Shown: in pieces, positions 1 through 64,000 of the stretch
Layout of the letters: each line of letters starts with the position of its first letter
How positions within the stretch are numbered: the stretch's first letter is position 1
Assembly (NCBI RefSeq): GCF_007827365.1
Contig: NZ_VISI01000002.1
Coordinates: 2,423,001-2,487,000 of the forward strand
Direction of reading: 5' to 3'
DNA: 64,000 nt
Source: Olleya sp. Hel_I_94
GTDB lineage: Bacteria > Bacteroidota > Bacteroidia > Flavobacteriales > Flavobacteriaceae
The notes under the pieces: generated by a model
What the model saw: only the letters and a program-made list of their open reading frames with translations
What the model was told of the DNA's origin: nothing
The model's database searches: none
Made by a program: the position numbers and the translations under genes

Positions 1-868
1 GATTAATATCAAAGTTGATAAAAATCTCGTGTGATGAGTTGGTTACAACATCTAATTGTGATTGGATACTGTCATACGCATAACCTATTCTTAAATTAGG
101 TGCCACTAAAAAGTTAATCATCCCACTAAAAGAATCGTCTAAACGGTAACCTGCTCCTACTTCTACAAAGTCATACATAAATAAGTTTAAGTTAACATCA
201 AAACTTACTGGCGCATCAAAAGCAACTTTAGCTAAAGCGTGTGGCTTTAGCTTAAAGTTTTCTGATAAATCAAATACGTATCCTGCTGCTCCAAAAAAGT
301 GTTGCGTCTCTGATCCTATTTTAAAACCATTAGCATCTAAATGCACAGAGTTTAAAATGTTAGGCATAGAGGCAGAAATATAAAACTTACTTGGTTTGTA
401 AAAATATAATCCCGCTCCAATATTTGGAGTAACTTCATTAATGTTTTCTGAGAAAAAGGGATCATTAGCATCTATTAAATCTAATCCTGCTAATCCAATG
501 TCATGAAACGTAGCTCCTGCTTTTAATCCAAATGCTAATTTAGTTTTTGTTCCTACAGGTATGGTGTAAGAAAAATCAACATAAGCATTCGTCTCGCTTA
601 CTGGTCCTACTTCATCACTTATTAATGATAGTCCCAATCCTACATTCTTACCAACTGGCGAATGTAGGGTTAGTGTTCCTGTAGTTGGTGCTCCTTCTAA
701 TCCAACCCATTGGCTTCTGTATAGTGCGCCTATGGCAACACCATCTGTCGATCCTGCATATGCTGGATTAACCACATTCATGTTATACATGTACTGTGTG
801 TACTGTGGATCTTGTTGGGCTTGTACACCTATAAACACTAGGAATACGATATATATTATTTTTTTCAT
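1..868 (-). CDS. PorP/SprF family T9SS membrane protein (3' end outside window)
   Basis: Open frame from an ATG at 868 to the window edge, 289 codons visible with no stop. The N-terminus is a signal peptide (MKKIIYIVFLVFIGVQAQQ) followed by DPQYTQYMYNMNVVNPAYAG, the hallmark start of PorP/SprF proteins, which are outer-membrane beta-barrels or anchors linked to type IX secretion and gliding. It begins 27 bp after the stop of the 2068-residue T9SS cargo gene on the same strand, the usual cargo-then-PorP arrangement in Flavobacteriia, so the two are probably co-transcribed. Family members are usually about 300 residues, so little is missing. PorP-like proteins next to type B cargo are thought to hold that cargo on the surface; that role is inferred from the family. 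Confidence 0.9.
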   Translation of the reverse strand, partial: MKKIIYIVFLVFIGVQAQQDPQYTQYMYNMNVVNPAYAGSTDGVAIGALYRSQWVGLEGAPTTGTLTLHSPVGKNVGLGLSLISDEVGPVSETNAYVDFSYTIPVGTKTKLAFGLKAGATFHDIGLAGLDLIDANDPFFSENINEVTPNIGAGLYFYKPSKFYISASMPNILNSVHLDANGFKIGSETQHFFGAAGYVFDLSENFKLKPHALAKVAFDAPVSFDVNLNLFMYDFVEVGAGYRLDDSFSGMINFLVAPNLRIGYAYDSIQSQLDVVTNSSHEIFINFDIN

Positions 869-895
869 CTGTTTCTTGTTGGTTTTCTAGTTAGT

Positions 896-3800
896 TTATC
901 TGTTTATATATACCCAAGAGGCTTTTGTTTTGTTTCCTTGATACTTCATTACGTAGTAGTACGTTCCAACTGGTAACTCGTCACCTGCGTTAGATTGTCC
1001 TTCCCATTCGTTTACATAATTTGTTTTAGAGTAAACTAAAGTACCATTACGGTTGTAAATCTCTAAGCTTTGTACATCAAAACTACTTAAATCAAAATTG
1101 TCATTTAATCCTGGTGATACACCTGGAGAGATACCTTGTGGTATTGTACAGTTTTCTAACTCTACTACTGTTACAAATTCTGACTTAGAACATCCTGTAT
1201 CATTAAATGTAACTTCAATTTCATACTCTCCTGCAGTTAAAACAGTATTTAATGATAAACCTGTTTGACCAGCAATCTCAACACCTTCGTTGTACCACTT
1301 GATACTTACTTCGCTTTCAATATAATTAATAGCGTCTGCAGTGATTGCAATTGGTGATGTTGCGTTTGGACAAACTTCATAAGGCACATCTAAATTAAAT
1401 GATGTTTCTGGACTTATATTAAATAATAAGTTAAATGATGTGGTTTCAAAACATCCTGTAATTGTATTTTCTAACCTAATATATATTGTTGTAGGTGCTG
1501 ATGTGAAACTGGTTGGGTTAGTAAAAGCATCTATTGCATCAATTGCATTTTGTTCGGTTAAATAATAGCTTATTGCAATATCATTTTGTGTGGCATAAAT
1601 AGCTGATTCAAATATTGTTAAATCAAACGAGAAAACACCACTATCATCTGGATCACAAGCTGAGATATCTGTAATTATACCTGTTTCAATTTCCGGTTTC
1701 GGAAAAAATTCAACCAAAATCTGATCTGTATAAAAACAAGCTGAACTTACGTCTGTAAATGTAATATCTACTTGATATAGTCCTTGTTCAGTAACAACTA
1801 AAGAGGTTCCGTTTTCACCTGCAATTGGGTCTGTAATTCCGTCTGCAACCGCATACCATGTTATGGTTGCGTTTGTTGGTGGAGCAATACCTAAGTCTAG
1901 TGTTACGCTATCACCTTCGCAAGTTGCTAATCCATTACTAATTAAAATGTCATTTCCAAGGTCAATATTTCCAATATCAAAACTACTAGCTTCTAAAAAT
2001 ACAGCCGAGTCGTAAATAGTATCACCATCATCTGCGATAACCAATTTGATACTATATGGATTGTTAGGTATCACAGCAGAAGTTGCTGTTAATGGTACTG
2101 TTCTTCCAATAAAGTTTGTTGGATTAGTAATTGCTGGTAATCCTCCTGCTCCATAGTATGCATCAAATAGTGTTGGGTTAGAGGATGCACAACTAGTATT
2201 ATAAGCGTCGTCTCTTATTGAAAGTACCGAAACTGGATCTGAAGTGCCTGGTATTACAGCAAGGTTTGTAACATTACCAGTTGTTAAGTCTGTTAATAAA
2301 AATGCAAATGCATCAGAGAATCCACATTGAAAAGTTCCATATTCTTCTGCTGCAAAAATAAAATTAAAAGATAGCTGATCAATTAACGGAGTAAATTCGA
2401 ACTCAATTAATGATGCGTTGTTAGATCCTCCTGCAGGTACATCATCTCCTGGATTTCCGTCTAAATCTGTATTAATAAAAGCCTCTAAGTCTGCATCTCC
2501 TGGCCAAGATCCTCCACCTTCACTTAATACACCTGTCTCTGGACCTGGTGCATTTAATACGTTTCCTGTTGTCATAACAATACCACTTTGGAAAGGGAAT
2601 GAAGATCCGTTGGCTTCAAAATATCCAATACCATTAGTTGTTCCAAAATCGGTTCCTGTTGACCAAGTAACGTTGTTAATTAATGCACAAGGCGAATTTA
2701 CTAATACATCTGTAACTAATTCTTGTACTGTGTATTGTGTGTCGTTTGTTGTTATTGGAGGCGGAATTGTAAATACACATAAATCAAAGTTTACATCTTG
2801 AAAAGGAATATCTCCATCTGTGTAAATTCTAATATAGTAAGTATTACCTATTGTTAACCCATTTGCTATGCTATTGTTTGTAGCCTCACAATAAATATTA
2901 GTTAAAGAGTCACAATCAGGACCTTCATAAAGTGCATGGTTTAAATTAACCGTATCTCCAACGATGTTACTTATGTCAATTCCGTGATCGGTTGCAACAG
3001 CATCAAACTGAAACCAAACGTCGTCATTTGCTGTTCCAGTACAAACATTTGTTTGTGTTGAAGTTGTTGCTCCATATAATGTTGCGCTTGTTGTATTAGT
3101 ACAATTCTCGTCTGCGTTTGGTGTGACTATAATAGCATTTAAACAATCATCATTTACTGGAGGGCAAACAGGAACATTTAATGTGCTACTTGTTACAATA
3201 CAATTTGTATCATCCGCATTTGCAACTGTAACTACTACATCTGTGTCCAATGGATATGGTCCCATTGTTATAATACCACTAGTCATTACGTTTTGTAATG
3301 GAGTACTTTGGTTGTCTGTAATATTTAAGCTTAATGCATCTCCTATACTAGTTATATCAACGTTAACAAAAAATTGATTGTTTCCTGCACTACAGTCGGT
3401 AGTTGTAGAAAAGTCTACAACAGGATTAATACAAGTTGCACAATTTACTGTAACTGTTAATGGTGTATAGCCTTGAGAACCACAATCAAATACACCATCT
3501 GATTGTACAGTAAAAGAAATAGTGTCTCCTGACGATTGATATGTCAACCCTGAAACATCTCCATTATTTCCATATGGTGTTAATGCATTAAGGTCTGTTG
3601 TTCCGTCTGTATCAAATACGATTAACTCATCCCATCCTTGCTCTACTTGTCCAGAGTTAAATGTGATATTTAATGCTGTACCATCCGTAGAGCTAAATGT
3701 AAAGATGTTTGTATCGTTACTTTCATAACAGTAGTTAATTGTTTGTGGTCCATCCGTCGCACAATCTAAAGTAAAGTTAAATTGTAATAATGTTGAAAAG

Positions 3801-6800
3801 GTAAACGGACCAGCCCAAGTACTTGTATCTGCTCCACAAATCGATTGTACATAAATCTCGTAATCCGTTGCTGGATTTAATCCTGTCTCTGAAATTGTGG
3901 TTGTTGTTACTAACGTACCAGAAGTTGGTATTCCTGTTCCTGCTGGTTGTATAACATAATTCCATTCTGTCTCTGTTCCATTTGATGTCCAAGATATATC
4001 TGCTGAAGTTTCAGTAATTGATGTTGCAGTAATATTACTTGGTGCTACGCAAAAGTTTCCACAAGCTTCTACTCGCACTTGGTCAATTGCCATATCGCTT
4101 TCAAAAATATCACCAGTACCTACATAGCTAATTTCAATGTACACTATCTGTCCTAAGTAGGCATCTAAATTAACACCAATAGGTACCCAAGCTTCGTCTG
4201 CTGTTGATTGGTAATCACCTATCCAAGTATACTCAGTAGTAAAAGGTCCTGTTTGAGAGGTGCTTACACCAATATTTAAAGTTCCCATATTATCTCCAAA
4301 TGCATGCATCCAAAACGATAATTCTGCACCATCTACTGCTGTAGATAAGTCTATTGCTGGTGTAATAGCAGAGGCTACATTAGTTGTGTTTCCTGAACCT
4401 TCATATTCAAGGTGTGTTCCTGCATTTCCGTCCCATGTAATGTTTGGACCAGTTCCTGTTGAGTTTGCATTTACGGTTGTAATATCCCAATCTCCATTAG
4501 TATCTGTAAATGCAGTTCCTGTCCATCCTGCAGGCACATAGTTGGTGTCATTACCAAAATCTTCTGTAAAGATAAAAGTAGATGCACCAGAAGTACATGT
4601 TACGCCTACTGGAGCAGGTGGTGGTGTGTTTAATGTTGTAAAGTTAATTGGTCCTGCCCAAACACTTAAGCCATTACCACAATCAGAAAGAATATAAACC
4701 TCATTAACTGTACTTGCGGTTAAACCTGTTAATGTATAAGGGTTGGTAGTAATAGGTGTTCCAGATCCCGTTGGTACTCCTGTACCTGCTGGTTGTACTA
4801 CTATTTCCCAATTTGTTTCACCATTATTAGCAGTCCATGATACATCTGCAGTTGTGTCTGTAATTGCATCAACAGTTATACCTGTTGGAGCAACACAAAA
4901 ATCACCACACGTTTCTACTCTCACTTGGTCAATTGCCATATCACTCTCAAACGTGTCTCCTGTTCCTACATAGCTAATTTCGATATAAATGATTTGACCC
5001 AAGTAAGCATCTAAGTTAATACCAATTGGTACCCAAGCTTCATCTGCTGTTGATTGATAGTCACCTATCCAAGTATATTCTGAAGTAAAAGGTCCTGTTT
5101 GAGAAGTGCTAACACCAATATTTAAGGTTCCCATATTATCTCCAAATGCATGCATCCAAAACGATAATTCTGCACCATCTACTGCTGTAGATAAGTCTAT
5201 TGCTGGTGTAATTGCAGAGGCTACGTTAGTTGTATTTCCTGAGCCTTCATATTCAAGGTGTGTTCCTGCATTTCCATCCCATGTAATATTTGGACCTGTT
5301 CCACCAGAGTTTCCATTTACAGTTGTAATATCCCAATCTCCATTGATATCAGCAAAAGTGGTTCCTGTCCATCCTGATGGCACATAATTAGTATCATTAC
5401 CAAAATCTTCTGTAAAGATAATTGTAGAAGATGCGCCAGAAGCACATGATACTCCTACTGGAGCAGGTGGTGGTGTGTTTAATGTTGTAAAGTTTACTGG
5501 ACCAATCCATACACTATATCCATCAGTACCGCAATTTGCTCTCACGTAAACTTCATATGGTGTGCTAGGTGTTAATCCTGTTGCTGGATATGGTGCGTTT
5601 AATGAGGTTACTACACCATCTGTTGTTGGCTCTCCAGTTCCTGCTGGTTGTATCCAAATTTGCCATTCTGTTTCTGTTGATCCAGCATCCCAAGTAATAT
5701 CTGCTGTTGTATCTCCTGTCGCAGTTGCTGTTACAGCTAATGGGTCTGGACAAGATGGTACTGCGCGTACTTGAAAATTATCTACAAATACATCGTTATC
5801 TGTTGGATCATCAACAGTTCCTTCTGATGCTCTAATACCAAACTGAGCAGTAGTACCAGAATAAGCAGTTAAATTTTGTACTACATGTAATCCTGTTGCC
5901 GGAATCACGGATGTTGCATCAAAAGTTTCTAATACAGTCCATGTTGTACCATTATCTGTAGTAATCATTAATTCTACTGTATCATCAGATCCTAAAGTTC
6001 CTGCGGTAGTTGTACTACCAAAAGTCATAACTCCAAAATCAAATTCTACCTGATAAGGAACACCTGTTAAGTCAATTTCTGGACTTAGCAGCCAATCACT
6101 TTTTTCTGCTAACCATAGGTTGATTTTATAAGCTCCAGTAAAACCATTGTTTAAATAGCCATCGTTAGCCCATGAAGAAGTTCCTAGGTCTGTAGGACCT
6201 GTTGTTGAATCTCCATTATTAGCTACTTCCCAACAGTTTGCTGGAATGGTTGTAAAGTCTTGTAAATATGTTGGTGTAAATATTGCACAGTCGGTTGTAA
6301 AAGTTATTGGACCTGTCCAAATACTTAAGTCTGCACCACAATTAGCTCTAACATACACTTCGTAGTCTGTTGCAGGAGTTAAAGTATTATCCGTATATAA
6401 TGTATTGTCTGTTGCTGGAGAACCTGCTCCAGTTGGAGCTCCTGTTCCAGCTGGTTGAACAACTACTTCCCAAGCAGCTTCTGTCCCTCCTAAGGTCCAA
6501 GATAAATCTACAGATGTAGATGTTACTGCATCTAAAGTAAGTCCTGAAGGGTTTGGACATGTAGCGTTGTATATAAGCACATTGTCAATTAGCCAATACC
6601 AAGCCCAAGAATCGGCATCATTATATATGAATCTAACTTGCATGTTAGCGTTAGCATAGGCTGTAATATCTATATGTTGTTGGTCAGGTGCATTAAAACC
6701 GCCTATACTAGCGGTTTGATTTAATACTTCGACCCAAGCAGTACCATCAAAAACCTCAACGATAGCATTGTCTGCTCCAATATTTCTGTAATATTGGTCA

Positions 6801-7102
6801 AAATCTAGAAATAGTGCAGTTGCTGCCGAAGCATCAAAAACAGGAGAGGTTAACGTTTCTAATAATAACGTACCGTTTCCGTTTGCATCACTATCTGCTA
6901 TAGCTGCATTTGTGCCATCTAAGCTTGAAAAACCTCCTTGAATTCCAGAAATCCATGAATCACCTGTTGCTGCTCCTGCATCTGTTATCGTCCAGGTTGC
7001 AGGTATGGAGGCATTAAAATTTTCTTGTAAATAAGTTTGTGAATTAGCTTGCCATCCTGTTAGTAGAAATAGTAAAGCTAAAATGAACGTAGTTTTTTTC
7101 AT
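896..7102 (-). CDS. Giant T9SS type B surface adhesin with FN3 and jelly-roll modules
   Basis: 2068 residues. Signal peptide 1-21. Then alternating MAM/choice-of-anchor-J-like modules (about 25-180, 271-448, 554-733, 834-1015) and fibronectin type III domains (about 181-270, 449-540, 734-825, 1016-1105), each FN3 opening with C-[PV]-x-P. A CUB-like module lies near 1109-1225, a pre-peptidase-type module near 1314-1445, a choice-of-anchor-L domain near 1449-1715, and an Ig/PKD-like stretch follows. The last ~83 residues are a T9SS type B (CHU_C, gliding motility-associated) sorting domain with SLEIYNRNGTLVYSK, ELPVGTYYYV and terminal WVYINR. Expected to be exported by SecYEG, moved through T9SS and displayed or released as an adhesin. 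Modules 554-833 and 834-1115 are recent duplicates. The ligand cannot be predicted. Confidence 0.92.
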   Translation of the reverse strand: MKKTTFILALLFLLTGWQANSQTYLQENFNASIPATWTITDAGAATGDSWISGIQGGFSSLDGTNAAIADSDANGNGTLLLETLTSPVFDASAATALFLDFDQYYRNIGADNAIVEVFDGTAWVEVLNQTASIGGFNAPDQQHIDITAYANANMQVRFIYNDADSWAWYWLIDNVLIYNATCPNPSGLTLDAVTSTSVDLSWTLGGTEAAWEVVVQPAGTGAPTGAGSPATDNTLYTDNTLTPATDYEVYVRANCGADLSIWTGPITFTTDCAIFTPTYLQDFTTIPANCWEVANNGDSTTGPTDLGTSSWANDGYLNNGFTGAYKINLWLAEKSDWLLSPEIDLTGVPYQVEFDFGVMTFGSTTTAGTLGSDDTVELMITTDNGTTWTVLETFDATSVIPATGLHVVQNLTAYSGTTAQFGIRASEGTVDDPTDNDVFVDNFQVRAVPSCPDPLAVTATATGDTTADITWDAGSTETEWQIWIQPAGTGEPTTDGVVTSLNAPYPATGLTPSTPYEVYVRANCGTDGYSVWIGPVNFTTLNTPPPAPVGVSCASGASSTIIFTEDFGNDTNYVPSGWTGTTFADINGDWDITTVNGNSGGTGPNITWDGNAGTHLEYEGSGNTTNVASAITPAIDLSTAVDGAELSFWMHAFGDNMGTLNIGVSTSQTGPFTSEYTWIGDYQSTADEAWVPIGINLDAYLGQIIYIEISYVGTGDTFESDMAIDQVRVETCGDFCVAPTGITVDAITDTTADVSWTANNGETNWEIVVQPAGTGVPTGSGTPITTNPYTLTGLTASTVNEVYILSDCGNGLSVWAGPINFTTLNTPPPAPVGVTCTSGASTFIFTEDFGNDTNYVPAGWTGTAFTDTNGDWDITTVNANSTGTGPNITWDGNAGTHLEYEGSGNTTNVASAITPAIDLSTAVDGAELSFWMHAFGDNMGTLNIGVSTSQTGPFTTEYTWIGDYQSTADEAWVPIGVNLDAYLGQIVYIEISYVGTGDIFESDMAIDQVRVEACGNFCVAPSNITATSITETSADISWTSNGTETEWNYVIQPAGTGIPTSGTLVTTTTISETGLNPATDYEIYVQSICGADTSTWAGPFTFSTLLQFNFTLDCATDGPQTINYCYESNDTNIFTFSSTDGTALNITFNSGQVEQGWDELIVFDTDGTTDLNALTPYGNNGDVSGLTYQSSGDTISFTVQSDGVFDCGSQGYTPLTVTVNCATCINPVVDFSTTTDCSAGNNQFFVNVDITSIGDALSLNITDNQSTPLQNVMTSGIITMGPYPLDTDVVVTVANADDTNCIVTSSTLNVPVCPPVNDDCLNAIIVTPNADENCTNTTSATLYGATTSTQTNVCTGTANDDVWFQFDAVATDHGIDISNIVGDTVNLNHALYEGPDCDSLTNIYCEATNNSIANGLTIGNTYYIRIYTDGDIPFQDVNFDLCVFTIPPPITTNDTQYTVQELVTDVLVNSPCALINNVTWSTGTDFGTTNGIGYFEANGSSFPFQSGIVMTTGNVLNAPGPETGVLSEGGGSWPGDADLEAFINTDLDGNPGDDVPAGGSNNASLIEFEFTPLIDQLSFNFIFAAEEYGTFQCGFSDAFAFLLTDLTTGNVTNLAVIPGTSDPVSVLSIRDDAYNTSCASSNPTLFDAYYGAGGLPAITNPTNFIGRTVPLTATSAVIPNNPYSIKLVIADDGDTIYDSAVFLEASSFDIGNIDLGNDILISNGLATCEGDSVTLDLGIAPPTNATITWYAVADGITDPIAGENGTSLVVTEQGLYQVDITFTDVSSACFYTDQILVEFFPKPEIETGIITDISACDPDDSGVFSFDLTIFESAIYATQNDIAISYYLTEQNAIDAIDAFTNPTSFTSAPTTIYIRLENTITGCFETTSFNLLFNISPETSFNLDVPYEVCPNATSPIAITADAINYIESEVSIKWYNEGVEIAGQTGLSLNTVLTAGEYEIEVTFNDTGCSKSEFVTVVELENCTIPQGISPGVSPGLNDNFDLSSFDVQSLEIYNRNGTLVYSKTNYVNEWEGQSNAGDELPVGTYYYVMKYQGNKTKASWVYINR
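4040..4640 (-). repeat. Internal duplication, copy 2 (C-proximal)
   Basis: Encodes a jelly-roll module nearly identical to the one encoded at 4886-5490. The repeat period is 846-849 bp (282-283 codons). Both copies share NTPPPAPVGV, FTEDFGNDTNYVP and SFWMHAFGDNMGTLNIGVST; the differences are scattered substitutions and one extra codon. Confidence 0.9.
4886..5490 (-). repeat. Internal duplication, copy 1 (N-proximal)
   Basis: Partner of 4040-4640. High DNA identity, including synonymous positions, points to a recent tandem duplication of one jelly-roll plus FN3 unit. The FN3 halves have diverged more than the jelly-roll halves. Confidence 0.9.
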
Positions 7103-7282
7103 TTTAATGAGATTGGGTGTTAGTTTATTTTTTTTGAAAACCTTGCGAAAAACACAAGTTGGTTATTTAAAGGTATACTTTTATTAAGAATAATTTAACA
7201 CAGATAGACGTAATGCGTTTTTTTTCGACGAAAAGAGTATTAATTGTTAAAATTGTAAGATTTATATATCGTGTTTAGAATA

Positions 7283-9634
7283 TTATTTAGAAATTATCAC
7301 GTTTCTTTTTATTTCATTACCAAATTCGTCGACTACAACAAGTGAATGTTCTCCAATTTCGGGCTTAATTGCGATATCATGAATATCTGTAGTTTGACCA
7401 ATGTAAGTTTTGTCTATATACCAAAAAAGAGTGCTATTTTTTTTAGAATGTGCAACTTTTAAAACGAGTTCGTTCTTCGTTTCGTTAAAATCCTTAGGTA
7501 GATAAATAGTACTTTCATTTTTGGGATAAATAAATTGCATTGTGACTTCATTTTCACCTAAACAATCAAATCTAAAAGTTGGAAGTGATTTATAAAAAGG
7601 ATTCTTTTTTTTATAATAGTATTCCATTAAAGGAGGAAGTGTGAACCAAGACTGAGTGTTAATGTTATTTAGATCTTCGCAAGAGGTATTAACCTGATAA
7701 GTGTTTGTTTTGTCTAGGTGAATTAACTTATGATAAGGACACGGTTTTGTTTTAAGACCACTTAGTTGTACGTATTGAAGCTCTGTATCTAAACAGTTAA
7801 GCGAGGCTCTGTAGCCACTAAGTCTACAGATTCTAGTTTCTTGCATTTCATCAAAAGGTTTTTTAAACCATTGACTATTTGGAAGCGCATCAAATACGTC
7901 AAATAAAATTGGAGCTGCAGATTGTACACCAACTAATCCTGGTCTACCTTCTCCGTCAGCATTACCTACCCAAACACCTACAACATAATCTTTTGTTGTA
8001 CCAATTGCCCAAGCATCTCTAAAACCGTAGCTAGTACCTGTTTTCCAGGCGATTTGTTTAGAATTGTCAAAAAACTCCCAATTGTCATCGCCTTCTGGTC
8101 TGTTTACCTCCTTTAAACTTTGATACGTTAGATAGATTGAGGCAGCATCAAAAAGTGTTTTTTGATTAGTTTTTTTTCCAAAATCAATGGTTTGCGAGTC
8201 GTAGAAAGTAGGTTCGCAAAATTCATTGGAAAAATACTCGCTTGAAGTGTCGTTAAAATGATTTATAGTCGAAGAGAACGCTGCATAACTTTTACATAAA
8301 TCCCATAAATTACTTTCTGCTCCACCTAAAATTAAGGATAATCCGTAATGATTTGCATTATAGGTTATGTCTTTTAGTTTTAAATCTTTTAGATAATGAT
8401 GAAATCTATCTAAACCAAACGCTTGTAACATTCTAACTGAAGGAACATTTAAAGAGCGTGATAAAGCGCGTTTTGCAGGAACAGCTCCATCAAATTCTTT
8501 ATTAAAATTTTCGGGACTATAATTTCCAAATTGAGAAGGTATGTCTGCAACTAATGTGTTAGGAAGTATATCTCCTGCATCAAGCATAGCAGCATATAAA
8601 AAAGGTTTTAAGATACTACCAGTACTTCTAGGCTTGTTAATTATGTCTACATTTTTTTGATGTGCTTTATCTGTTGGAGCGTTACCAACATAGGCTAAAA
8701 CTTTTCTAGTTTTAACGTCTAAAACTAAAACTGCAATGTTATATATTTCATTTTGTTTTAAAATGTTATAATGATTAGAAACAATGCTGTTTACTTGTTC
8801 TTGAAGTTGTTTTTGAACTGTTGTTTTAACTCGTTTTCCTTTATTAGTTTTTGAAATAGTTTGTAGTAAATGAGGTGCTGTTTGTGGTAATGGATATGGT
8901 TTTTGAGGCAAGATTTCAGCTAAAGAAAGATTATAGGTTAATGAATCAATAGTATTGTTTTCTAATAATTTTTTTAATAACCTGTTGCGTTTTTCTAGTA
9001 ATTTTTTTTGATTTTTACCTGGGTAAATTAGGCTTGGTGCATTGGGTAAAACAGCTAAAGTTGCGCTTTCTGCCCATGATAAATCATGAGCGTTTCTGTT
9101 ATAATAACGCCAAGACGCAGCATCTATACCAACAACATTTCCGCCAAAAGGCGCATGACTTGCATAAAGCGATAATATTTTTTCTTTACTATGCCTTAAC
9201 TCTAATCTAGTGGCTAAAATAATTTCTTTAAACTTTTCTAAATAGGTTCTTGATTTTCCTTTTCTAGATAGCCTAATAACTTGTTGGGTAATTGTACTTC
9301 CACCACGTTTGACTTCACCAGAATTTAAGTTTTCTTTTAAGGCTTTAATTATAGAGATAGGATTAAATCCAGGATGTTTATAAAAATAGTCATCCTCAAA
9401 AGCGATAACACACGTTTTAAATTTTTCCGGAATACTATCGCTTTCTGGAAAACGCCACTGTCCATCTTTTGCTATTTGAGCACCTAATAATACATTAGTG
9501 TTACTAGTAATAACAGTTGCTGTTGGATCTTTAAAAAGTATACTTGGTAAACAAAAAAAATAGGCTACTAATAGTATAAAAAACACTATTGTTTTTTTAA
9601 AATGTTTTGAAATAATAGCAATTAACCTATACAT
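7283..9634 (-). CDS. pbpC: Penicillin-binding protein 1C (transglycosylase/transpeptidase)
   Basis: 783 residues, close to the usual size of PbpC (about 770). One N-terminal membrane helix (about 14-34). GT51 glycosyltransferase domain with catalytic EDDYFYKHPG (Glu80) and GGSTITQQ (111-118). Transpeptidase domain with SxxK at Ser340-Lys343, SxN at Ser394-Asn396 and KTGTS at 531-535, so both active sites look intact. The C-terminal ~100 residues fit the BiPBP_C domain typical of PbpC. It would polymerise and crosslink peptidoglycan in the periplasm. In many bacteria pbpC is adjacent to a bacterial alpha-2-macroglobulin gene; here that partner lies 2.5 kb upstream on the same strand with two genes between them. 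Confidence 0.95.
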   Translation of the reverse strand: MYRLIAIISKHFKKTIVFFILLVAYFFCLPSILFKDPTATVITSNTNVLLGAQIAKDGQWRFPESDSIPEKFKTCVIAFEDDYFYKHPGFNPISIIKALKENLNSGEVKRGGSTITQQVIRLSRKGKSRTYLEKFKEIILATRLELRHSKEKILSLYASHAPFGGNVVGIDAASWRYYNRNAHDLSWAESATLAVLPNAPSLIYPGKNQKKLLEKRNRLLKKLLENNTIDSLTYNLSLAEILPQKPYPLPQTAPHLLQTISKTNKGKRVKTTVQKQLQEQVNSIVSNHYNILKQNEIYNIAVLVLDVKTRKVLAYVGNAPTDKAHQKNVDIINKPRSTGSILKPFLYAAMLDAGDILPNTLVADIPSQFGNYSPENFNKEFDGAVPAKRALSRSLNVPSVRMLQAFGLDRFHHYLKDLKLKDITYNANHYGLSLILGGAESNLWDLCKSYAAFSSTINHFNDTSSEYFSNEFCEPTFYDSQTIDFGKKTNQKTLFDAASIYLTYQSLKEVNRPEGDDNWEFFDNSKQIAWKTGTSYGFRDAWAIGTTKDYVVGVWVGNADGEGRPGLVGVQSAAPILFDVFDALPNSQWFKKPFDEMQETRICRLSGYRASLNCLDTELQYVQLSGLKTKPCPYHKLIHLDKTNTYQVNTSCEDLNNINTQSWFTLPPLMEYYYKKKNPFYKSLPTFRFDCLGENEVTMQFIYPKNESTIYLPKDFNETKNELVLKVAHSKKNSTLFWYIDKTYIGQTTDIHDIAIKPEIGEHSLVVVDEFGNEIKRNVIISK

Positions 9635-9722
9635 GAGTGCTACAAAAAGGCTTTAGTTGTTTTAATAATTGTGAATTTAAAAAAATACATTTATACTTGA
9701 TGATAATATCTTAATTATAAAC

Positions 9723-11606
9723 GTGAAAAGCTACCGATTTACTGTTAATATCATTTTATTTTTATCTCTATTTTTTGCAACTCAAAATGCAGTAGGGCAG
9801 TTGGGATTTTGTAATGGTAATTCTGGAGATATTATTTTTAGTGAAACTTTTGGAACTGGAATTGGTCAAAGTGCTTTACCTGCAGGAACAACAACCTATA
9901 CCTATGCTAATGGGTCTGAGCCAGAAGATGGTTTTTATACGGTAAGTAATACCTCTAACTTTTTTGATTGGTTTATAATTCAAGATCATACTTTAGATGA
10001 TGTTAATGGTAAAATGTTGGTAATAAACTCCGATTTTACAACAGGTGAGTTTTACCGAACAATTATTAATGGACTTTGTGTGGACACATCTTACGAGTTT
10101 TCTTCGTGGTTAGTAAATTTGACACCTTCTACCGGATTTTGCGGTTCAGGAGCTATACCTATAAATGTAAGTTTTGAGATTTGGGATAGTTCTGATACTA
10201 ATTTATTAGCCTCTGGTAGTACCGGAAACTTGGGTAGTTTGCCTTCACCAGAGTGGTTACAGTATGGATTAGTTTTTCAGACACTTCCTGGTCAGACGTC
10301 TGTTATATTAAAGATGAAAAATAATGGTGTTGGAGGATGCGGAAATGATCTTGCAATTGATGATATTGTTTTTAAAAGTTGTGGAGATAATATATCAATA
10401 GCAGATGCATCAGCTTCTAATATGATAAGTTTATGTAGTAGCCAAACACCTTTTAGTACGTTTTTGACAGTAACGCCAGATAATAGCGTATTTAGTACTC
10501 ATTTTTATCAATGGGAAGAGAGTTTAGACGGAACCACATGGACCGATATTATTGGAGAAACAACTCAAAATATAACCATTAATGGTATTACAGATACTAG
10601 GTATTATAGGAGTAAAGTAGCTGAATCTGTTGCAAACTTAAATAATAACCTATGCAATGTTGTATCAGAAGTTTTTCAGGTAGATGTAACACCACTGCCA
10701 CCTGCTCCAACACTGGCGTGCTGGGAAACTGCAACTATAAATAATACGACTTGTTCATGGGATGTTGTTGGTGCGCAACCAATTCAGCCTATTGTAGCAT
10801 GTTGGGAAACTGCGATATTTAATACTACAACTTGTGCTTGGGAAGTCTCTGGTACGCAACCATTACAACCTTCAGGATTAGAATGTTGGGAAACCACTAT
10901 ATTTAATACTACTACATGTGTTTGGGATATTATTGGTGACCAACCATTTAATGAAGAAACTGAATTTGTAAATTTCTGTCAAAATGAAACGATTACTTTA
11001 CAAGCCATTACAGATATAATTAGTCCAACATATATTTGGGATACAGGCCAAACGACATCGTTTTTAGAAGTAGATGCTTCTGGTATTTATATCGTAGAAG
11101 TAACTGATGGTTGTTTGACTACCATTATAACTTTTATTGTAGCTCAATTAGAAACACCTTTACTTAATAGTATTACCTCCAACGGAAACGATATTGTTGT
11201 TAATACAAGCAATACTGGTGATTTTGAATATTCTATAGATGGTGTTAACTATCAGAATTCCAATGTGTTTTTTAATATTGAAGGTGGTTTGTATACAATT
11301 TATATTAAAGCTAATGGATGTGATGATGTCGTGACCACATCGTTTTTACACTTTTACATACCGCAATTTTTTACACCAAATAACGATACAAACAATGATA
11401 CCTTTGATTTAAAAGGAATCCAATATTTTCAGTCCTCAGAGGTTTATATATATGATCGTTTTGGCAAGCTTTTAAAAAGCTCAAAAAATAAATCCTTTTC
11501 TTGGGATGGTACATTTAATGGAAGCCCAATGCCTACATCAGATTATTGGTATGTTATAATAATAGATGGTCAGCGTCGTGTTGGACATTTTACTTTAAAA
11601 CGATAA
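9723..11606 (+). CDS. T9SS type B secreted protein with CWET repeats
   Basis: 627 residues, starting at GTG; no in-frame ATG precedes the signal peptide (1-25, ending NAVGQ). Residues about 26-220 form a jelly-roll-like module opening IIFSETFGTGIGQ. Residues about 333-408 hold three 27-28-residue repeats of the form CWETAxxNxTTCxWxVxGxQP. The last ~80 residues are a T9SS type B sorting domain (FTPNNDTNNDTFDLKG, VYIYDRFGKLLKSS, terminal HFTLKR). A secreted, surface-linked protein, possibly an adhesin; ligand unknown. It is divergent from pbpC (88 bp between starts) and convergent with the gene at 11627, so it interrupts the pbpC/alpha-2-macroglobulin neighbourhood on the opposite strand. Confidence 0.88.
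   Translation: MKSYRFTVNIILFLSLFFATQNAVGQLGFCNGNSGDIIFSETFGTGIGQSALPAGTTTYTYANGSEPEDGFYTVSNTSNFFDWFIIQDHTLDDVNGKMLVINSDFTTGEFYRTIINGLCVDTSYEFSSWLVNLTPSTGFCGSGAIPINVSFEIWDSSDTNLLASGSTGNLGSLPSPEWLQYGLVFQTLPGQTSVILKMKNNGVGGCGNDLAIDDIVFKSCGDNISIADASASNMISLCSSQTPFSTFLTVTPDNSVFSTHFYQWEESLDGTTWTDIIGETTQNITINGITDTRYYRSKVAESVANLNNNLCNVVSEVFQVDVTPLPPAPTLACWETATINNTTCSWDVVGAQPIQPIVACWETAIFNTTTCAWEVSGTQPLQPSGLECWETTIFNTTTCVWDIIGDQPFNEETEFVNFCQNETITLQAITDIISPTYIWDTGQTTSFLEVDASGIYIVEVTDGCLTTIITFIVAQLETPLLNSITSNGNDIVVNTSNTGDFEYSIDGVNYQNSNVFFNIEGGLYTIYIKANGCDDVVTTSFLHFYIPQFFTPNNDTNNDTFDLKGIQYFQSSEVYIYDRFGKLLKSSKNKSFSWDGTFNGSPMPTSDYWYVIIIDGQRRVGHFTLKR
10719..10949 (+). repeat. Three tandem CWET repeats (81-84 bp)
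   Basis: Units start at 10719, 10800 and 10884. Each encodes CWETxxxNxTTCxW, with one Cys at the first position and a second 11 residues later, then a Gly-x-Gln-Pro end. The paired cysteines suggest a small disulfide-closed module. DNA divergence between units is modest. Confidence 0.85.
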
Positions 11607-11608
11607 GG

Positions 11609-11624
11609 GTTTCTGCGAAAGCAG
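11609..11624. repeat. CTTTCGCGGAAG-like palindrome 1
   Basis: GTTTCTGCGAAAGCAG right after the stop of the CWET-repeat gene. Confidence 0.5.
11611..11624. terminator. Small GAAA-loop hairpin between convergent genes
   Basis: CTGC-GAAA-GCAG sits in the only 20 bp between two convergent stop codons. It has no long T-tract, so termination is weakly supported. It is also one of the five CTTTCGCGGAAG-like sites. Confidence 0.4.
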
Positions 11625-11626
11625 TA

Positions 11627-12100
11627 TTATAAATTTAAAGTTTTTAATACAGACTTAAGTTCGGTTTCTTTTTGCGTGCCAATAATAAATTTACTTCCAT
11701 CTTTAAGTGTGATAGATAGTCCTTTATTACCTTTTATGTTATAAACTGTTCCGTATTTAGTCCATAATCTAATTCCCCAACCACCAACAAAACCATAGTT
11801 TACAACTTCCATGGTTTTAACATCGTTTAATTTAACCTTCTTTTTTACAAACGGATTAAAAGACATTCTAATTTCGGAATGGTCAATTTCTGTTTTTAAA
11901 CGAATTAATCCAAAAAGCCCAATAACTAAAAAAAGGATTATTGTAAAAGCAATTAAGCCTTGATTAGATAAAGGTTTATCTCCAAAACTTTGACCAATAA
12001 TTAGTTGTTTATAAATACCATATATTGGTATCAATCCAATGCCAATTAACAACACCCAAAGCCACCATTGGTTAAATTTTTGCACTTCTTTAAAATTCAT
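11627..12100 (-). CDS. Small membrane protein with PH-like domain
   Basis: 157 residues from the ATG at 12100 (MNFKEVQKFNQW). An upstream in-frame ATG at 12181 would overlap the preceding gene by 41 bp and add a charged, non-homologous-looking leader, so 12100 is preferred. Two membrane helices (about 12-35 and 50-70) are followed by a ~85-residue soluble part (EIRMSFNPFVKKKVKLNDV and later GLSITLKDGSKFIIGTQ) resembling small bacterial PH domains of the YcxB/DUF304 kind. That resemblance comes from the pattern only. It lies 40 bp downstream of the alpha-2-macroglobulin gene and is probably co-transcribed with it. Function unknown. Confidence 0.75.
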   Translation of the reverse strand: MNFKEVQKFNQWWLWVLLIGIGLIPIYGIYKQLIIGQSFGDKPLSNQGLIAFTIILFLVIGLFGLIRLKTEIDHSEIRMSFNPFVKKKVKLNDVKTMEVVNYGFVGGWGIRLWTKYGTVYNIKGNKGLSITLKDGSKFIIGTQKETELKSVLKTLNL

Positions 12101-12140
12101 AGTTTTAGTATTAAAAAAATACCACTTTCGTGGGAAACTT

Positions 12141-15100
12141 TTATTTTTCAACTTCAATCCATTGTCCTTTGTTTCTAACAAAAAAGTTGTTATCGTACAT
12201 TGCTTCAGCTTGTAAACCTGGTAAATAGTATTGTCCTAAATACGAAGCATTAAGCATGACGTTAAACGTGTTGGTTTTTTTAGGTCCTAAGTCAAAATAA
12301 AAATTAACACGATCGTCTCTAATATCTGTAAACCTAGCCTGACTTGAAGTTGAAGCTCCAAAGTCTGTAAAACGTGTATTTACTATTTCCCAACCTGACG
12401 GAAAAATTTGAGTCAATGCAACGTCATTTATGTTGTAGTCTTTAGTATTAGTAATTTGTACTGTTGCAACAAAATCTTGACCTTGTTGTAGTTTGGAAAC
12501 ATCAATTTTATTACCCTTTAAATCTTTGTAAATTATACTTGTAGTCAGACCTCTTTGTTCTGCTAACTCTTGACCCAATGGTAGTTTTCCAGAATTTAAA
12601 ACACGTATATAAACTATGTTTTGTTTGTTGTTTTTAACGGTTATGCTGTTGCTTCCATCGTTAATTGCTAAAGTACGTTGTGCAATAGCATTTTTAGTAT
12701 CGATTGTTTCGGTTTTACCATTAATGGAGTAGCTTAATTTCATGGCTTTTCCGCCATTTGCATTAACCATTTTAGCCATAGCTAGTAAGCTATATGCAGT
12801 GGTTTGTGTACTCATCCAACGTTGACTTGATAAATCATTTGCAATGGTTTCTGATAAATCTTTAACCCGTTTGTCTTTAGTTAAAATCATAGTTTCTAAA
12901 GCCATAGCTCTGTTTCTGTCAACAGATCCATAGGTGTAATAATTGTATTTTTGTGGCTTAAAGTTAATATTTGCAGTACTTGACACTTGGTTGCTAGCTT
13001 CGGTTTGACCAGCTAAAGCATAAGCAGCTGCTAAACGCCATTTGGCTTCGTTAGAAATTTCTGAAAATTCGCGTAAACGATTCATAGCTCCCAAATCTGC
13101 ACTTCCAGCTAATGCTAAAGTGTATAAGCGATAGGCTTGTGCTAAGTCGGAATTATATGTTCTGTAGCTTGGTCTCCAACTTTGTGCAGCTTGTTTTTGG
13201 TATTTAATCCAATTACTTTTAAATGTTAATGGTAAAACAAATCCTTTTTTCTCTGCTTCTAATAAGAAATGTCCAGCATAACTAGTTCCCCAATCATTAG
13301 CACTGTTTTCTCCAATCCAATAGCTTAAACCACCATTTGGTCTTTGAAAATGACCTAAACGTTTGATTCCGTTTTCTATGTTTGCTTGGATTTCTTGTTT
13401 TTTATTGAAAGGTAAATCAAAGATGTCTTGCAAGAATAACTGAGGAAACACACTTGATGTGGTTTGCTCTACACAGCCATGAGGATATTGTACTAGATAT
13501 TGTAATCTTCTAGTAAAATCCATTGGAGGCAATGTTGAAAACTCAACGCTTGCACTATTTGTTCCAGTAACACCAAATGTCGAAAAGTCAATAGTTTTAG
13601 ACCCATTTGAATCTAAAGTAGCATCTAGGCTTTTAGACGAAATTGGATTTACATTTTCAACATCAATCTCTACTTTATAAGTTGAAGATTCCCCATTTCC
13701 AGTTGCAATAACTTCAACAGTATTAATGCCTTTTGCCTTGCTAACATCTAATTCAAAATAAGCCATTTGCTCATCTGGATGTGCAAAAGTTAGTGCCTTA
13801 GTTTGGTTTCCAACAACTGTAATTCCTTTGCTTAATTTTAATTTAACCGATACGTTTTTTACATTAGGTTCCATAGCAAAAACAGTAACAGGTAGTGTTA
13901 CCTTTTCTCCTGGACTTAATTTTCTTGGAAGCGTTGCTAAAACCATTAAAGGTTTTTTGACCTGTACAGATTTGTCAGTGCTTCCATAAGCTTCAGTTGT
14001 GTTATTACCTGCAACAACCATTGTTCTTACTGCTCCAACGTAATTTGGTATTTTAATTTTATGTGTTTTTCTTCCGCCTGCTTCTAGATTAAATGGCCCA
14101 AGGAATTTAACAACAGGTTTAAATCTATTTGCTTTTTTGTTTTTACCATCAGCAGCATTTCCATCTCCTCCAATAGCAAAAACTTGTTCTATACTTCCGC
14201 TATATGCACCAACAACATCATCAAAAACATCCCAAGTTTTTACGCCTAAAGCCTCTCTAGCATAAAAGGATTGCCATGCGTTTGGTGTTTTAAAACGTGT
14301 TAGATCTAATAACCCTTCTTCAACCATAGCAATAGTGTAGGTCATGGCTTTGTTGTTTTTTTCTGAAACAAATACTTCAAATTCTTGTTCAGGTTGCAAG
14401 ACGCTTGGCATTCTTATTTCTGGTTCTAATTTAGTATTTGGATCTTCTACCAATAACGGAATTACACCAAATAAGCGTAACGGTAAATCATTAGCAGTAG
14501 ATGCGTGTGGTTGTAGCAATGAGATATTAATAAATACGTTTGGAGCCATGTCTTTTGTGATAGCAATATCTACAGTGGTTTCTCCTTTTTTAGTTTTTAC
14601 CCATTTAGTTTGTAAGACCTCTGATCCATTTTCTATACTAACTAATGCGCGACCTTCTGTACCTGATGGGAAAGTAATTTTTGCAGTTTCGCCAACATTA
14701 TAGTTTTCTTTGTCTGCAGCAAACACTAACATTTTTGCAGCTTCTTTATCTCCAGAAGGTTGACGTTTCCACCAGTCTTTATAAAAGTATGCAGTGCGAC
14801 CAGTCATGTGACCAGAAACGGGATCTTTTATAGTAATATAATAACGACCACCTTCGTTATCTGGCACTTTAATATTAAACGATGCTTTACCGCTTACATT
14901 AGTATTTACTTTGCTGTTTAAAAATGGTTTGTGATAGCTGCTAGAGGTATATTGTGATAGATTGTCGTAAGAGGAGTTCCACCACCAACGCCATTCTATT
15001 TTATACACTTTAATCTCTAAATTATTACGTTTTATTGGTTTTCCTTGATCATCCACAGTCACTAAATCAAACGTGTGATTTTCATCTGTAAAAAAAGAAC

Positions 15101-17717
15101 CGTAAGCTTTTGCTTTAGGTGATTTTAAACCAACAAAAGAGTTGTAAGGAGCATATGGCATTGTAAATGCATCCATGGAAAAATCGCCTCCGTTTTCAAA
15201 AGCACGTACTAAAAATTGTGCATTTAGCATACCAGGAGCATCTTGTCCAATGTTTAAGTTTTTGGTAATATTTGCTAAACCTTCAGCATCTACATTGCCT
15301 TCAAAAATGGTAACCTCTTCTGTATTAAAGTTTTTGGATGGATCTAAAAATTGATAGTCTTCGTAGTTTTTAAAACCAGAATAAGAGGTACTAAATTTTG
15401 CTTTAATTTCGGCTTTTACATTTTTAGCTGGAGCACCATGTAGCCAATTTACAGCTAGTTTTCCGTTTAATGGCGTGTTAGATTTAAGTATATCGTCTTC
15501 AAAATCTATTTTAATTTTAAGGCGATTAGGTTTTACAGTTTCGACTTTAAGTCCTTTATAAAATGTTGCTCCTCCAACGCTAATTTTTGCATTCCAGTTT
15601 CCTGTTTTGTCTTCAGTAGCAGTTGGGATATTAAATTGATAAAAATTATTTAAGCCTTGATTACTTATATTCTTATAAGCTAATTTACCATTAGCATCGG
15701 TTACTTCTAATTTTACTGGATGTCCTTTTGGTAGCTTGTTTGCTATATCATTTAGCATAAAAGTTAAATGAATAGAATCTCCTGGTCGCCAAACGCCTCT
15801 TTCAGTATAAATATAACCTTTAAGTCCACGTTGTAATGTTGCTCCTGAAACATCAAATTTACTCAGTGATAGCGAGTTTCCGTCTCGTAGTTTCACGTAA
15901 GTGTTATTATTACCTTTAGACACTATTGCAAAAGCAGCCAACTTATCGGATTTGATTTTTGCTAATCCATCATTATCGGTATTAGTAGTTGCTAATTCTT
16001 GTTGTTGGAAGTTGTATAGAACGACCTTAGCAGCTGGTTCTAGATTGGTAGTTAAAATATTGGTCACTGCAAAATGATACGTATTACTAGCGCCTTTTTT
16101 TACAATAGCTCCTAAATTAGAACCAATTAAGTTTTGCGAAATCACCTTATTATTATAGTAAGCATCATTGCAAGGGTTATTGCGTTCTCTCCAGTTGTAA
16201 TTATTGTCGCGATAGCTGTAAGTGATATTGTCCCAATATTCTTCTTCTTTTAAATCTTCGTCTTCTGTATTTGTGTAAGTATAATCTCCACCACCATAAT
16301 AATAGTCGTCTTCATAATAATAATCGTCCTCATAATATTCTTCTTCATTATCACTGCTATTACTTGCATTTGCGTCACAGTCGTACAACGAATATGCTTT
16401 TTTATAATCTAACTCTACACGATAAATTGCACCAGGATCTGATTTGATGTATTTGGATAAGTCAATGCTATAGGTTTTCCATTTTCCATCATTTTCTATA
16501 GGGTTTTCAATTAGTTTAATGGTGTGTTTAGCAATACGACGACCAACACGTCTTATTTGGTTTTGATTATTACTTCCAAGAGTATTGTCTTGTAAAAATT
16601 GCAAAATATTATCTTCAAAAATCTTGATTACTCTAACATCTACAGCGCTTAAGTTTACAGCTTCAAAATTGAATTTTAACTCTTGAGAGTTAGGTAGTAT
16701 TACACCACTATTAATTAGTTTAACTTGAGGTTTGACGTCTTCAAAAGCGATAGTTTCACTAAACGGTGTTTTTAGTTTATAGTCGTCTACGTTTTTTATC
16801 CCTTGAAAAACATCGACTTGTACATTACCTGTAATTTTTGATTCAGGATAGGCTTTTAACACGTTTCCGTTTACTATAAATTTAGGGTTTTTGCTATTTT
16901 GGATAGTGACTAAACCATCAAAATTTTGCTGTTTTTTAATTGGGTCAGAAAAGTTAATTGACAAATATTGTTCTGGTGTCTGAATAACGTTTACAGACAT
17001 GATTTTAAAGTTGTTTTTTCCAGGAATAGAAAAAGTGTTTTCTCCAGAATTGTCTGCTTTAATTGCTTCGCCATTCCATTTAATTAAGATTTCAGAATCT
17101 TCAACTAATCGATTAATACTATCTATTTTAAATTCAAAATATTTTGAAGGCTGGCTTTTTTCGTTCCATTCAATATTTAGGTTTTTGCCTTTTTGAGTTG
17201 CACTAATTAACTGTTTAGCCTGTTGTAATGTAATAATATCAGATGCTTTAGCAACGCCTAAAAGGTATTGCCACTCTTTGGAGTAAGATTGTAAATCATT
17301 TGTTTCAATATTAAAATTTGGAGTAATAGTTTTAAACTGAAACGTATAGCTACTAAATTGTTTTGGAAGGTCTTTATATAATTCGCCTAAATTAATTGTC
17401 GCTGCATACTCTGTATCTGGTTTTAAATTTTCATCCGGAACAAACCTTAAAGAATGATCGTTTATTACAACAATTTTACCTTCCACATAAGGTGAGATTT
17501 TAAATACGTTTTTATCAAGCACTTGGTCAGGTTGCCATCCATCTACCACTTTTGCTAAATTGATGTTTATATTATCTGCAACAGACACGCGTCCTGACGT
17601 TGTAAAACTAATGTAATCTCTAAATTTAAAAAGGTTATCCGTTTCAGTGACCTCTTTTTTACAAGAATTAGCTAGTATAAACACAAGAAATAAGATTGAT
17701 AGCGATTTTAATTTCAT
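12141..17717 (-). CDS. yfhM: Bacterial alpha-2-macroglobulin lipoprotein
   Basis: 1858 residues. Lipoprotein signal with lipobox LANS|C (Cys19). Macroglobulin-like (MG) domains follow, then an MG2 segment (GYIYTERGVWRPGDSIHLTF), and the alpha-2-macroglobulin core with an intact thioester motif GCVEQ at 1414-1418, next to YPHG and followed by the alpha-helical TED domain. The C-terminus is a receptor-binding-like beta domain. Such proteins trap attacking proteases in the periplasm and are functionally paired with PbpC, which would repair the damaged wall. Odd feature: residues ~448-520 are an extremely Asp/Glu/Tyr-rich low-complexity stretch (EEEYYEDDYYYEDDYYYGGG). The protein is longer than E. 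coli YfhM (about 1650). Confidence 0.93.
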   Translation of the reverse strand: MKLKSLSILFLVFILANSCKKEVTETDNLFKFRDYISFTTSGRVSVADNININLAKVVDGWQPDQVLDKNVFKISPYVEGKIVVINDHSLRFVPDENLKPDTEYAATINLGELYKDLPKQFSSYTFQFKTITPNFNIETNDLQSYSKEWQYLLGVAKASDIITLQQAKQLISATQKGKNLNIEWNEKSQPSKYFEFKIDSINRLVEDSEILIKWNGEAIKADNSGENTFSIPGKNNFKIMSVNVIQTPEQYLSINFSDPIKKQQNFDGLVTIQNSKNPKFIVNGNVLKAYPESKITGNVQVDVFQGIKNVDDYKLKTPFSETIAFEDVKPQVKLINSGVILPNSQELKFNFEAVNLSAVDVRVIKIFEDNILQFLQDNTLGSNNQNQIRRVGRRIAKHTIKLIENPIENDGKWKTYSIDLSKYIKSDPGAIYRVELDYKKAYSLYDCDANASNSSDNEEEYYEDDYYYEDDYYYGGGDYTYTNTEDEDLKEEEYWDNITYSYRDNNYNWRERNNPCNDAYYNNKVISQNLIGSNLGAIVKKGASNTYHFAVTNILTTNLEPAAKVVLYNFQQQELATTNTDNDGLAKIKSDKLAAFAIVSKGNNNTYVKLRDGNSLSLSKFDVSGATLQRGLKGYIYTERGVWRPGDSIHLTFMLNDIANKLPKGHPVKLEVTDANGKLAYKNISNQGLNNFYQFNIPTATEDKTGNWNAKISVGGATFYKGLKVETVKPNRLKIKIDFEDDILKSNTPLNGKLAVNWLHGAPAKNVKAEIKAKFSTSYSGFKNYEDYQFLDPSKNFNTEEVTIFEGNVDAEGLANITKNLNIGQDAPGMLNAQFLVRAFENGGDFSMDAFTMPYAPYNSFVGLKSPKAKAYGSFFTDENHTFDLVTVDDQGKPIKRNNLEIKVYKIEWRWWWNSSYDNLSQYTSSSYHKPFLNSKVNTNVSGKASFNIKVPDNEGGRYYITIKDPVSGHMTGRTAYFYKDWWKRQPSGDKEAAKMLVFAADKENYNVGETAKITFPSGTEGRALVSIENGSEVLQTKWVKTKKGETTVDIAITKDMAPNVFINISLLQPHASTANDLPLRLFGVIPLLVEDPNTKLEPEIRMPSVLQPEQEFEVFVSEKNNKAMTYTIAMVEEGLLDLTRFKTPNAWQSFYAREALGVKTWDVFDDVVGAYSGSIEQVFAIGGDGNAADGKNKKANRFKPVVKFLGPFNLEAGGRKTHKIKIPNYVGAVRTMVVAGNNTTEAYGSTDKSVQVKKPLMVLATLPRKLSPGEKVTLPVTVFAMEPNVKNVSVKLKLSKGITVVGNQTKALTFAHPDEQMAYFELDVSKAKGINTVEVIATGNGESSTYKVEIDVENVNPISSKSLDATLDSNGSKTIDFSTFGVTGTNSASVEFSTLPPMDFTRRLQYLVQYPHGCVEQTTSSVFPQLFLQDIFDLPFNKKQEIQANIENGIKRLGHFQRPNGGLSYWIGENSANDWGTSYAGHFLLEAEKKGFVLPLTFKSNWIKYQKQAAQSWRPSYRTYNSDLAQAYRLYTLALAGSADLGAMNRLREFSEISNEAKWRLAAAYALAGQTEASNQVSSTANINFKPQKYNYYTYGSVDRNRAMALETMILTKDKRVKDLSETIANDLSSQRWMSTQTTAYSLLAMAKMVNANGGKAMKLSYSINGKTETIDTKNAIAQRTLAINDGSNSITVKNNKQNIVYIRVLNSGKLPLGQELAEQRGLTTSIIYKDLKGNKIDVSKLQQGQDFVATVQITNTKDYNINDVALTQIFPSGWEIVNTRFTDFGASTSSQARFTDIRDDRVNFYFDLGPKKTNTFNVMLNASYLGQYYLPGLQAEAMYDNNFFVRNKGQWIEVEK

Positions 17718-17929
17718 GGTAAACAGTATTTTATATTTTTATATCTATGTTAAGAGAAGTTGCTGAGAAAAAACTTGATATCTGGTTATTAAAACAAAAC
17801 TTGATGTTAAAGTTATTGCAAATTTTGAATTTTCAAGTATTAATCATAGACAATTTTTAATCTATTTTTTTGAGTTAAAGCTTAACAGTATTATAAGACA
17901 GGACGTATTTTAAAACGAAGAAATATTAG

Positions 17930-17937
17930 TATATTCG
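17930..17937 (+). promoter_or_regulatory. Bacteroidota -7 element TATATTCG
   Basis: Matches TAnnTTTG with one change, 35 bp before the start of the aldehyde dehydrogenase gene. No convincing -33 TTG was found at the standard spacing. Confidence 0.5.
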
Positions 17938-17972
17938 CTAAAAATTAAATAATTCGTAAAAATTAAAGAAAT

Positions 17973-19526
17973 ATGCAAGCAGTTTCAACTGATTTCGGAA
18001 TAAAAGAAGCTTTAAAACAATTAGGCTTAAAAGATATAAATGAAGGGACTTCTACAGGGTCTAATAATTTTGGAAGTGGAGATTTAATCGCTTCATATTC
18101 TCCTACTGATGGAAAATTAATAGGAAAAGTATCTACAACTACTAAGGAAGATTACGAAAAAGTAATCACTACAGCTACGGAAGCTTTTAAAAGCTTTAGA
18201 GCGATGCCAGCACCACAAAGAGGTGAAATTGTAAGACAATTTGGTAATAAATTAAGAGAATTAAAAGAACCTTTAGGAAAGTTAGTCTCTTACGAGATGG
18301 GTAAATCTTTACAAGAAGGATATGGTGAAGTACAAGAAATGATTGACATCTGTGATTTTGCAGTTGGGCTATCAAGACAACTTAATGGGCAAACAATACC
18401 ATCTGAACGTCCAGGACACGTAATGCGCGAGCAGTGGCACTCTTTAGGTGTTGTTGGTATCATCTCAGCATTTAACTTTCCAGTAGCAGTTTGGGCTTGG
18501 AATACAGCTTTAGCATGGGTTTGTGGTGATGTATGTATTTGGAAAGGATCAGAAAAAGCACCATTATGTTCTGTAGCATGTCAAAACATTATTGCTGCAG
18601 TTTTAAAAGAAAATAACTTACCAGAAGGTATTTCGGCAATCATAAATGGAGACTACAAAGTAGGAGAGTTTATGACAACAGATCATAGAATCCCATTAAT
18701 ATCTGCAACAGGATCTACTAGAATGGGACGTATTGTTGGAGCAACAGTAGCAGAGCGTTTTGGAAAATCGTTATTAGAATTAGGAGGAAACAACGCCATT
18801 ATTATTACACCAACAGCAGATTTAAAAGTAGTTGTTCCTGGTGCTGTATTTGGAGCAGTTGGGACTTGTGGTCAACGTTGTACATCAACTAGAAGACTAA
18901 TCATTCACGAGTCGGTTTACGATAAGGTAAGAGATGCAATTGTAGGTGCTTATGGACAATTAACAATTGGTAATCCATTGGATCAAAAAAATCATATTGG
19001 ACCATTAATCGATAAGGATTCAGTAAATACGTATTTAGCTGCAATTGAAAAAGCAAAAGCAGAAGGAGGAAATGTACTAGTAGAAGGAGGCGTTTTAGAA
19101 GGTGAAGGTTACGAGTCTGGATGTTATGTTAAGCCAGCTATAATTGAAGCAGAAAACAGTTTTGAAATTGTACAGCATGAAACATTTGCACCAATTTTAT
19201 ATTTAATGAAATATTCTGGTGAAGTTGAAAACGCAATTGCTGTTCAAAACGGAGTAGCACAAGGATTATCATCTGCAATCATGACAAACGAAATGAAAGA
19301 AGCAGAAAAATTCCTATCCTTTGCAGGATCTGATTGCGGAATAGCAAACGTAAACATTGGAACATCTGGAGCAGAGATTGGTGGTGCCTTTGGAGGAGAA
19401 AAAGAAACAGGTGGTGGACGTGAGTCAGGATCTGATGCTTGGAAAGTATACATGAGAAGACAAACAAACACAGTAAATTATTCGGACGAATTACCTTTAG
19501 CTCAAGGTATTAAGTTTGATTTATAA
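17973..19526 (+). CDS. ALDH7-type aldehyde dehydrogenase (alpha-aminoadipic semialdehyde type)
   Basis: 517 residues, full length for the ALDH superfamily. Catalytic Cys303 in CGQRCTSTRR; the general base Glu lies in LLELGGNNA. NAD-binding Rossmann region ISAFNFPVAVWAWNTALAW and the phrase ICDFAVGLSRQLNGQ are typical of ALDH7 (antiquitin / AmaB / Pcd), which oxidises alpha-aminoadipic semialdehyde or its cyclic imine to alpha-aminoadipate in lysine catabolism, and detoxifies other aldehydes. The gene stands alone, with a promoter-like site before it and a strong terminator after it, so the sequence gives no pathway context. ALDH7 assignment is confident, substrate is inferred. Confidence 0.9.
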   Translation: MQAVSTDFGIKEALKQLGLKDINEGTSTGSNNFGSGDLIASYSPTDGKLIGKVSTTTKEDYEKVITTATEAFKSFRAMPAPQRGEIVRQFGNKLRELKEPLGKLVSYEMGKSLQEGYGEVQEMIDICDFAVGLSRQLNGQTIPSERPGHVMREQWHSLGVVGIISAFNFPVAVWAWNTALAWVCGDVCIWKGSEKAPLCSVACQNIIAAVLKENNLPEGISAIINGDYKVGEFMTTDHRIPLISATGSTRMGRIVGATVAERFGKSLLELGGNNAIIITPTADLKVVVPGAVFGAVGTCGQRCTSTRRLIIHESVYDKVRDAIVGAYGQLTIGNPLDQKNHIGPLIDKDSVNTYLAAIEKAKAEGGNVLVEGGVLEGEGYESGCYVKPAIIEAENSFEIVQHETFAPILYLMKYSGEVENAIAVQNGVAQGLSSAIMTNEMKEAEKFLSFAGSDCGIANVNIGTSGAEIGGAFGGEKETGGGRESGSDAWKVYMRRQTNTVNYSDELPLAQGIKFDL

Positions 19527-19537
19527 TAATTATTTTT

Positions 19538-19553
19538 TCGCTTTCGCGGAAGT
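19538..19553. repeat. CTTTCGCGGAAG-like palindrome 2
   Basis: TTCGCTTTCGCGGAAG region, just after the ALDH stop. Confidence 0.6.
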
Positions 19554-19554
19554 T

Positions 19555-19583
19555 AAGCCACATCGAAAGATGTGGCTTTTTTT
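19555..19583 (+). terminator. Rho-independent terminator after ALDH gene
   Basis: Perfect 10-bp stem AAGCCACATC / GATGTGGCTT with a GAAA loop and a T-rich tail. Confidence 0.92.
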
Positions 19584-19711
19584 GTTTTAAGCTAACTTTT
19601 TAGGTCGTTGGTCGATTTTTAAGCGTCTATAATTCATTTAGTTAAGATAAATGTTAAAAGATTTTTAATTTTTTAATAACTTGATAGTCATTAACTTAAA
19701 ACAAAACCATA

Positions 19712-20656
19712 ATGAGTAAAAAAACCGGTTATCTTCTGGGTATTTTACTGACCATTATCTTAGGTACAATTTTGTACTGGTATTTATGTTGTAAACCATG
19801 TCTTGAAGCAGATAAAGTTGCTATAGATAATACAATAAATACTGAAGATGTTTCAGTAAAAACAGATCAAAAAACAGCAACCATTAATGCATTTGCAGTA
19901 AAAGATGTTAATGGTGATTTAGATTTTCAAATTAATGATAATTTAAACTTTAAAACTTCTAGCCCTTTAATTATTGATTCTATCACTTCTAGTGTGGATG
20001 AAGGCGCAAATAAGCTGGTCGCGTATTACAATAGTAATCCTAATAAACTATTAAATATTTATGGTCATTATCGTAGTGATGAGGTTAATAACTCAGTCTT
20101 TCCGGATTTAGGGTTAGCACGTGCCAATGCTGCAAAAAATTATTTTGTATCAAAAGGTATGGCTTCAAAAAATATTAATACTTACGGTAAATTGGATGAT
20201 AATTTTAACGCTAATGCAGAAGGTGTATTGCAAGGACCATTAAGTTACGAAGTAAAGACTGTAGCTGCAGGAGACACAAGTATTGAAGAAGACACCAAAA
20301 AGTTAGGAGACACCATAAAAGCAGATCCTTTAATTTTATACTTTGATACTGCTCAAGCGACCATTAGTTTGTCGGATAGTCAAAGACTAAAAGTTTCAAA
20401 TATGGTAAAATATATAGATAAGGTTGATGGTGCGTTAATTACTGTTACTGGCTTTACAGATAATACTGGTAGTCGACCAACTAACATAAAATTAGGGCAA
20501 GGACGCGCTGATTTTACAAAACAATATTTAATCCAAAATGGAATAGACAGTAGTAAAATACAATCATTTTCCAAAGGTCCAGATTTACCTATTGCAGATA
20601 ATGCTACAGAAGAGGGTCGCGCAAAAAATAGAAGAGTAGAAGTAACCATTAACTAA
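19712..20656 (+). CDS. OmpA-family protein with two OmpA-like domains
   Basis: 314 residues. An N-terminal membrane helix (about 7-25) is followed by a cysteine cluster (LCCKPC) and a linker. A degenerate OmpA-like domain lies about 75-180 (GHYRSDEVNNSVFPDLGLARA), and a canonical one about 200-314 (YFDTAQATIS, TGFTDNTGSRPTNIKLGQGRA, AKNRRVEVTIN). OmpA-like domains bind peptidoglycan, so this is probably an inner-membrane-tethered protein reaching the wall; a lipoprotein is unlikely because the cysteines follow a full helix without a lipobox. It is 15 bp upstream of a membrane protein with a helix-hairpin-helix-like domain, so the two look like an operon. Confidence 0.85.
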   Translation: MSKKTGYLLGILLTIILGTILYWYLCCKPCLEADKVAIDNTINTEDVSVKTDQKTATINAFAVKDVNGDLDFQINDNLNFKTSSPLIIDSITSSVDEGANKLVAYYNSNPNKLLNIYGHYRSDEVNNSVFPDLGLARANAAKNYFVSKGMASKNINTYGKLDDNFNANAEGVLQGPLSYEVKTVAAGDTSIEEDTKKLGDTIKADPLILYFDTAQATISLSDSQRLKVSNMVKYIDKVDGALITVTGFTDNTGSRPTNIKLGQGRADFTKQYLIQNGIDSSKIQSFSKGPDLPIADNATEEGRAKNRRVEVTIN

Positions 20657-20671
20657 CAAAAAATAAAAATT

Positions 20672-21316
20672 ATGAATGTATTATTAACTATAAGTATTCC
20701 ATGCTGGTTAATCCCATTATTAGTAGGAGCAATATGTGCAATATTAGGCTATTTATTAGGTCGTTTATTTGGAGGTAGCAATCAGGATAATAACAATAAC
20801 ATAGATTTAAATGTTTATAAAAATAGAATTAGCAAATTAGAAACCGATTTAGCTGCCTGTAAAGCAAGTAAAGATAGCGTGTCACGATCGTCTGGAGCTG
20901 GTAATACCGCAACTTCATTTACTTCAAATGTAACACCAACATCAACCTCAGTAATTAAAAAAGATGTTGTAGCTAGTGCTGCTCCTATAACCCCTAAGGT
21001 AACCGATGCAACTGTGATTGCTTTTGATGCAAAAGCAGCTAAAACAGCATTGGGTAAAAAAATAAAACAAGACGATTTAACTGTAGTTGAAGGTATAGGA
21101 CCAAAAATTAAAGAGTTATTTCATAATCATAATATTACAACTTGGACAGCATTGGCAGGTTGTACAGTCCAAAAATGTCAAGAGATACTTAAAAGTGGAG
21201 GTAAACGATTTGAAATGCATAAACCTGGAACTTGGCCTAAGCAAGCAGATTTAGCAGCTAAAGGATCGTGGCAAGAGTTAAAAGATTGGCAAGACCAATT
21301 AGATGGAGGAAAATAA
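20672..21316 (+). CDS. Membrane protein with helix-hairpin-helix-like domain
   Basis: 214 residues. N-terminal membrane helix (about 8-30, ending LGYLLGRLFGG), a short heptad stretch (YKNRISKLETDLAACKA), a low-complexity Thr/Ser/Ala linker, then about 130-210 a helix-hairpin-helix-like domain (DDLTVVEGIGPKIKELFHNH) ending EDWQDQ-type helices (SWQELKDWQDQLDG). This domain matches the group annotated as predicted flap endonuclease-1-like 5' DNA nuclease, also found at the ends of ribosomal-protein-L21-like proteins. No nuclease catalytic residues can be identified, so binding of DNA or protein is a more cautious guess. Probably co-transcribed with the OmpA gene; a terminator follows. Confidence 0.8.
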   Translation: MNVLLTISIPCWLIPLLVGAICAILGYLLGRLFGGSNQDNNNNIDLNVYKNRISKLETDLAACKASKDSVSRSSGAGNTATSFTSNVTPTSTSVIKKDVVASAAPITPKVTDATVIAFDAKAAKTALGKKIKQDDLTVVEGIGPKIKELFHNHNITTWTALAGCTVQKCQEILKSGGKRFEMHKPGTWPKQADLAAKGSWQELKDWQDQLDGGK

Positions 21317-21333
21317 TATTTAACTCTTTAAAC

Positions 21334-21372
21334 AAAAAAGCCAATATTTACAATTGTAAATATTGGCTTTTT
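21334..21372 (+). terminator. Long perfect palindromic terminator
   Basis: AAAGCCAATATTTACA pairs with TGTAAATATTGGCTTT around a 2-nt centre, followed by T residues. Ends the OmpA/helix-hairpin-helix operon. Confidence 0.88.
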
Positions 21373-21381
21373 AAGTAATTT

Positions 21382-21514
21382 AAAACCTTATTCAATGCCG
21401 AAACTTTGTCGGGAGAATCAAGGTTTTCTGTTAATTAATAGGTTTGCTATTGTTTAATAGCTGTATTAATTAACTATTTATAGTTGTTGTTTAAGTATGC
21501 TTTAAACAACAACT
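21382..21514. other. Array of three further hairpins in intergenic space
   Basis: Hairpin 1: AAAACCTT (21382-21389) with AAGGTTTT (21420-21427), enclosing CCGA/TCGG (21398-21401, 21409-21412). Hairpin 2: GTTAATTAATA (21430-21440) with TATTAATTAAC (21464-21474), enclosing GCTATT-GTTT-AATAGC (21446-21461). Hairpin 3: AGTTGTTGTTTAA (21482-21494) with TTAAACAACAACT (21502-21514). All listed arms are perfect. The third may terminate the minus-strand gene ending at 21521; the others are unexplained by the genes. Confidence 0.75.
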
Positions 21515-21520
21515 TTAATC

Positions 21521-22651
21521 TTAATTGTATTTTACTTTTCGTAAAATACGCAAGACGTCTTTGTACTTTCTGTATACTTCAGGAAGCGGTTTTAAATATG
21601 GTTTTGCCTCATTTAATTTGTCCAAAGCTTCATGAAATAAATTCAGATAACATATAAGATACGTATCAGGTAGATTGTTTAGATCTTTTATTTCGTTATT
21701 ATTTAAAATTTGTCTTTTTTTTAGTTTTTCTAAAATCACATTATTACTATTGTATATGTGGTGTAATACTTTTTTGTCAAATTGTGGAGGATTAAAAACT
21801 AAGGTAGACTCTATGTTATAGCTAGCATTGTCAGTAAAATTAATAACTGTTTTTTCTAATGGATAATATTTATAAGAATTTTGAAGTCCTAGTTTTAAGT
21901 ATTCAATAATCGTAAAAGAATCTTCATTAAAAGTAATTGCAACTTCATCTAAAGTTGAAAAAAATAAACGGACTTGCTCATTAATAAGCTCAATGTCTAC
22001 TCTAGAGTAAAACGTTTCATCTTTAACTTGCTTTTTTTCGCCAGACCAACACAGGACAAAATATTCTTTAAAAACAATATAATTAGGATTATAGTCTTGG
22101 CGTTTTTTCATAAAATCAAAAACACCATCTAATGTATATTGTATATTGTTTTGTGCATGGTTCTCAATAGCTTCCACGATTTTGGAGTTTACATCTTGTA
22201 TTTCGCTATTAAAAACTTTAGGCATGCTAATGCTTCCATCTCTAAAAAAGACTGATCCTCCATAATATTTCCAAATGTTTTTTCTAAGAGAGGTCAAACC
22301 ATTATTAGCGCGTATAGTAACTAATCCAACGACTTTGTGGTCTGGTAAGTGTGGAAAAGGAATATTCTCGTATTGTACAATTGGTGGGTTTGATAAATAA
22401 GCGTTGATTAAGTTTTGGATTTTAGAATCGTCAAAAAAATCAACGCCAATTATGGTGTTATCTTCATCCTCTACGCCTATAACTATAAACGAGTTGTTTT
22501 TAGGATTGGAATTGGATAAAGCGCAAACATGTTTTAAAAATTTAGCTTTACCTTCTTTTTGATTAATATCAATTTTTCGCTTTTTATCATAAAAACTATT
22601 CTCGTCGTTATGTGCAAGTAAGTTTTTAATAAGTAAGCGTTTATTAATCAT
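21521..22651 (-). CDS. AlbA_2 / Schlafen-like domain protein
   Basis: 376 residues. About 20-130 resembles the AlbA_2 (Schlafen-like, PF04326) nucleic-acid-binding domain: KEGKAKFLKHVCALSNS, then SFIVIGVEDEDNTIIGVD, and later HKVVGLVTIRA. The rest (130-376) has no domain I recognise; it is mixed alpha/beta with a Lys/Glu-rich C-terminus. AlbA_2 proteins are often called putative DNA-binding or transcriptional regulators, and some act in RNA cleavage. The gene starts 3 bp after the SDR stop on the same strand, so it is likely co-transcribed with it. The role is unknown. Confidence 0.75.
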   Translation of the reverse strand: MINKRLLIKNLLAHNDENSFYDKKRKIDINQKEGKAKFLKHVCALSNSNPKNNSFIVIGVEDEDNTIIGVDFFDDSKIQNLINAYLSNPPIVQYENIPFPHLPDHKVVGLVTIRANNGLTSLRKNIWKYYGGSVFFRDGSISMPKVFNSEIQDVNSKIVEAIENHAQNNIQYTLDGVFDFMKKRQDYNPNYIVFKEYFVLCWSGEKKQVKDETFYSRVDIELINEQVRLFFSTLDEVAITFNEDSFTIIEYLKLGLQNSYKYYPLEKTVINFTDNASYNIESTLVFNPPQFDKKVLHHIYNSNNVILEKLKKRQILNNNEIKDLNNLPDTYLICYLNLFHEALDKLNEAKPYLKPLPEVYRKYKDVLRILRKVKYN

Positions 22652-22654
22652 GGA

Positions 22655-23404
22655 TTACTCTTTTTTTACAATAGTTGAGGTTGCTTGAGCTGTGCAAAAC
22701 ATTAAAACATCAGCAATATTAACATGTGCTGGACGTGATACTGCAAAATAAATAACCTCTGCTAAATCCTCTGGCTGTAGCGCTTTGTAGCCTTTGTATA
22801 CGTTATCTGCTTTGGCGTCTCCTTTAAATCTAACCTGAGAAAATTCTGTCTCTACCAAACCAGGATTTATGGCTGTGACTTTAATGCCAAAAGGATTAAG
22901 ATCAATACGCATCCCTTCTGTAAGTGCCACAACAGCATGTTTACTTGCACAATACACATTACCTTTAGGGTAGACTTCTTTTCCTGCAGAAGAGCCTATG
23001 TTAATAATATGTCCAGATTGGCGAGCAGTCATTTGTGGTATAATGGCTTTGCTAACGTATAACAACCCTTTTACATTAATGTCCATCATAGCATCCCAAT
23101 CGTCTAAATCGCCATCTTGTATTGGGTCTAATCCATGTGCATTTCCTGCGTTATTAACTAATATGTCAATATGTTTAAATGTTTCTGGTAAACTATTAAT
23201 TGCCTCAAATACTTCTTTTTTGTCTCTAACGTCAAAATTTAACGTGTAGACATTAGTTTGTTTTTCTAAAGCTTTTTCAATGGTGTCTAATCTTTCTTGA
23301 CGACGTCCACAAAGAATTAAGTTAATGCCTTGTTTTGCAAATTCATGAGCTGTTGCACGACCTATTCCGCTAGTTGCTCCTGTTATTAATGCTGTTTTAT
23401 TCAT
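22655..23404 (-). CDS. SDR family oxidoreductase (YdfG-like)
   Basis: 249 residues, a classical short-chain dehydrogenase. Cofactor motif TGATSGIGRA (8-17) with a following CGRRQERL whose arginines favour NADP(H), NNAG, catalytic Ser in NIGSSAG and YCASK (Tyr-x-x-x-Lys). Closest in pattern to the YdfG group of NADP-dependent 3-hydroxy acid / serine dehydrogenases, including the LVETEFSQVRF segment. Cytosolic. It lies 52 bp downstream of the aldo/keto reductase gene and 3 bp upstream of the AlbA_2 gene, all on the minus strand. Physiological substrate unknown. Confidence 0.92.
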   Translation of the reverse strand: MNKTALITGATSGIGRATAHEFAKQGINLILCGRRQERLDTIEKALEKQTNVYTLNFDVRDKKEVFEAINSLPETFKHIDILVNNAGNAHGLDPIQDGDLDDWDAMMDINVKGLLYVSKAIIPQMTARQSGHIINIGSSAGKEVYPKGNVYCASKHAVVALTEGMRIDLNPFGIKVTAINPGLVETEFSQVRFKGDAKADNVYKGYKALQPEDLAEVIYFAVSRPAHVNIADVLMFCTAQATSTIVKKE

Positions 23405-23456
23405 TTAATTATGTCTTGTTTAAGCAATTATTTGTTTTTAGTTTTTGACCTTGTTT

Positions 23457-24332
23457 TTAAGGTACTTTATGTCCTTGACTAGCTACCAAAATTAAAAACC
23501 AATCTTCTAATTCTAAATTTATCTTTGTTGCTGCAATTGCGCCAGATAACCTGTTGCTATTTGTGGTGCCAACTACAGGTGTGATGTTGGCAGGATGTTT
23601 TAATATCCAAGATAGAAGTAATTGATCTTCAGTAGCATTGTATTTTTGCGATAATACTCCTAATTGCTTATGAATTCTTCTTGTTTGTTCCGTGTCTTCT
23701 TTAAAAGTTATACCTAAAGGGGACCAACACATAGGTTTGATATTATTTAGTAACATGTCATCCAATGTGCCATCATGCATTGCTGTATGATGAGTCAGAG
23801 AAAATTCGATTTGATTTACAGAAACCTCAATTTTTTGAGTTAATAAATTGGTTTGAGAAGGTGTAAAATTAGAGACGCCAAACTCTTTTATTTTACCTTG
23901 TTGTTTTAGTGTTGTAACAGCTTCAGCTACTTCGTCAACTTGTAATAAAGGGCTAGGTCTGTGCAGTAATAATAAATCTAAATAGTCCGTTTTTAAGTTT
24001 TTTAGGGATTGCTCTGCAGACCAAATTATATAATCCTTGCTATAATTATAATGTTTAACTTTTAATTGCGGACGTGCATTGCCAATATACTCTATTCCAC
24101 ATTTAGAAATTAGTTGTATCTGGTCTCTGTCTATATTGCTTTCCGCGAAAGCGTTACCAAACTCTGCTTCAGTTGTATAATCACCATAAATGTCTGCGTG
24201 GTCAAATGTAGTAATCTGATTATTAATACAATGGTGCATTAGGTTTATGTATTCTTTTTGGTCTAATTGTTTACCCCATTTTCCCCAAGTCATGGTTCCG
24301 GCAATTACTTGAGAGTACTTATTTTTTGTCAT
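23457..24332 (-). CDS. Aldo/keto reductase (YdhF-like)
   Basis: 291 residues, a TIM-barrel aldo/keto reductase. The catalytic tetrad is visible: Asp and Tyr in DHADIYGDYTTE, Lys in LISKCGIE, His in LLLLHRPSP. The C-terminal NADPH-binding segment reads TPVVGTTNSNRL. The pattern fits the E. coli YdhF-like group. The substrate cannot be predicted. First gene of a probable minus-strand operon with the SDR. An AFAES segment here is encoded by one of the CTTTCGCGGAAG-like palindromes (24138-24153). Confidence 0.9.
   Translation of the reverse strand: MTKNKYSQVIAGTMTWGKWGKQLDQKEYINLMHHCINNQITTFDHADIYGDYTTEAEFGNAFAESNIDRDQIQLISKCGIEYIGNARPQLKVKHYNYSKDYIIWSAEQSLKNLKTDYLDLLLLHRPSPLLQVDEVAEAVTTLKQQGKIKEFGVSNFTPSQTNLLTQKIEVSVNQIEFSLTHHTAMHDGTLDDMLLNNIKPMCWSPLGITFKEDTEQTRRIHKQLGVLSQKYNATEDQLLLSWILKHPANITPVVGTTNSNRLSGAIAATKINLELEDWFLILVASQGHKVP
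24138..24153. repeat. CTTTCGCGGAAG-like palindrome 3
   Basis: GCTTTCCGCGAAAGCG, inside the aldo/keto reductase gene where it encodes AFAES. Confidence 0.65.
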
Positions 24333-24492
24333 AGTTTAAAATCTTCAATAAAAGTAAAACATAAATTACTCTTAAAAGTCTAATAAACACCCTATTTTTA
24401 ACCAATTATTAACACGATTGCAATAAAAAAATTAACAATTTGCACCACTTGAATTAGAATAGATAGTTCATTGCCTTTAAAAATATTACATA

Positions 24493-25494
24493 ATGGAACA
24501 AACAAGTACAATTGATATTAAATCGATTAACGAGAAAATTGAAAAGGAAAGTGCATTTGTAGATTTACTAATGCTTGAAATGAATAAAGTTATCGTTGGA
24601 CAAAAACACATGGTCGAGCGATTATTAATTGGACTATTAGGACAGGGACACATTTTGTTAGAAGGTGTACCTGGATTAGCAAAAACATTAGCTATTAATA
24701 CGTTGTCTCAGGCTATTGATGCTAGTTTTAGTCGTATACAATTTACACCAGATTTATTACCATCTGATGTTGTTGGTACCTTAATTTTTAATATGAAAGA
24801 GAACGATTTTTCTATTAAAAAAGGACCGATTTTTGCAAATTTTGTGTTAGCAGATGAGATTAACAGAGCACCTGCAAAAGTACAATCTGCTTTGTTAGAA
24901 GCCATGCAAGAAAAGCAAGTGACTATTGGAGATGAAACGTTTAAATTAGATAAGCCATTTTTAGTAATGGCAACTCAAAACCCAGTAGAACAAGAAGGAA
25001 CGTATACTTTGCCAGAAGCACAAGTGGATCGTTTTATGCTAAAAACGGTTATAGATTATCCTAAACAAGCCGAAGAGCAACTAATTATGCGTGCTAATTT
25101 AAAAGGTAATTGGGACAAGGTAAATCCTGTCGTGTCTGTAGCGCAAATATTAAAAGCGCAGGAAGCAGTTAGAGAAGTCTACATGGATGAGAAAATTGAA
25201 AAATATATCTTAGATATTATTTTTGCGACACGTTATCCAGAAAACTATAAACTAGCCGATTTAAAACCATTAATTAGCTTTGGTGCTTCACCACGTGGAA
25301 GTATTAATCTAGCAACAGCAGCAAAATGTTATGCATTTATAAAGCGTCGTGGTTATGTAATACCAGAAGATGTGCGTGCTGTAGTGCATGATGTGTTGCG
25401 TCACAGAGTTGGAATTACCTATGAGGCTGAAGCCGAAAATGTAACGTCTGTAGATATTATTAATAAAATAGTTAACGAAATTGAAGTTCCATAA
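24493..25494 (+). CDS. moxR: MoxR-family AAA+ ATPase
   Basis: 333 residues. Walker A LEGVPGLAKT, Walker B VLADEINRAP, sensor-1 ATQNP and the MoxR signature EGTYTLPEAQVDRFM; the C-terminal lid domain contains SFGASPRGSINLATAAK. MoxR ATPases act as chaperones with von Willebrand A (VWA) domain partners, and the partners (DUF58, BatA, BatB) follow directly. It is the first gene of the Bat operon, which has been linked to aerotolerance and envelope stress in Bacteroides and other bacteria. The 160-bp upstream region is AT-rich with no clear TAnnTTTG box. Confidence 0.95.
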   Translation: MEQTSTIDIKSINEKIEKESAFVDLLMLEMNKVIVGQKHMVERLLIGLLGQGHILLEGVPGLAKTLAINTLSQAIDASFSRIQFTPDLLPSDVVGTLIFNMKENDFSIKKGPIFANFVLADEINRAPAKVQSALLEAMQEKQVTIGDETFKLDKPFLVMATQNPVEQEGTYTLPEAQVDRFMLKTVIDYPKQAEEQLIMRANLKGNWDKVNPVVSVAQILKAQEAVREVYMDEKIEKYILDIIFATRYPENYKLADLKPLISFGASPRGSINLATAAKCYAFIKRRGYVIPEDVRAVVHDVLRHRVGITYEAEAENVTSVDIINKIVNEIEVP

Positions 25495-25552
25495 TTGAGT
25501 TATTACAAATTGTTAATTGTAAACTCAAGACTGCACACTGCATACTTAAAAA

Positions 25553-26419
25553 ATGGATACTAAAGAATTACTAAAAAAAGTACGAAAAATAGAGATTAAG
25601 ACACGTCGTTTGTCTGATCATATATTTGGAGGAGAGTACCACTCAACCTTTAAGGGTCGAGGTATGACTTTTTCTGAAGTAAGACAATACCAATATGGTG
25701 ATGATGTTAGAAACATAGATTGGAATGTTACTGCACGTACCAATCAACCACATATTAAAGTTTTTGAAGAAGAAAGAGAATTGACCATGATGTTAATGGT
25801 TGATGTCTCTGGATCAGAATTATTTGGTACAGAAAACCAATTTAAAAGTGAAATTGTTACTGAAATTGCTGCAACATTAGCCTTTTCTGCAACGCAAAAT
25901 AACGATAAAATTGGATTGATTTTATTTTCCGATCAAGTCGAATTATATATACCACCCAAAAAAGGGCGTTCTCACGTTTTACGAATCATAAGAGACTTAA
26001 TAGAATTTGAGCCTAAAAGCAAACAAACCAATATTGTCGAAGCTTTAAAGTTTTTACGTAGTGTGATGAAAAAGAAGGCGATTGTTTTTGTAATGAGTGA
26101 TTTTATTGCAGACGATTACCAACAAACCCTTAAAATAGCTGCAGGAAAGCATGATATTACAGGGATTAGGGTTTTTGATAAACACGAGGCTAGTATTCCT
26201 AATTTAGGAATGGTGCAAATGGAAGATGAAGAAACTGGCGAATTAATGTTAGTCAATACAGGATCAAAATCAGTAAGACATAATTACGCTAAGTTTTATA
26301 ACCAGAAAGTTGCCTATTATAAAGATAGTTTTGCTAAATCTGGAGCAGGTAGTTTAGCTTGCAGAACAGATGAGAGTTACGTAAAAAAACTATTAGGTTA
26401 TTTTAAAACTAGAGGATAA
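25553..26419 (+). CDS. DUF58 domain protein of the Bat operon
   Basis: 288 residues. The DUF58 signature is clear: GRGMTFSEVRQYQYGDDVRN, IDWNVTARTNQPHIKVFEEE, then a VWA-like fold with MVDVSGSELFGT (a MIDAS-type DxSGS). No signal peptide or membrane helix, so cytosolic. DUF58 proteins follow MoxR in most Bat operons and are taken as direct MoxR partners. The gap to moxR is 58 bp, to the next gene 28 bp. Confidence 0.95.
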   Translation: MDTKELLKKVRKIEIKTRRLSDHIFGGEYHSTFKGRGMTFSEVRQYQYGDDVRNIDWNVTARTNQPHIKVFEEERELTMMLMVDVSGSELFGTENQFKSEIVTEIAATLAFSATQNNDKIGLILFSDQVELYIPPKKGRSHVLRIIRDLIEFEPKSKQTNIVEALKFLRSVMKKKAIVFVMSDFIADDYQQTLKIAAGKHDITGIRVFDKHEASIPNLGMVQMEDEETGELMLVNTGSKSVRHNYAKFYNQKVAYYKDSFAKSGAGSLACRTDESYVKKLLGYFKTRG

Positions 26420-26447
26420 TTAATTAGAGTAAAGTAAAAACTTAACA

Positions 26448-28121
26448 GTGAATACAAAAATAAATTATAATAGGTTGGGTACAATTAAGACTATAAGTAT
26501 AGGTCTTATTGCTTTTACCTTTTTGCTTTTACCATTCATTTCTTTTTCACAAGTTAAAGCTACAATAGATTCTACTTCCATTAAAATTGGACAACAAATT
26601 ACTTATAAGATTGAGGTAGAGACTGATACTGTAAATAGCGTTGTGTTTCCGGTTGGTCAAACTTTTATGCCTTTAGAAATGATTGAGGCCTATAAAACAG
26701 ATACAACAAAGCAACAAGCTAAATATAAACTGATTAAAAAATATGGACTAACCCAATTTGATTCTGGTCAATACGTTATTCCTAAACAAAAAATAATTAT
26801 TGCAGGTAAGCAATATTTAACAGACTCGTTATTAGTTAAAGTCAACAACATAGTTGTAGACACAACAAAACAAAAATTATACAACATCAAACCTATGATA
26901 GCGGTTGAAAAACCAGCTAGCGATTGGTGGAAGTATGTTTTATTAGCATTAGTAATAGTAAGTCTAATTGGATTTCTAATTTACTGGTTTGTATGGCGTA
27001 AAAAACCTTTAACAGAAGAGGAGCAAATAGCTTTACTACCACCTTATGATAGAGCAAAATTAGCATTACAAAAATTAGACGAGAGCAATTACCTAGCTTA
27101 TGATAAGTATAAAGAGTATTACTCAGAGTTGACCTTAGCAATCCGTAAATATTTAGACGAAAAAGTTTACGACAGAGCGTTAGAAAGTACCACAGACGAG
27201 CTAATTACGCGCTTAGAAGTATTAAGTGATGGTAATCAAATTGAATTAACAAAAGACCATATTAAAAAAATCGAATCGGTTTTAAAACGTGCCGATTTAG
27301 TAAAGTTTGCAAAGTCTGCTCCAGATGTAGAGTTAGCAAAAATTGATAGAACAGTAATTGATCAAGAAATTGATTATGTAAAAGAAGCGTTACCAGAAGC
27401 TTCAGAAGAAGAAAAACTTTTAGATTTAGAATATAAAAAACAACAAGAAAAAAAGGAGTTTCGTCAAAAAGTATGGGTGACTATCGCTGCCATTATTTTT
27501 ATGTTGGGACTAACATTTGCAGCTTTTAGTTACAGGTATGGTTTTAATTATGTCGTAGACACTATTTTTCAAAAGGACACAAAACAATTATTAGAAGGTG
27601 GTTGGGTTGACAGTGATTACGGTTTTCCGCCAATAACTATATCTACTCCAGAAGTTTTAAAGCGTGAAGAAGTAGCAATACCAGACGATTTAATCGATAA
27701 AATAAAAATTTCTAGTTTTAAATATGAACTAGAAGATAAGTTTACGGTAGATATTACATCTACAGTAGTTAAAAGCTCACCAGATCAAGAAGATGCACCT
27801 TCTCCAGAAACTAATGTATTAAAAGCTATTGAAGATAATTTAAAAGCTATTGAAGCAGATGGTGGAAGAAATATAATTTCTAACAAAGACAAGTTTAAAA
27901 CTCCAAATGGAGCAGAAGGTGTTAAAACATCCGGAACATTTGATTATCCAATAGATGACGATAAAGAGGATTATGTAAATGGACAATTTGTAATTTTAAG
28001 TTTTGCTAATAAAGATGTAACTCAGCAAATATTAATTACATATTTGAAGGATGATATTTATTTAGACCAAGTTGTAGAGCGTGTTTTAGCGTCTGTAGAA
28101 CTTAATCAAAAAGAAGACTAA
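26448..28121 (+). CDS. Two-helix membrane protein of the Bat operon
   Basis: 557 residues, GTG start; no in-frame ATG is available before the signal-like segment (about 15-35, ending ISFSQ). A BatD-like beta domain follows (about 36-155), a membrane helix about 162-184, a cytosolic region with charged helices, a second helix about 338-362, and a C-terminal domain of unknown type. In other phyla this operon position holds a DUF4381 protein; the assignment here is from position and topology. It shares its last base with the batA ATG (TAATG), implying coupled translation. Confidence 0.75.
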   Translation: MNTKINYNRLGTIKTISIGLIAFTFLLLPFISFSQVKATIDSTSIKIGQQITYKIEVETDTVNSVVFPVGQTFMPLEMIEAYKTDTTKQQAKYKLIKKYGLTQFDSGQYVIPKQKIIIAGKQYLTDSLLVKVNNIVVDTTKQKLYNIKPMIAVEKPASDWWKYVLLALVIVSLIGFLIYWFVWRKKPLTEEEQIALLPPYDRAKLALQKLDESNYLAYDKYKEYYSELTLAIRKYLDEKVYDRALESTTDELITRLEVLSDGNQIELTKDHIKKIESVLKRADLVKFAKSAPDVELAKIDRTVIDQEIDYVKEALPEASEEEKLLDLEYKKQQEKKEFRQKVWVTIAAIIFMLGLTFAAFSYRYGFNYVVDTIFQKDTKQLLEGGWVDSDYGFPPITISTPEVLKREEVAIPDDLIDKIKISSFKYELEDKFTVDITSTVVKSSPDQEDAPSPETNVLKAIEDNLKAIEADGGRNIISNKDKFKTPNGAEGVKTSGTFDYPIDDDKEDYVNGQFVILSFANKDVTQQILITYLKDDIYLDQVVERVLASVELNQKED

Positions 28122-29125
28122 TGTTAGACGGGATTACATTTTTAAATAAAGAATTTTTCTGGCTGTTACTGGCATTGCCATTAGCAATAGTTTGGTATGT
28201 TTTTAAGCACAAACAGCAAAACGCAGAACTAAAAATATCTAGCCTTAAAGGGTTTAAAATTACTAATTCTTGGCTGCCAAAATTAAAACATTTATTATTT
28301 GCTTTGCGCCTTTTGGCTTTAGGTGTTTTAATAGTTGCATTAGCAAGACCACGCACATCAGAGACTAACACAAAAACCAAAACAACTAGAGGTATAGATA
28401 TTGTTATGGCAATTGACGTATCTGCAAGTATGTTAGCAAAAGATTTAAAACCTAATAGGTTAGAAGCGCTAAAAAATGTGGCTTCAAAATTTATAAAAGG
28501 AAGACCAAATGATAGAATAGGTTTGGTGGAATATGCAGGAGAAAGTTACACAAAAACACCAATTACTAGTGATAAGTCAATAGTTTTAAATTCACTTGAG
28601 GATATTAAATACAATACCATTATAGAAGGTGGTACAGCAATTGGAATGGGCTTAGCAACAGCTGTTAACAGATTAAAAGATAGTAAAGCTAAAAGTAAAG
28701 TCATTATACTATTAACAGATGGAGTCAATAATTCTGGTGTGTTAAATCCAAAAATTGCTAGTGAGCTGGCTATAGAGTTTAATATAAAAGTATATACTAT
28801 TGGTCTTGGTACTAACGGTATGGCTTTGTCACCAGTGTCTGCGTTGTCAAATGGTAGATTTCAGTATGATAGAGTCCAAGTAGAAATTGATGAAGATTTA
28901 CTAAAAGATATTGCTAAAGTTACTGGAGGACAATATTTTAGAGCCACTAATAATCAAAAATTAGAGCAAATCTATACTGAGATTAATAAGCTTGAAAAAA
29001 CAGAAATTGATGAAATTAAATTTACAACTTACCAAGAGCATTTTAGACCCTTTGTTTGGATTGCAGGACTGTTATTGTTAATTGAGTTTTTAATCAGAAT
29101 AACACTATTTAGAAGCTTTGTATAA
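28121..29125 (+). CDS. batA: BatA, VWA-domain membrane protein
   Basis: 334 residues. N-terminal hydrophobic segment and a second helix (about 50-70), a VWA domain about 88-285 with MIDAS AIDVSASMLAKDLKPNRLEA and ILLTDGVNNSG, and a C-terminal helix (FVWIAGLLLLIEFLIRI). The VWA domain faces the cytosol or periplasm according to helix count; the family is described as inner-membrane. BatA and BatB are close paralogues, and both are expected MoxR partners. Confidence 0.93.
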   Translation: MLDGITFLNKEFFWLLLALPLAIVWYVFKHKQQNAELKISSLKGFKITNSWLPKLKHLLFALRLLALGVLIVALARPRTSETNTKTKTTRGIDIVMAIDVSASMLAKDLKPNRLEALKNVASKFIKGRPNDRIGLVEYAGESYTKTPITSDKSIVLNSLEDIKYNTIIEGGTAIGMGLATAVNRLKDSKAKSKVIILLTDGVNNSGVLNPKIASELAIEFNIKVYTIGLGTNGMALSPVSALSNGRFQYDRVQVEIDEDLLKDIAKVTGGQYFRATNNQKLEQIYTEINKLEKTEIDEIKFTTYQEHFRPFVWIAGLLLLIEFLIRITLFRSFV

Positions 29126-29214
29126 ATGATTAATATAAAGCAATTGTAAAAAGTTTAAAATAAAAAGATAGTTAGCATAAATAATAATGTTGGTTAGCTT
29201 AAAATAAAAAATAA

Positions 29215-30252
29215 ATGTTTCAATTAGAAGAAAAAATATGGTTTTGGACACTACTGGTAATTCCAGTATTAGTGCTCTTCTTTTTATTGCTACTATTATG
29301 GAAAAAGCAAACACAAAAAAGATTTGCAAACGCAGCGCTTTTAAAGCGACTTAGTCCTAATAAATCAATATTTAAATCGGTATTAAAATTAGTTGTTTTA
29401 TGCTTAGCTTTTGCTAGTTTAACCTTAGCTTTAGTAAACCCAAAAGTTGGTACAAGTCTAGAGACTGTAAAACGAGAAGGTGTAGATATTGTGTTTGCGG
29501 TAGATGTTTCTAAAAGTATGTTGGCAGAAGACATTAAGCCAAACAGATTAGAAAAATCACAACAATTAGTCTCTAAAATTATTGATAAACTAGGTAGCGA
29601 TCGTGTGGGTATTATCGCTTACGCAGGAAAAGCATTTCCGCAATTACCAATAACAACAGACTATTCTGCAGCAAAAATGTTTTTGCAAAACCTAAATACT
29701 GATATGCTATCCTCTCAAGGTACTGCAATTAATGAGGCAATTAACCTTGCAAAAACCTATTATGACGATGACCAACAGACAAATCGTGTTTTAGTAATTT
29801 TGTCTGATGGAGAAGACCACAGTGAAGCTGCAGTCCAAGTTGCAGAAGAAGCTAGTAAAGAAGGCATAAAGATTTTCACCATTGGTGTTGGAGACGTTAA
29901 TGGAGGACCAATACCTTTAAGACGTAACGGAGTCCTGCTTAACTATAAAAAAGATAAACAAGGCGAAACCGTTATTACTAAACTAGACGAGGACACATTA
30001 AAAAACATAGCTAATCAGGCAAATGGTACTTACATAAATGGTGCGATAACAGACAAAGTTGTAAATCAAATGACGGACATTTTAAATAAAATGGATAAAA
30101 CAGAATTTGAAGCTAAGCAAGTCGCTAATTTTGAAAGTAGATTTCAATGGTTTTTAGGTTTAGCTATCTTACTACTTTTTATAGATATTTTCTTGTTAGA
30201 AAGAAAAACAGCTTGGCTGAAAAAATTAAATCTATTTAACGAGAATTTATAA
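29215..30252 (+). CDS. batB: BatB, VWA-domain membrane protein
   Basis: 345 residues with the same plan as BatA: N-terminal helices (about 8-28 and 58-78), a VWA domain with MIDAS FAVDVSKSMLAEDIKPNRLE and VILSDGEDHSEAA, and a C-terminal helix (FLGLAILLLFIDIFLLE). The 89-bp gap after batA is AT-rich without a clear hairpin, so it may carry a separate translation signal but probably not a separate transcript. Together BatA and BatB are thought to form an inner-membrane complex with the TPR proteins BatC and BatE. Confidence 0.93.
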   Translation: MFQLEEKIWFWTLLVIPVLVLFFLLLLLWKKQTQKRFANAALLKRLSPNKSIFKSVLKLVVLCLAFASLTLALVNPKVGTSLETVKREGVDIVFAVDVSKSMLAEDIKPNRLEKSQQLVSKIIDKLGSDRVGIIAYAGKAFPQLPITTDYSAAKMFLQNLNTDMLSSQGTAINEAINLAKTYYDDDQQTNRVLVILSDGEDHSEAAVQVAEEASKEGIKIFTIGVGDVNGGPIPLRRNGVLLNYKKDKQGETVITKLDEDTLKNIANQANGTYINGAITDKVVNQMTDILNKMDKTEFEAKQVANFESRFQWFLGLAILLLFIDIFLLERKTAWLKKLNLFNENL

Positions 30253-30284
30253 AACCCTTAACATCAACAATTGCAAGCCTTTAG

Positions 30285-30292
30285 TATATTTG
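30285..30292 (+). promoter_or_regulatory. Internal -7 element TATATTTG before batC
   Basis: Perfect TAnnTTTG 17 bp before the batC ATG, in the 57-bp batB-batC gap. It suggests a second promoter for batCDE. A TTG lies 11 bp upstream, which is closer than usual. Confidence 0.5.
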
Positions 30293-30309
30293 CGAGTTAT
30301 TTAATTTAA

Positions 30310-31149
30310 ATGAAACACTTTTTAACATACATATTTTTATTGGTATCCTTATCAATCTTAGCTCAAGATAATACGGAAGATAAAGCTATAATTAAACAAA
30401 AGTTAGAAGCTCAAGGTTATACTGCTCAAGCTAATGCTTTAGCAAATAATGACGATTTTGTTGAAGCCGAAATGGAATACCGTAAAGCATTATCTTTAGA
30501 ACCAAAGCAAGCAGCAGGTGCTTATAATTTGGGGACTCAGTATTTTAAAAAAGGAGACTTTGAAGAGTCATTATACAGACACCAGCAAGCAGCTAAAAAT
30601 GCCACCTCTAAAGAAGAAAAACATAAAGCCTTCCATAATATAGGAAACATACTAATGGAAGAAAAAAAGTGCAAAGAAGCGGTTGAAGCTTACAAAAGCG
30701 CTTTAAGAAACAATCCGTCAGATGATGAAACGCGCTATAATTTTGCATTAGCAAAAGAGTGTGCAAAACAGCAAGAGGACGACAAGCCTCAGGAAGACGA
30801 TAAAGACGGAGAAAACGATAAAGATAAAGATCAAAATAAAGACGAAGATCAAAAAGAAAATAACGAGAAAGAGCAAGAAGATAAAAATAAAGACGATCAA
30901 GGAGAGCAAGACAAAAAAGAAGGTGATCAAGATAAGGATGAAGATGGTAATCCTAAAGATGATCAAAAAAACGATCCCAAAGAAGGTGACCAAAAAAACG
31001 AACAAAATCAACCACAACCAGGTCAAATGTCACCACAGCAAATAAAAAACTTGCTAGAAGCCATGAATAACCAAGAGCAAAAAGTACAAGAAAAAATAAA
31101 TGCAGAAAAGGTTAAAGGCGTAAAACAACAAACAGATAAAGATTGGTAA
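30310..31149 (+). CDS. batC: BatC, TPR protein with charged tail
   Basis: 279 residues. Signal peptide 1-18 (ending LAQ). Tetratricopeptide repeats from about 35 to 150 (AEMEYRKALSLEPKQAAGAY, AVEAYKSALRNNPSDDETRY). The region about 155-235 is almost purely Asp/Glu/Lys/Gln/Asn, a polyampholyte probably disordered. The C-terminus returns to normal composition (SPQQIKNLLEAMNNQEQKVQ). A periplasmic scaffold for the Bat complex is the usual assumption. Confidence 0.9.
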   Translation: MKHFLTYIFLLVSLSILAQDNTEDKAIIKQKLEAQGYTAQANALANNDDFVEAEMEYRKALSLEPKQAAGAYNLGTQYFKKGDFEESLYRHQQAAKNATSKEEKHKAFHNIGNILMEEKKCKEAVEAYKSALRNNPSDDETRYNFALAKECAKQQEDDKPQEDDKDGENDKDKDQNKDEDQKENNEKEQEDKNKDDQGEQDKKEGDQDKDEDGNPKDDQKNDPKEGDQKNEQNQPQPGQMSPQQIKNLLEAMNNQEQKVQEKINAEKVKGVKQQTDKDW

Positions 31150-31175
31150 CTAACATTTTATATTGTATTAATTAG

Positions 31176-32960
31176 ATGAAATTACTGAAACACATATGTA
31201 TCCTTTTATTAGCCTGTACAACAAGTTTTACTTTTGCACAAGATGAAGATGCGGTTCAGTTTCAAGCAAAAGTTAGTAAAAAAAGATTAGGCTTAAATGA
31301 GCGTTTGCGTGTTGATTTTCAAATGAATAAAGATGGTGACAACTTTGTGCCACCTAGTTTTTCAGATTTTATTGTAGTTGGTGGACCAAATCAATCGGTT
31401 AGCAACTCTTGGAATGGTAAAACAAGACGTTTTACTAAAATTTACAGTTACTTTTTAGCGCCTAAACAAATGGGTACGTTTTCTATAAATCAAGCTAAAA
31501 TCGAGATTGATGGTCAAGAGTATAAAACATCACCAATAAGTATTACAGTTACAAAAGCTATTGAGAAGCCTGAAGATCCAAACGATCCAGATTATTTATT
31601 ACAAGAACATATCCATTTAGTTGCAGAAGTATCTAATACTAATCCTTATCTAAACCAGCCCATAAGTGTTGTTTATAAGTTATACGTTTCGCCAACCGTT
31701 GGAATTAGTAATTACAGAGAAATTGAAAGTCCAGTTTATAATGGTTTTTGGAGCCAGAGCATGGATGATCAGAGAATAAAAGCTCAAAACGGAACTTATA
31801 AAGGTGAAGATTATAGATTTGTAACACTACGTAAAACCGTTTTATACCCTCAAAAAACCGGGAAATTAGTCTTAGAGCCATTAAGTTTGGATCTTACTAT
31901 AGACGTGCCAACCAATAGACGAGACATTTTTGGTAATCGTATAAAAACACAAGCACACAGAACAATTACTGCAAGCGTTAGAACAATTAATGTAAAACCT
32001 TTACCAGAAGAGGGTAAACCAGATAATTTTACAGGAGCAGTTGGTGATTTTGTGTTTAGTTTGACAACAACAAAAAACAGTCTTAATGCAACGGAATCTC
32101 TACAAGCTAAAATTGAGGTTTCTGGTCAAGGAAATTTAAAATTGTTTGAGCTGCCAAAGTTAACAACGCCAAGTACTTTAGAGGTTTATGAGCCGGAACA
32201 TCAGGAAAATGTTAGGACCAACATGGCAGGTATGCAAGGTAATATTTCAGACCTATATACGGTTGTGCCTCAATATAAAGGTAAGTTTCCGATTCCTCCA
32301 GTTAGTTTTTCTTATTTCGACTTAAAAACCGAAACATATAAGCAAATTAGCTCTGATGAAATAGTAATAAATGTATTAGAAGGACCAGTTTATGCAGAAG
32401 CGGATAATAAATTACCTGTGTCTAGTAATGGTAAACAACCTGTCGTTTTAAATGAAAATCAATTCGCATTTATTAAAACAGATTCAAACTTTACAGCTAT
32501 TCAAAACGATACTTTTTTAAACTCGACTATATTTTGGACTAGTCTTTTAGGACCTTTATTAGCAATTCCATTAGCCTTATTTTACAGAAGAAAACGAGAA
32601 GAGCGATCGGCAGATGTAACAGGGAACAAAAAACGTAAAGCAGATAAGTTGGCTAAAAAGTATTTAACTGAAGCTAAAAAAGCACTAGGCCAAAAAGAAG
32701 CATTTTATGTTGCGCTAGAAAAAGCTTTGCACAATTATCTTAAAGGTAGACTTAATATAGAAACCTCAGATTTAAGCAAAGAAAAGATTGCAAAATTATT
32801 ATCCGATAGACAAGTAGATAGCCAGGTGATTGTAGCTTTTGAAGCGATTTTAGAAAATTGCGAATTAGCAAGGTATACGCCAATTACTAACGTTACAATG
32901 CAGCAAGATTATGACAAAGCAGCAACAACAATTAATTTAATAGACAAACAGATTAAGTAG
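31176..32960 (+). CDS. batD: BatD family protein
   Basis: 594 residues. Signal peptide 1-21. Repeated beta-sandwich modules typical of BatD, with openings such as FQAKVSKKRLGLNERLRVDF and FSLTTTKNSLNATESLQAKI. A membrane helix lies about 448-470 (STIFWTSLLGPLLAIPLALF), followed by a cytosolic helical tail. Most of the chain is periplasmic. It follows batC by 26 bp. Confidence 0.92.
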   Translation: MKLLKHICILLLACTTSFTFAQDEDAVQFQAKVSKKRLGLNERLRVDFQMNKDGDNFVPPSFSDFIVVGGPNQSVSNSWNGKTRRFTKIYSYFLAPKQMGTFSINQAKIEIDGQEYKTSPISITVTKAIEKPEDPNDPDYLLQEHIHLVAEVSNTNPYLNQPISVVYKLYVSPTVGISNYREIESPVYNGFWSQSMDDQRIKAQNGTYKGEDYRFVTLRKTVLYPQKTGKLVLEPLSLDLTIDVPTNRRDIFGNRIKTQAHRTITASVRTINVKPLPEEGKPDNFTGAVGDFVFSLTTTKNSLNATESLQAKIEVSGQGNLKLFELPKLTTPSTLEVYEPEHQENVRTNMAGMQGNISDLYTVVPQYKGKFPIPPVSFSYFDLKTETYKQISSDEIVINVLEGPVYAEADNKLPVSSNGKQPVVLNENQFAFIKTDSNFTAIQNDTFLNSTIFWTSLLGPLLAIPLALFYRRKREERSADVTGNKKRKADKLAKKYLTEAKKALGQKEAFYVALEKALHNYLKGRLNIETSDLSKEKIAKLLSDRQVDSQVIVAFEAILENCELARYTPITNVTMQQDYDKAATTINLIDKQIK

Positions 32961-33031
32961 TGTTAATACATACTGAAAGCTAGATTTGACTCATTATTAA
33001 GTAAAATATATTAAGGCAGAAAGCGGATTAC

Positions 33032-33787
33032 ATGAAACATTTACTTTACATATTATTTTTTTTCATAGGAAACTTGGTGGCTCAAAACCAATCCGTTTTT
33101 GAGCAAGCCAATGCGTTATATACAGAAGGTAAATTTGAAGATGCTATTACAAAGTACCAAGCAATATTAGACACCAAACAGCACTCTGCAGAGTTGTATT
33201 ACAATCTAGCTAATGCACATTATAAGTTAAATAATATAGCACCTAGCATTTATTATTATGAAAAAGCTTTGCAGTTAAAACCCAACGACACTGAGATACT
33301 TAATAACATCGCATATGCTAAAAATATGACTGTGGATGCCATACAAGAGGTTCCGCAATTAGGTATGTCTAGATTTTTTAATAAGTTAACCAATGCCTTT
33401 GCTTTTGATGATTGGGCTAAAATAGCTATAGGCTTTATTTTAGCATTTGTAGTGTTATTTTTGGTATACTATTTTACAGATAGTACGACTCGTAAAAGAG
33501 CAGCTTTTAGCTCTAGTGTCGTATTTTTATTTTTATCTTTAATAAGTTTAGGTTTAGCGTTTCAAAAACAGACACTAGACAAAAAAGATAATCCAGCAAT
33601 AGTATTTGCTCAAAAAAGCGAAGTTAAAACTGAGCCAAATAGCGTAGGGACTGACGCTTTTGTATTACATGAAGGTACTAAAGTACAAGTATTAGACACT
33701 ATTAATGATTGGAAAAAAATTAAAATAGCAGACGGTAAAACAGGTTGGATATTATCCAACGACATAAAGCTGTTAAATAATTTTTAA
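33032..33787 (+). CDS. batE: BatE, TPR and SH3-domain protein
   Basis: 251 residues. Signal peptide 1-17, TPR units about 20-95 (AELYYNLANAHYKLNNIAPS, YYEKALQLKPNDTEILNNIA), two membrane helices (about 132-150 and 158-178) and a C-terminal bacterial SH3-like domain (about 190-251, VLHEGTKVQVLDTINDWKKI, GKTGWILSNDIKLL). Last gene of the Bat operon. Confidence 0.9.
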   Translation: MKHLLYILFFFIGNLVAQNQSVFEQANALYTEGKFEDAITKYQAILDTKQHSAELYYNLANAHYKLNNIAPSIYYYEKALQLKPNDTEILNNIAYAKNMTVDAIQEVPQLGMSRFFNKLTNAFAFDDWAKIAIGFILAFVVLFLVYYFTDSTTRKRAAFSSSVVFLFLSLISLGLAFQKQTLDKKDNPAIVFAQKSEVKTEPNSVGTDAFVLHEGTKVQVLDTINDWKKIKIADGKTGWILSNDIKLLNNF

Positions 33788-33820
33788 TTATTCCTTAACA
33801 CTAAAATCGTACTTTAGTTA

Positions 33821-33828
33821 TATATTTG
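33821..33828 (+). promoter_or_regulatory. -7 element TATATTTG
   Basis: Perfect TAnnTTTG 20 bp before the ATG of the small gene at 33849 and 33 bp after batE, marking a new transcription unit. Confidence 0.55.
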
Positions 33829-33848
33829 CCTTTCTTATTTAGACAAAT

Positions 33849-34133
33849 ATGCATAAAAAGATAGTTTCCATCTTCTTTACAATTTTATTTTTGGCGCTTA
33901 TAACAGCTCCATCTATAATTATTGTTATGGATGATACTGTGGATGTATCTGTGTTTTATAGTTTGTCAGAAGAAGAGGAAGAGCACAAAAATGTAAACTT
34001 GACTTTTGTATTAGAAGACACAGAAGATGCCTTTTATGAAGCCTCTAGTATTAATAAGTATTTAGGTTACCACTTCAAAACCTATCCTAAACCACACCTT
34101 AATTTAATTTCCCCACCTCCCGAATTCATTTAA
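33849..34133 (+). CDS. Small exported or membrane protein, unknown
   Basis: 94 residues. N-terminal hydrophobic segment (about 5-27), then an acidic loop (SLSEEEEEHKNVNL) and a C-terminus rich in Pro (PHLNLISPPPEFI). No family recognised. Preceded by a good -7 element; it sits 88 bp before the SulP/carbonic anhydrase cluster and may lead that transcript. Codon usage and position support a real gene. Confidence 0.65.
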   Translation: MHKKIVSIFFTILFLALITAPSIIIVMDDTVDVSVFYSLSEEEEEHKNVNLTFVLEDTEDAFYEASSINKYLGYHFKTYPKPHLNLISPPPEFI

Positions 34134-34146
34134 TAATAAATTAGTC

Positions 34147-34206
34147 GGACTATTAGTCCATTTAAAATAATTATTAAAATATTACCAATAACAACTGTTA
34201 TTGGTA
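34147..34206 (+). promoter_or_regulatory. Two perfect inverted repeats in the SulP leader
   Basis: GGACT-ATT-AGTCC at 34147-34159 and TACCAATAAC-AACT-GTTATTGGTA at 34183-34206, just before the first SulP gene. The second is followed by CAAATG and not by a T-tract, so a classical terminator is unlikely. Could be an operator or an mRNA hairpin near the start codon. Confidence 0.6.
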
Positions 34207-34221
34207 CAAATGAATTTATAT

Positions 34222-35799
34222 ATGTTTAAAACATTAAAAAATGACTTACCAGCGAGTATAGTCGTGTTTTTTGTAGCATTACCTTTATGTTTAGGTATTG
34301 CTTTAGCAAGTGGTGCGCCACTTTTTTCTGGTCTAATTGCCGGAATAATTGGTGGAGTTGTAGTAGGAGCTTTAAGTGGTTCTAAAATTGGAGTAAGTGG
34401 TCCTGCAGCAGGATTAGCAGCAATAGTATTAACAGCAATTGGTTCATTAGGAGGTTATGAAAACTTTTTAGTAGCAGTTGTATTAGGAGGAATTATTCAA
34501 ATAGTATTTGGTATTTTAAAAGCTGGTATTATTGGATATTACTTTCCGTCATCAGTAATTAAAGGGATGTTAACAGGTATTGGAATCATTATCATTTTAA
34601 AACAAATCCCTCACTTTTTTGGCTACGACGCAGAGCCTGAAGGTGCTGATAGTTTTATTGAAACTTCAGGAGAAAACACCTTTTCTGCAATATTAAATAT
34701 TACAGATAACATTACTATGGGATCAATGACTATTGGTTTAATAGGTTTAGCAATTTTATTATTATGGGATAAAGTATTGTCTAAAAAAGGTAAAGTGTTT
34801 CAAATTGTTCAAGGACCTTTAGTAGCAGTGGTATTAGGTATTGTATTTTTTGTTGTAACACAAGGCTCTAGTTTAGGTATAGCAAACACACATTTAGTTA
34901 GTGTTCCAATTCCAGAAGATTTAGACTCGTTTATAGGACAGTTTAGTTTTCCTAATTTTACAGCAATAACAAATCCTCAGGTTTGGATAGTTGCTTTTAC
35001 AATTGCATTGGTAGCAAGTTTAGAAACGTTACTATGCGTTGAGGCAACAGATAAAATTGATCCAGAAAAAAACGTAACGCCAACTAACAGAGAGTTGTTA
35101 GCTCAAGGAACAGGAAACATCATTTCAGGTTTAATTGGTGGTCTGCCAATTACACAAGTAATCGTACGTAGTTCTGCAAACATCCAATCAGGAGGTCGTA
35201 GTAAAATGTCTGCTATTATTCATGGTTTTTTATTATTAATTTCAGTAGTATTAATTCCTAAATTGTTAAACATGATTCCTTTATCTGTTTTAGCAGCAAT
35301 CTTATTAATTGTAGGATATAAGCTAGCAAAACCAGGTTTATTCAAAAAAATGTATGACATGGGTTGGAAGCAATTTGTACCATTTGTAGTAACAGTTGCA
35401 GGTATTGTCTTTATTGATTTATTATGGGGAATTGGTTTAGGGTTGTTAGTTGGAATTGTAGTAATATTAATTAAAAGCTACCAAAACTCACACTTTCTAC
35501 ACATCGAAGATAATAGTAACGGAAAGCATAAAATTAAAATGACGTTTGCTGAAGAAGTTACTTTTTTCAATAAAGGAGCTATTTTAAAAGAATTAGATAG
35601 CTTACCAAAAGACACGTATTTAGAGCTTGACGTTAGAAAAACTAGATATTTAGATAACGATATTATCGAAATATTAGAAGATTTTGCATTTAAAGCTAAA
35701 GAAAGAAATATTGATATTCAGTTAATATCAGAACGTGGTATAGTTGAAAATCCAGATAGTTTTATCGAGTTTTTTAAACTAAGACCAAAATCAGCATAA
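34222..35799 (+). CDS. SulP family anion transporter (putative bicarbonate importer) 1
   Basis: 525 residues from the ATG at 34222 (MFKTLKNDLPASIVVFF). An in-frame ATG at 34210 and a TTG at 34201 exist, but the TTG lies inside a hairpin arm. About 10-12 membrane helices, SulP signature GSKIGVSGPAAGLAAIVLTA, and a C-terminal STAS domain (about 430-525). SulP proteins carry sulfate, chloride or bicarbonate; adjacency to carbonic anhydrase genes favours bicarbonate, as in BicA-like systems. Substrate inferred. First gene of a UspA and carbonic anhydrase cluster. Confidence 0.88.
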   Translation: MFKTLKNDLPASIVVFFVALPLCLGIALASGAPLFSGLIAGIIGGVVVGALSGSKIGVSGPAAGLAAIVLTAIGSLGGYENFLVAVVLGGIIQIVFGILKAGIIGYYFPSSVIKGMLTGIGIIIILKQIPHFFGYDAEPEGADSFIETSGENTFSAILNITDNITMGSMTIGLIGLAILLLWDKVLSKKGKVFQIVQGPLVAVVLGIVFFVVTQGSSLGIANTHLVSVPIPEDLDSFIGQFSFPNFTAITNPQVWIVAFTIALVASLETLLCVEATDKIDPEKNVTPTNRELLAQGTGNIISGLIGGLPITQVIVRSSANIQSGGRSKMSAIIHGFLLLISVVLIPKLLNMIPLSVLAAILLIVGYKLAKPGLFKKMYDMGWKQFVPFVVTVAGIVFIDLLWGIGLGLLVGIVVILIKSYQNSHFLHIEDNSNGKHKIKMTFAEEVTFFNKGAILKELDSLPKDTYLELDVRKTRYLDNDIIEILEDFAFKAKERNIDIQLISERGIVENPDSFIEFFKLRPKSA

Positions 35800-35809
35800 A
35801 TTTTAAATC

Positions 35810-36613
35810 ATGAAAAACAATAAATATAAAATATTGTTGCTTTCAGATTTAAATAAGTCGGCAACATCAGAACTGATAAGTACGGTAAGTTTAGCAAGAA
35901 TGTTAGATGGAGACATCACTTTATTTCATGTTAAAAAACCGACTGACATTGTAGAAAGAGAAAGCCAATTATCTGCTATGCGTTCCATTAATGAGGAGCA
36001 TATTTCAACTAATAAAATAATTGAAAACCTGATTAAACCTGTTTGTCAGGAATATCAATTAAATATTGGATATGATGTTGCTATTGGTAATATAAAATTC
36101 GAAATTGAAGCATATATCAAAAACTATCAACCTGATATTATTGTTTTAGGTAAAAGAAAATCTAAAACCATTAACTTTATGGGAGATAATATTACAGATT
36201 ATGTTTTAAAAACACACAAAGGATCAATTATGATTGCAGCACCAAACCAATCGTTGCAACCAAATCAAGAAGCAATGTTGGGTGTTTTAAATACAAACGA
36301 TCAAGCATCAGACACTAATTTTATTGAAAGATTGATTAGTAAAACTAATCAGCCTATTAAAGCATTTAAAATAGTGTCTAAGTTAGAACAATCAAATACA
36401 ACAGCTAATAATAAAACGGTAGAGTATGTATTTGAAAAAGGAGATGGTGCAGTAGATAATGTTTCAAAATATGCTTTAAAAAGCAAAATTAACCTAATGT
36501 GTTTTGATAATGCGCAGCAGCAAAAGTCTAACACTAACATTAAAAGTGTAATAAGTAAACTAAATGTTTCATTATTACTAACAGGACAACAATCAAAAAT
36601 GCTACATAAGTAG
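35810..36613 (+). CDS. Universal stress protein (UspA) family protein
   Basis: 267 residues. The first half is a clear Usp domain (KILLLSDLNKSATSELISTV, YQPDIIVLGKRKSKTINFMG, HKGSIMIAAP). The second half (160-267) resembles a decayed second Usp domain that lacks the glycine-rich nucleotide loop. Cytosolic. It starts 10 bp after the SulP gene, so it is almost certainly co-transcribed. Usp proteins next to SulP transporters are common and may act as regulators of the transporter; that is inferred. Confidence 0.85.
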   Translation: MKNNKYKILLLSDLNKSATSELISTVSLARMLDGDITLFHVKKPTDIVERESQLSAMRSINEEHISTNKIIENLIKPVCQEYQLNIGYDVAIGNIKFEIEAYIKNYQPDIIVLGKRKSKTINFMGDNITDYVLKTHKGSIMIAAPNQSLQPNQEAMLGVLNTNDQASDTNFIERLISKTNQPIKAFKIVSKLEQSNTTANNKTVEYVFEKGDGAVDNVSKYALKSKINLMCFDNAQQQKSNTNIKSVISKLNVSLLLTGQQSKMLHK

Positions 36614-36640
36614 TCATTAATAATATTAAAATACACAAAA

Positions 36641-37267
36641 ATGAAAGCACATACAAAAGAAACTCAGGCAACATTAACACCTGATAAAGCAATACAGTTT
36701 TTAGTAGAAGGAAATGAGAGATTTCAAAACAACCTTAAAGCAAATCGTAACCTTTTAGAGCAGGTTAACGATACTAGTGAAGGACAATTTCCTTTTGCAA
36801 CAATATTAAGTTGTATAGATTCTCGTGTTTCTGCCGAGTTAGTTTTTGATCAAGGTCTTGGAGATATTTTTAGTGTACGTATCGCAGGTAATTTTGTAAA
36901 CGAAGACATCTTAGGGAGTATGGAGTTTGCATGTAAGTTAGCTGGTACAAAAGTTATCGTCGTATTAGGTCACACTAGTTGCGGAGCAGTTAAGGGTGCT
37001 TGTGATCATGCAGAGATGGGTAACTTAACAAAGTTAATCCAAAAAATTACACCAGCTGTAAATGCAGTAACAGAACCTAAAGACGAAAGTTTACGTACCT
37101 CTAAAAACTTAGAGTTTGTAGATGAGGTATCAAAGAAAAACGTGCATTTAACAATAGATAGAATACACGCAGAAAGCCCAATTTTAACAGAAATGGAAAA
37201 AAATGGCGAAATAAAAATCGTTGGTGCTATGTATGATATTAATACAGGAGCAGTAGATTTTTACTAG
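36641..37267 (+). CDS. Beta-class carbonic anhydrase 1
   Basis: 208 residues. Zinc-binding motifs of beta-carbonic anhydrases: CIDSR (Cys, Asp-Arg dyad) and LGHTSCGAVKGA (His and Cys). Reaction CO2 + H2O to HCO3- + H+. No signal peptide, so cytosolic. Placed 27 bp after the UspA gene in the SulP cluster. It differs clearly from the second enzyme at 39948 (long acidic insert, different C-terminus), so the two are not a recent duplication. Confidence 0.94.
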   Translation: MKAHTKETQATLTPDKAIQFLVEGNERFQNNLKANRNLLEQVNDTSEGQFPFATILSCIDSRVSAELVFDQGLGDIFSVRIAGNFVNEDILGSMEFACKLAGTKVIVVLGHTSCGAVKGACDHAEMGNLTKLIQKITPAVNAVTEPKDESLRTSKNLEFVDEVSKKNVHLTIDRIHAESPILTEMEKNGEIKIVGAMYDINTGAVDFY

Positions 37268-37282
37268 AAAAAGATAATTTTT

Positions 37283-37972
37283 ATGAGGGTTTTGAAAATG
37301 AAAATGAAAAGGAATAAAATAATAGCAACACTAACATTTATGTTAGTGTTGCCTTTTTATGGACTAAGCCAAGATAGTAATTTAGGTAATTGGCTAATCT
37401 ATATTGGAAGTAAAGAGCTTAAAAATGGATGGAATATTCATAACGAAGTGCAATACCGTAATTACGATGCTGTAGGAGATTTAGAGCAATTATTGTTAAG
37501 GACAGGTTTAGGGTATAATCTTACCGAGAATAACAACAATTTACTATTAGGTTATGGTTATATATTATCAGAAAACTATGTTGGAGATACAGATCAAAAA
37601 GTATCAGTAAACGAACATCGAATTTTTCAGCAGTTTACAACAAAGCAAAATGTGGGTGTGCTTGATTTAAGTCATCGTTATCGCTTTGAACAACGTTTTG
37701 TTGAAGATGATTTTAAAATGCGATTTAGATACTTTTTAGGCTTAAAGATTCCGTTACAAAATAAGGCTGATGGTAATAATCCATTGTATCTTTCAGCTTA
37801 TAATGAGATTTTTTTAAATACTAAAAGTGAAATCTTTGACAGAAACCGTTTATATGGAGGATTAGGGTACCAATTTTCTAAACAACTAAGGTTAGAATTA
37901 GGATACATGAATCAGTTTTTTGAAACCTCAAGCAGAGATCAAATCAATATTATGGCGTTTGTTAATTTTTAA
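37283..37972 (+). CDS. DUF2490 outer-membrane protein
   Basis: 229 residues; the start could also be the ATG at 37298 or 37304, which give a shorter signal peptide region. Signal peptide ends GLSQ. The body follows the DUF2490 pattern: GNWLIYIGSKELKNGWNIHN, LRTGLGYNL, RYRFEQRF and a C-terminal beta-strand ending NIMAFVNF, all suited to a small outer-membrane beta-barrel. It follows carbonic anhydrase 1 by 15 bp. Inferred role: passage of ions or small molecules, unproven. Confidence 0.85.
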   Translation: MRVLKMKMKRNKIIATLTFMLVLPFYGLSQDSNLGNWLIYIGSKELKNGWNIHNEVQYRNYDAVGDLEQLLLRTGLGYNLTENNNNLLLGYGYILSENYVGDTDQKVSVNEHRIFQQFTTKQNVGVLDLSHRYRFEQRFVEDDFKMRFRYFLGLKIPLQNKADGNNPLYLSAYNEIFLNTKSEIFDRNRLYGGLGYQFSKQLRLELGYMNQFFETSSRDQINIMAFVNF

Positions 37973-38076
37973 AACTCACAAACTCATAATTTACTGTTAA
38001 TTAAGACTGATAGAGCAGGCTAAACTTTTATTCTTCAAAAAAAATGTTAATTTAGTATAAACCCAACTATTAAACT

Positions 38077-39939
38077 ATGAAGAAATTTTTCGCCAATTTC
38101 AAAGGAGATGCATTTGGAGGTATCACAGCAGGTATTGTGGCTTTACCATTAGCATTAGCTTTTGGTGTTTCCTCTGGTTTAGGACCTAGTGCAGGTTTAT
38201 ATGGAGCTATATTTATTAGTTTTTTTGCAGCCTTTTTTGGTGGCACACCAACTCAAATTTCTGGTCCTACTGCGCCAATGACAGCAGTAAGTATGGTTGT
38301 AATTGCTAGTATAATTGCAACGCATGATGGTGACGTTACTAAGGCATTGCCATATATCTTAACCGTATTTTTATTAGCAGGTTTAGTACAAGTTGGATTA
38401 GGTGTTTTAGGTTTTGGTAAATACATTAAATATATACCATATCCAGTTGTATCTGGTTTTATGACTGCAATTGGTGTTATAATATTAGTGACACAAATCC
38501 TGCCATCCATTGGTTATTATCCAAAAGAGGATACAGAATACGTCAACAAATTTAAGCCACAAGCTGAAGAGTTAATTTTAGAAAACATTCTTAGAGAAGA
38601 AGCAGGAGAAGGGATTTTAGTCTTAGAAGATTTTAAAGAAACTATTAAAAGAGCTGGAGAGTTACAACCGGAAGATATTGCTAAAGAGTCTAAAACACTG
38701 GCAAAAACTGAGGCATCAGGCGTTTTAGGGACACTAAAAGTGTTACCAAGAGCCATTCAAAATATAAATTGGTTAGAGCTTGCCTTAGCGTTAGCTACCA
38801 TATTTATAGTATATGGTTTTAAGCGTATAACAACCAAAATACCAAGTGCTTTAGTGGCATTAGTTGTGGTTTCTGGTGTAGCCTATGGTTTTGGTTTAGG
38901 CTATCGTCCCATTGAAGAAATACCATCAGGATTACCAATACCTAATTTTGAAATAATAACAGGTTTTAGTTTCGCTAGTATTTCGCCTTATATCTTTACA
39001 GCAATAACATTAGCATTATTAGGTGCAATTGACTCATTGTTAACAAGTGTTGTAGCAGATAATATGACCAAGACTAAGCACAACCCTAATAAAGAATTAA
39101 TAGGACAAGGTATAGGTAACAGTATCGCGTCAATTTTTGGTGGTATTCCAGGAGCTGGTGCAACCATTAGAACTGTAGTAAACATTAATGCAGGTGGACG
39201 TACTAGACTATCTGGTATGATCGCAGGTGTAATGTTACTATTTATCTTATTAGCATTAGGACCAGTTGCGTCAAAAATTCCAGCAGCAGTATTAGCAGGT
39301 ATTTTAATTACAGTAGGTATTGGTGTTATGGATTATAAAGGTCTAAAAGCAATTCCTGCATTACCAAAGGACATGAAGATTGGACCATTAAAAGTCAGCT
39401 CTGAAGTATTGATAATGCTTGTTGTATTAGTACTGTCTAGCGTATGGGATTTAATTTATGCAGTGGGTATTGGTTTGGTTATCGCATCCTTATTATTCAT
39501 GAAAAAAATTGGAGACCTTACAGCGCAACGTTCAGACGTTAAACCGTTAAAGGAAGAAGCTTGGTCGGACGAGTCAAATTTCCCTGTAGCCTTAAAAGAG
39601 GAAGTATTTATAAAACACATCAAAGGACCATTATTTTTTGGTTCAACTTCAGACTTTCAGCAATTAGCAAAACAAATTCCAAGTACAGCAAAAACAGTAG
39701 TAATTAGATTGGGTCGTATGCAGTATATGGATCAATCTGGATTATATGCGATGGAAGACGTTTTGGTAGATTTAAAAAAACAAAACATAAATGTGTTGTT
39801 TGTTAATCTATTAAAACAACCACGATACATGATGGAACGTATTGGTATTATTCCAGAATTAATACCAACACAACATATTTTTAAAGACTTTAATTCATGT
39901 TTACATTGGATTAAAACCAATGTAGAGGATAAATTTTAA
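38077..39939 (+). CDS. SulP family anion transporter (putative bicarbonate importer) 2
   Basis: 620 residues. SulP signatures (GLYGAIFISFFAAFFGGTPT, QISGPTAPMTAVSMVVIASI), about 12 helices and a C-terminal STAS domain with RMQYMDQSGLYAMEDVL. It is longer than transporter 1 because of a ~75-residue charged insert (about 148-225, ILREEAGEGILVLEDFKETI) between helices. A paralogue, not a copy, of transporter 1. Carbonic anhydrase 2 starts 8 bp after it, making transport and hydration genes translationally close. Confidence 0.9.
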   Translation: MKKFFANFKGDAFGGITAGIVALPLALAFGVSSGLGPSAGLYGAIFISFFAAFFGGTPTQISGPTAPMTAVSMVVIASIIATHDGDVTKALPYILTVFLLAGLVQVGLGVLGFGKYIKYIPYPVVSGFMTAIGVIILVTQILPSIGYYPKEDTEYVNKFKPQAEELILENILREEAGEGILVLEDFKETIKRAGELQPEDIAKESKTLAKTEASGVLGTLKVLPRAIQNINWLELALALATIFIVYGFKRITTKIPSALVALVVVSGVAYGFGLGYRPIEEIPSGLPIPNFEIITGFSFASISPYIFTAITLALLGAIDSLLTSVVADNMTKTKHNPNKELIGQGIGNSIASIFGGIPGAGATIRTVVNINAGGRTRLSGMIAGVMLLFILLALGPVASKIPAAVLAGILITVGIGVMDYKGLKAIPALPKDMKIGPLKVSSEVLIMLVVLVLSSVWDLIYAVGIGLVIASLLFMKKIGDLTAQRSDVKPLKEEAWSDESNFPVALKEEVFIKHIKGPLFFGSTSDFQQLAKQIPSTAKTVVIRLGRMQYMDQSGLYAMEDVLVDLKKQNINVLFVNLLKQPRYMMERIGIIPELIPTQHIFKDFNSCLHWIKTNVEDKF

Positions 39940-39947
39940 GGTAGTCG

Positions 39948-40577
39948 ATGATGGATATCAAAAAAGTATTTGAGAATAATCAAAAGTTTGTACAAGATAA
40001 ATTAGCCACAGATAAAGACTATTTCGAGAATTTAGGTAAAGGACAAAGTCCAGAATTACTATATATAGGTTGTAGTGATAGTCGTGTAACTGCCGAGGAT
40101 TTAATGGGTTTAGGTCCAGGAGAAGCTTTTGTACATCGTAATATTGCAAATATGGTATCAGGTAACGACCTAAGTGCCATGTCAGTTGTAGAGTATGCAG
40201 TGGTGCACTTAAAAGTTAACCACGTTGTAGTTTGTGGTCACTATGCATGTGGAGGCGTAAAAGCAGCGATGCAATCTGCAGATTTGGGCGTATTAAACTC
40301 CTGGTTGCGTAACATACGTGATGTATATCGTATACATAAAGACGAGTTAAACGCAATCCAAGACGACGAAAAAAAATACGACCGTCTAGTAGAGCTAAAC
40401 GTAAAAGAACAATGTGTTAATCTATTAAAAACAGCTGCAGTACAAAAAGCATACAGAGATCGAGACCTAAAAGTACATGGTTGGGTGTTTGATGTGCATA
40501 CAGGTAAGCTAATTGACCTAAAAATAGATTTTGATCATTACCTAGAAGACATAATGGAAATTTATCACTTAGATTAA
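39948..40577 (+). CDS. can: Beta-class carbonic anhydrase 2
   Basis: 209 residues, start ATGATG (either is possible). Motifs CSDSRV and HYACGGVKAA supply the zinc ligands Cys, His and Cys and the Asp-Arg dyad, all intact. The C-terminus VHGWVFDVHTGKLIDL is typical of the widespread bacterial Can type. Cytosolic. Ends 3 bp before the convergent CvpA gene stop. Confidence 0.95.
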   Translation: MMDIKKVFENNQKFVQDKLATDKDYFENLGKGQSPELLYIGCSDSRVTAEDLMGLGPGEAFVHRNIANMVSGNDLSAMSVVEYAVVHLKVNHVVVCGHYACGGVKAAMQSADLGVLNSWLRNIRDVYRIHKDELNAIQDDEKKYDRLVELNVKEQCVNLLKTAAVQKAYRDRDLKVHGWVFDVHTGKLIDLKIDFDHYLEDIMEIYHLD

Positions 40578-40580
40578 ACC

Positions 40581-41126
40581 TTAAACTTCAGATTCAGTAG
40601 TCGGTTCCTCAGGATCAATTATAGGTTCTTCCAATAAAGTATCATCAGACTTAATAATACTAGGAAAAATCATTGGAGCTAATGATTTTACAGGAGCATA
40701 TAAAATAGAATCTTCAATATCCTCCTCCTGCACAAAAGGGATAGTATTATTCATTTTATCAAAAACAATCAATAAAACACTCAAAATTAAACCAATTTTA
40801 AGCGCACCAAAAGCAGCACCTAAAAGTTTGTTTAAAATCCCTAAAGAGGCAAAATCAGCTAACTTAGTTAACGCTTTACCAGCTAAGCTAATGACTAAAA
40901 TTATAATCACAAACGTAATAGCAAACGCAGTAGTATTAATTGTTTTTTCATTCCAAGACGTTTTATCCATTAAAAATTCGGCAACAAAATAGCTAAAATG
41001 AATAGCACCATAAACACCAGCAATTAAAGCAACAATGGATGCAAGTTCTACAAAAAGACCCTTAAACAAACCACGTACCAAACCAAATAATAGTAAAGCA
41101 CCTAAAACAATATCAATTACAGCCAT
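40581..41126 (-). CDS. CvpA family membrane protein
   Basis: 181 residues. Four hydrophobic helices and the CvpA opening (MAVIDIVLGALLLFGLVRGL, then LFVELASIVALIAGVYGAIH). C-terminus is Glu-rich and soluble. CvpA was first linked to colicin V production and is conserved in envelope homeostasis; the mechanism is not known. The start lies 17 bp from a perfect -7 element on the minus strand. Confidence 0.9.
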   Translation of the reverse strand: MAVIDIVLGALLLFGLVRGLFKGLFVELASIVALIAGVYGAIHFSYFVAEFLMDKTSWNEKTINTTAFAITFVIIILVISLAGKALTKLADFASLGILNKLLGAAFGALKIGLILSVLLIVFDKMNNTIPFVQEEDIEDSILYAPVKSLAPMIFPSIIKSDDTLLEEPIIDPEEPTTESEV

Positions 41127-41142
41127 AAAGTTAGATTTTAGA

Positions 41143-41150
41143 CAAATATA
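41143..41150 (-). promoter_or_regulatory. -7 element TATATTTG for CvpA
   Basis: Perfect on the minus strand, 17 bp before the CvpA start. It is back to back, 3 bp apart, with the -7 element of the divergent gene. Confidence 0.6.
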
Positions 41151-41153
41151 AAT

Positions 41154-41161
41154 TAACTTTG
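41154..41161 (+). promoter_or_regulatory. -7 element TAACTTTG for gene 41178
   Basis: Perfect TAnnTTTG 16 bp before the ATG at 41178, overlapping the promoter space of the CvpA gene. Confidence 0.6.
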
Positions 41162-41177
41162 CGACTTTAAAATTAAT

Positions 41178-41534
41178 ATGGCAAGAGACGAACAGTTAAA
41201 AGAAAGATGGCAAGAGGTTGTAACCAAATTATCTAACCAGTTTGCAGATGGAGACAAACTAGATTTAGATGCAATAATTTATTTAATAGGCGTACAAGAG
41301 TTAGGACAATTAGACCGTAAATTTAAAAAAGATCATAAGTTAGACCTTATGCATATTGCAATCTGTAAACTGCTAACACCTTATGGGTATTATGAATTTG
41401 ATTTTGTAGACGAAGACGGTTGGCCACACTACATAGCAAAAGAAGAATTACCAAATTTAAAAGCAGGAGAACAAAGCATCTTAATGAAAGAAGCCATAGT
41501 AAACTACTTTATAGAGACCGATTATATTAAATAA
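41178..41534 (+). CDS. Conserved small flavobacterial protein, unknown
   Basis: 118 residues, soluble, acidic. No known motif recognised; features include LSNQFADGDKLDLDAIIYLI, a Lys/Asp-rich DRKFKKDHKLDLMHIAI, and FDFVDEDGWPHYIAKEELP. Single gene with its own promoter; the stop is followed directly by an interspersed repeat. Sequence properties suggest a genuine cytosolic protein. Confidence 0.75.
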   Translation: MARDEQLKERWQEVVTKLSNQFADGDKLDLDAIIYLIGVQELGQLDRKFKKDHKLDLMHIAICKLLTPYGYYEFDFVDEDGWPHYIAKEELPNLKAGEQSILMKEAIVNYFIETDYIK

Positions 41535-41535
41535 A

Positions 41536-41634
41536 TTTTGGGCGTTACCCAAGGGTCGCGCTCTCGGCAGTCGCTTTTAATTTGCTTTAATGCAAATTAA
41601 AGAGCTTCAACAAATGCCTCCATCGCTAACGCAA
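41536..41634 (+). repeat. Interspersed structured repeat, copy 1
   Basis: Begins TTTTGGGCGTTACCCAAGGG and continues TCGCGCT, ends ATCGCTAACGCAA. The end segments GCGTTA and TAACGC are complementary. The middle has a perfect hairpin: TTTAATTTGC (41576-41585), loop TTTAAT, GCAAATTAAA (41592-41601). Sits between the gene ending 41534 and the pheS promoter. Confidence 0.8.
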
Positions 41635-41650
41635 ATCACGATAAAATTCA

Positions 41651-41658
41651 TAAATTTG
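41651..41658 (+). promoter_or_regulatory. -7 element TAAATTTG for pheS
   Basis: Perfect TAnnTTTG 18 bp before the pheS ATG and 16 bp after the interspersed repeat. Confidence 0.6.
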
Positions 41659-41676
41659 CCAATCATTTAGAAGATC

Positions 41677-42696
41677 ATGATAGACAAGATAAAAGAACTT
41701 ATAGCAGAAGCAGAAGCCTTTAAGGCACAAACCAAAGAAGAGGTTGAAGCGTTTCGTATAAAGTATTTAGGAAAAAAAGGATTACTTAATGACTATTTTG
41801 CCGAATTTAAAAACGTGGCAAACGACCAGAAAAAAGAATTTGGTCAAGTAATTAACACCCTTAAAACTACAGCTCAAAATAAAGTTAATGCTTTAAAGGA
41901 AGAGCTAGACAACAATACACAAGACGCAGGTATAAGTGGAGATTTATCAAGACCAGGAGAACCAATAACCATTGGATCGCGTCACCCAATATCTATAGTT
42001 AAAAATCAAATTATAGATATCTTTTCAAACATTGGATTTAATGTAAGCGAAGGTCCAGAAATAGAAGACGATTGGCACAACTTTACAGCACTTAACTTGC
42101 CAGAATACCATCCAGCAAGAGACATGCAAGACACGTTTTTTGTGCAAACCAATCCAGATATCCTATTACGTACGCACACAAGTTCTGTACAAGTACGATA
42201 TATGGAAAACAATAAACCACCAATACGTACAATATCTCCTGGACGTGTATATCGTAACGAAGCAATATCTGCACGTTCACACTGTTTTTTCCATCAAGTA
42301 GAAGGATTATATATAGATAAAGACGTTAGTTTTGCAGATTTAAAGCAAACCTTACAATACTTTACTACAGAGCTTTTTGGTAAATCTAAAATTAGATTAC
42401 GTCCATCATACTTTCCATTTACTGAGCCTAGCGCAGAAATTGATGTGTATTGGGGACTTGAAACAGAAACAGATTATAAAATCACCAAAGGAACCGGTTG
42501 GTTAGAAATTGGAGGTTGTGGTATGGTAGATCCAAATGTCCTTACTAATTGCGGTATAAATGCAGAAGAGTATTCAGGATTTGCATTTGGTGTAGGTATT
42601 GATCGTATAGCAATGTTATTACATCAGATAGGTGATATTCGTTTGTTAAGTGAAAACGACGTTAGATTCTTAGAGCAGTTCAAATCTGCCTTATAA
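41677..42696 (+). CDS. pheS: Phenylalanyl-tRNA synthetase alpha subunit
   Basis: 339 residues, normal length. An N-terminal coiled coil that binds tRNA-Phe (1-90), then the class II catalytic core: motif 2 SPGRVYRNEAISARSHCFFH (fRxE) and motif 3 FAFGVGIDRIAMLLH (GxGxxR-type). Aminoacylates tRNA-Phe together with PheT, which is not in the window. Single gene with its own terminator. Confidence 0.97.
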   Translation: MIDKIKELIAEAEAFKAQTKEEVEAFRIKYLGKKGLLNDYFAEFKNVANDQKKEFGQVINTLKTTAQNKVNALKEELDNNTQDAGISGDLSRPGEPITIGSRHPISIVKNQIIDIFSNIGFNVSEGPEIEDDWHNFTALNLPEYHPARDMQDTFFVQTNPDILLRTHTSSVQVRYMENNKPPIRTISPGRVYRNEAISARSHCFFHQVEGLYIDKDVSFADLKQTLQYFTTELFGKSKIRLRPSYFPFTEPSAEIDVYWGLETETDYKITKGTGWLEIGGCGMVDPNVLTNCGINAEEYSGFAFGVGIDRIAMLLHQIGDIRLLSENDVRFLEQFKSAL

Positions 42697-42713
42697 TAAT
42701 TACTAAAAATGTT

Positions 42714-42746
42714 TAAAAGCCGACTGTTTATAGTCAGCTTTTTTTT
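42714..42746 (+). terminator. Terminator after pheS
   Basis: AAAAGC-C-GACT pairs with AGTC-A-GCTTTT across a GTTTAT loop, with one mismatch, followed by eight or more T. Confidence 0.85.
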
Positions 42747-42772
42747 ATTTAACAACAATTTAACTTCGATTA

Positions 42773-42790
42773 GTTCGGTTTGTTACGAAC
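42773..42790 (+). promoter_or_regulatory. Candidate operator GTTCG-N8-CGAAC
   Basis: Perfect 5-bp inverted arms (42773-42777 and 42786-42790), with an overlapping GGTT-N7-AACC, ending 6 bp before the -7 element. Well placed for repression by the GbsR/MarR protein encoded next. Confidence 0.6.
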
Positions 42791-42796
42791 CAATAA

Positions 42797-42804
42797 TATA
42801 TTTG
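42797..42804 (+). promoter_or_regulatory. -7 element TATATTTG for the efflux operon
   Basis: Perfect TAnnTTTG 24 bp before the first ATG of the regulator/RND operon; a TTTG at 42779-42782 could serve as -33 although spacing is short. Confidence 0.6.
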
Positions 42805-42828
42805 TATTATAAATTTTAAAGTTTAGAT

Positions 42829-43329
42829 ATGACTAAAGAAATCTGTAACAAAAAAATGGAGCTTGTAGAAAGACTAGGCGTTCATTTAGAAAGTAAAGAT
42901 AGTTTAGCACCTGTTGCAGCACGTATAATGGCTTACGTGAATTTAACAGGAAAACAAGGAGCAACTTTTGATGAAATGGTAGAGGTATTATGCGCAAGTA
43001 AAAGCACCATTTCTACACATTTAAACCACTTACAAGACTTAAAAAAAATAGAATACTTTACCAAAACGGGCGACCGTAAAAAGTATTTTGTCATTAATAA
43101 AAATTCGGTATTAAATCATATTGATAATATGATTCACGAATGGGAAATAGTAGAGGTACTACATCTTGAAATGAAAGCTTATAAAGAAGCCATAAACGAA
43201 CATGTTACAGACGACGATGAGAAATTCGATTTAACATTTCATAACAATTATCTCAAATTTATTTCAAGTGCTTCTGCATCAATGAAAGAACTAAAAGACA
43301 ACCTAATTAAAAATAAATTCAACCTTTAA
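42829..43329 (+). CDS. GbsR/MarR-family transcriptional regulator
   Basis: 166 residues. Winged helix-turn-helix of the GbsR subgroup: ATFDEMVEVLCASKSTISTH (recognition helix region) and wing KIEYFTKTGDRKKYFVI. The C-terminal helices probably dimerise. In Bacteroidota these genes frequently lead RND efflux operons and repress them. It starts 24 bp after the -7 element and overlaps none; the adaptor gene starts 4 bp after its stop, so one transcript is likely. A perfect inverted repeat sits over the promoter. Confidence 0.9.
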   Translation: MTKEICNKKMELVERLGVHLESKDSLAPVAARIMAYVNLTGKQGATFDEMVEVLCASKSTISTHLNHLQDLKKIEYFTKTGDRKKYFVINKNSVLNHIDNMIHEWEIVEVLHLEMKAYKEAINEHVTDDDEKFDLTFHNNYLKFISSASASMKELKDNLIKNKFNL

Positions 43330-43333
43330 AATA

Positions 43334-44473
43334 ATGAAAATAAATAAAATAATTTCAATATTATCAATAGCTAGTATTTTTCTAGTTGTGATTAGCTGTG
43401 GTAATAATGAGAAAGCGCAAGCAGCTTCAGCACAACAGCAACAGGTTTTACCTTTTCCTGTAACACAATTACAAACAAAAACCGTAACAGGTTTTATTGA
43501 GTATCCTACAACTATTGAAGGTAAAGTTAATAGTGATGTAAGAGCAAAAACCTCTGGATATATAGAAAAAGTATATGTAGACGAAGGACAAAAAGTACGT
43601 AAAGGTCAAACCTTATTTAAACTAGAAACACAGTCGTTAAGCCAAGATGCAGGTGCAGCTAAAGCACGAGTAAATGTGGCACAAGTTGAGGTTGATAAAC
43701 TAGTTCCTTTAGTAGAAAAAAATATTATTAGTCCAGTACAATTAGAAACTGCTAAAGCAAATTTAGCTCAAGCTAAAGCTAATTATAGTGGTGTAACAGC
43801 AAATATTGGTTATGCCACAATTAAAAGTCCAATAGACGGTTTTGTTGGTGCCATTAATTTTAGAGAAGGTGCTTTAATTAGCCCAAATGATGCAACACCA
43901 CTAACAACTGTTAGTCAAATAGACGAAGTTTATGCTTTTTTTAGTTTTAACGAAGCGCAATATATAGATCATTTACAACGCTCTGAAGGTCAAAATAAAG
44001 CAGAGCGCATCAAGAATTCGCCAGACTTAACTTTAGTTTTAGCTAACGGAAAAGAATATTCTGAAAAAGGACGTATTCAAACCAGTACAGGACAGATTAA
44101 CCAAAGTACAGGTACAATACAAATTAGAGCTGCTTTTGATAATCCAAACGAAATTTTAACTAACGGAAACAGCGGAAAAATTAAATTTCCAATAGAGTAT
44201 AAAGACGCTATCGTTGTGCCACAAACTGCAACTTTTGAGCAGCAAGGTAATATTATGATTTTCAAATTAGGAGCAGACAATAAAGTAGAAACTTCTATTT
44301 TAAAAGTTAAAGGGACAGTAGATAATTTATATGTGGTAGATTCTGGTTTAGAGGCTAACGATAAGATTATTATTTCAGGAGTAGGAAAGTTAAGAAACGG
44401 TATGGCAATTGCACCTCAGGACACGTCTTTTGACGAAGCAATTAAACCAGTTCCAACTTTATTTAGAAATTAG
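43334..44473 (+). CDS. RND efflux periplasmic adaptor (AcrA/MexA type)
   Basis: 379 residues. Lipoprotein signal with lipobox VVIS|C (Cys22). Biotinyl-lipoyl-like segment (YIEKVYVDEGQKVRKGQTLF), hairpin region (about 105-155), beta-barrel domain (YATIKSPIDGFVGAINFREG) and a membrane-proximal domain (VVDSGLEANDKIIISG). Connects the inner-membrane pump with the outer-membrane channel. Second gene of the operon, 22 bp before the pump gene. Confidence 0.95.
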   Translation: MKINKIISILSIASIFLVVISCGNNEKAQAASAQQQQVLPFPVTQLQTKTVTGFIEYPTTIEGKVNSDVRAKTSGYIEKVYVDEGQKVRKGQTLFKLETQSLSQDAGAAKARVNVAQVEVDKLVPLVEKNIISPVQLETAKANLAQAKANYSGVTANIGYATIKSPIDGFVGAINFREGALISPNDATPLTTVSQIDEVYAFFSFNEAQYIDHLQRSEGQNKAERIKNSPDLTLVLANGKEYSEKGRIQTSTGQINQSTGTIQIRAAFDNPNEILTNGNSGKIKFPIEYKDAIVVPQTATFEQQGNIMIFKLGADNKVETSILKVKGTVDNLYVVDSGLEANDKIIISGVGKLRNGMAIAPQDTSFDEAIKPVPTLFRN

Positions 44474-44495
44474 ATAACCACCAAACATATTTATC

Positions 44496-47400
44496 ATGTT
44501 AAAAACATTCATTGAAAGACCAGTGCTTTCAACAGTAATCTCTATTATCATAGTTTTACTAGGAGTTATTAGTATAACTAGCTTACCTATAGAGGAATAT
44601 CCAGATATTGCACCTCCAACCATTAAAGTAGTTGCAAATTATACAGGAGCAAATGCCGAAACCGTTTTAGAGAGTGTTATAATACCTATCGAAGAGCAAA
44701 TTAATGGTGTAGAAGGGATGACATACATTACATCTACAGCATCTAACACAGGTGCAGCCGAAATTACCGTGTATTTTGATCAAGAAATTGATGCAGATAT
44801 TGCAGCTGTAAACGTACAAAACCGTGTGTCTAGAGCAACACCTTTATTACCACAAGAGGTAATACAAACAGGTATTACCACTCAAAAGCAAGAAACAAGT
44901 GTATTAATGTTTATCTCAATGTATTCTGAGAGTGAGGATTACGATGCTACTTTTATTCAGAATTACTTAAAAATAAACGTTATTCCAGCAATGCAACGTA
45001 TTAGCGGTGTTGGAGATGTTAGTGTATTCTCGCAAAAAGATTACGCGATGCGTATTTGGTTAAACCCAGAAAAATTAGCGTCTTATAATTTAATACCTTC
45101 AGATATTTCTGCAGCTTTAGCTGAACAAAACTTAGAAGCAGCAGCTGGTTCGTTAGGAGAAAATAATGGTGAATCATTTTCATACACTTTAACTTATAGT
45201 GGTCGTTTTAAAGACGAAGCACAATACAGTGATATTGTTATAAAAGCCTTAGGAAACGGAGAGTTTTTACGTTTAAAAGATGTGGCAACTATAGAGTTGG
45301 ATGCACAATCTTACGGATCAAACGCCATGAGTAAAGGTAATCCTGCTGTTTTTATGGGGATTTTCCAAACTAAAGGATCTAATGCACAAGAAATTATTGA
45401 AAACATAAAAGTAACCTTAGAGCAAGTAAAAGCAGACCTTCCAGAAGGTTTAGATGTATTTGTTCCTTACGATACTAGTTTATTTTTAAATGCCTCTATA
45501 GATAAAGTAATTACTACTTTGTTAGAAGCCTTTTTACTGGTATTCTTGGTAGTATTTATATTCTTACAAGATTTCCGTTCTACATTAATTCCTGCAATTG
45601 CAGTACCAGTATCTATTATTGGTACCTTCTTTTTCTTGAATGTATTTGGGTATTCTATTAACTTATTAACGCTATTTGCCTTAGTACTTGCTATTGGTAT
45701 TGTAGTAGATGATGCCATAGTTGTTGTAGAAGCTGTCCATGCTAAAATGGATGAAGGCGAGCACAACCCGAAAAAAGCAACCATTACTGCTATGAGTGAA
45801 ATTTCTGGTGCCATTATTTCTATTACATTAGTTATGGCAGCAGTATTTATTCCTGTAACCTTTGTAACTGGACCAACAGGAGTGTTTTATGAGCAATTTG
45901 GTGTAACTTTAATTATTGCCATTTTAATTTCGGCAGTAAATGCCTTAACCTTAAGTCCAGCATTATGTGCTTTATTATTAAAAGAACATAAAGAGGACGA
46001 AGAGTTAAAAGGAAAAGGTCCATTAAAGCGTTTTTATACGTTATTTAATCGTGGATTTAATGCAACCATTGATAAGTATGGAAAATCGCTGCAGTTTTTA
46101 TACAAAAAGAAATTTATTTCAGTATTACTATTAATCATTGCAGTTGTCGGTATTTATTGGGCTTCAACTACAACTCCAACAGGTTTTGTACCAAACGAAG
46201 ATAGAGGAATTGTTTTTGCTAATATAGAATTACCACCAGGAGCATCTTTAGATAGAACAGATGCTGTAGCAAGAAAACTTTACGCTCAAATTGAAAACAT
46301 TGATGGTATTGAAGCTGTAAACTTTATTAAAGGTAGAAGTTTAATAAGTGGTGCAGGTAGTAACTTTGGTTTTGGTATTATAAAACTTAAAAACTGGGAT
46401 GAACGTGAAGATGCATCACTTTCCGCGGAAGCGATAACAGGAAAATTATTTGGTGTAGCAGCAGGAATACCTGATGCCAATATCATATTTTTCTCTCCTC
46501 CAAGTATACGTGGTTTTGGTAACTCAGCTGGTTTTGAAATTAACTTATTAGATAAGTTTGGTGGTGAGTTTACAGATTTAGATAAAGCCAATAAAGATTT
46601 TTCTATGGCTTTAATGAGTCATCCAGAAATCAAATATGCAACATCATCTTTTAGTACAAGTTATCCACAATATGAAATGGAAGTTAATGTACCATTAGCT
46701 AAAGAAAAGGGTGTGTCTGTAAGTAGTATCTTTTCAACTTTACAAGGGTATATTGGTGGAATTTATGCTTCAGATTTCTCAAGATTCGGAAAACAATTTA
46801 GAGTATACATTCAGGCTTTACCAGAAGACAGAGCAGATGAAAACGCTTTAAATAGCATGTATGTACGTACAGATTCTGGCGAGATGACGCCAATTACACA
46901 GTTTGTAACCTTAGAGCGTGTGTATGGACCACAATCGGTAACGCGTTTCAACTTATTTAATTCTACCATGATTTCTGGTGCTACAAACGAAGGTTTTAGT
47001 ACAGGTGATGCTATTAGAGTTATTGAAGAAGAAGTTGCAAAATTACCTAGTAATTATACAGTGGCATATTCTGGATTAACACGTGAAGAGGTTAATGCAG
47101 GAAACCAAACAACGTTTATATTTATACTAAGTATCTTATTTGTATACTTTTTATTAAGTGCACAATATGAAAGTTACTTATTACCATTTGCGGTCATATT
47201 TTCATTACCATTTGGTGTTTTTGGAGCTTATATTACAACTAAGTTTTTAGGATTAGAAAATAACATATATTTCCAAATTGCTTTAATCATGCTTATTGGT
47301 CTATTGGCCAAAAATGCCATACTTATTGTCGAGTTTGCTTTGGCCAGACGAAAAAATGGCGAGAGTATTGTAGATGCAGCAATCCATGGAGCCAAATCAC

Positions 47401-47633
47401 GTTTACGTCCAATTTTAATGACTTCGTTTGCTTTTATTTTAGGATTGATGCCATTAGCATTAGCAACAGGTGTTGGATCTGAAGGAAACAACTCGATTGG
47501 ATCTGGAGCAGCAGGAGGAATGTTAATTGGTACTATTCTAGGAGTATTTGTTATTCCAATCTTATTTATATTATTCCAATGGTTACAAGAAAAAGTTTCG
47601 GGTAAACCAGCAGTACAAACTATTGAAGACTAA
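44496..47633 (+). CDS. RND efflux pump, HAE1/AcrB type
   Basis: 1045 residues, standard RND length. N-terminus MLKTFIERPVLSTVISIIIV, porter domains with PIEEYPDIAPP, and proton-relay helix 4 AIGIVVDDAIVVVEAV with the two Asp residues. Later AKNAILIVEFA in helix 10-11 gives the Lys. Twelve helices. Exports hydrophobic compounds using the proton gradient; substrates unknown. The adjacent OmpM/TolC-like gene starts 4 bp after the stop. Confidence 0.96.
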   Translation: MLKTFIERPVLSTVISIIIVLLGVISITSLPIEEYPDIAPPTIKVVANYTGANAETVLESVIIPIEEQINGVEGMTYITSTASNTGAAEITVYFDQEIDADIAAVNVQNRVSRATPLLPQEVIQTGITTQKQETSVLMFISMYSESEDYDATFIQNYLKINVIPAMQRISGVGDVSVFSQKDYAMRIWLNPEKLASYNLIPSDISAALAEQNLEAAAGSLGENNGESFSYTLTYSGRFKDEAQYSDIVIKALGNGEFLRLKDVATIELDAQSYGSNAMSKGNPAVFMGIFQTKGSNAQEIIENIKVTLEQVKADLPEGLDVFVPYDTSLFLNASIDKVITTLLEAFLLVFLVVFIFLQDFRSTLIPAIAVPVSIIGTFFFLNVFGYSINLLTLFALVLAIGIVVDDAIVVVEAVHAKMDEGEHNPKKATITAMSEISGAIISITLVMAAVFIPVTFVTGPTGVFYEQFGVTLIIAILISAVNALTLSPALCALLLKEHKEDEELKGKGPLKRFYTLFNRGFNATIDKYGKSLQFLYKKKFISVLLLIIAVVGIYWASTTTPTGFVPNEDRGIVFANIELPPGASLDRTDAVARKLYAQIENIDGIEAVNFIKGRSLISGAGSNFGFGIIKLKNWDEREDASLSAEAITGKLFGVAAGIPDANIIFFSPPSIRGFGNSAGFEINLLDKFGGEFTDLDKANKDFSMALMSHPEIKYATSSFSTSYPQYEMEVNVPLAKEKGVSVSSIFSTLQGYIGGIYASDFSRFGKQFRVYIQALPEDRADENALNSMYVRTDSGEMTPITQFVTLERVYGPQSVTRFNLFNSTMISGATNEGFSTGDAIRVIEEEVAKLPSNYTVAYSGLTREEVNAGNQTTFIFILSILFVYFLLSAQYESYLLPFAVIFSLPFGVFGAYITTKFLGLENNIYFQIALIMLIGLLAKNAILIVEFALARRKNGESIVDAAIHGAKSRLRPILMTSFAFILGLMPLALATGVGSEGNNSIGSGAAGGMLIGTILGVFVIPILFILFQWLQEKVSGKPAVQTIED
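46418..46433. repeat. CTTTCGCGGAAG-like palindrome 4
   Basis: ACTTTCCGCGGAAGCG, inside the RND pump gene, encoding SLSAEA. Confidence 0.6.
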
Positions 47634-47637
47634 AACA

Positions 47638-49056
47638 ATGAAATCAATATTAAAACATAGAAACTTTAGTAAAGGCGCATTAATACTAGTTGTTGCATTA
47701 ACACTACAAAGTTGTTTTGTAGCTCAAGATTATGTGAGACCAGACTTAGATGCTGAAACGCAAGCACTTTACAGAACTGATAATTTACCAACAGATAGCG
47801 TATCTATTGCAGATGTATCCTGGAAAAATTTATTTACAGACCAATACCTTCAAAAATATATAGAAGAAGGTCTTCAAAATAATATGGATGTGCGTATTGC
47901 TTTGCAGCAAATTTTAGCTGCTGAAGCTTATGCAAAACAAGGTAAAGCTGGTTATTTACCATCAGTAAGTGTTGGCGCAAATGCAACGCATCAAGAGTTG
48001 TCAGAAAACAGTCAATTTGGAGCTTTATTTAGTGGTGGAATAGATACTTATGATATTACAGCTAACTTATCTTGGGAAGCAGATATTTGGGGGAAAATTA
48101 GAAGTAATAAACGTGCAACACAAGCTGCTTACTTACAAAGTGTCGCAGGACATCAAGCAGTAAAAACGCAATTAATTTCTAGTATTGCTAATACGTACTA
48201 TAATTTATTGGCATTAGATGCGCAACTAGAAGTGACTAAACAAACTATTTTAACTAGAGAAAGTGGTGTAACAACCATTAAAGCTTTAAAGGACGCTGGA
48301 CAAGTAACACAAGTTGCGGTAGACCAAAATATAGCACAATATAACAGTGCCAAAGCGTTACAGGTAGATATTGAAGTTGCTATTTTTAAAACTGAAAATA
48401 CGCTAAGTATTTTATTAGGAAAATCACCTCAAACTTTTGAAAGAAGTAGTTTAGACATTCAAAATATAGATCAAGATATAGTATTAGGTGTTCCTGCAAC
48501 ATTATTAAGTAACAGACCTGATGTTATGGCTGCAGAGTATGGCTTAATAAATTCTTTTGAGTTAAGTAATGTTGCCAAAAGTAACTTATATCCTTCTTTA
48601 ACATTAACCGCTTCTGGTGGTTTAGAAAGCTTAGATGTAGATAATTTAATTAATGCCAATTCGATTTTTGCAAATATTATAGGCGGAATTACGCAACCTA
48701 TTTTTAATCAACGAAAGTTAAAAACTCAAAGAGAAGTTGCTTTTGCACAACAAGAACAAGCATTACTTAGATTTAAGCAAACGTTGTTAGTGGCAGGAAG
48801 TGAAGTATCTAATGCGTTATATACTTATAAAGCTGAAACTAAAAAGTTTGAGTTTAGAAAAAATGAAGTGGAAGCTTTACGTACAGCCGAAGCTAATTCT
48901 AACGAGTTACTTAAAAATGGTTATGCTAACTACTTAGACTTATTAACAGCTAGAGAAAGCGCTTTAAATGCGGAACTTAATATTATTAACAGCCAATTGC
49001 AGCAACTAGTGTCTATCGTAGATTTATACGAAGCACTTGGTGGTGGATGGAGATAA
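47638..49056 (+). CDS. Outer-membrane efflux protein (TolC/OprM type)
   Basis: 472 residues from the ATG at 47638. An earlier in-frame ATG at 47548 lies inside the pump gene and gives no signal peptide, so it is rejected. Lipoprotein signal with lipobox TLQS|C, as in OprM-type channels. Two OEP repeats (about 70-255 and 265-470) with coiled-coil helices; motifs LSWEADIWGKIRSNKRA and NRPDVMAAEYGL are standard. Forms the trimeric outer-membrane duct of the pump. Confidence 0.93.
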   Translation: MKSILKHRNFSKGALILVVALTLQSCFVAQDYVRPDLDAETQALYRTDNLPTDSVSIADVSWKNLFTDQYLQKYIEEGLQNNMDVRIALQQILAAEAYAKQGKAGYLPSVSVGANATHQELSENSQFGALFSGGIDTYDITANLSWEADIWGKIRSNKRATQAAYLQSVAGHQAVKTQLISSIANTYYNLLALDAQLEVTKQTILTRESGVTTIKALKDAGQVTQVAVDQNIAQYNSAKALQVDIEVAIFKTENTLSILLGKSPQTFERSSLDIQNIDQDIVLGVPATLLSNRPDVMAAEYGLINSFELSNVAKSNLYPSLTLTASGGLESLDVDNLINANSIFANIIGGITQPIFNQRKLKTQREVAFAQQEQALLRFKQTLLVAGSEVSNALYTYKAETKKFEFRKNEVEALRTAEANSNELLKNGYANYLDLLTARESALNAELNIINSQLQQLVSIVDLYEALGGGWR

Positions 49057-49074
49057 TATTTTAATCTAAATGAA

Positions 49075-49677
49075 ATGATAACCAAAGCTCAATTGCTACA
49101 ATGTGCTATTACTAAGTTTACTAGATTTGGTAGTAAGCACGTTACTTTAGACGATTTGGCAACTGAGCTTGGTATATCTAAAAAAACAATTTATTCTTTT
49201 TTTAAAAACAAAGAAGACTTAGTAACATCAAGTCTAGAAAGTTTATTAAACGAGTATAAAAACGATATAAATGGGATTGTTAATAGCAATGGTAAAGATC
49301 CTGTTTTGTGTGTTATTTTAATTTACCGTAGAGGGTTTGAGTATTTAAAATACTTTAAACCCTCTTTTATTTTTGGGTTACAAAAATACTACCCTAAAGC
49401 AAGTTTGTTATTTGATAATTTCTCTGAAGAATTAGCACATAAAACCATACAAGATTTACTTATTGAAGCACAATTAAAAGGAGATATAAGACCCGAAATT
49501 AATATTGAATTAATAGTAAAAATCTATTTTTTTAGAATTGACAATCTTGTTTTTAAAGAAAATAATTTATTTGAAATTTATACAAAAGACGTGTTGTTTA
49601 GGCATTTGGTGTTGTATAATTTAAAAGGGATTGTAAATTATAGTTACACTAATAGATATTTAGAACTTGAATTTTAA
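49075..49677 (+). CDS. TetR/AcrR-family regulator
   Basis: 200 residues. N-terminal TetR helix-turn-helix (TKFTRFGSKHVTLDDLATEL, GISKKTIYSFFKNKEDLV); the ligand-binding C-terminal part is hydrophobic and not assignable. It lies 18 bp after the TolC-like gene and precedes a terminator, so it closes the efflux operon. Two regulators of different families at both ends of one operon suggest more than one inducing signal or autoregulation. Confidence 0.9.
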   Translation: MITKAQLLQCAITKFTRFGSKHVTLDDLATELGISKKTIYSFFKNKEDLVTSSLESLLNEYKNDINGIVNSNGKDPVLCVILIYRRGFEYLKYFKPSFIFGLQKYYPKASLLFDNFSEELAHKTIQDLLIEAQLKGDIRPEINIELIVKIYFFRIDNLVFKENNLFEIYTKDVLFRHLVLYNLKGIVNYSYTNRYLELEF

Positions 49678-49706
49678 GCATAAAAAAGCCTTATAAAAAT
49701 TAAAAA

Positions 49707-49736
49707 GCCTTAACGATAATCTGTTAAGGCATTTTG
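49707..49736. terminator. Terminator between TetR and HmuY genes
   Basis: GCCTTAAC / GTTAAGGC perfect 8-bp stem with an 8-nt loop and ATTTTGT tail. Separates two convergent genes and may serve both. Confidence 0.75.
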
Positions 49737-49763
49737 TCAGGGATTCATTAAATTTTAAAGAAA

Positions 49764-50867
49764 TTATTGTAGTAAGCTATAAACAAACTCAGGATAACCA
49801 CGTTCTCCAGCTTCATTAAAAAGTGCTAAAAACTTAAGTTTATATAAGTTTCCATCTGTGTCTCTAATAATATAAAACACATTGTCTTTTAGTGATGGAG
49901 ATGAACTTGGTCCACCACTGTTTCTCCAACTACTTCCAATACTTCTTTGATCGTCAGAAAATTGTGTGTTGTCTACATCTGCAAGCGTAAAATTATCATA
50001 GGATAACTCAGATTGTATTTCCGTATCTATTACATACGCTTTAGTACTTTGTTTAGTGTTTGTAACTACAAAGTCAGAATAAAAGTATGGACCATAACTA
50101 TCTGTGCCTATAAATACTTCGTCTGTAAACGTAGTAAAGTTTAAATCCCATGCTTCTTTTGCTGGTTCAATTACTATTTCACTAGTAGCATCAAAGCTAA
50201 AAAACGTATAGTTATAAGAGGTGTTTTTAGAGATGGTTACTTCGTGGTGAGTCGTATCATCTAAATCTGCATATTGTAAGATATATTTTGTACCATCTTG
50301 CAATACTCTAACTTTTTTCCAACCTCTCTCGTCATCCGTAGTGTCAATACTTCCTGTGGTAGGAGTTTCTGTACCTACAGTATAACCTAAGTTTACTAGG
50401 TATACTGGATTATCTGCATCTGTTGCTGTAATAGCCGAAAATGCAGTACCATTTAATGCACCATTTGGCGCATCAACATATTGCATGCTAGCTTGGTTAT
50501 AAGTATTGGTTTTAACCAAAGGTTGTAAGTCTAGTACTTCTTGATTTGTAGAGTTTACCGCATCAATATCTGTAGTGGTTAATTGTGCTGCAGCCATTGC
50601 TATAGATCCATTTATGACCACTCTAAATTCTGTTCCTGAATAAAATCCTAAATCCCAAGAGTCACGTTGTACGCTTGTGGTTGTATTTGTACTTAAGTCT
50701 ACATATACTTGGTTTTGCTGATTTGGACCACCAACTGTTGGCGCTACCGCTGCTCCATCAATAACAACTGTTATCGGTTGTGTTGGTGTATTATCGTCGT
50801 CGCTACTACAGTTAGTAAATACTAATGCAGTCATGCAAAGTGCTAGAGTAAATAGTTTGTTTTTCAT
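49764..50867 (-). CDS. hmuY: HmuY family heme-binding lipoprotein
   Basis: 367 residues. Lipobox VFTN|C (Cys20). HmuY pattern: RDSWDLGFYSGTEFRVVING (about 68-87) and later KEAWDLNFTTFTDEVFIG. HmuY proteins bind heme outside the cell and hand it to the HmuR-type TonB receptor; the heme-ligating residues differ between species (two His in Porphyromonas, Met in Tannerella and Prevotella) and I cannot assign them here. It is 11 bp downstream of the TonB receptor gene, in a probable operon. Confidence 0.9.
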   Translation of the reverse strand: MKNKLFTLALCMTALVFTNCSSDDDNTPTQPITVVIDGAAVAPTVGGPNQQNQVYVDLSTNTTTSVQRDSWDLGFYSGTEFRVVINGSIAMAAAQLTTTDIDAVNSTNQEVLDLQPLVKTNTYNQASMQYVDAPNGALNGTAFSAITATDADNPVYLVNLGYTVGTETPTTGSIDTTDDERGWKKVRVLQDGTKYILQYADLDDTTHHEVTISKNTSYNYTFFSFDATSEIVIEPAKEAWDLNFTTFTDEVFIGTDSYGPYFYSDFVVTNTKQSTKAYVIDTEIQSELSYDNFTLADVDNTQFSDDQRSIGSSWRNSGGPSSSPSLKDNVFYIIRDTDGNLYKLKFLALFNEAGERGYPEFVYSLLQ

Positions 50868-50878
50868 TGTATTTGTTT

Positions 50879-53020
50879 TTAAAAATTTAAATTATATAAT
50901 AGTTTTAGGTAATATGATCTTCCGTAACCTAGTAATAGGCTACTATTATTTGTACTGTGTGTTCCTGTTGTATTTGCGCCATTAATAGCAACGCTAGTGA
51001 CATCCAATAGGTTTCTACCACCAATTGTAGCTTGTAGTTTGTTATTAAAAAAAGATTTTTTTACTGAGGCATCCATCCAACTATAAGCATCAGTATTATA
51101 TTTTATAAAGGTGTTGTTTCCACTATCATCTGTACCTTCTGCAATGTAGTTTTGTTGTTTTCCGTTATATTTTAAAAGGACGGTTAAAGCAGTGTCCCAT
51201 TTTTTAATTAAATAACTAGCACTTGTATTAAGTTGCAATGCGTATAAAAAGTCATTTTCTGCATTAACTTCATCATTCATTACTCTAGACACGCCTTGTA
51301 AAGTTGCACCTAAATTAAAAGTCCAATGCTCATGTTTAATAGTGTTTTCTGTGGTTATTCCAAATAGTTTATAGGCATCAATATTGATGTATTGGTATTG
51401 AAGTGGAGAAGGATTCACTAAGGCTAGTTCAATCTTGTCTTTAAGTGCTATGTAGCTTAATTTTAAATTGTTAGTTAAGGATGTGGTTTTAAACCAACTT
51501 CGTTTTTTAATATTTAAAAAAGCTGAAAACCCTTCTTCTGGACTTAGATTTTCGTTACCTCTAACATCGTGGTTAGAGTCTACAAAATAGTAGTACAACT
51601 CTTCAAAATTTGGAGTTCGGTAAGATGATCCAATGCTTGCTCTTAGTTCGTAACCTTTATTTAATAAATACCTAGTGCTAAACGATCCTAATATTTGAGA
51701 TTTAAATTTAGAATTGTATTCATATCGCAATCCTGGACGTAAGGATAATTTACTAGATAATTTAAATTCTGAAGAGGAGAATACCGCATAGTTATTCTGT
51801 TTTTGCGTTTGATCTTGTTGCGTGATTTCTCCTGAAGCTTGTGTGTCAAACCCTTTTATAAATTTAGCTTCATAACCTAATTGATAATTGTAAAAGTCTT
51901 TTTTGGATAGGTTGTTAATAGTTCCTTTGGAGAAAAGTACATTACTGGATTGGTAGGTTTGATCAGTTTGATTTGTCTTGTCCTTTGTGATAATAAAATA
52001 GTTAAACTGATTTAAATCACGCTTTTGTGTTTGATAAGATAAGGACGCATTATAATTAGCTCCAGACGTTTGTGAGCCACTAATGTTTAAGTTATTTACA
52101 AAACGATTTGTAGTAAATATTTTATCTGTTGCAGATGGATTACTGGTTTGTGTTTGCACATTTATATTGGCTCTAACAGCAGCATCATAGAAATTTAAAT
52201 CTTCATTAAAAAACTCGAATTTGTAAAACAATCTAAATTTATCTGAATTATAATGTAAGCTTGCTTTGGTAGTTAATTGGGTTTTTGGTAACCAGTCATA
52301 CCCTCTTAACCCATCATTGTTATAGTAGTTTTGTCCGTGTCTATTGTTGTAGAATCCTGCAAACTGATTTCGGTTAAACCCAATTTTTGAAGACCATTTT
52401 TCGTTAAAATTATGGCCAATATTTATGCCTTGTATATGTCTGCCTTCATCAAATAAGGCATATTCATTACTAACGGTTTCTTCTTGTATAAAGCTTTGGA
52501 TTTCCCAGTCATGGTTAACCGTTTTTTTAGTAATTATATTAATAACACCAGAGACTGCATTGGCACCATATTCGACTCCCATTGCACCTTCAACGATCTC
52601 TATGCGCTCGATATCGTCTAAATTTATTTGAGTTAAATCAATATTATTACCAACGCCATTATCGCTTACTAAAGGTATATTATCAACAAGAATATTAAAG
52701 TATTGCGCATCTAATCCAAAAAATGATATGGTTGATCGTCCAGTTTGGGCACTTGGAATAATGTTTAGATTAAGATTAAAATTAAGTAGGTCTGCTAAAT
52801 TATTAGCAGCTTGTTGGTCTATTTTTTTTCGGTCAATTATAATAACATTATGTACGGATTTTTTAATGGATTGTGGATTATATTGACCTGTAATAACTAC
52901 TTCTTCAAGCTTTTGGACCAGTGTGGAGTCATTAGCTGTAATTTCTTTGTCTTAAGCAGTTGTAATTCCGATTAAAAAAAAAGTAAAATAAACCGTTAAA
53001 TATTTTTTATTTAGAATCAT
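50879..53020 (-). pseudogene. TonB-dependent receptor (HmuR-like) interrupted by TAA at codon 23
   Basis: From the ATG at 53020 the frame encodes a 22-residue signal peptide (MILNKKYLTVYFTFFLIGITTA), then a TAA at 52954-52952, then the same frame stays open for about 690 codons. The stop sits where a Gln (CAA) would normally follow cleavage at TTA|Q, so a single C-to-T change explains it. Downstream in the same frame: TonB-box region, plug domain (EEVVITGQYNPQSIKKSV, RKKIDQQAANNLADLLNF, LVDNIPLVSDNGVGNNIDL, IERIEIVEGAMGVEYGANAV) and a 22-strand barrel-like C-terminus (LLGYGRSYYLKLLYNLNF). The first in-frame ATG after the stop is at 52582, inside the plug domain, so a shorter functional receptor is improbable. 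Alternative explanations: sequencing error or stop readthrough. The partner HmuY is intact. Confidence 0.85.
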
Positions 53021-53038
53021 TCTTGATTAAATTTGCTG

Positions 53039-53046
53039 CAAATATA
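53039..53046 (-). promoter_or_regulatory. -7 element TATATTTG for the receptor/HmuY operon
   Basis: Perfect match on the minus strand, 18 bp before the receptor ATG. A perfect inverted repeat AGAAT-C-ATTCT (53013-53023) covers the start codon, and TCTAAAT half-sites occur nearby; a Fur-type operator is possible but not shown. Confidence 0.55.
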
Positions 53047-53112
53047 AACGTTATTTTAATTCAGTCTAAATAAGAACAACATTTTTTCAAATAAATAAAC
53101 AACCCATTAAAT

Positions 53113-54021
53113 ATGAAAACTTTAACAACTTTATCACTATTATTTTTGACCTTTACAGCCACAATTAATGCACAAAACAAAAAAAAGCAAGACCAAGATG
53201 CTATTAAAAATATGTGTGGTTGTTATGAAGTCACCTTTAATTTTGCAGAGACTTTTAACTATAGTCAAGATTCATTATATAAGCCATCAGAAACTAAAGT
53301 TGATAAAGGTTTAGAGTGGGCACAATTAGTAGAGGATAGCGACAATAAAATTGTGATTCAGCATTTGTTACAAGTTGGTAGTCCAGAGTCTCCATATATT
53401 GTAAAGCACTGGAGACAAGATTGGTTATTTGAAAACACAGATTTTTATATGTACAATGGTGACAATAAGTGGACCTATGTGTCTAAGCCTAAAAAAGAAG
53501 TTAAAAATCAATGGACACAAAAAGTATATCAGGTAGATGATAGTCCACGTTATGAAGGCTCTGCAACTTGGGTTCATGTAGATGGGAAAAGTTTTTGGGA
53601 AAACATTACAACAGCACCTTTGCCAAGAAGAGAGTACACTAAAAGAAGTGATTATAATATTACTTTAAGAGGGAATAGACATCAAACAACAGATACTGGT
53701 TGGGTACACGACCAAGACAATGAAAAAGTGCTAAGAGAAGACGGAAAAGAGGACGTGATATTAGCTAAAGAAAAAGGTTATAATACGTACGTAAAAGTTG
53801 AGGATAGTAAATGTCAAGCTGCTCAAGATTGGTGGAAAACTAATCAAATAAAATGGTCTAAAGTCCGTACAAAATGGGAATCTGTTTTTGCAAGACATCA
53901 AGATCTAGCTTTACAAGCTAAGGTAGATAATAAAGTATTATATAAATATTTGTTTGATGACGAAAACTACTCTAAATCAGAACAAATAAATCCAATAATC
54001 GAAAGTTTTATAATAAAGTAA
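53113..54021 (+). CDS. DUF6607 family exported protein
   Basis: 302 residues. Signal peptide 1-20 (ending INAQ). Conserved-looking start CGCYEVTFNFAETFNYSQD, then ESPYIVKHWRQDWLFEN, SATWVHVDGKSFWENITTA and RREYTKRSDYNITLRGNRHQ; high content of Trp, His, Lys and Asp. This is the DUF6607 pattern, found near HmuY and DUF2271 genes in Flavobacteriia. Function unknown; periplasmic or outer-membrane by signal. It is divergent from the receptor gene (92 bp between starts) and begins the plus-strand operon. Two Cys (CGC) and His-rich segments could bind metal or heme, which is speculation. Confidence 0.8.
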   Translation: MKTLTTLSLLFLTFTATINAQNKKKQDQDAIKNMCGCYEVTFNFAETFNYSQDSLYKPSETKVDKGLEWAQLVEDSDNKIVIQHLLQVGSPESPYIVKHWRQDWLFENTDFYMYNGDNKWTYVSKPKKEVKNQWTQKVYQVDDSPRYEGSATWVHVDGKSFWENITTAPLPRREYTKRSDYNITLRGNRHQTTDTGWVHDQDNEKVLREDGKEDVILAKEKGYNTYVKVEDSKCQAAQDWWKTNQIKWSKVRTKWESVFARHQDLALQAKVDNKVLYKYLFDDENYSKSEQINPIIESFIIK

Positions 54022-54033
54022 AATAAAGTATAA

Positions 54034-55497
54034 ATGAAAAAAGTAATTACAGTTTGCCTACTATTAATTAGTATCGCAGTTAATGCGCAAGACAATGTTT
54101 TTTTAGGTAGAGGTTTTTGGGGACCATCAGTAACCATCCAAGACGTTAAATCTAAAATAGCAGAGGGTAATAATCCAGCCGAATTAAACGAAAATAATTT
54201 TGACCCAGTTGTCTATGCCATCCTGCAATCTGCACCAATCGATGTTATTAAATACATACAATCATTAGATGGTAACGATGTTAATAAATTAACGCACGAT
54301 GGTCGCACGTATATCTTTTGGGCTGCTTATATAGGCAATGATACTATAATGGAATACTTTATTAGCAAAGGTGCTAAAACAGATATTTTGGACGACCATG
54401 GTTTTACGCCTTTAAATTTTGCTGCTAATGCAGGTCAAACAAACATCAAAGTATATGAGCTTTGTTTGGCAAATGGCGCAAACTTAAAAAAAGATTTAGA
54501 CCATAATGGAGCTAATGCTTTACTATTAGCAGCTCCAACCAATATTACATTAACTAACTACTTTGTGTCTAAAGGCTTAAGTCTAAAAAGCGTAGATAGT
54601 AATGGTAACGGAATTTTTAATTATGTTGCTAAAACAGGTGATGTAGAATTGCTAAAAGGGTTAATGGAAAAAGGATTAAAAGGTACAGATCAAGCCTTTA
54701 TTTTTGCCAGTCAAGGGACTAGAGGTAAAACCAACGGGTTACCTGTTTATAGTTATTTAGAAAGTATTGGTTTAAACCCAAATACTAATTCTCCAGATGA
54801 TGTATCACCTTTACATAATGTAGCAGCAAGAAGTAATGATTTAGAGGTTTTAAATTATTTTATTGAAAAAGGAAATGATGTAAACGCTATCGATAAAAGC
54901 GGAAACACACCTTTTTTAAATGCAGTTAGTCAAAATAATATCGAAGTAATATCGATGCTTTTAAAACAGGTTAAGGATATTGATTACGCTAATAAAAAAG
55001 GAGAAACAGCTTTAATGTTAGCCATCCAAAACAACACTGCAGACGTGGTTAAATTAGTCCTGTCTAATGATGCAAAAACAGATCTTGTTGATACTTACGG
55101 AAATAATTTAGCCCATTATTTAATCCAATCTTTTAACCCAAGAAAAGAAAAAGATTTCACCACTAAATTACAGCTTTTAGAAAGTAAAGGGTTTGAGTTT
55201 ACAACGCCTCAAAAAAATGGTAACACATTATTCCATTTAGCTTTAGATAAAAATAATGTCGAATTTTTAAAACAAATTAATCAATTTGGTATCGATGTAA
55301 ATACTGCAAATAACGAAGGGTATACACCTTTACATTTAGCAGCAATGAAGGCTAAGGATAATACGCTTTTAAAGTATTTAATAGCTATTGGAGCAAATAA
55401 AAAAGCAACCACAGGTTTTGAAGAAACTGCATTTGATTTAGCATCAGAAAACGAAATTTTAAAGAACAAAAAAGTAGCATTAGACTTTTTAAAATAA
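54034..55497 (+). CDS. Exported ankyrin-repeat protein
   Basis: 487 residues. Signal peptide 1-18 (ending VNAQ) followed by an ankyrin stretch of about 10-12 repeats, best seen as DHGFTPLNFAANAGQTNIKV, NKKGETALMLAIQNNTADVV and NEGYTPLHLAAMKAKDNTLL. Ankyrin repeats mediate protein contacts; exported ones sit in the periplasm. Other bacteria have periplasmic ankyrin proteins needed for catalase activity (AnkB with KatB), which hints at heme-protein protection but is only an analogy. Located 12 bp after DUF6607 and 6 bp before DUF2271, so part of the same operon. Confidence 0.85.
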   Translation: MKKVITVCLLLISIAVNAQDNVFLGRGFWGPSVTIQDVKSKIAEGNNPAELNENNFDPVVYAILQSAPIDVIKYIQSLDGNDVNKLTHDGRTYIFWAAYIGNDTIMEYFISKGAKTDILDDHGFTPLNFAANAGQTNIKVYELCLANGANLKKDLDHNGANALLLAAPTNITLTNYFVSKGLSLKSVDSNGNGIFNYVAKTGDVELLKGLMEKGLKGTDQAFIFASQGTRGKTNGLPVYSYLESIGLNPNTNSPDDVSPLHNVAARSNDLEVLNYFIEKGNDVNAIDKSGNTPFLNAVSQNNIEVISMLLKQVKDIDYANKKGETALMLAIQNNTADVVKLVLSNDAKTDLVDTYGNNLAHYLIQSFNPRKEKDFTTKLQLLESKGFEFTTPQKNGNTLFHLALDKNNVEFLKQINQFGIDVNTANNEGYTPLHLAAMKAKDNTLLKYLIAIGANKKATTGFEETAFDLASENEILKNKKVALDFLK

Positions 55498-55503
55498 GAT
55501 ATC

Positions 55504-55989
55504 ATGAAAAACATAAAACTAATTTTTAGCATTGCTATACTTAGCATAGCCTTGTTTTCTTTTACAACAATAAACACATCTACTAAGTACAAATGCATGG
55601 TGCAAATGACCAATTATGTTGGCGAAGGAGCTTATGTAGTCATCTCGTTAATTAATCCAGATGGACACTATGAAAAAACATTATATGTTCAAGGAGATGA
55701 TGAGGAGTGGTATAATGACATCACAGAATGGTGGAAATTTCAAGGTAAAGTTAGAGCAGATATTGATGCATTAACAGGAGCTACAATTTCTGGAGGAGAA
55801 CGTGCTATAAGCGTTATTCAAATCGAAGATTCTAAAATAGATGCAGGTTACAGTATACGTTTTGAGTCAGCAGTAGAGGATCAAGAATATTACACAAAAG
55901 ATGTCCAATTTTTGCTAACCTCAGAGAGTGTAAAAAGCAAAACAGAAGGCTCAGGATTTATACGTTACGTACGTTTAATGCCAAATTAA
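55504..55989 (+). CDS. DUF2271 periplasmic protein with flavinylation-like motif
   Basis: 161 residues. Signal peptide about 1-24. DUF2271 core: KYKCMVQMTNYVGEGAYVVI, LINPDGHYEKTLYVQGDDEEW. Residues 88-96 read DALTGATIS, the pattern [ST]-G-A-T seen where ApbE attaches FMN covalently through phosphate to Thr in NqrC, RnfG and FMN_bind proteins; Thr94 would be the acceptor. A flavinylated electron-carrier role fits its position 10 bp before the PepSY reductase gene. DUF2271 proteins have been associated with ApbE-linked redox loci in published surveys. No apbE is in the window. The motif is seen, its modification is inferred. Confidence 0.85.
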   Translation: MKNIKLIFSIAILSIALFSFTTINTSTKYKCMVQMTNYVGEGAYVVISLINPDGHYEKTLYVQGDDEEWYNDITEWWKFQGKVRADIDALTGATISGGERAISVIQIEDSKIDAGYSIRFESAVEDQEYYTKDVQFLLTSESVKSKTEGSGFIRYVRLMPN

Positions 55990-55999
55990 ACCCATATTT

Positions 56000-58192
56000 A
56001 TGACCCTTTCTATTTGGAGATATAGTCACCTTACACTAGCTATAACCTCATTTGTATTTGTATTTCTAGCAACAATAACTGGTATTATACTTGCTTTTCA
56101 GCCAATATCAGAGCAGATGCAACCCTTTAAAATAGAAAGTGTAAATCAGTTGGATGTAGACCAAACGATAACAACGTTTAAGGATAAATATCCCGAAATT
56201 ATTAATATAGAAGTAGATGCAAATCAGTTTGTGTCTGCTTCTGTAATTACCGCAGATGGGACTTCGTTAAATGGTTATTTTAATCCAAAAACCGCTGCTT
56301 TTTTAGGTGAAAAGCCAGAGATTTCAGCCTTTTTTAAATTTACTACAAATTTTCATCGTTCGTTATTTTTAAAAGGAATAGGACGCTTTTTTGTGGGTTT
56401 AGGCTCGTTTTTACTATTCTTGATAGCAATTACAGGTTCTATTTTAATTGTTAAACGTCAAAGCGGAATTAAGCGCATTTTCGCAAAAGTGGTTAACGAG
56501 AATTTTTCCCAATATTGGCATGTGGTTTTAGGACGATTATCCTTAATTCCTATTATAATTATCACGTTAACTGGTGTGTATTTGTCACTGCTTAAATTTG
56601 ATTTAATTTCAGAAAAAAAACAAAAACACACTGTTGATTTTCAAACTACAGCTTTCGCTGAAAAGCAGCCTGATATAAATATTTTTAATACCACACGATT
56701 AACTGAAGTTGTCAATTTAGAGTTCCCTTTTTCCGAAGATGAAGAAGACTACTACATCTTAAAGTTAAAAGATAAAGAAGTCTTGGTCCATCAATATTCT
56801 GGGCAAGTTTTAAGTCAGGTAGACTATCCTATGGTTACATTTTTATCCAACCTAAGTCTAACATGGCATACAGGTAAAGGTAGTATCCTTTGGTCTATAA
56901 TATTATTGATTGCCTGTCTTAATATTTTATTTTTTATCTATTCTGGATTTAAAATGACCATTGAAAGAAGAAAAAACAAAGCATTGCCTAAAAATAAATT
57001 TACTAAGGATAAAGCTGAGGTTATTATCCTGGTAGGCTCAGAAACAGGACAGTCTTATGCTTTAGCTACAGCGTTTTATAAGGGAGTAATAGCTAATGGT
57101 ATAACGGTTTACATATCAGATTTAAATAGCTATACGACGTATAAAAACGCCAAGCAACTTGTTGTATTTACTTCCACATATGGCGAAGGTGAAGCACCTA
57201 TTAACGCTAAAAATTTTATTACGCTATTAAAAAGTGTGCCACAAGAGCAAACTATAAATTATGCAGTTGTTGGTTTTGGTTCATTAAAGTATAAAGCATA
57301 TTGTAAATATGCCCAAATGGTGGATGCTAGTTTGCAATTACATCCCAATTTTACACCTAATCTGCAATTGCAAAAAATCCATAACCAATCGCAATCTACT
57401 TTTAAAGATTGGTTACAACAATGGAATACAGTAGTTGGTACAAATGTTAGTCTAGTACTAGATAATCCAACAATAAAAACTAAAAAGCAACAAACATTTA
57501 AAGTCATAAATAAAACGTTATTAAATGTGGACAATACGTTTGTATTACAGCTAAAACCTACCAAGAAAATTAATTTTATATCTGGTGATTTGTTAGCTGT
57601 GTACCCAAAACAAGATGGAATAGAAAGGCTTTACTCGATAGGTAAAATGGACAATCAAATTGTTATAAGTGTCAAAAAACACGAGTTTGGTGTGTGTTCT
57701 ACTTACTTTAATACATTACAAAAAGAGGACGTGGTTAATGCCATAATAAAACCTAATCCTACTTTTAATCTTCCTGTAAATGCTAAACGTGTCGTGTTAA
57801 TTGCAAACGGAACAGGAATTGGTCCTTTTTTAGGAATGATTAACACGAATCCACAAATTGAAAAGCATTTATTTTGGGGTGGACGTACCAAGCAATCTTT
57901 AAGTTTATATCAAAAATATATAGATAGTGGATTACAACATAATACGCTAAGCAGTTTTAATGTCGCTTTTTCTCAAGAACAAGAAGTGAAAAATTATGTG
58001 CAAGATATTGTGGCAAAAAATGCAGCAATTATAACACAGGTTTTAGAGGATGATGGCATCATCATGATTTGTGGCTCTGTAGCAATGCAAAACAATGTCT
58101 TGGAAGTCTTAAACCATATTACCACAACTAAATTACAACTGCCTATTAGCTTTTATATAGATAATCAGGTGATAAAAACGGACTGTTATTAA
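56000..58192 (+). CDS. PepSY-transmembrane / flavodoxin / ferredoxin-reductase fusion
   Basis: 730 residues. A PepSY-type membrane part (about 1-330) with four helices (near 12-35, 125-152, 175-205, 298-318) and conserved His residues (RYSHLT, NFHRSLF, YWHVVLGR, LTWHTGKGS) suited to bind b-type hemes. Then a flavodoxin domain (about 338-480, GSETGQSYALA, TSTYGEGEAP), an FAD-binding domain (RLYSIGKM at about 537-544) and an NAD(P)H-binding domain (IANGTGIGPF, WGGRTKQS, MICGS). Equivalent to sulfite reductase flavoprotein fused to PepSY; likely sends electrons from cytosolic NAD(P)H through FAD, FMN and hemes to the periplasm. It follows DUF2271 by 10 bp. Confidence 0.9.
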   Translation: MTLSIWRYSHLTLAITSFVFVFLATITGIILAFQPISEQMQPFKIESVNQLDVDQTITTFKDKYPEIINIEVDANQFVSASVITADGTSLNGYFNPKTAAFLGEKPEISAFFKFTTNFHRSLFLKGIGRFFVGLGSFLLFLIAITGSILIVKRQSGIKRIFAKVVNENFSQYWHVVLGRLSLIPIIIITLTGVYLSLLKFDLISEKKQKHTVDFQTTAFAEKQPDINIFNTTRLTEVVNLEFPFSEDEEDYYILKLKDKEVLVHQYSGQVLSQVDYPMVTFLSNLSLTWHTGKGSILWSIILLIACLNILFFIYSGFKMTIERRKNKALPKNKFTKDKAEVIILVGSETGQSYALATAFYKGVIANGITVYISDLNSYTTYKNAKQLVVFTSTYGEGEAPINAKNFITLLKSVPQEQTINYAVVGFGSLKYKAYCKYAQMVDASLQLHPNFTPNLQLQKIHNQSQSTFKDWLQQWNTVVGTNVSLVLDNPTIKTKKQQTFKVINKTLLNVDNTFVLQLKPTKKINFISGDLLAVYPKQDGIERLYSIGKMDNQIVISVKKHEFGVCSTYFNTLQKEDVVNAIIKPNPTFNLPVNAKRVVLIANGTGIGPFLGMINTNPQIEKHLFWGGRTKQSLSLYQKYIDSGLQHNTLSSFNVAFSQEQEVKNYVQDIVAKNAAIITQVLEDDGIIMICGSVAMQNNVLEVLNHITTTKLQLPISFYIDNQVIKTDCY
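56651..56666. repeat. CTTTCGCGGAAG-like palindrome 5
   Basis: GCTTTCGCTGAAAAGC, inside the PepSY reductase gene, encoding AFAEK. Confidence 0.5.
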
Positions 58193-58210
58193 CTTGTAAA
58201 ACTTAAAATT

Positions 58211-58567
58211 ATGTGCACTAATATAGAAGCTATTTCAAAAACCTCACAAGGTGAATTAAACTACTGTAAAGGATGCAAGCAGTTTCATTTTGAGTTTAAT
58301 AATATTTATTTTGAGTTTACGCCAGAACAATTTGAGCAATTTAAAGCCTACATTTTATATGTTGAAGCAGATTATTGGGAACATAAATATGCTTGTGCAA
58401 ATGTTAAGCGTAAAATACCAATCCCAACTTTACAAGACAATTTAGTGTTAATGTTTGATAGGCAAGAAATTAAAGAGCTTAAAGTACTGGTTAGCCAAAA
58501 AAACAAGGCTGTTTTTGATACTTTACTTAATGTAGACGATATAGATTACACTTATATTGTTAACTAG
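58211..58567 (+). CDS. DUF6686 small cysteine protein
   Basis: 118 residues, soluble, no signal peptide. Short N-terminal Cys cluster: MCTN and NYCKGCKQFHFEF (Cys19, Cys22 and a nearby His), a possible metal site. Family pattern DUF6686, recurrent near heme/iron loci in Flavobacteriia. Cytosolic. It follows the PepSY reductase by 18 bp and closes the operon. Function unknown; a role in sensing or chaperoning iron or heme is a guess. Confidence 0.75.
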   Translation: MCTNIEAISKTSQGELNYCKGCKQFHFEFNNIYFEFTPEQFEQFKAYILYVEADYWEHKYACANVKRKIPIPTLQDNLVLMFDRQEIKELKVLVSQKNKAVFDTLLNVDDIDYTYIVN

Positions 58568-58592
58568 AATAGCTTAAAATTTATTATTATCT

Positions 58593-58600
58593 TAAATTTG
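58593..58600 (+). promoter_or_regulatory. -7 element TAAATTTG
   Basis: Perfect TAnnTTTG 32 bp before the ATG at 58633; starts a new unit after the heme operon. Confidence 0.5.
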
Positions 58601-58632
58601 CAGCTTAATACTATTTTAGAGTCAATTAAGTC

Positions 58633-59028
58633 ATGAAAAAGGATATCCAAATACCAGTTGTTGAAAACGTATATGTTGCTATTGTTAATGAGTATAATGA
58701 CATATACAAAACACAAGACTGGAACGCTTATATTATAAATGATAAAGCGGTTGATTTAGACACGGTATTGATTGTAACTAGTGGTTTCTCGGAGGATAAA
58801 ATGACTTCTATTTTTAGAAAAAAACTAGACAAGCTACCTAAAAAAAGCTATGCTAAAATCGAGTTGATGCAAGAAGATTTATTTGCATTAAACAATCAAT
58901 TTAAGGTTACCTTTTTTGAAGGTAATACTATGTTTGACAAAACGTATACTTTTAGAAAAAACACAATTAATTTAAAGGCTTTACAACCAATACCTTTAAT
59001 GGAAGCACGTGGTGTTTTGGTTAAGTAA
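58633..59028 (+). CDS. Small cytosolic protein, unknown
   Basis: 131 residues; no signal peptide or membrane helix. Lys-rich helix (SIFRKKLDKLPKKSYAKIEL) and C-terminus LQPIPLMEARGVLVK. No family recognised. Its own promoter element precedes it; after it lies an interspersed repeat and a shared terminator. Confidence 0.7.
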   Translation: MKKDIQIPVVENVYVAIVNEYNDIYKTQDWNAYIINDKAVDLDTVLIVTSGFSEDKMTSIFRKKLDKLPKKSYAKIELMQEDLFALNNQFKVTFFEGNTMFDKTYTFRKNTINLKALQPIPLMEARGVLVK

Positions 59029-59092
59029 TATTATAAAGATTACATAATACGGTTTAAAACAAATTATGATTAGTCTTTAGCTTGGCTAATAC

Positions 59093-59182
59093 TTGCGTTA
59101 GCGATTGCAGTGTAAATCCTTTTTATGAGGCACGATTAAAAAGATTGTAACGTAAAGCGCGACCCTTGGGTAACGCCCAAAA
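59093..59182 (-). repeat. Interspersed structured repeat, copy 2
   Basis: Same ends as copy 1 at 41536-41634 but in opposite orientation: TTTTGGGCGTTACCCAAGGG...GCGCT and ATCGCTAACGCAA read on the minus strand. The interior differs in sequence but again forms a hairpin: AATCCTTTTT (59115-59124) with AAAAAGATT (59138-59146), one bulged base. Confidence 0.8.
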
Positions 59183-59200
59183 TAAAAATGATTGAAATTA

Positions 59201-59233
59201 AAAAGTCCCTTTGTTTAGCGCAAAGGGACTTTT
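59201..59233. terminator. Bidirectional terminator
   Basis: AAAAGTCCCTTT pairs with AAAGGGACTTTT with T-tracts on both strands, between convergent genes ending at 59028 and 59235. Confidence 0.9.
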
Positions 59234-59234
59234 T

Positions 59235-60236
59235 TTAATCTAATTTATCGGTTAGTTTTTGAAACACTTTTTTAGCGTCCTTACCTTCGTATAATACAGC
59301 GTATACTGCATCTACAATGGGTAAGCGTGTTTTCTTTTTGTTTTTCTCGTTAAGTAAATGGGCACTTTTTGTGGCATAGTAACCTTCTGCGACCATACTC
59401 ATTTCCATTTGTGCAGATTTTACGGTGTAGCCTTTACCAATCATGTTTCCAAACATGCGGTTTCTAGAAAATGTGGAGTAGCCTGTTACTAATAAATCGC
59501 CTAAGTAAGCCGAGTTGTTTATGTTACGTTTCATTTTGTGCATTTTCTTGATAAAGCGTTTCATTTCGCGTATTGCGTTGCTCATTAATACACTTTGGAA
59601 GTTGTCTCCATAACCTAAACCGTGTGCTATACCTGCTGCAATTGCGTATATGTTTTTTAGCATTACTGCGTATTCTGTACCAATAACATCGTCACTTGTT
59701 TTAGTTTTAATATAGTCACTGGATAAAACGTCTGCTATGGCTTGCGCTTTTTTCTGGTCTGCACAGGATATGGTTAGGTAAGATAAACGCTCTAAAGCGA
59801 CTTCTTCTGCGTGACAAGGTCCTGCAATGACACCTATGTTTTCAAAGGGTATGTTATAGTTATCATGAAAATGCTCGCCTAATAGTTTTCCGGTTTCTGG
59901 AATAATACCTTTTACTGCAGAGACTACGGTTTTGTTGGTAATATCTACGGTAAGTTTTTGTAACTCGGAATGTATAAAAGCGGATGGTACTACAAAAATT
60001 AGTACATCTGCATATTCAGCCATTTCGTCAATGTCGTTACTTAATTTAAGTTGTTCTAAATGGAACTCGACAGAACTTAAGTAGCTAGGATTATGTTGTT
60101 CTTTTAATAAGTGTTCTTTTGTATAAACGCTACGCATGTACCATCCTACTTCTTCCAGGTTTTCGCACAGCATTTTTACAATTGCAGTAGCCCAACTTCC
60201 GGATCCAAAAACAGCGTATTTTAATTGTTGACTCAT
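59235..60236 (-). CDS. gpsA: Glycerol-3-phosphate dehydrogenase [NAD(P)+]
   Basis: 333 residues, standard length. NAD(P)-binding GSGSWATAIVKML at the N-terminus, catalytic-domain motif SVLMSNAIREMKRF and SAYLGDLLVTGYS in the helical C-terminal domain, with GPCHAEEVALERLSYLTIS. Converts dihydroxyacetone phosphate to sn-glycerol 3-phosphate for phospholipid synthesis. Cytosolic. A -7 element precedes it. Confidence 0.96.
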   Translation of the reverse strand: MSQQLKYAVFGSGSWATAIVKMLCENLEEVGWYMRSVYTKEHLLKEQHNPSYLSSVEFHLEQLKLSNDIDEMAEYADVLIFVVPSAFIHSELQKLTVDITNKTVVSAVKGIIPETGKLLGEHFHDNYNIPFENIGVIAGPCHAEEVALERLSYLTISCADQKKAQAIADVLSSDYIKTKTSDDVIGTEYAVMLKNIYAIAAGIAHGLGYGDNFQSVLMSNAIREMKRFIKKMHKMKRNINNSAYLGDLLVTGYSTFSRNRMFGNMIGKGYTVKSAQMEMSMVAEGYYATKSAHLLNEKNKKKTRLPIVDAVYAVLYEGKDAKKVFQKLTDKLD

Positions 60237-60257
60237 ATAAGGGATTAAATTCTATAT

Positions 60258-60265
60258 CAAAAATA
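60258..60265 (-). promoter_or_regulatory. -7 element TATTTTTG for gpsA
   Basis: Matches TAnnTTTG on the minus strand, 21 bp before the gpsA ATG. Confidence 0.5.
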
Positions 60266-60315
60266 CATAAAATTTTACTTCTTTAATTTTATCTAATTAA
60301 CAAACCATTATCATT

Positions 60316-60332
60316 TTTGGCACGCCTTTTGA
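60316..60332 (+). promoter_or_regulatory. Sigma-54-like -24/-12 promoter
   Basis: TTGGCACGCCTTTTGAA: GG at 60319-60320, then 10 bases, then GA at 60331-60332, compared with the sigma-54 GG-N10-GC consensus. The -24 half (TTGGCAC) is perfect; the -12 half is TTGA instead of TTGC. Predicted transcription start about 60343, 25 bp before the ATG. Confidence 0.65.
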
Positions 60333-60367
60333 AATTAGTCTATTATCAATCCTTAAAACGACACATT

Positions 60368-61318
60368 ATGAAGACAATAAAACTACTTTCAGGTTTTGCT
60401 TTAATAGCAATATTATTTACCTCTTGTTATAGCGAGGTTATTGTAGACGACTATAATGGTTATAATGAGCTAGTACCAGTTAGTATTAACCAAGTGCTAA
60501 ATTCGCACGAGTTATGGTACGTTGCAGTGGATGAAACTATAGGTTATGGCGAGTCTCCTTTTTTACAGATAGCATTCACCATTTCTTTTAGAAACGGTAC
60601 GCTGTACGCTAATAATAATTTAGTTGGTATTGGTAGTCAAGGTAACGGTTTTGGTATCCCAATTGGAAATTATAATGCTTACAACATGATATTAGACGTA
60701 GACCATGATATTGATGGTTATGATAGCTTTGATGTGTATCAAATAGATAATAATACCATAGAGTTGTACAACCCGTTTACAGACACCTCGTACTTTTTAC
60801 ATGGTTACCAACGTAGCACTTTTGATTTTGATTATGTGTTTTACGACAACTTACAATACTTTTTACAAGAATATGAAGCTTGGGAAAAAACATACACAAG
60901 CAATTATGGTGCTTTAAATGAGTTTGATAACGAAAATTATTTGCAATTTTTATCAGGCGGAAACGATAACACGTTTAGAAGTAGTCAGGATCCAAACGGA
61001 ATTAATCCAAACAATTTATATTGGGATTACTCAGGATTTTATAACGTAGGAAACTTTAGCGGAAACATGTACTTAAAGTCATTAGTATTAGATTATGATT
61101 ATTTTGATAATGAGCAGTTTGAGTTAAGTATTATCAATGATCAACGTATAGAGTTATTCCATCCAAGTTCTGGAACCGTTTACGAGTTTACTGGTAGAGG
61201 ATATATCCAATATTTAAAGGTTGGTACAGAACTTAATAGAGCTAAAACTTCTGGTCTTAAAAAACGTGTACAACACACCAAAAAACAAGATAATCCTAGA
61301 GAAAACTCTAGAGCATAA
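60368..61318 (+). CDS. Lipoprotein of unknown function, sigma-54-like promoter
   Basis: 316 residues from the ATG at 60368. A longer frame from a TTG at 60317 would run through the -24/-12 element and lacks a signal, so it is rejected. Lipobox LFTS|C (Cys19, MKTIKLLSGFALIAILFTSC). The mature protein is rich in Asn, Asp and Tyr with repeated NYNELVPV-, DGYDSFDVY- and EYEAWEKTY-like segments, suggesting beta structure. No family recognised. Terminator directly after. Confidence 0.8.
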   Translation: MKTIKLLSGFALIAILFTSCYSEVIVDDYNGYNELVPVSINQVLNSHELWYVAVDETIGYGESPFLQIAFTISFRNGTLYANNNLVGIGSQGNGFGIPIGNYNAYNMILDVDHDIDGYDSFDVYQIDNNTIELYNPFTDTSYFLHGYQRSTFDFDYVFYDNLQYFLQEYEAWEKTYTSNYGALNEFDNENYLQFLSGGNDNTFRSSQDPNGINPNNLYWDYSGFYNVGNFSGNMYLKSLVLDYDYFDNEQFELSIINDQRIELFHPSSGTVYEFTGRGYIQYLKVGTELNRAKTSGLKKRVQHTKKQDNPRENSRA

Positions 61319-61346
61319 TATATTGAATTAGTCATTTAGTTAGTTT

Positions 61347-61383
61347 AAAAACCGCTTAGAGCAAGTCTTTAAGCGGTTTTTTA
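61347..61383 (+). terminator. Terminator after lipoprotein gene
   Basis: AAAAACCGCTT pairs perfectly with AAGCGGTTTTT across a 13-nt loop, followed by T residues. Confidence 0.9.
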
Positions 61384-61403
61384 TTGTATACTTTAACAAA
61401 GAC

Positions 61404-61420
61404 TTGGCATAAGAGTTGTT
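61404..61420 (+). promoter_or_regulatory. Second sigma-54-like element
   Basis: TTGGCATAAGAGTTGTT: GG at 61406-61407, ten bases, then GT at 61418-61419. Weaker than the one at 60316 (CAT for CAC, TTGT for TTGC). 75 bp before the BON-LysM gene; an AGTTG-N8-CAACT repeat lies right after. Confidence 0.45.
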
Positions 61421-61494
61421 AACATAAGTTGCAGTTAGACAACTAATTTTTTAACTTTATAAATATTAAATAACACTAAACAACAATCATAATT

Positions 61495-61989
61495 ATGGGA
61501 TTATTTTCATTTATTAAAAATGCAGGAGCTAAAGTTTTTGGAATAGGAAAAACTGATAAAGAAGAAGCTGCAGCAGCCGAAGCAGCAGAGGTTAAAATGG
61601 AAACATTAGCTGCTAGAAAATTAGAAGAAACAGCAAGTGATCTAGACTTACAAGTAGAGGGTTTAAGTATCTTTATAGATGATGATGCAGCAACCATTAC
61701 TGGAGTAGCAGCAGATCAGGCAACCAAAGAAAAAGTAGTATTATTAGTAGGTAATAGTGATGGTATTGCAACTGTAGACGACCAAATGACAGTAGCTGTA
61801 GCAGAAGTTGAGGCGCCAGAAGCACAGTTTCATGCTGTAGTAAGTGGAGATACTTTAGGTAAAATAGCGAAGCATTACTATGGTGACGCTATGAAATATC
61901 CAGAAATTTTTGAAGCCAATAAACCAATGCTTACAGATCCAGATAAAATTTATGTTGGACAAGTATTACGCATACCTGCTTTGGACTAA
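61495..61989 (+). CDS. BON and LysM domain protein (YgaU/Kbp-like)
   Basis: 164 residues. A BON domain about 40-105 (DLQVEGLSIFIDDDAATITG, KVVLLVGNSDGIATVDDQMT) and a LysM domain about 113-162 (FHAVVSGDTLGKIAKHYYGD, IFEANKPMLTDPDKIYVGQV). The same architecture as E. coli YgaU/Kbp, a cytosolic potassium-binding stress protein. No signal peptide is visible, which agrees. The sigma-54-like upstream element suggests stress or nutrient control. Wobble-rich hairpin terminator at 62006-62042. Confidence 0.88.
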   Translation: MGLFSFIKNAGAKVFGIGKTDKEEAAAAEAAEVKMETLAARKLEETASDLDLQVEGLSIFIDDDAATITGVAADQATKEKVVLLVGNSDGIATVDDQMTVAVAEVEAPEAQFHAVVSGDTLGKIAKHYYGDAMKYPEIFEANKPMLTDPDKIYVGQVLRIPALD

Positions 61990-62005
61990 ACGCATTATAT
62001 TTTAT

Positions 62006-62042
62006 GTAAAAAACGCTAGCTTAATAGTCGGTGTTTTTTTTG
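62006..62042 (+). terminator. Probable terminator with wobble pairs
   Basis: AAAACGCTAGC against GTCGGTGTTTT (G-U wobbles and one mismatch) with a T-rich tail after the BON-LysM gene. Confidence 0.5.
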
Positions 62043-62046
62043 TTTT

Positions 62047-62220
62047 TTACTCAACGTCATTTATAATATTAATAACATGTCTAGTAAAATAGGCTAGCAT
62101 AATTAGTAATCCAACTATATTTAACCAAACAACTTTGTTGTTTGATTTTAAGTTTTGTTTGATGTTAACTGTGATAGTGTAAATCACGTAAATTAAGCCT
62201 ATTGTAAAAATGTATTTCAA
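62047..62220 (-). CDS. Possible small membrane protein (57 aa) without ATG start
   Basis: Minus-strand frame starting at TTG (62220) reads LKYIFTIGLIYVIYTITVNI, then a Lys/Asn loop, then VVWLNIVGLLIMLAYFTRHV and stop. Two likely membrane helices. Upstream in frame, ATA AAG CTT GAC would be a natural start if ATA were ATG, so either a rare start or start loss. The protein-like pattern and position after a second small membrane frame support a former or living gene. No family recognised. Confidence 0.4.
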   Translation of the reverse strand: MKYIFTIGLIYVIYTITVNIKQNLKSNNKVVWLNIVGLLIMLAYFTRHVINIINDVE

Positions 62221-62239
62221 GGTTGTGTCAAGCTTTATC

Positions 62240-62468
62240 TTATTTTTTTTCTGTTTTAAAATATATAAAAAATGGCATTATTATAAATAACACAACTAGA
62301 ATAGGGATATAATTAAATTTGTAGTCACCTCTTAATAGATGATTATTAACTAAACCAAAAAAACCATAACCAAAAAGAGTAGCAATAAATGATATGATAT
62401 AATAAAGTATAAACTGTTTTAATGTTTACATGTTTTTTAAGTTTAGAGTATTTGAATTCATATACCAT
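62240..62468 (-). pseudogene. Frameshifted small membrane protein gene
   Basis: ATG at 62468 starts MVYEFKYSKLKKHVNIK just 6 bp after the stop of the hypothetical gene 62475-62981 on the same strand. Near 62417-62420 an extra A in an A-run shifts the frame; removing it joins to KQFILYYIISFIATLFGYGF, GLVNNHLLRGDYKFNYIP, a second helix and FIYFKTEKK, stop at 62240. As it stands the frame ends after about 40 codons. A real gene decayed by one base, or a sequencing error in a homopolymer. Confidence 0.5.
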
Positions 62469-62474
62469 TCTTTT

Positions 62475-62981
62475 TTAAAAATGATTAATTAGGTTTTTAT
62501 ATAATTCTATAATTGGTTCTATTGGATCAGTCCAATTATCAAATTCTAGATGATAGTTAGTTTCAATGCTCCAAACATTATCATATTGACAAGTTATATT
62601 TGGATCAAATTTTTCTTTATTAGCAATTTCACTTAGTATGTTTAATGCGTTGTTTTTACTTAAGAAGTACTTTAGATTTGAATGTTCTGTTGTAACATTT
62701 AGTCTGCTTTTTTTTTGTAAAAACAGATTTTTTAAATGAGATGTGGTATTTACAGTAAAAGGTATTGGATGAAGTGTATCATTTAGTTGACAGCGTATAG
62801 TTGTAATATAATTGGTTCCTGTCTGATTTATTATGGTAAAAAGATTGTCTTTATAGGTAAAGGTTATTTTATAAATAACGTTAGGACTGCGGACTCCCAT
62901 ACCAATGGATATGTTTTCATCTGTAAAATAAAATTGTCCATTTTCTTTTTCGGCTAAATTCTTGAAAAATTCTTTGTACAT
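62475..62981 (-). CDS. Hypothetical protein, unknown
   Basis: 168 residues, soluble, no signal peptide; N-terminus MYKEFFKNLAEKENGQFYFT. Several Trp, Tyr and Asn residues (DNVWSIETNYHLEFDNWTDP). No family recognised. It lies upstream of the decayed small frames and 65 bp downstream of nadD, all on the minus strand. Codon use matches the neighbours. Confidence 0.6.
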   Translation of the reverse strand: MYKEFFKNLAEKENGQFYFTDENISIGMGVRSPNVIYKITFTYKDNLFTIINQTGTNYITTIRCQLNDTLHPIPFTVNTTSHLKNLFLQKKSRLNVTTEHSNLKYFLSKNNALNILSEIANKEKFDPNITCQYDNVWSIETNYHLEFDNWTDPIEPIIELYKNLINHF

Positions 62982-63046
62982 ATACTGTTGATTGTTACTA
63001 CATCCAATTTAGTAAAAATTTTAGAAACTAATCTGAAGGTTTAATC

Positions 63047-63625
63047 CTACCTATAAAAATTCATTTCATCTAAATAAGACCAAACATGTTCTGGCAATAA
63101 CGGTTTTATGTTTTTACCAGCTTTAATACTGTTTCGTATTAAAGTAGACGATATCTCCATTATTGGAGCCTCAATATGGTGTATTTTTGGGTGGTTATCA
63201 AATTGGGTTTCTACTTTACCATCACTTATTCTAGGATAGACATAAATGTTGTGATGGTCTAAAATAACCTGATAGTTTTTCCATTTATGGAAGCTTTTTA
63301 AATTGTCTTCTCCCATAATTAGCGAGAATTCTTTTTCAGGATATTTCTCTGTTAAATAGGCTAATGTATTAACAGTGTAATTGGGTTGTGGTAAGTTAAA
63401 CTCGATATCACTTTCTTTAAGTGTATCATAGTCTTTAGTCGCTAGATATACCATTTCTAAACGATGATGGTTATCTAACAGCGTGCTTTTTTTCTTAAAT
63501 GGATTATGTGGTGTTACCACAAACCAGATTTGGTCTAAGTCGCTATTTTCCACCAATTGGTTAGCAATTATTAAATGTCCAATATGTATTGGATTAAAAG
63601 ATCCAAAGTATAAGCCTATTTTCAT
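63047..63625 (-). CDS. nadD: Nicotinate-nucleotide adenylyltransferase
   Basis: 192 residues. Nucleotidyltransferase signature GLYFGSFNPIHIGHLIIANQ with HIGH, ISSTLIRNSIKAGK near the C-terminus, and SLIMGEDNLKSFHKWKNY. Makes nicotinic acid adenine dinucleotide from nicotinate mononucleotide and ATP in NAD synthesis. Cytosolic. It begins 33 bp after the gmk stop, so gmk-nadD form an operon. Confidence 0.95.
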   Translation of the reverse strand: MKIGLYFGSFNPIHIGHLIIANQLVENSDLDQIWFVVTPHNPFKKKSTLLDNHHRLEMVYLATKDYDTLKESDIEFNLPQPNYTVNTLAYLTEKYPEKEFSLIMGEDNLKSFHKWKNYQVILDHHNIYVYPRISDGKVETQFDNHPKIHHIEAPIMEISSTLIRNSIKAGKNIKPLLPEHVWSYLDEMNFYR

Positions 63626-63658
63626 TGCGTTATCAACACTAGTATAAACGTGTTGTAA

Positions 63659-64000
63659 TTATTTATTTATAAAATCACTAACTAAATGCTCTGCTTCGGT
63701 TAGCGCTTTTTCAAGATTATCATTTTCTATAATAACATCAAATAAAGGTGCTGTAGCTAGCTCTGCACTGGCTTTACTAATGCGCATATTAATTTTGTCG
63801 TCACTTTCTGTCTTACGTTTTTTTAAACGTATTTTAAGCTCGTCAATACTTGGTGGCTTTACAAAAATAGCGATGGTTTGTTCCGGAAATTTACGTTTTA
63901 TACGTAAGCCACCAGACACATCTATATCAAAAATCACATTTTTGCCTAAAGCCCAAATGCGCTCGACTTCGGTTTTTAAAGTGCCATAAAAGTTGTCTCT
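63659..64000 (-). CDS. gmk: Guanylate kinase (5' part outside window)
   Basis: C-terminal 113 residues of guanylate kinase, open to the window edge. Visible: FYGTLKTEVERIWALGKNVI, FDIDVSGGLRIKRKFP, AIFVKPPSIDELKIRLKKR and a Glu/Lys-rich C-terminus ending SDFINK. This is the mid and lid portion; the P-loop and GMP-binding start lie outside. Converts GMP to GDP with ATP. Upstream of nadD on the same strand. Confidence 0.93.
   Translation of the reverse strand, partial: RDNFYGTLKTEVERIWALGKNVIFDIDVSGGLRIKRKFPEQTIAIFVKPPSIDELKIRLKKRKTESDDKINMRISKASAELATAPLFDVIIENDNLEKALTEAEHLVSDFINK

Follow-up and report, generated by a model that had tools for sequence, protein, structure and literature searches.

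A candidate Rhu/Hfp-type haem-uptake locus of Olleya sp. Hel_I_94 with a RhuH-family gene heading a predicted reductase operon

According to the available sections of the cited papers, several described systems resemble the locus analyzed here. In Riemerella anatipestifer, the haemophore gene of the RhuH-RhuR-RhuA system is divergent from the genes for a TonB receptor and a haem-binding protein over a Fur-box promoter. The haem ligand of RhuH is His96, and the pocket includes Arg143, Tyr144, Arg170, Arg183 and Gln198 (PMC11967795). The hfpR-hfpY genes of Flavobacterium psychrophilum encode a TonB receptor and an HmuY-like protein, are controlled by iron and belong to a 19 kb region that also holds iron-responsive genes whose products may transfer electrons across the membrane (PMC9331221). 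HmuY and a TonB receptor are also encoded by hmuYRSTUV, in which the de-chelatase HmuS releases iron from haem reductively with NADH (PMC12583661).

The flavinylation of DUF2271 and the link of PepSY proteins to iron are likewise known (PMC8238504). In these systems and in Caulobacter CCNA_03155-03159 (PMC11870441), PepSY and DUF2271 genes are adjacent and tied to iron, and part of the PepSY proteins carry an NAD-binding domain. The XusABC system of Bacteroides combines a TonB receptor and a surface lipoprotein with the PepSY protein XusC, the iron-siderophore reductase of the system, for which the available text gives no flavinylated partner (PMC13142918).

The window, i.e., the whole stretch of DNA that was analyzed, comprises 64,000 nt of Olleya sp. 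Hel_I_94 (GCF_007827365.1, NZ_VISI01000002.1, positions 2,423,001 to 2,487,000, forward strand), and the locus is located at positions 49,764 to 58,567 of it. An HmuY and a TonB receptor gene are oriented leftward, and genes for DUF6607, an exported ankyrin protein, DUF2271, a PepSY-flavodoxin-reductase fusion and DUF6686 run divergently rightward. For all seven genes, the coordinates and strands given in a preliminary description agreed with the open reading frames and Pfam assignments, as did the reported gaps of 6-18 bp (12, 6, 10 and 18 bp between the five rightward genes). At E ≤ 0.001, the genome of 3.56 Mb contains one match each for HmuY, DUF2271 and DUF6607, and these lie within approximately 6 kb, closer than expected by chance. 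A weak terminator-like stem on both strands (49707..49730) separates hmuY from a convergent TetR gene; six such sites were found in the stretch compared to 4.5 expected by shuffling. The sigma-70 promoter scan was uninformative (49 found, 47.5 expected).

The divergent layout over a shared Fur-box promoter, the DUF6607 family and the haem-pocket residues are common to the Rhu system, for which the accessible part of PMC11967795 mentions no ankyrin, DUF2271 or PepSY gene. In Olleya, four further genes follow the haemophore gene in its operon, and the receptor gene is interrupted. The TonB receptor, the HmuY-like protein and the iron control predicted below are shared with hfpR-hfpY, where, in contrast to Olleya, a DoxX gene lies between the receptor gene and hfpY (PMC9331221, available sections).

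The RhuH-family protein and the candidate Fur boxes

DUF6607 (53113..54021, plus strand; PF20311, E 5e-99) was treated as an unknown part in the preliminary description. A part without known role was ruled out by the match to the RhuH structure (phmmer, 8xjc_A, E 7e-90 over 299 residues), by the agreement of the structural model with 8xjc (Foldseek, TM 0.86/0.93, E 8e-35) and by the pocket residues. With the numbering carried over from RhuH via the phmmer alignment with 8xjc_A, the six reported haem-pocket residues correspond to H99, R146, Y147, R173, R186 and Q201, which are invariant in 58 of 58 sequences. On this sequence and fold evidence, DUF6607 is assigned to the RhuH haemophore family (PDB 8XJC).

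Using the published Riemerella Fur box as reference (PMC5609570), the best match of the 64 kb window was found at 53009..53027 (16/19), overlapping the receptor start codon. This score was reached by 6 of 1,000 shuffles of the intergenic stretch. A conserved Fur-like element, TTATTTTAATTCAGTCTAAATAA, is located at 53051..53073, 39 nt upstream of the DUF6607 start; compared to the published box it reached only 14/19, a score found at 18 window positions. Of 80 upstream regions, taken from the window and from 79 loci (L054 was too short), 52 carry the exact TCTAAATAA core 10-70 nt upstream in a count limited by position and strand, compared to 0.36 expected. A count on both strands (73/80) was set aside because the start region of the receptor itself had raised it.

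In a Fur-box check of 11 cassette operons, from which L124 with its lone DUF2271 gene was excluded, L133 (14/19; 37 of 300 shuffles) and L136 (11/19) failed, the start of the latter probably being called too far upstream. By sequence, the locus thus shows the Rhu-type arrangement of a divergent receptor and haem-binding protein with a shared candidate Fur box. From the Fur-like boxes, an iron response of the locus is predicted.

The ankyrin-DUF2271-reductase cassette and its neighbours in relatives

The second rightward gene (54034..55497, plus strand) encodes an exported protein of 487 aa with Pfam ankyrin repeats. It is followed by DUF2271 (55504..55989, plus strand; PF10029, E 3e-40), the predicted periplasmic flavinylation substrate. 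The TGAT motif noted for it previously was confirmed at residues 91-94 (55774..55785); it fits the pattern [S/T]GA[S/T] from PMC8238504 (available text), with Thr94 as predicted FMN acceptor. The pattern was fitted by 44 of 72 DUF2271 reading frames of relatives, and the third place was Glu in 27 and Ser in one of the 72. The single match of DUF2271 to solved structures had an E-value of 0.25.

The fusion protein (56000..58192, plus strand; 730 aa) consists of a predicted PepSY_TM membrane cytochrome and an FMN-FAD-NADPH diflavin reductase (PepSY_TM, Flavodoxin_1, NAD_binding_1). H10, H119, H174 and H290 of the PepSY part, which has four hydrophobic segments, were found in 31 of 31 sequences and are candidates for the two pairs of haem-binding His of FoxB/PepSY membrane cytochromes. 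In sequence comparison with the PDB, this part matched weak cytochrome b pieces only, and the fold search barely covered it. The fold matches listed were filled by the reductase part, hence the absence of FoxB among them is uninformative. The fold of the reductase part is that of CPR/CysJ-type enzymes, with their FMN and FAD/NADPH domains.

No ApbE gene was found among the locus genes by Pfam; two copies are located elsewhere in the genome, one by a DUF3570 gene and the other downstream of an FMN_bind gene in an Nqr-like run. ApbE was found in 40 of 40 DUF2271 genomes and beside the reductase gene in one of 133 relative loci scanned (L144, directly after it). Since ApbE has other clients in the genome, its presence argues only weakly for flavinylation of DUF2271. 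The lack of ApbE and of DUF4198 in the locus differs from many published PepSY-DUF2271 clusters, to which, as far as the available text of PMC8238504 and PMC11870441 describes them, Olleya adds an exported ankyrin partner, a CPR-like diflavin fusion and a haemophore gene in the operon.

For the neighbourhood analysis, 60 DUF2271 places above the cut-off, not counting the window's own, were considered and 40 were fetched by E-value down to G234. Four near contig starts (G274, G107, G212, G316) and the 16 weakest were left out, and three matches below the cut-off were dropped. Neighbours in these 40 and in 13 phylum-wide loci were named by blastp to cluster members, counting the whole stretch of up to 20 kb. 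The ankyrin gene was found in 38 and the reductase gene in 39 of the 40 loci, and a PepSY_TM protein stands in one cluster with DUF2271 in the window and in 39/40. Ankyrin, DUF2271 and PepSY/reductase genes form a tight cassette. No paper containing both words, DUF2271 and ankyrin, was found in the open literature searched.

Among 199 genomes of the family, 44 encode both DUF2271 and DUF6607, which are within 5 kb of each other in 36 (Fisher, p 8e-16). In relatives, these genes were placed far from randomly, in agreement with the preliminary description; all seven occurred together in only 19 of 80 near-relative loci. DUF6686 (58211..58567, plus strand; PF20391, E 5e-47), a small protein, was present in 20 of the 80 and in 11 of the 40 DUF2271 loci and is an optional member. 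HmuY and the receptor were found within 9 kb of DUF6607 in 72/80 near relatives, and in a phylum-wide set of 13 loci HmuY and a related TonB receptor lie beside it in 12. Neither was found within this distance in L011, L020, L021, L029, L035, L039, L050 and L054 (8/80), of which four hold another TonB receptor and L054 is a piece of 3.1 kb. In distant families, DUF6607 is linked independently to PepSY_TM (L083; L084, where flavodoxin and PepSY are encoded separately).

Neither DUF2271 nor DUF6607 requires the other, since 21 of the 65 family genomes with DUF6607 had no DUF2271 above the cut-off and 7 of 12 genomes whose fetched DUF2271 locus lacks DUF6607 had no DUF6607 match at all. Six of these seven carry the cassette and one a lone DUF2271 gene. 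In 6 of the 12 loci without nearby DUF6607, the cassette is located behind a TonB receptor and an XusB-like siderophore lipoprotein; in other loci it lies without such partners. The XusB-like lipoprotein was identified in 7 of 133 relative loci with a profile built from those seven, and none was found among the locus genes of the window, which differs in this from XusABC. Since cassettes without DUF6607 and beside XusB-like genes exist, haem is not the sole plausible substrate, and the cassette is probably a general ferric-cargo reductase.

The same contexts, the missing DUF6607 match in those seven genomes and the role of XusC as iron-siderophore reductase (PMC13142918, available text) could also mean that ferric siderophores or free ferric iron are the sole substrates of the cassette, to the exclusion of haem and haem-derived iron, and that it stands beside haem genes as both respond to Fur. 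This explanation is possible but rather unlikely. Among the 80 near relatives, which are a biased set, 70 have the cassette after DUF6607, and among the 40 DUF2271 loci 28 hold it with DUF6607, HmuY and the receptor, two of these being incomplete as called; both associations are tighter than shared regulation needs.

The interrupted receptor and HmuY

The receptor body, with plug and barrel (50879..52948, minus strand; PF07715, PF00593), comprises 689 codons and a stop. It lies downstream of an in-frame stop codon (52949..52951, minus strand) directly after the part coding for the apparent signal peptide (52952..53022, minus strand). The TonB receptor of the preliminary description was hence recovered by its domains, but its frame is interrupted in this genome, a feature absent from that description. 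The same frame is open in eight relatives (L003-L010). Either the gene is broken in Olleya sp. Hel_I_94 or the stop is a sequence error.

The best PDB matches of the receptor were mixed receptors, and its sequence did not single out haem as cargo. At the position between the two loop boxes, which is of importance for haem, 32 of 74 aligned rows hold His and 41 hold Tyr. The HmuY-family haem-binding lipoprotein-like gene (49764..50867, minus strand; PF14064, E 1.7e-28), second in the receptor operon, encodes a long form of 367 aa that had no match to solved structures at E 0.1. In the cluster of short HmuY proteins, one member was checked with Pfam.

The stop could indicate that the haem arm is decaying in this genome, with an inactive receptor and the reductase operon as the sole part that still matters. 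This is doubtful, as both HmuY and the remaining 689 receptor codons form open, well-conserved frames, and a single recent mutation or a sequence error accounts equally for the stop.

Proposed electron route for iron release

We read the locus, with slightly better than even confidence, as a Rhu/Hfp-type Fur-regulated haem-uptake locus in which the RhuH haemophore heads an operon with a general NADPH-driven periplasmic ferric-cargo reductase cassette. The sequence itself shows the gene identities, the haemophore family, the conserved linkage and the Fur-like boxes; electron path, flavinylation, cargo and ankyrin role are predictions. The Glu variants of the DUF2271 motif, the lack of ApbE and DUF4198 in the locus, the occurrence of DUF2271 and DUF6607 without each other, the interrupted receptor and its sequence, which does not point to haem, count against this reading. 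Haem would be stripped and held by RhuH and HmuY and then brought into the periplasm by the TonB receptor. Electrons of NADPH would pass the flavins of the CPR-like domain (FAD, FMN), cross the membrane by two b-haems in the PepSY part and reach an FMN bound covalently to Thr94 of DUF2271, attached by ApbE encoded elsewhere. Reduced DUF2271 would then reduce the ferric cargo, which may be haem or iron freed from haem, while the ankyrin protein may hold or position the cargo or DUF2271. Fe(II) could enter by FeoB, which is present in the genome. As a general reductase, the cassette would be attached to haem or siderophore capture genes in relatives. The haem/iron locus suggested previously is supported, with a plausible NAD(P)H-to-periplasm path.

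For iron release from haem, the search covered the haem oxygenase PF01126 and CobN/HmuS (PF02514). No match to either was found in the genome, and the missing HmuS distinguishes Olleya from hmuYRSTUV (PMC12583661, available sections). Both were rejected as the iron-release enzyme in this genome. The job of HmuS is the one proposed for the Olleya cassette. More speculatively, and tentatively at best, the cassette may do the work of HmuS aerobically and with flavins. Electrons from NADPH would pass via PepSY to flavinylated DUF2271, which would reduce periplasmic haem held by the ankyrin solenoid and release iron without classical haem oxygenase, perhaps without cytoplasmic haem import; flavobacteria would re-use this plug-in behind two kinds of capture system, RhuH/HmuY for haem and Xus-like ones for siderophores.

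It is improbable that the relay serves protection or repair, reducing haem-damaged periplasmic proteins or keeping haem ferrous for cytochrome assembly: periplasmic haem may be oxidising, and the ankyrin protein Cj1386 carries haem to catalase in Campylobacter, though it is listed as cytoplasmic (PMC11442138, available text), but no catalase, methionine sulfoxide reductase or cytochrome-maturation gene was found among the clusters in at least 20 of 80 loci (rarer ones mostly being unnamed), and the linkage to XusB-like genes points to iron.

In Olleya, the haemophore operon holds a complete predicted electron route. Pfam DUF6607 gains a probable function as haemophore, and DUF2271 gains a near-constant exported ankyrin partner. 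Since the cassette is re-used behind siderophore-type genes, its substrate can be tested directly. The position of the relay beside haem or siderophore uptake genes in relatives suggests a reusable iron-release cassette.

Layout of the locus and identity of DUF6607

The positions of all seven genes given in the preliminary description were confirmed in the window, and each name was matched by Pfam. The rightward genes (DUF6607, ankyrin, DUF2271, a PepSY_TM-flavodoxin reductase fusion and DUF6686) are separated by 12, 6, 10 and 18 bp, and 11 bp lie between the leftward TonB receptor gene and hmuY downstream of it. The closest named relative is Olleya marilimosa (L003), with 91% identity in DUF6607.

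Genes for an RND efflux permease, an outer-membrane factor-like protein (the middle gene, named by eye) and a TetR regulator (44496-49677, + strand) are convergent with hmuY. A terminator-like stem (49707-49730, both strands) between hmuY and the TetR gene is weak evidence, since 6 such sites were found and 4.5 were expected. Downstream of DUF6686 follow a 131-aa protein without Pfam match (58633-59028, + strand), kept in 5 of 80 near-relative loci, and, 3' of the operon, a Flavo-1 RNA (59075-59168, + strand; Rfam RF01705, 54.6 bits).

DUF6607, previously described as a part of unknown role, was instead assigned by its match to RhuH, the haemophore of Riemerella anatipestifer. A profile of 58 DUF6607 proteins matches RhuH (PDB 8xjc) with an E-value of 9.9e-118, the window protein by itself with 7e-90, and its AlphaFold model (pLDDT 93.9) gave TM 0.86/0.93 against 8xjc. 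For RhuH, His96 is described as haem ligand and Arg143, Tyr144, Arg170, Arg183 and Gln198 as propionate contacts, in a modelled complex with the His checked by mutation (PMC11967795). All 58 DUF6607 proteins carry the equivalents H99, R146, Y147, R173, R186 and Q201, and on sequence and modelled structure DUF6607 is a predicted haemophore of the RhuH family. In Riemerella, rhuH is reported to be divergent from rhuR-rhuA (TonB receptor and haem-binding outer-membrane protein) across a promoter of 122 bp whose Fur box lies 25 bp away from rhuH (PMC11967795). This divergent layout is shared by the window locus, and the haem-capture half is therefore a system of known type.

The receptor reading frame contains an in-frame stop (52949-52951, − strand) immediately after an apparent signal peptide, beyond which 689 codons remain open. 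The receptors of eight relatives (L003-L010) carry no stop at the matching position, and it may be a mutation or a sequence error.

Conservation of the linkage

Among 80 near-relative loci, which were picked by similarity to the window DUF6607 and are hence biased, HmuY, the receptor, ankyrin and DUF2271 were each found within 9 kb in 72, the reductase in 70 (the L007 copy lies just past the limit and the L041 contig ends), DUF6686 in 20 and all seven genes in 19. In the ApbE motif of DUF2271, Glu replaces Ala in 27 of 72 proteins (e.g., L015, L036, L045, L050). The eight loci lacking the ankyrin-DUF2271-reductase cassette still have HmuY, the receptor and DUF6607.

A DoxX-like gene adjoins a short HmuY (Pfam check on one member of this short form) in six of these eight (L072, L074, L076, L078, L081, L082); in F. 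psychrophilum a DoxX gene is described between hfpR and hfpY (PMC9331221). A family of ~120 aa (cluster 16; e.g., L014:15193-15555, L061, L066, L129) adjoins the cassette or haem genes in 9 of 80 near-relative loci and 6 of 40 DUF2271 loci; the single member scanned had no Pfam match. DUF4856-imelysin-HTTM genes occur in six relatives' loci (L009, L016, L053, L070, L079, L128), in L009, L016, L070 and L128 3' of the cassette.

In a phylum-wide draw, 14 of 198 genomes had DUF6607. Excluding the own locus, HmuY and a related receptor were close by in 12 of 13, DUF2271 in 1 and PepSY_TM in 2: L083 contains a TonB receptor, PepSY_TM and DUF6607, and L084 a receptor, HmuY, DUF6607, a DUF6686-like gene and flavodoxin and PepSY_TM as two genes. 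In a family draw of 199 genomes (about one per genus), DUF2271 was above cut-off in 59, DUF6607 in 65 and both in 44, of which 36 have the two genes at most 5 kb apart (odds ratio for co-occurrence 16.6, p 8e-16, genomes being counted regardless of kinship). Of 40 DUF2271 loci taken from this draw, ankyrin was found in 38, the reductase in 39, DUF6686 in 11, and DUF6607, HmuY and receptor together in 28.

Candidate iron control

Of the 80 regions upstream of DUF6607 that were scanned (window and 79 loci), 52 carry TCTAAATAA on the coding strand at 10-70 nt from the gene; when two-base blocks were shuffled 200 times, the mean count was 0.36 and the maximum 3. With the published Fur box of Riemerella the extended element agrees at only 14 of 19 places, a score that 18 window positions reach; the best window match to that box (16/19) overlaps the receptor start.

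When at most one mismatch was allowed, the element was matched 16 times in the own genome, at 13 positions, against 5 times for a reversed control pattern. Ten of these positions were inspected, and nine of them are distributed as follows: two at the DUF4856-imelysin-HTTM genes (C1:58271-62085), which bear the same Fur-like box as the window locus, two at each of two TonB receptors, and one each near hemA, ~250 bp upstream of a FeoB domain and in the window locus. The tenth (C2:1746038) adjoins no evident iron gene. Of 11 cassette operons lacking DUF6607 close by, 9 also have a putative Fur-like box (15-16/19) upstream, scores reached by ≤3 of 300 shuffles for eight and 4 of 300 for one.

The cassette beside other capture systems

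DUF6607 is missing from 12 of 40 DUF2271 loci, and 7 of these 12 genomes had no genome-wide match, the DUF6607-free set including one genome that is 86% complete and one locus (L124) with DUF2271 alone. Six of the twelve loci (L134, L136, L148, L149, L151, L152) share the order TonB receptor (803-860 aa), lipoprotein-like protein (427-478 aa), ankyrin, DUF2271 and reductase. A profile of seven such lipoprotein-like proteins matched XusB, a siderophore-binding protein (9hqe; E 3.8e-6), as the sole PDB match at E ≤1; of four scanned for Pfam DUF4374, one matched below cut-off and three not at all. The PepSY protein XusC is described as the siderophore reductase of the Xus system (PMC13142918). 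Both haem-type and Xus-type partners occur in a single gene run in L139. L061 and L066 have the same flanking genes; L061 has, and L066 lacks, a second TonB receptor with ankyrin, DUF2271 and reductase, which makes the pair a clear case of cassette presence versus absence. We conclude that ankyrin, DUF2271 and the reductase form a unit, and its shared task is probably the reduction of imported ferric cargo.

The simplest reading would be reduction of the ferric cargo in the periplasm followed by Fe(II) uptake, because FeoB is encoded in the own genome, in which CobN/HmuS and haem oxygenase PF01126 gave no match. Reduction or de-chelation of haem itself, and a role of the ankyrin protein, we infer; described precedents are HmuS (PMC12583661), the helical haem-binding HusA (PMC11967795) and the ankyrin haem carrier Cj1386 (PMC11442138).

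The Rhu core, the tie of PepSY-DUF2271 to iron and Xus are already known, and iron-responsive "transmembrane electron transfer" genes are reported ≤19 kb from hfpR-hfpY (PMC9331221). The main texts of the open papers searched contained no mention of DUF6607 by name, no pairing of DUF2271 with ankyrin and no combination of HmuY, ankyrin and PepSY. Within the scope of these searches, three points are new: that Pfam DUF6607 is the RhuH family, that DUF2271 has an ankyrin partner almost throughout, and that the cassette swaps between haem-capture and siderophore-capture systems.
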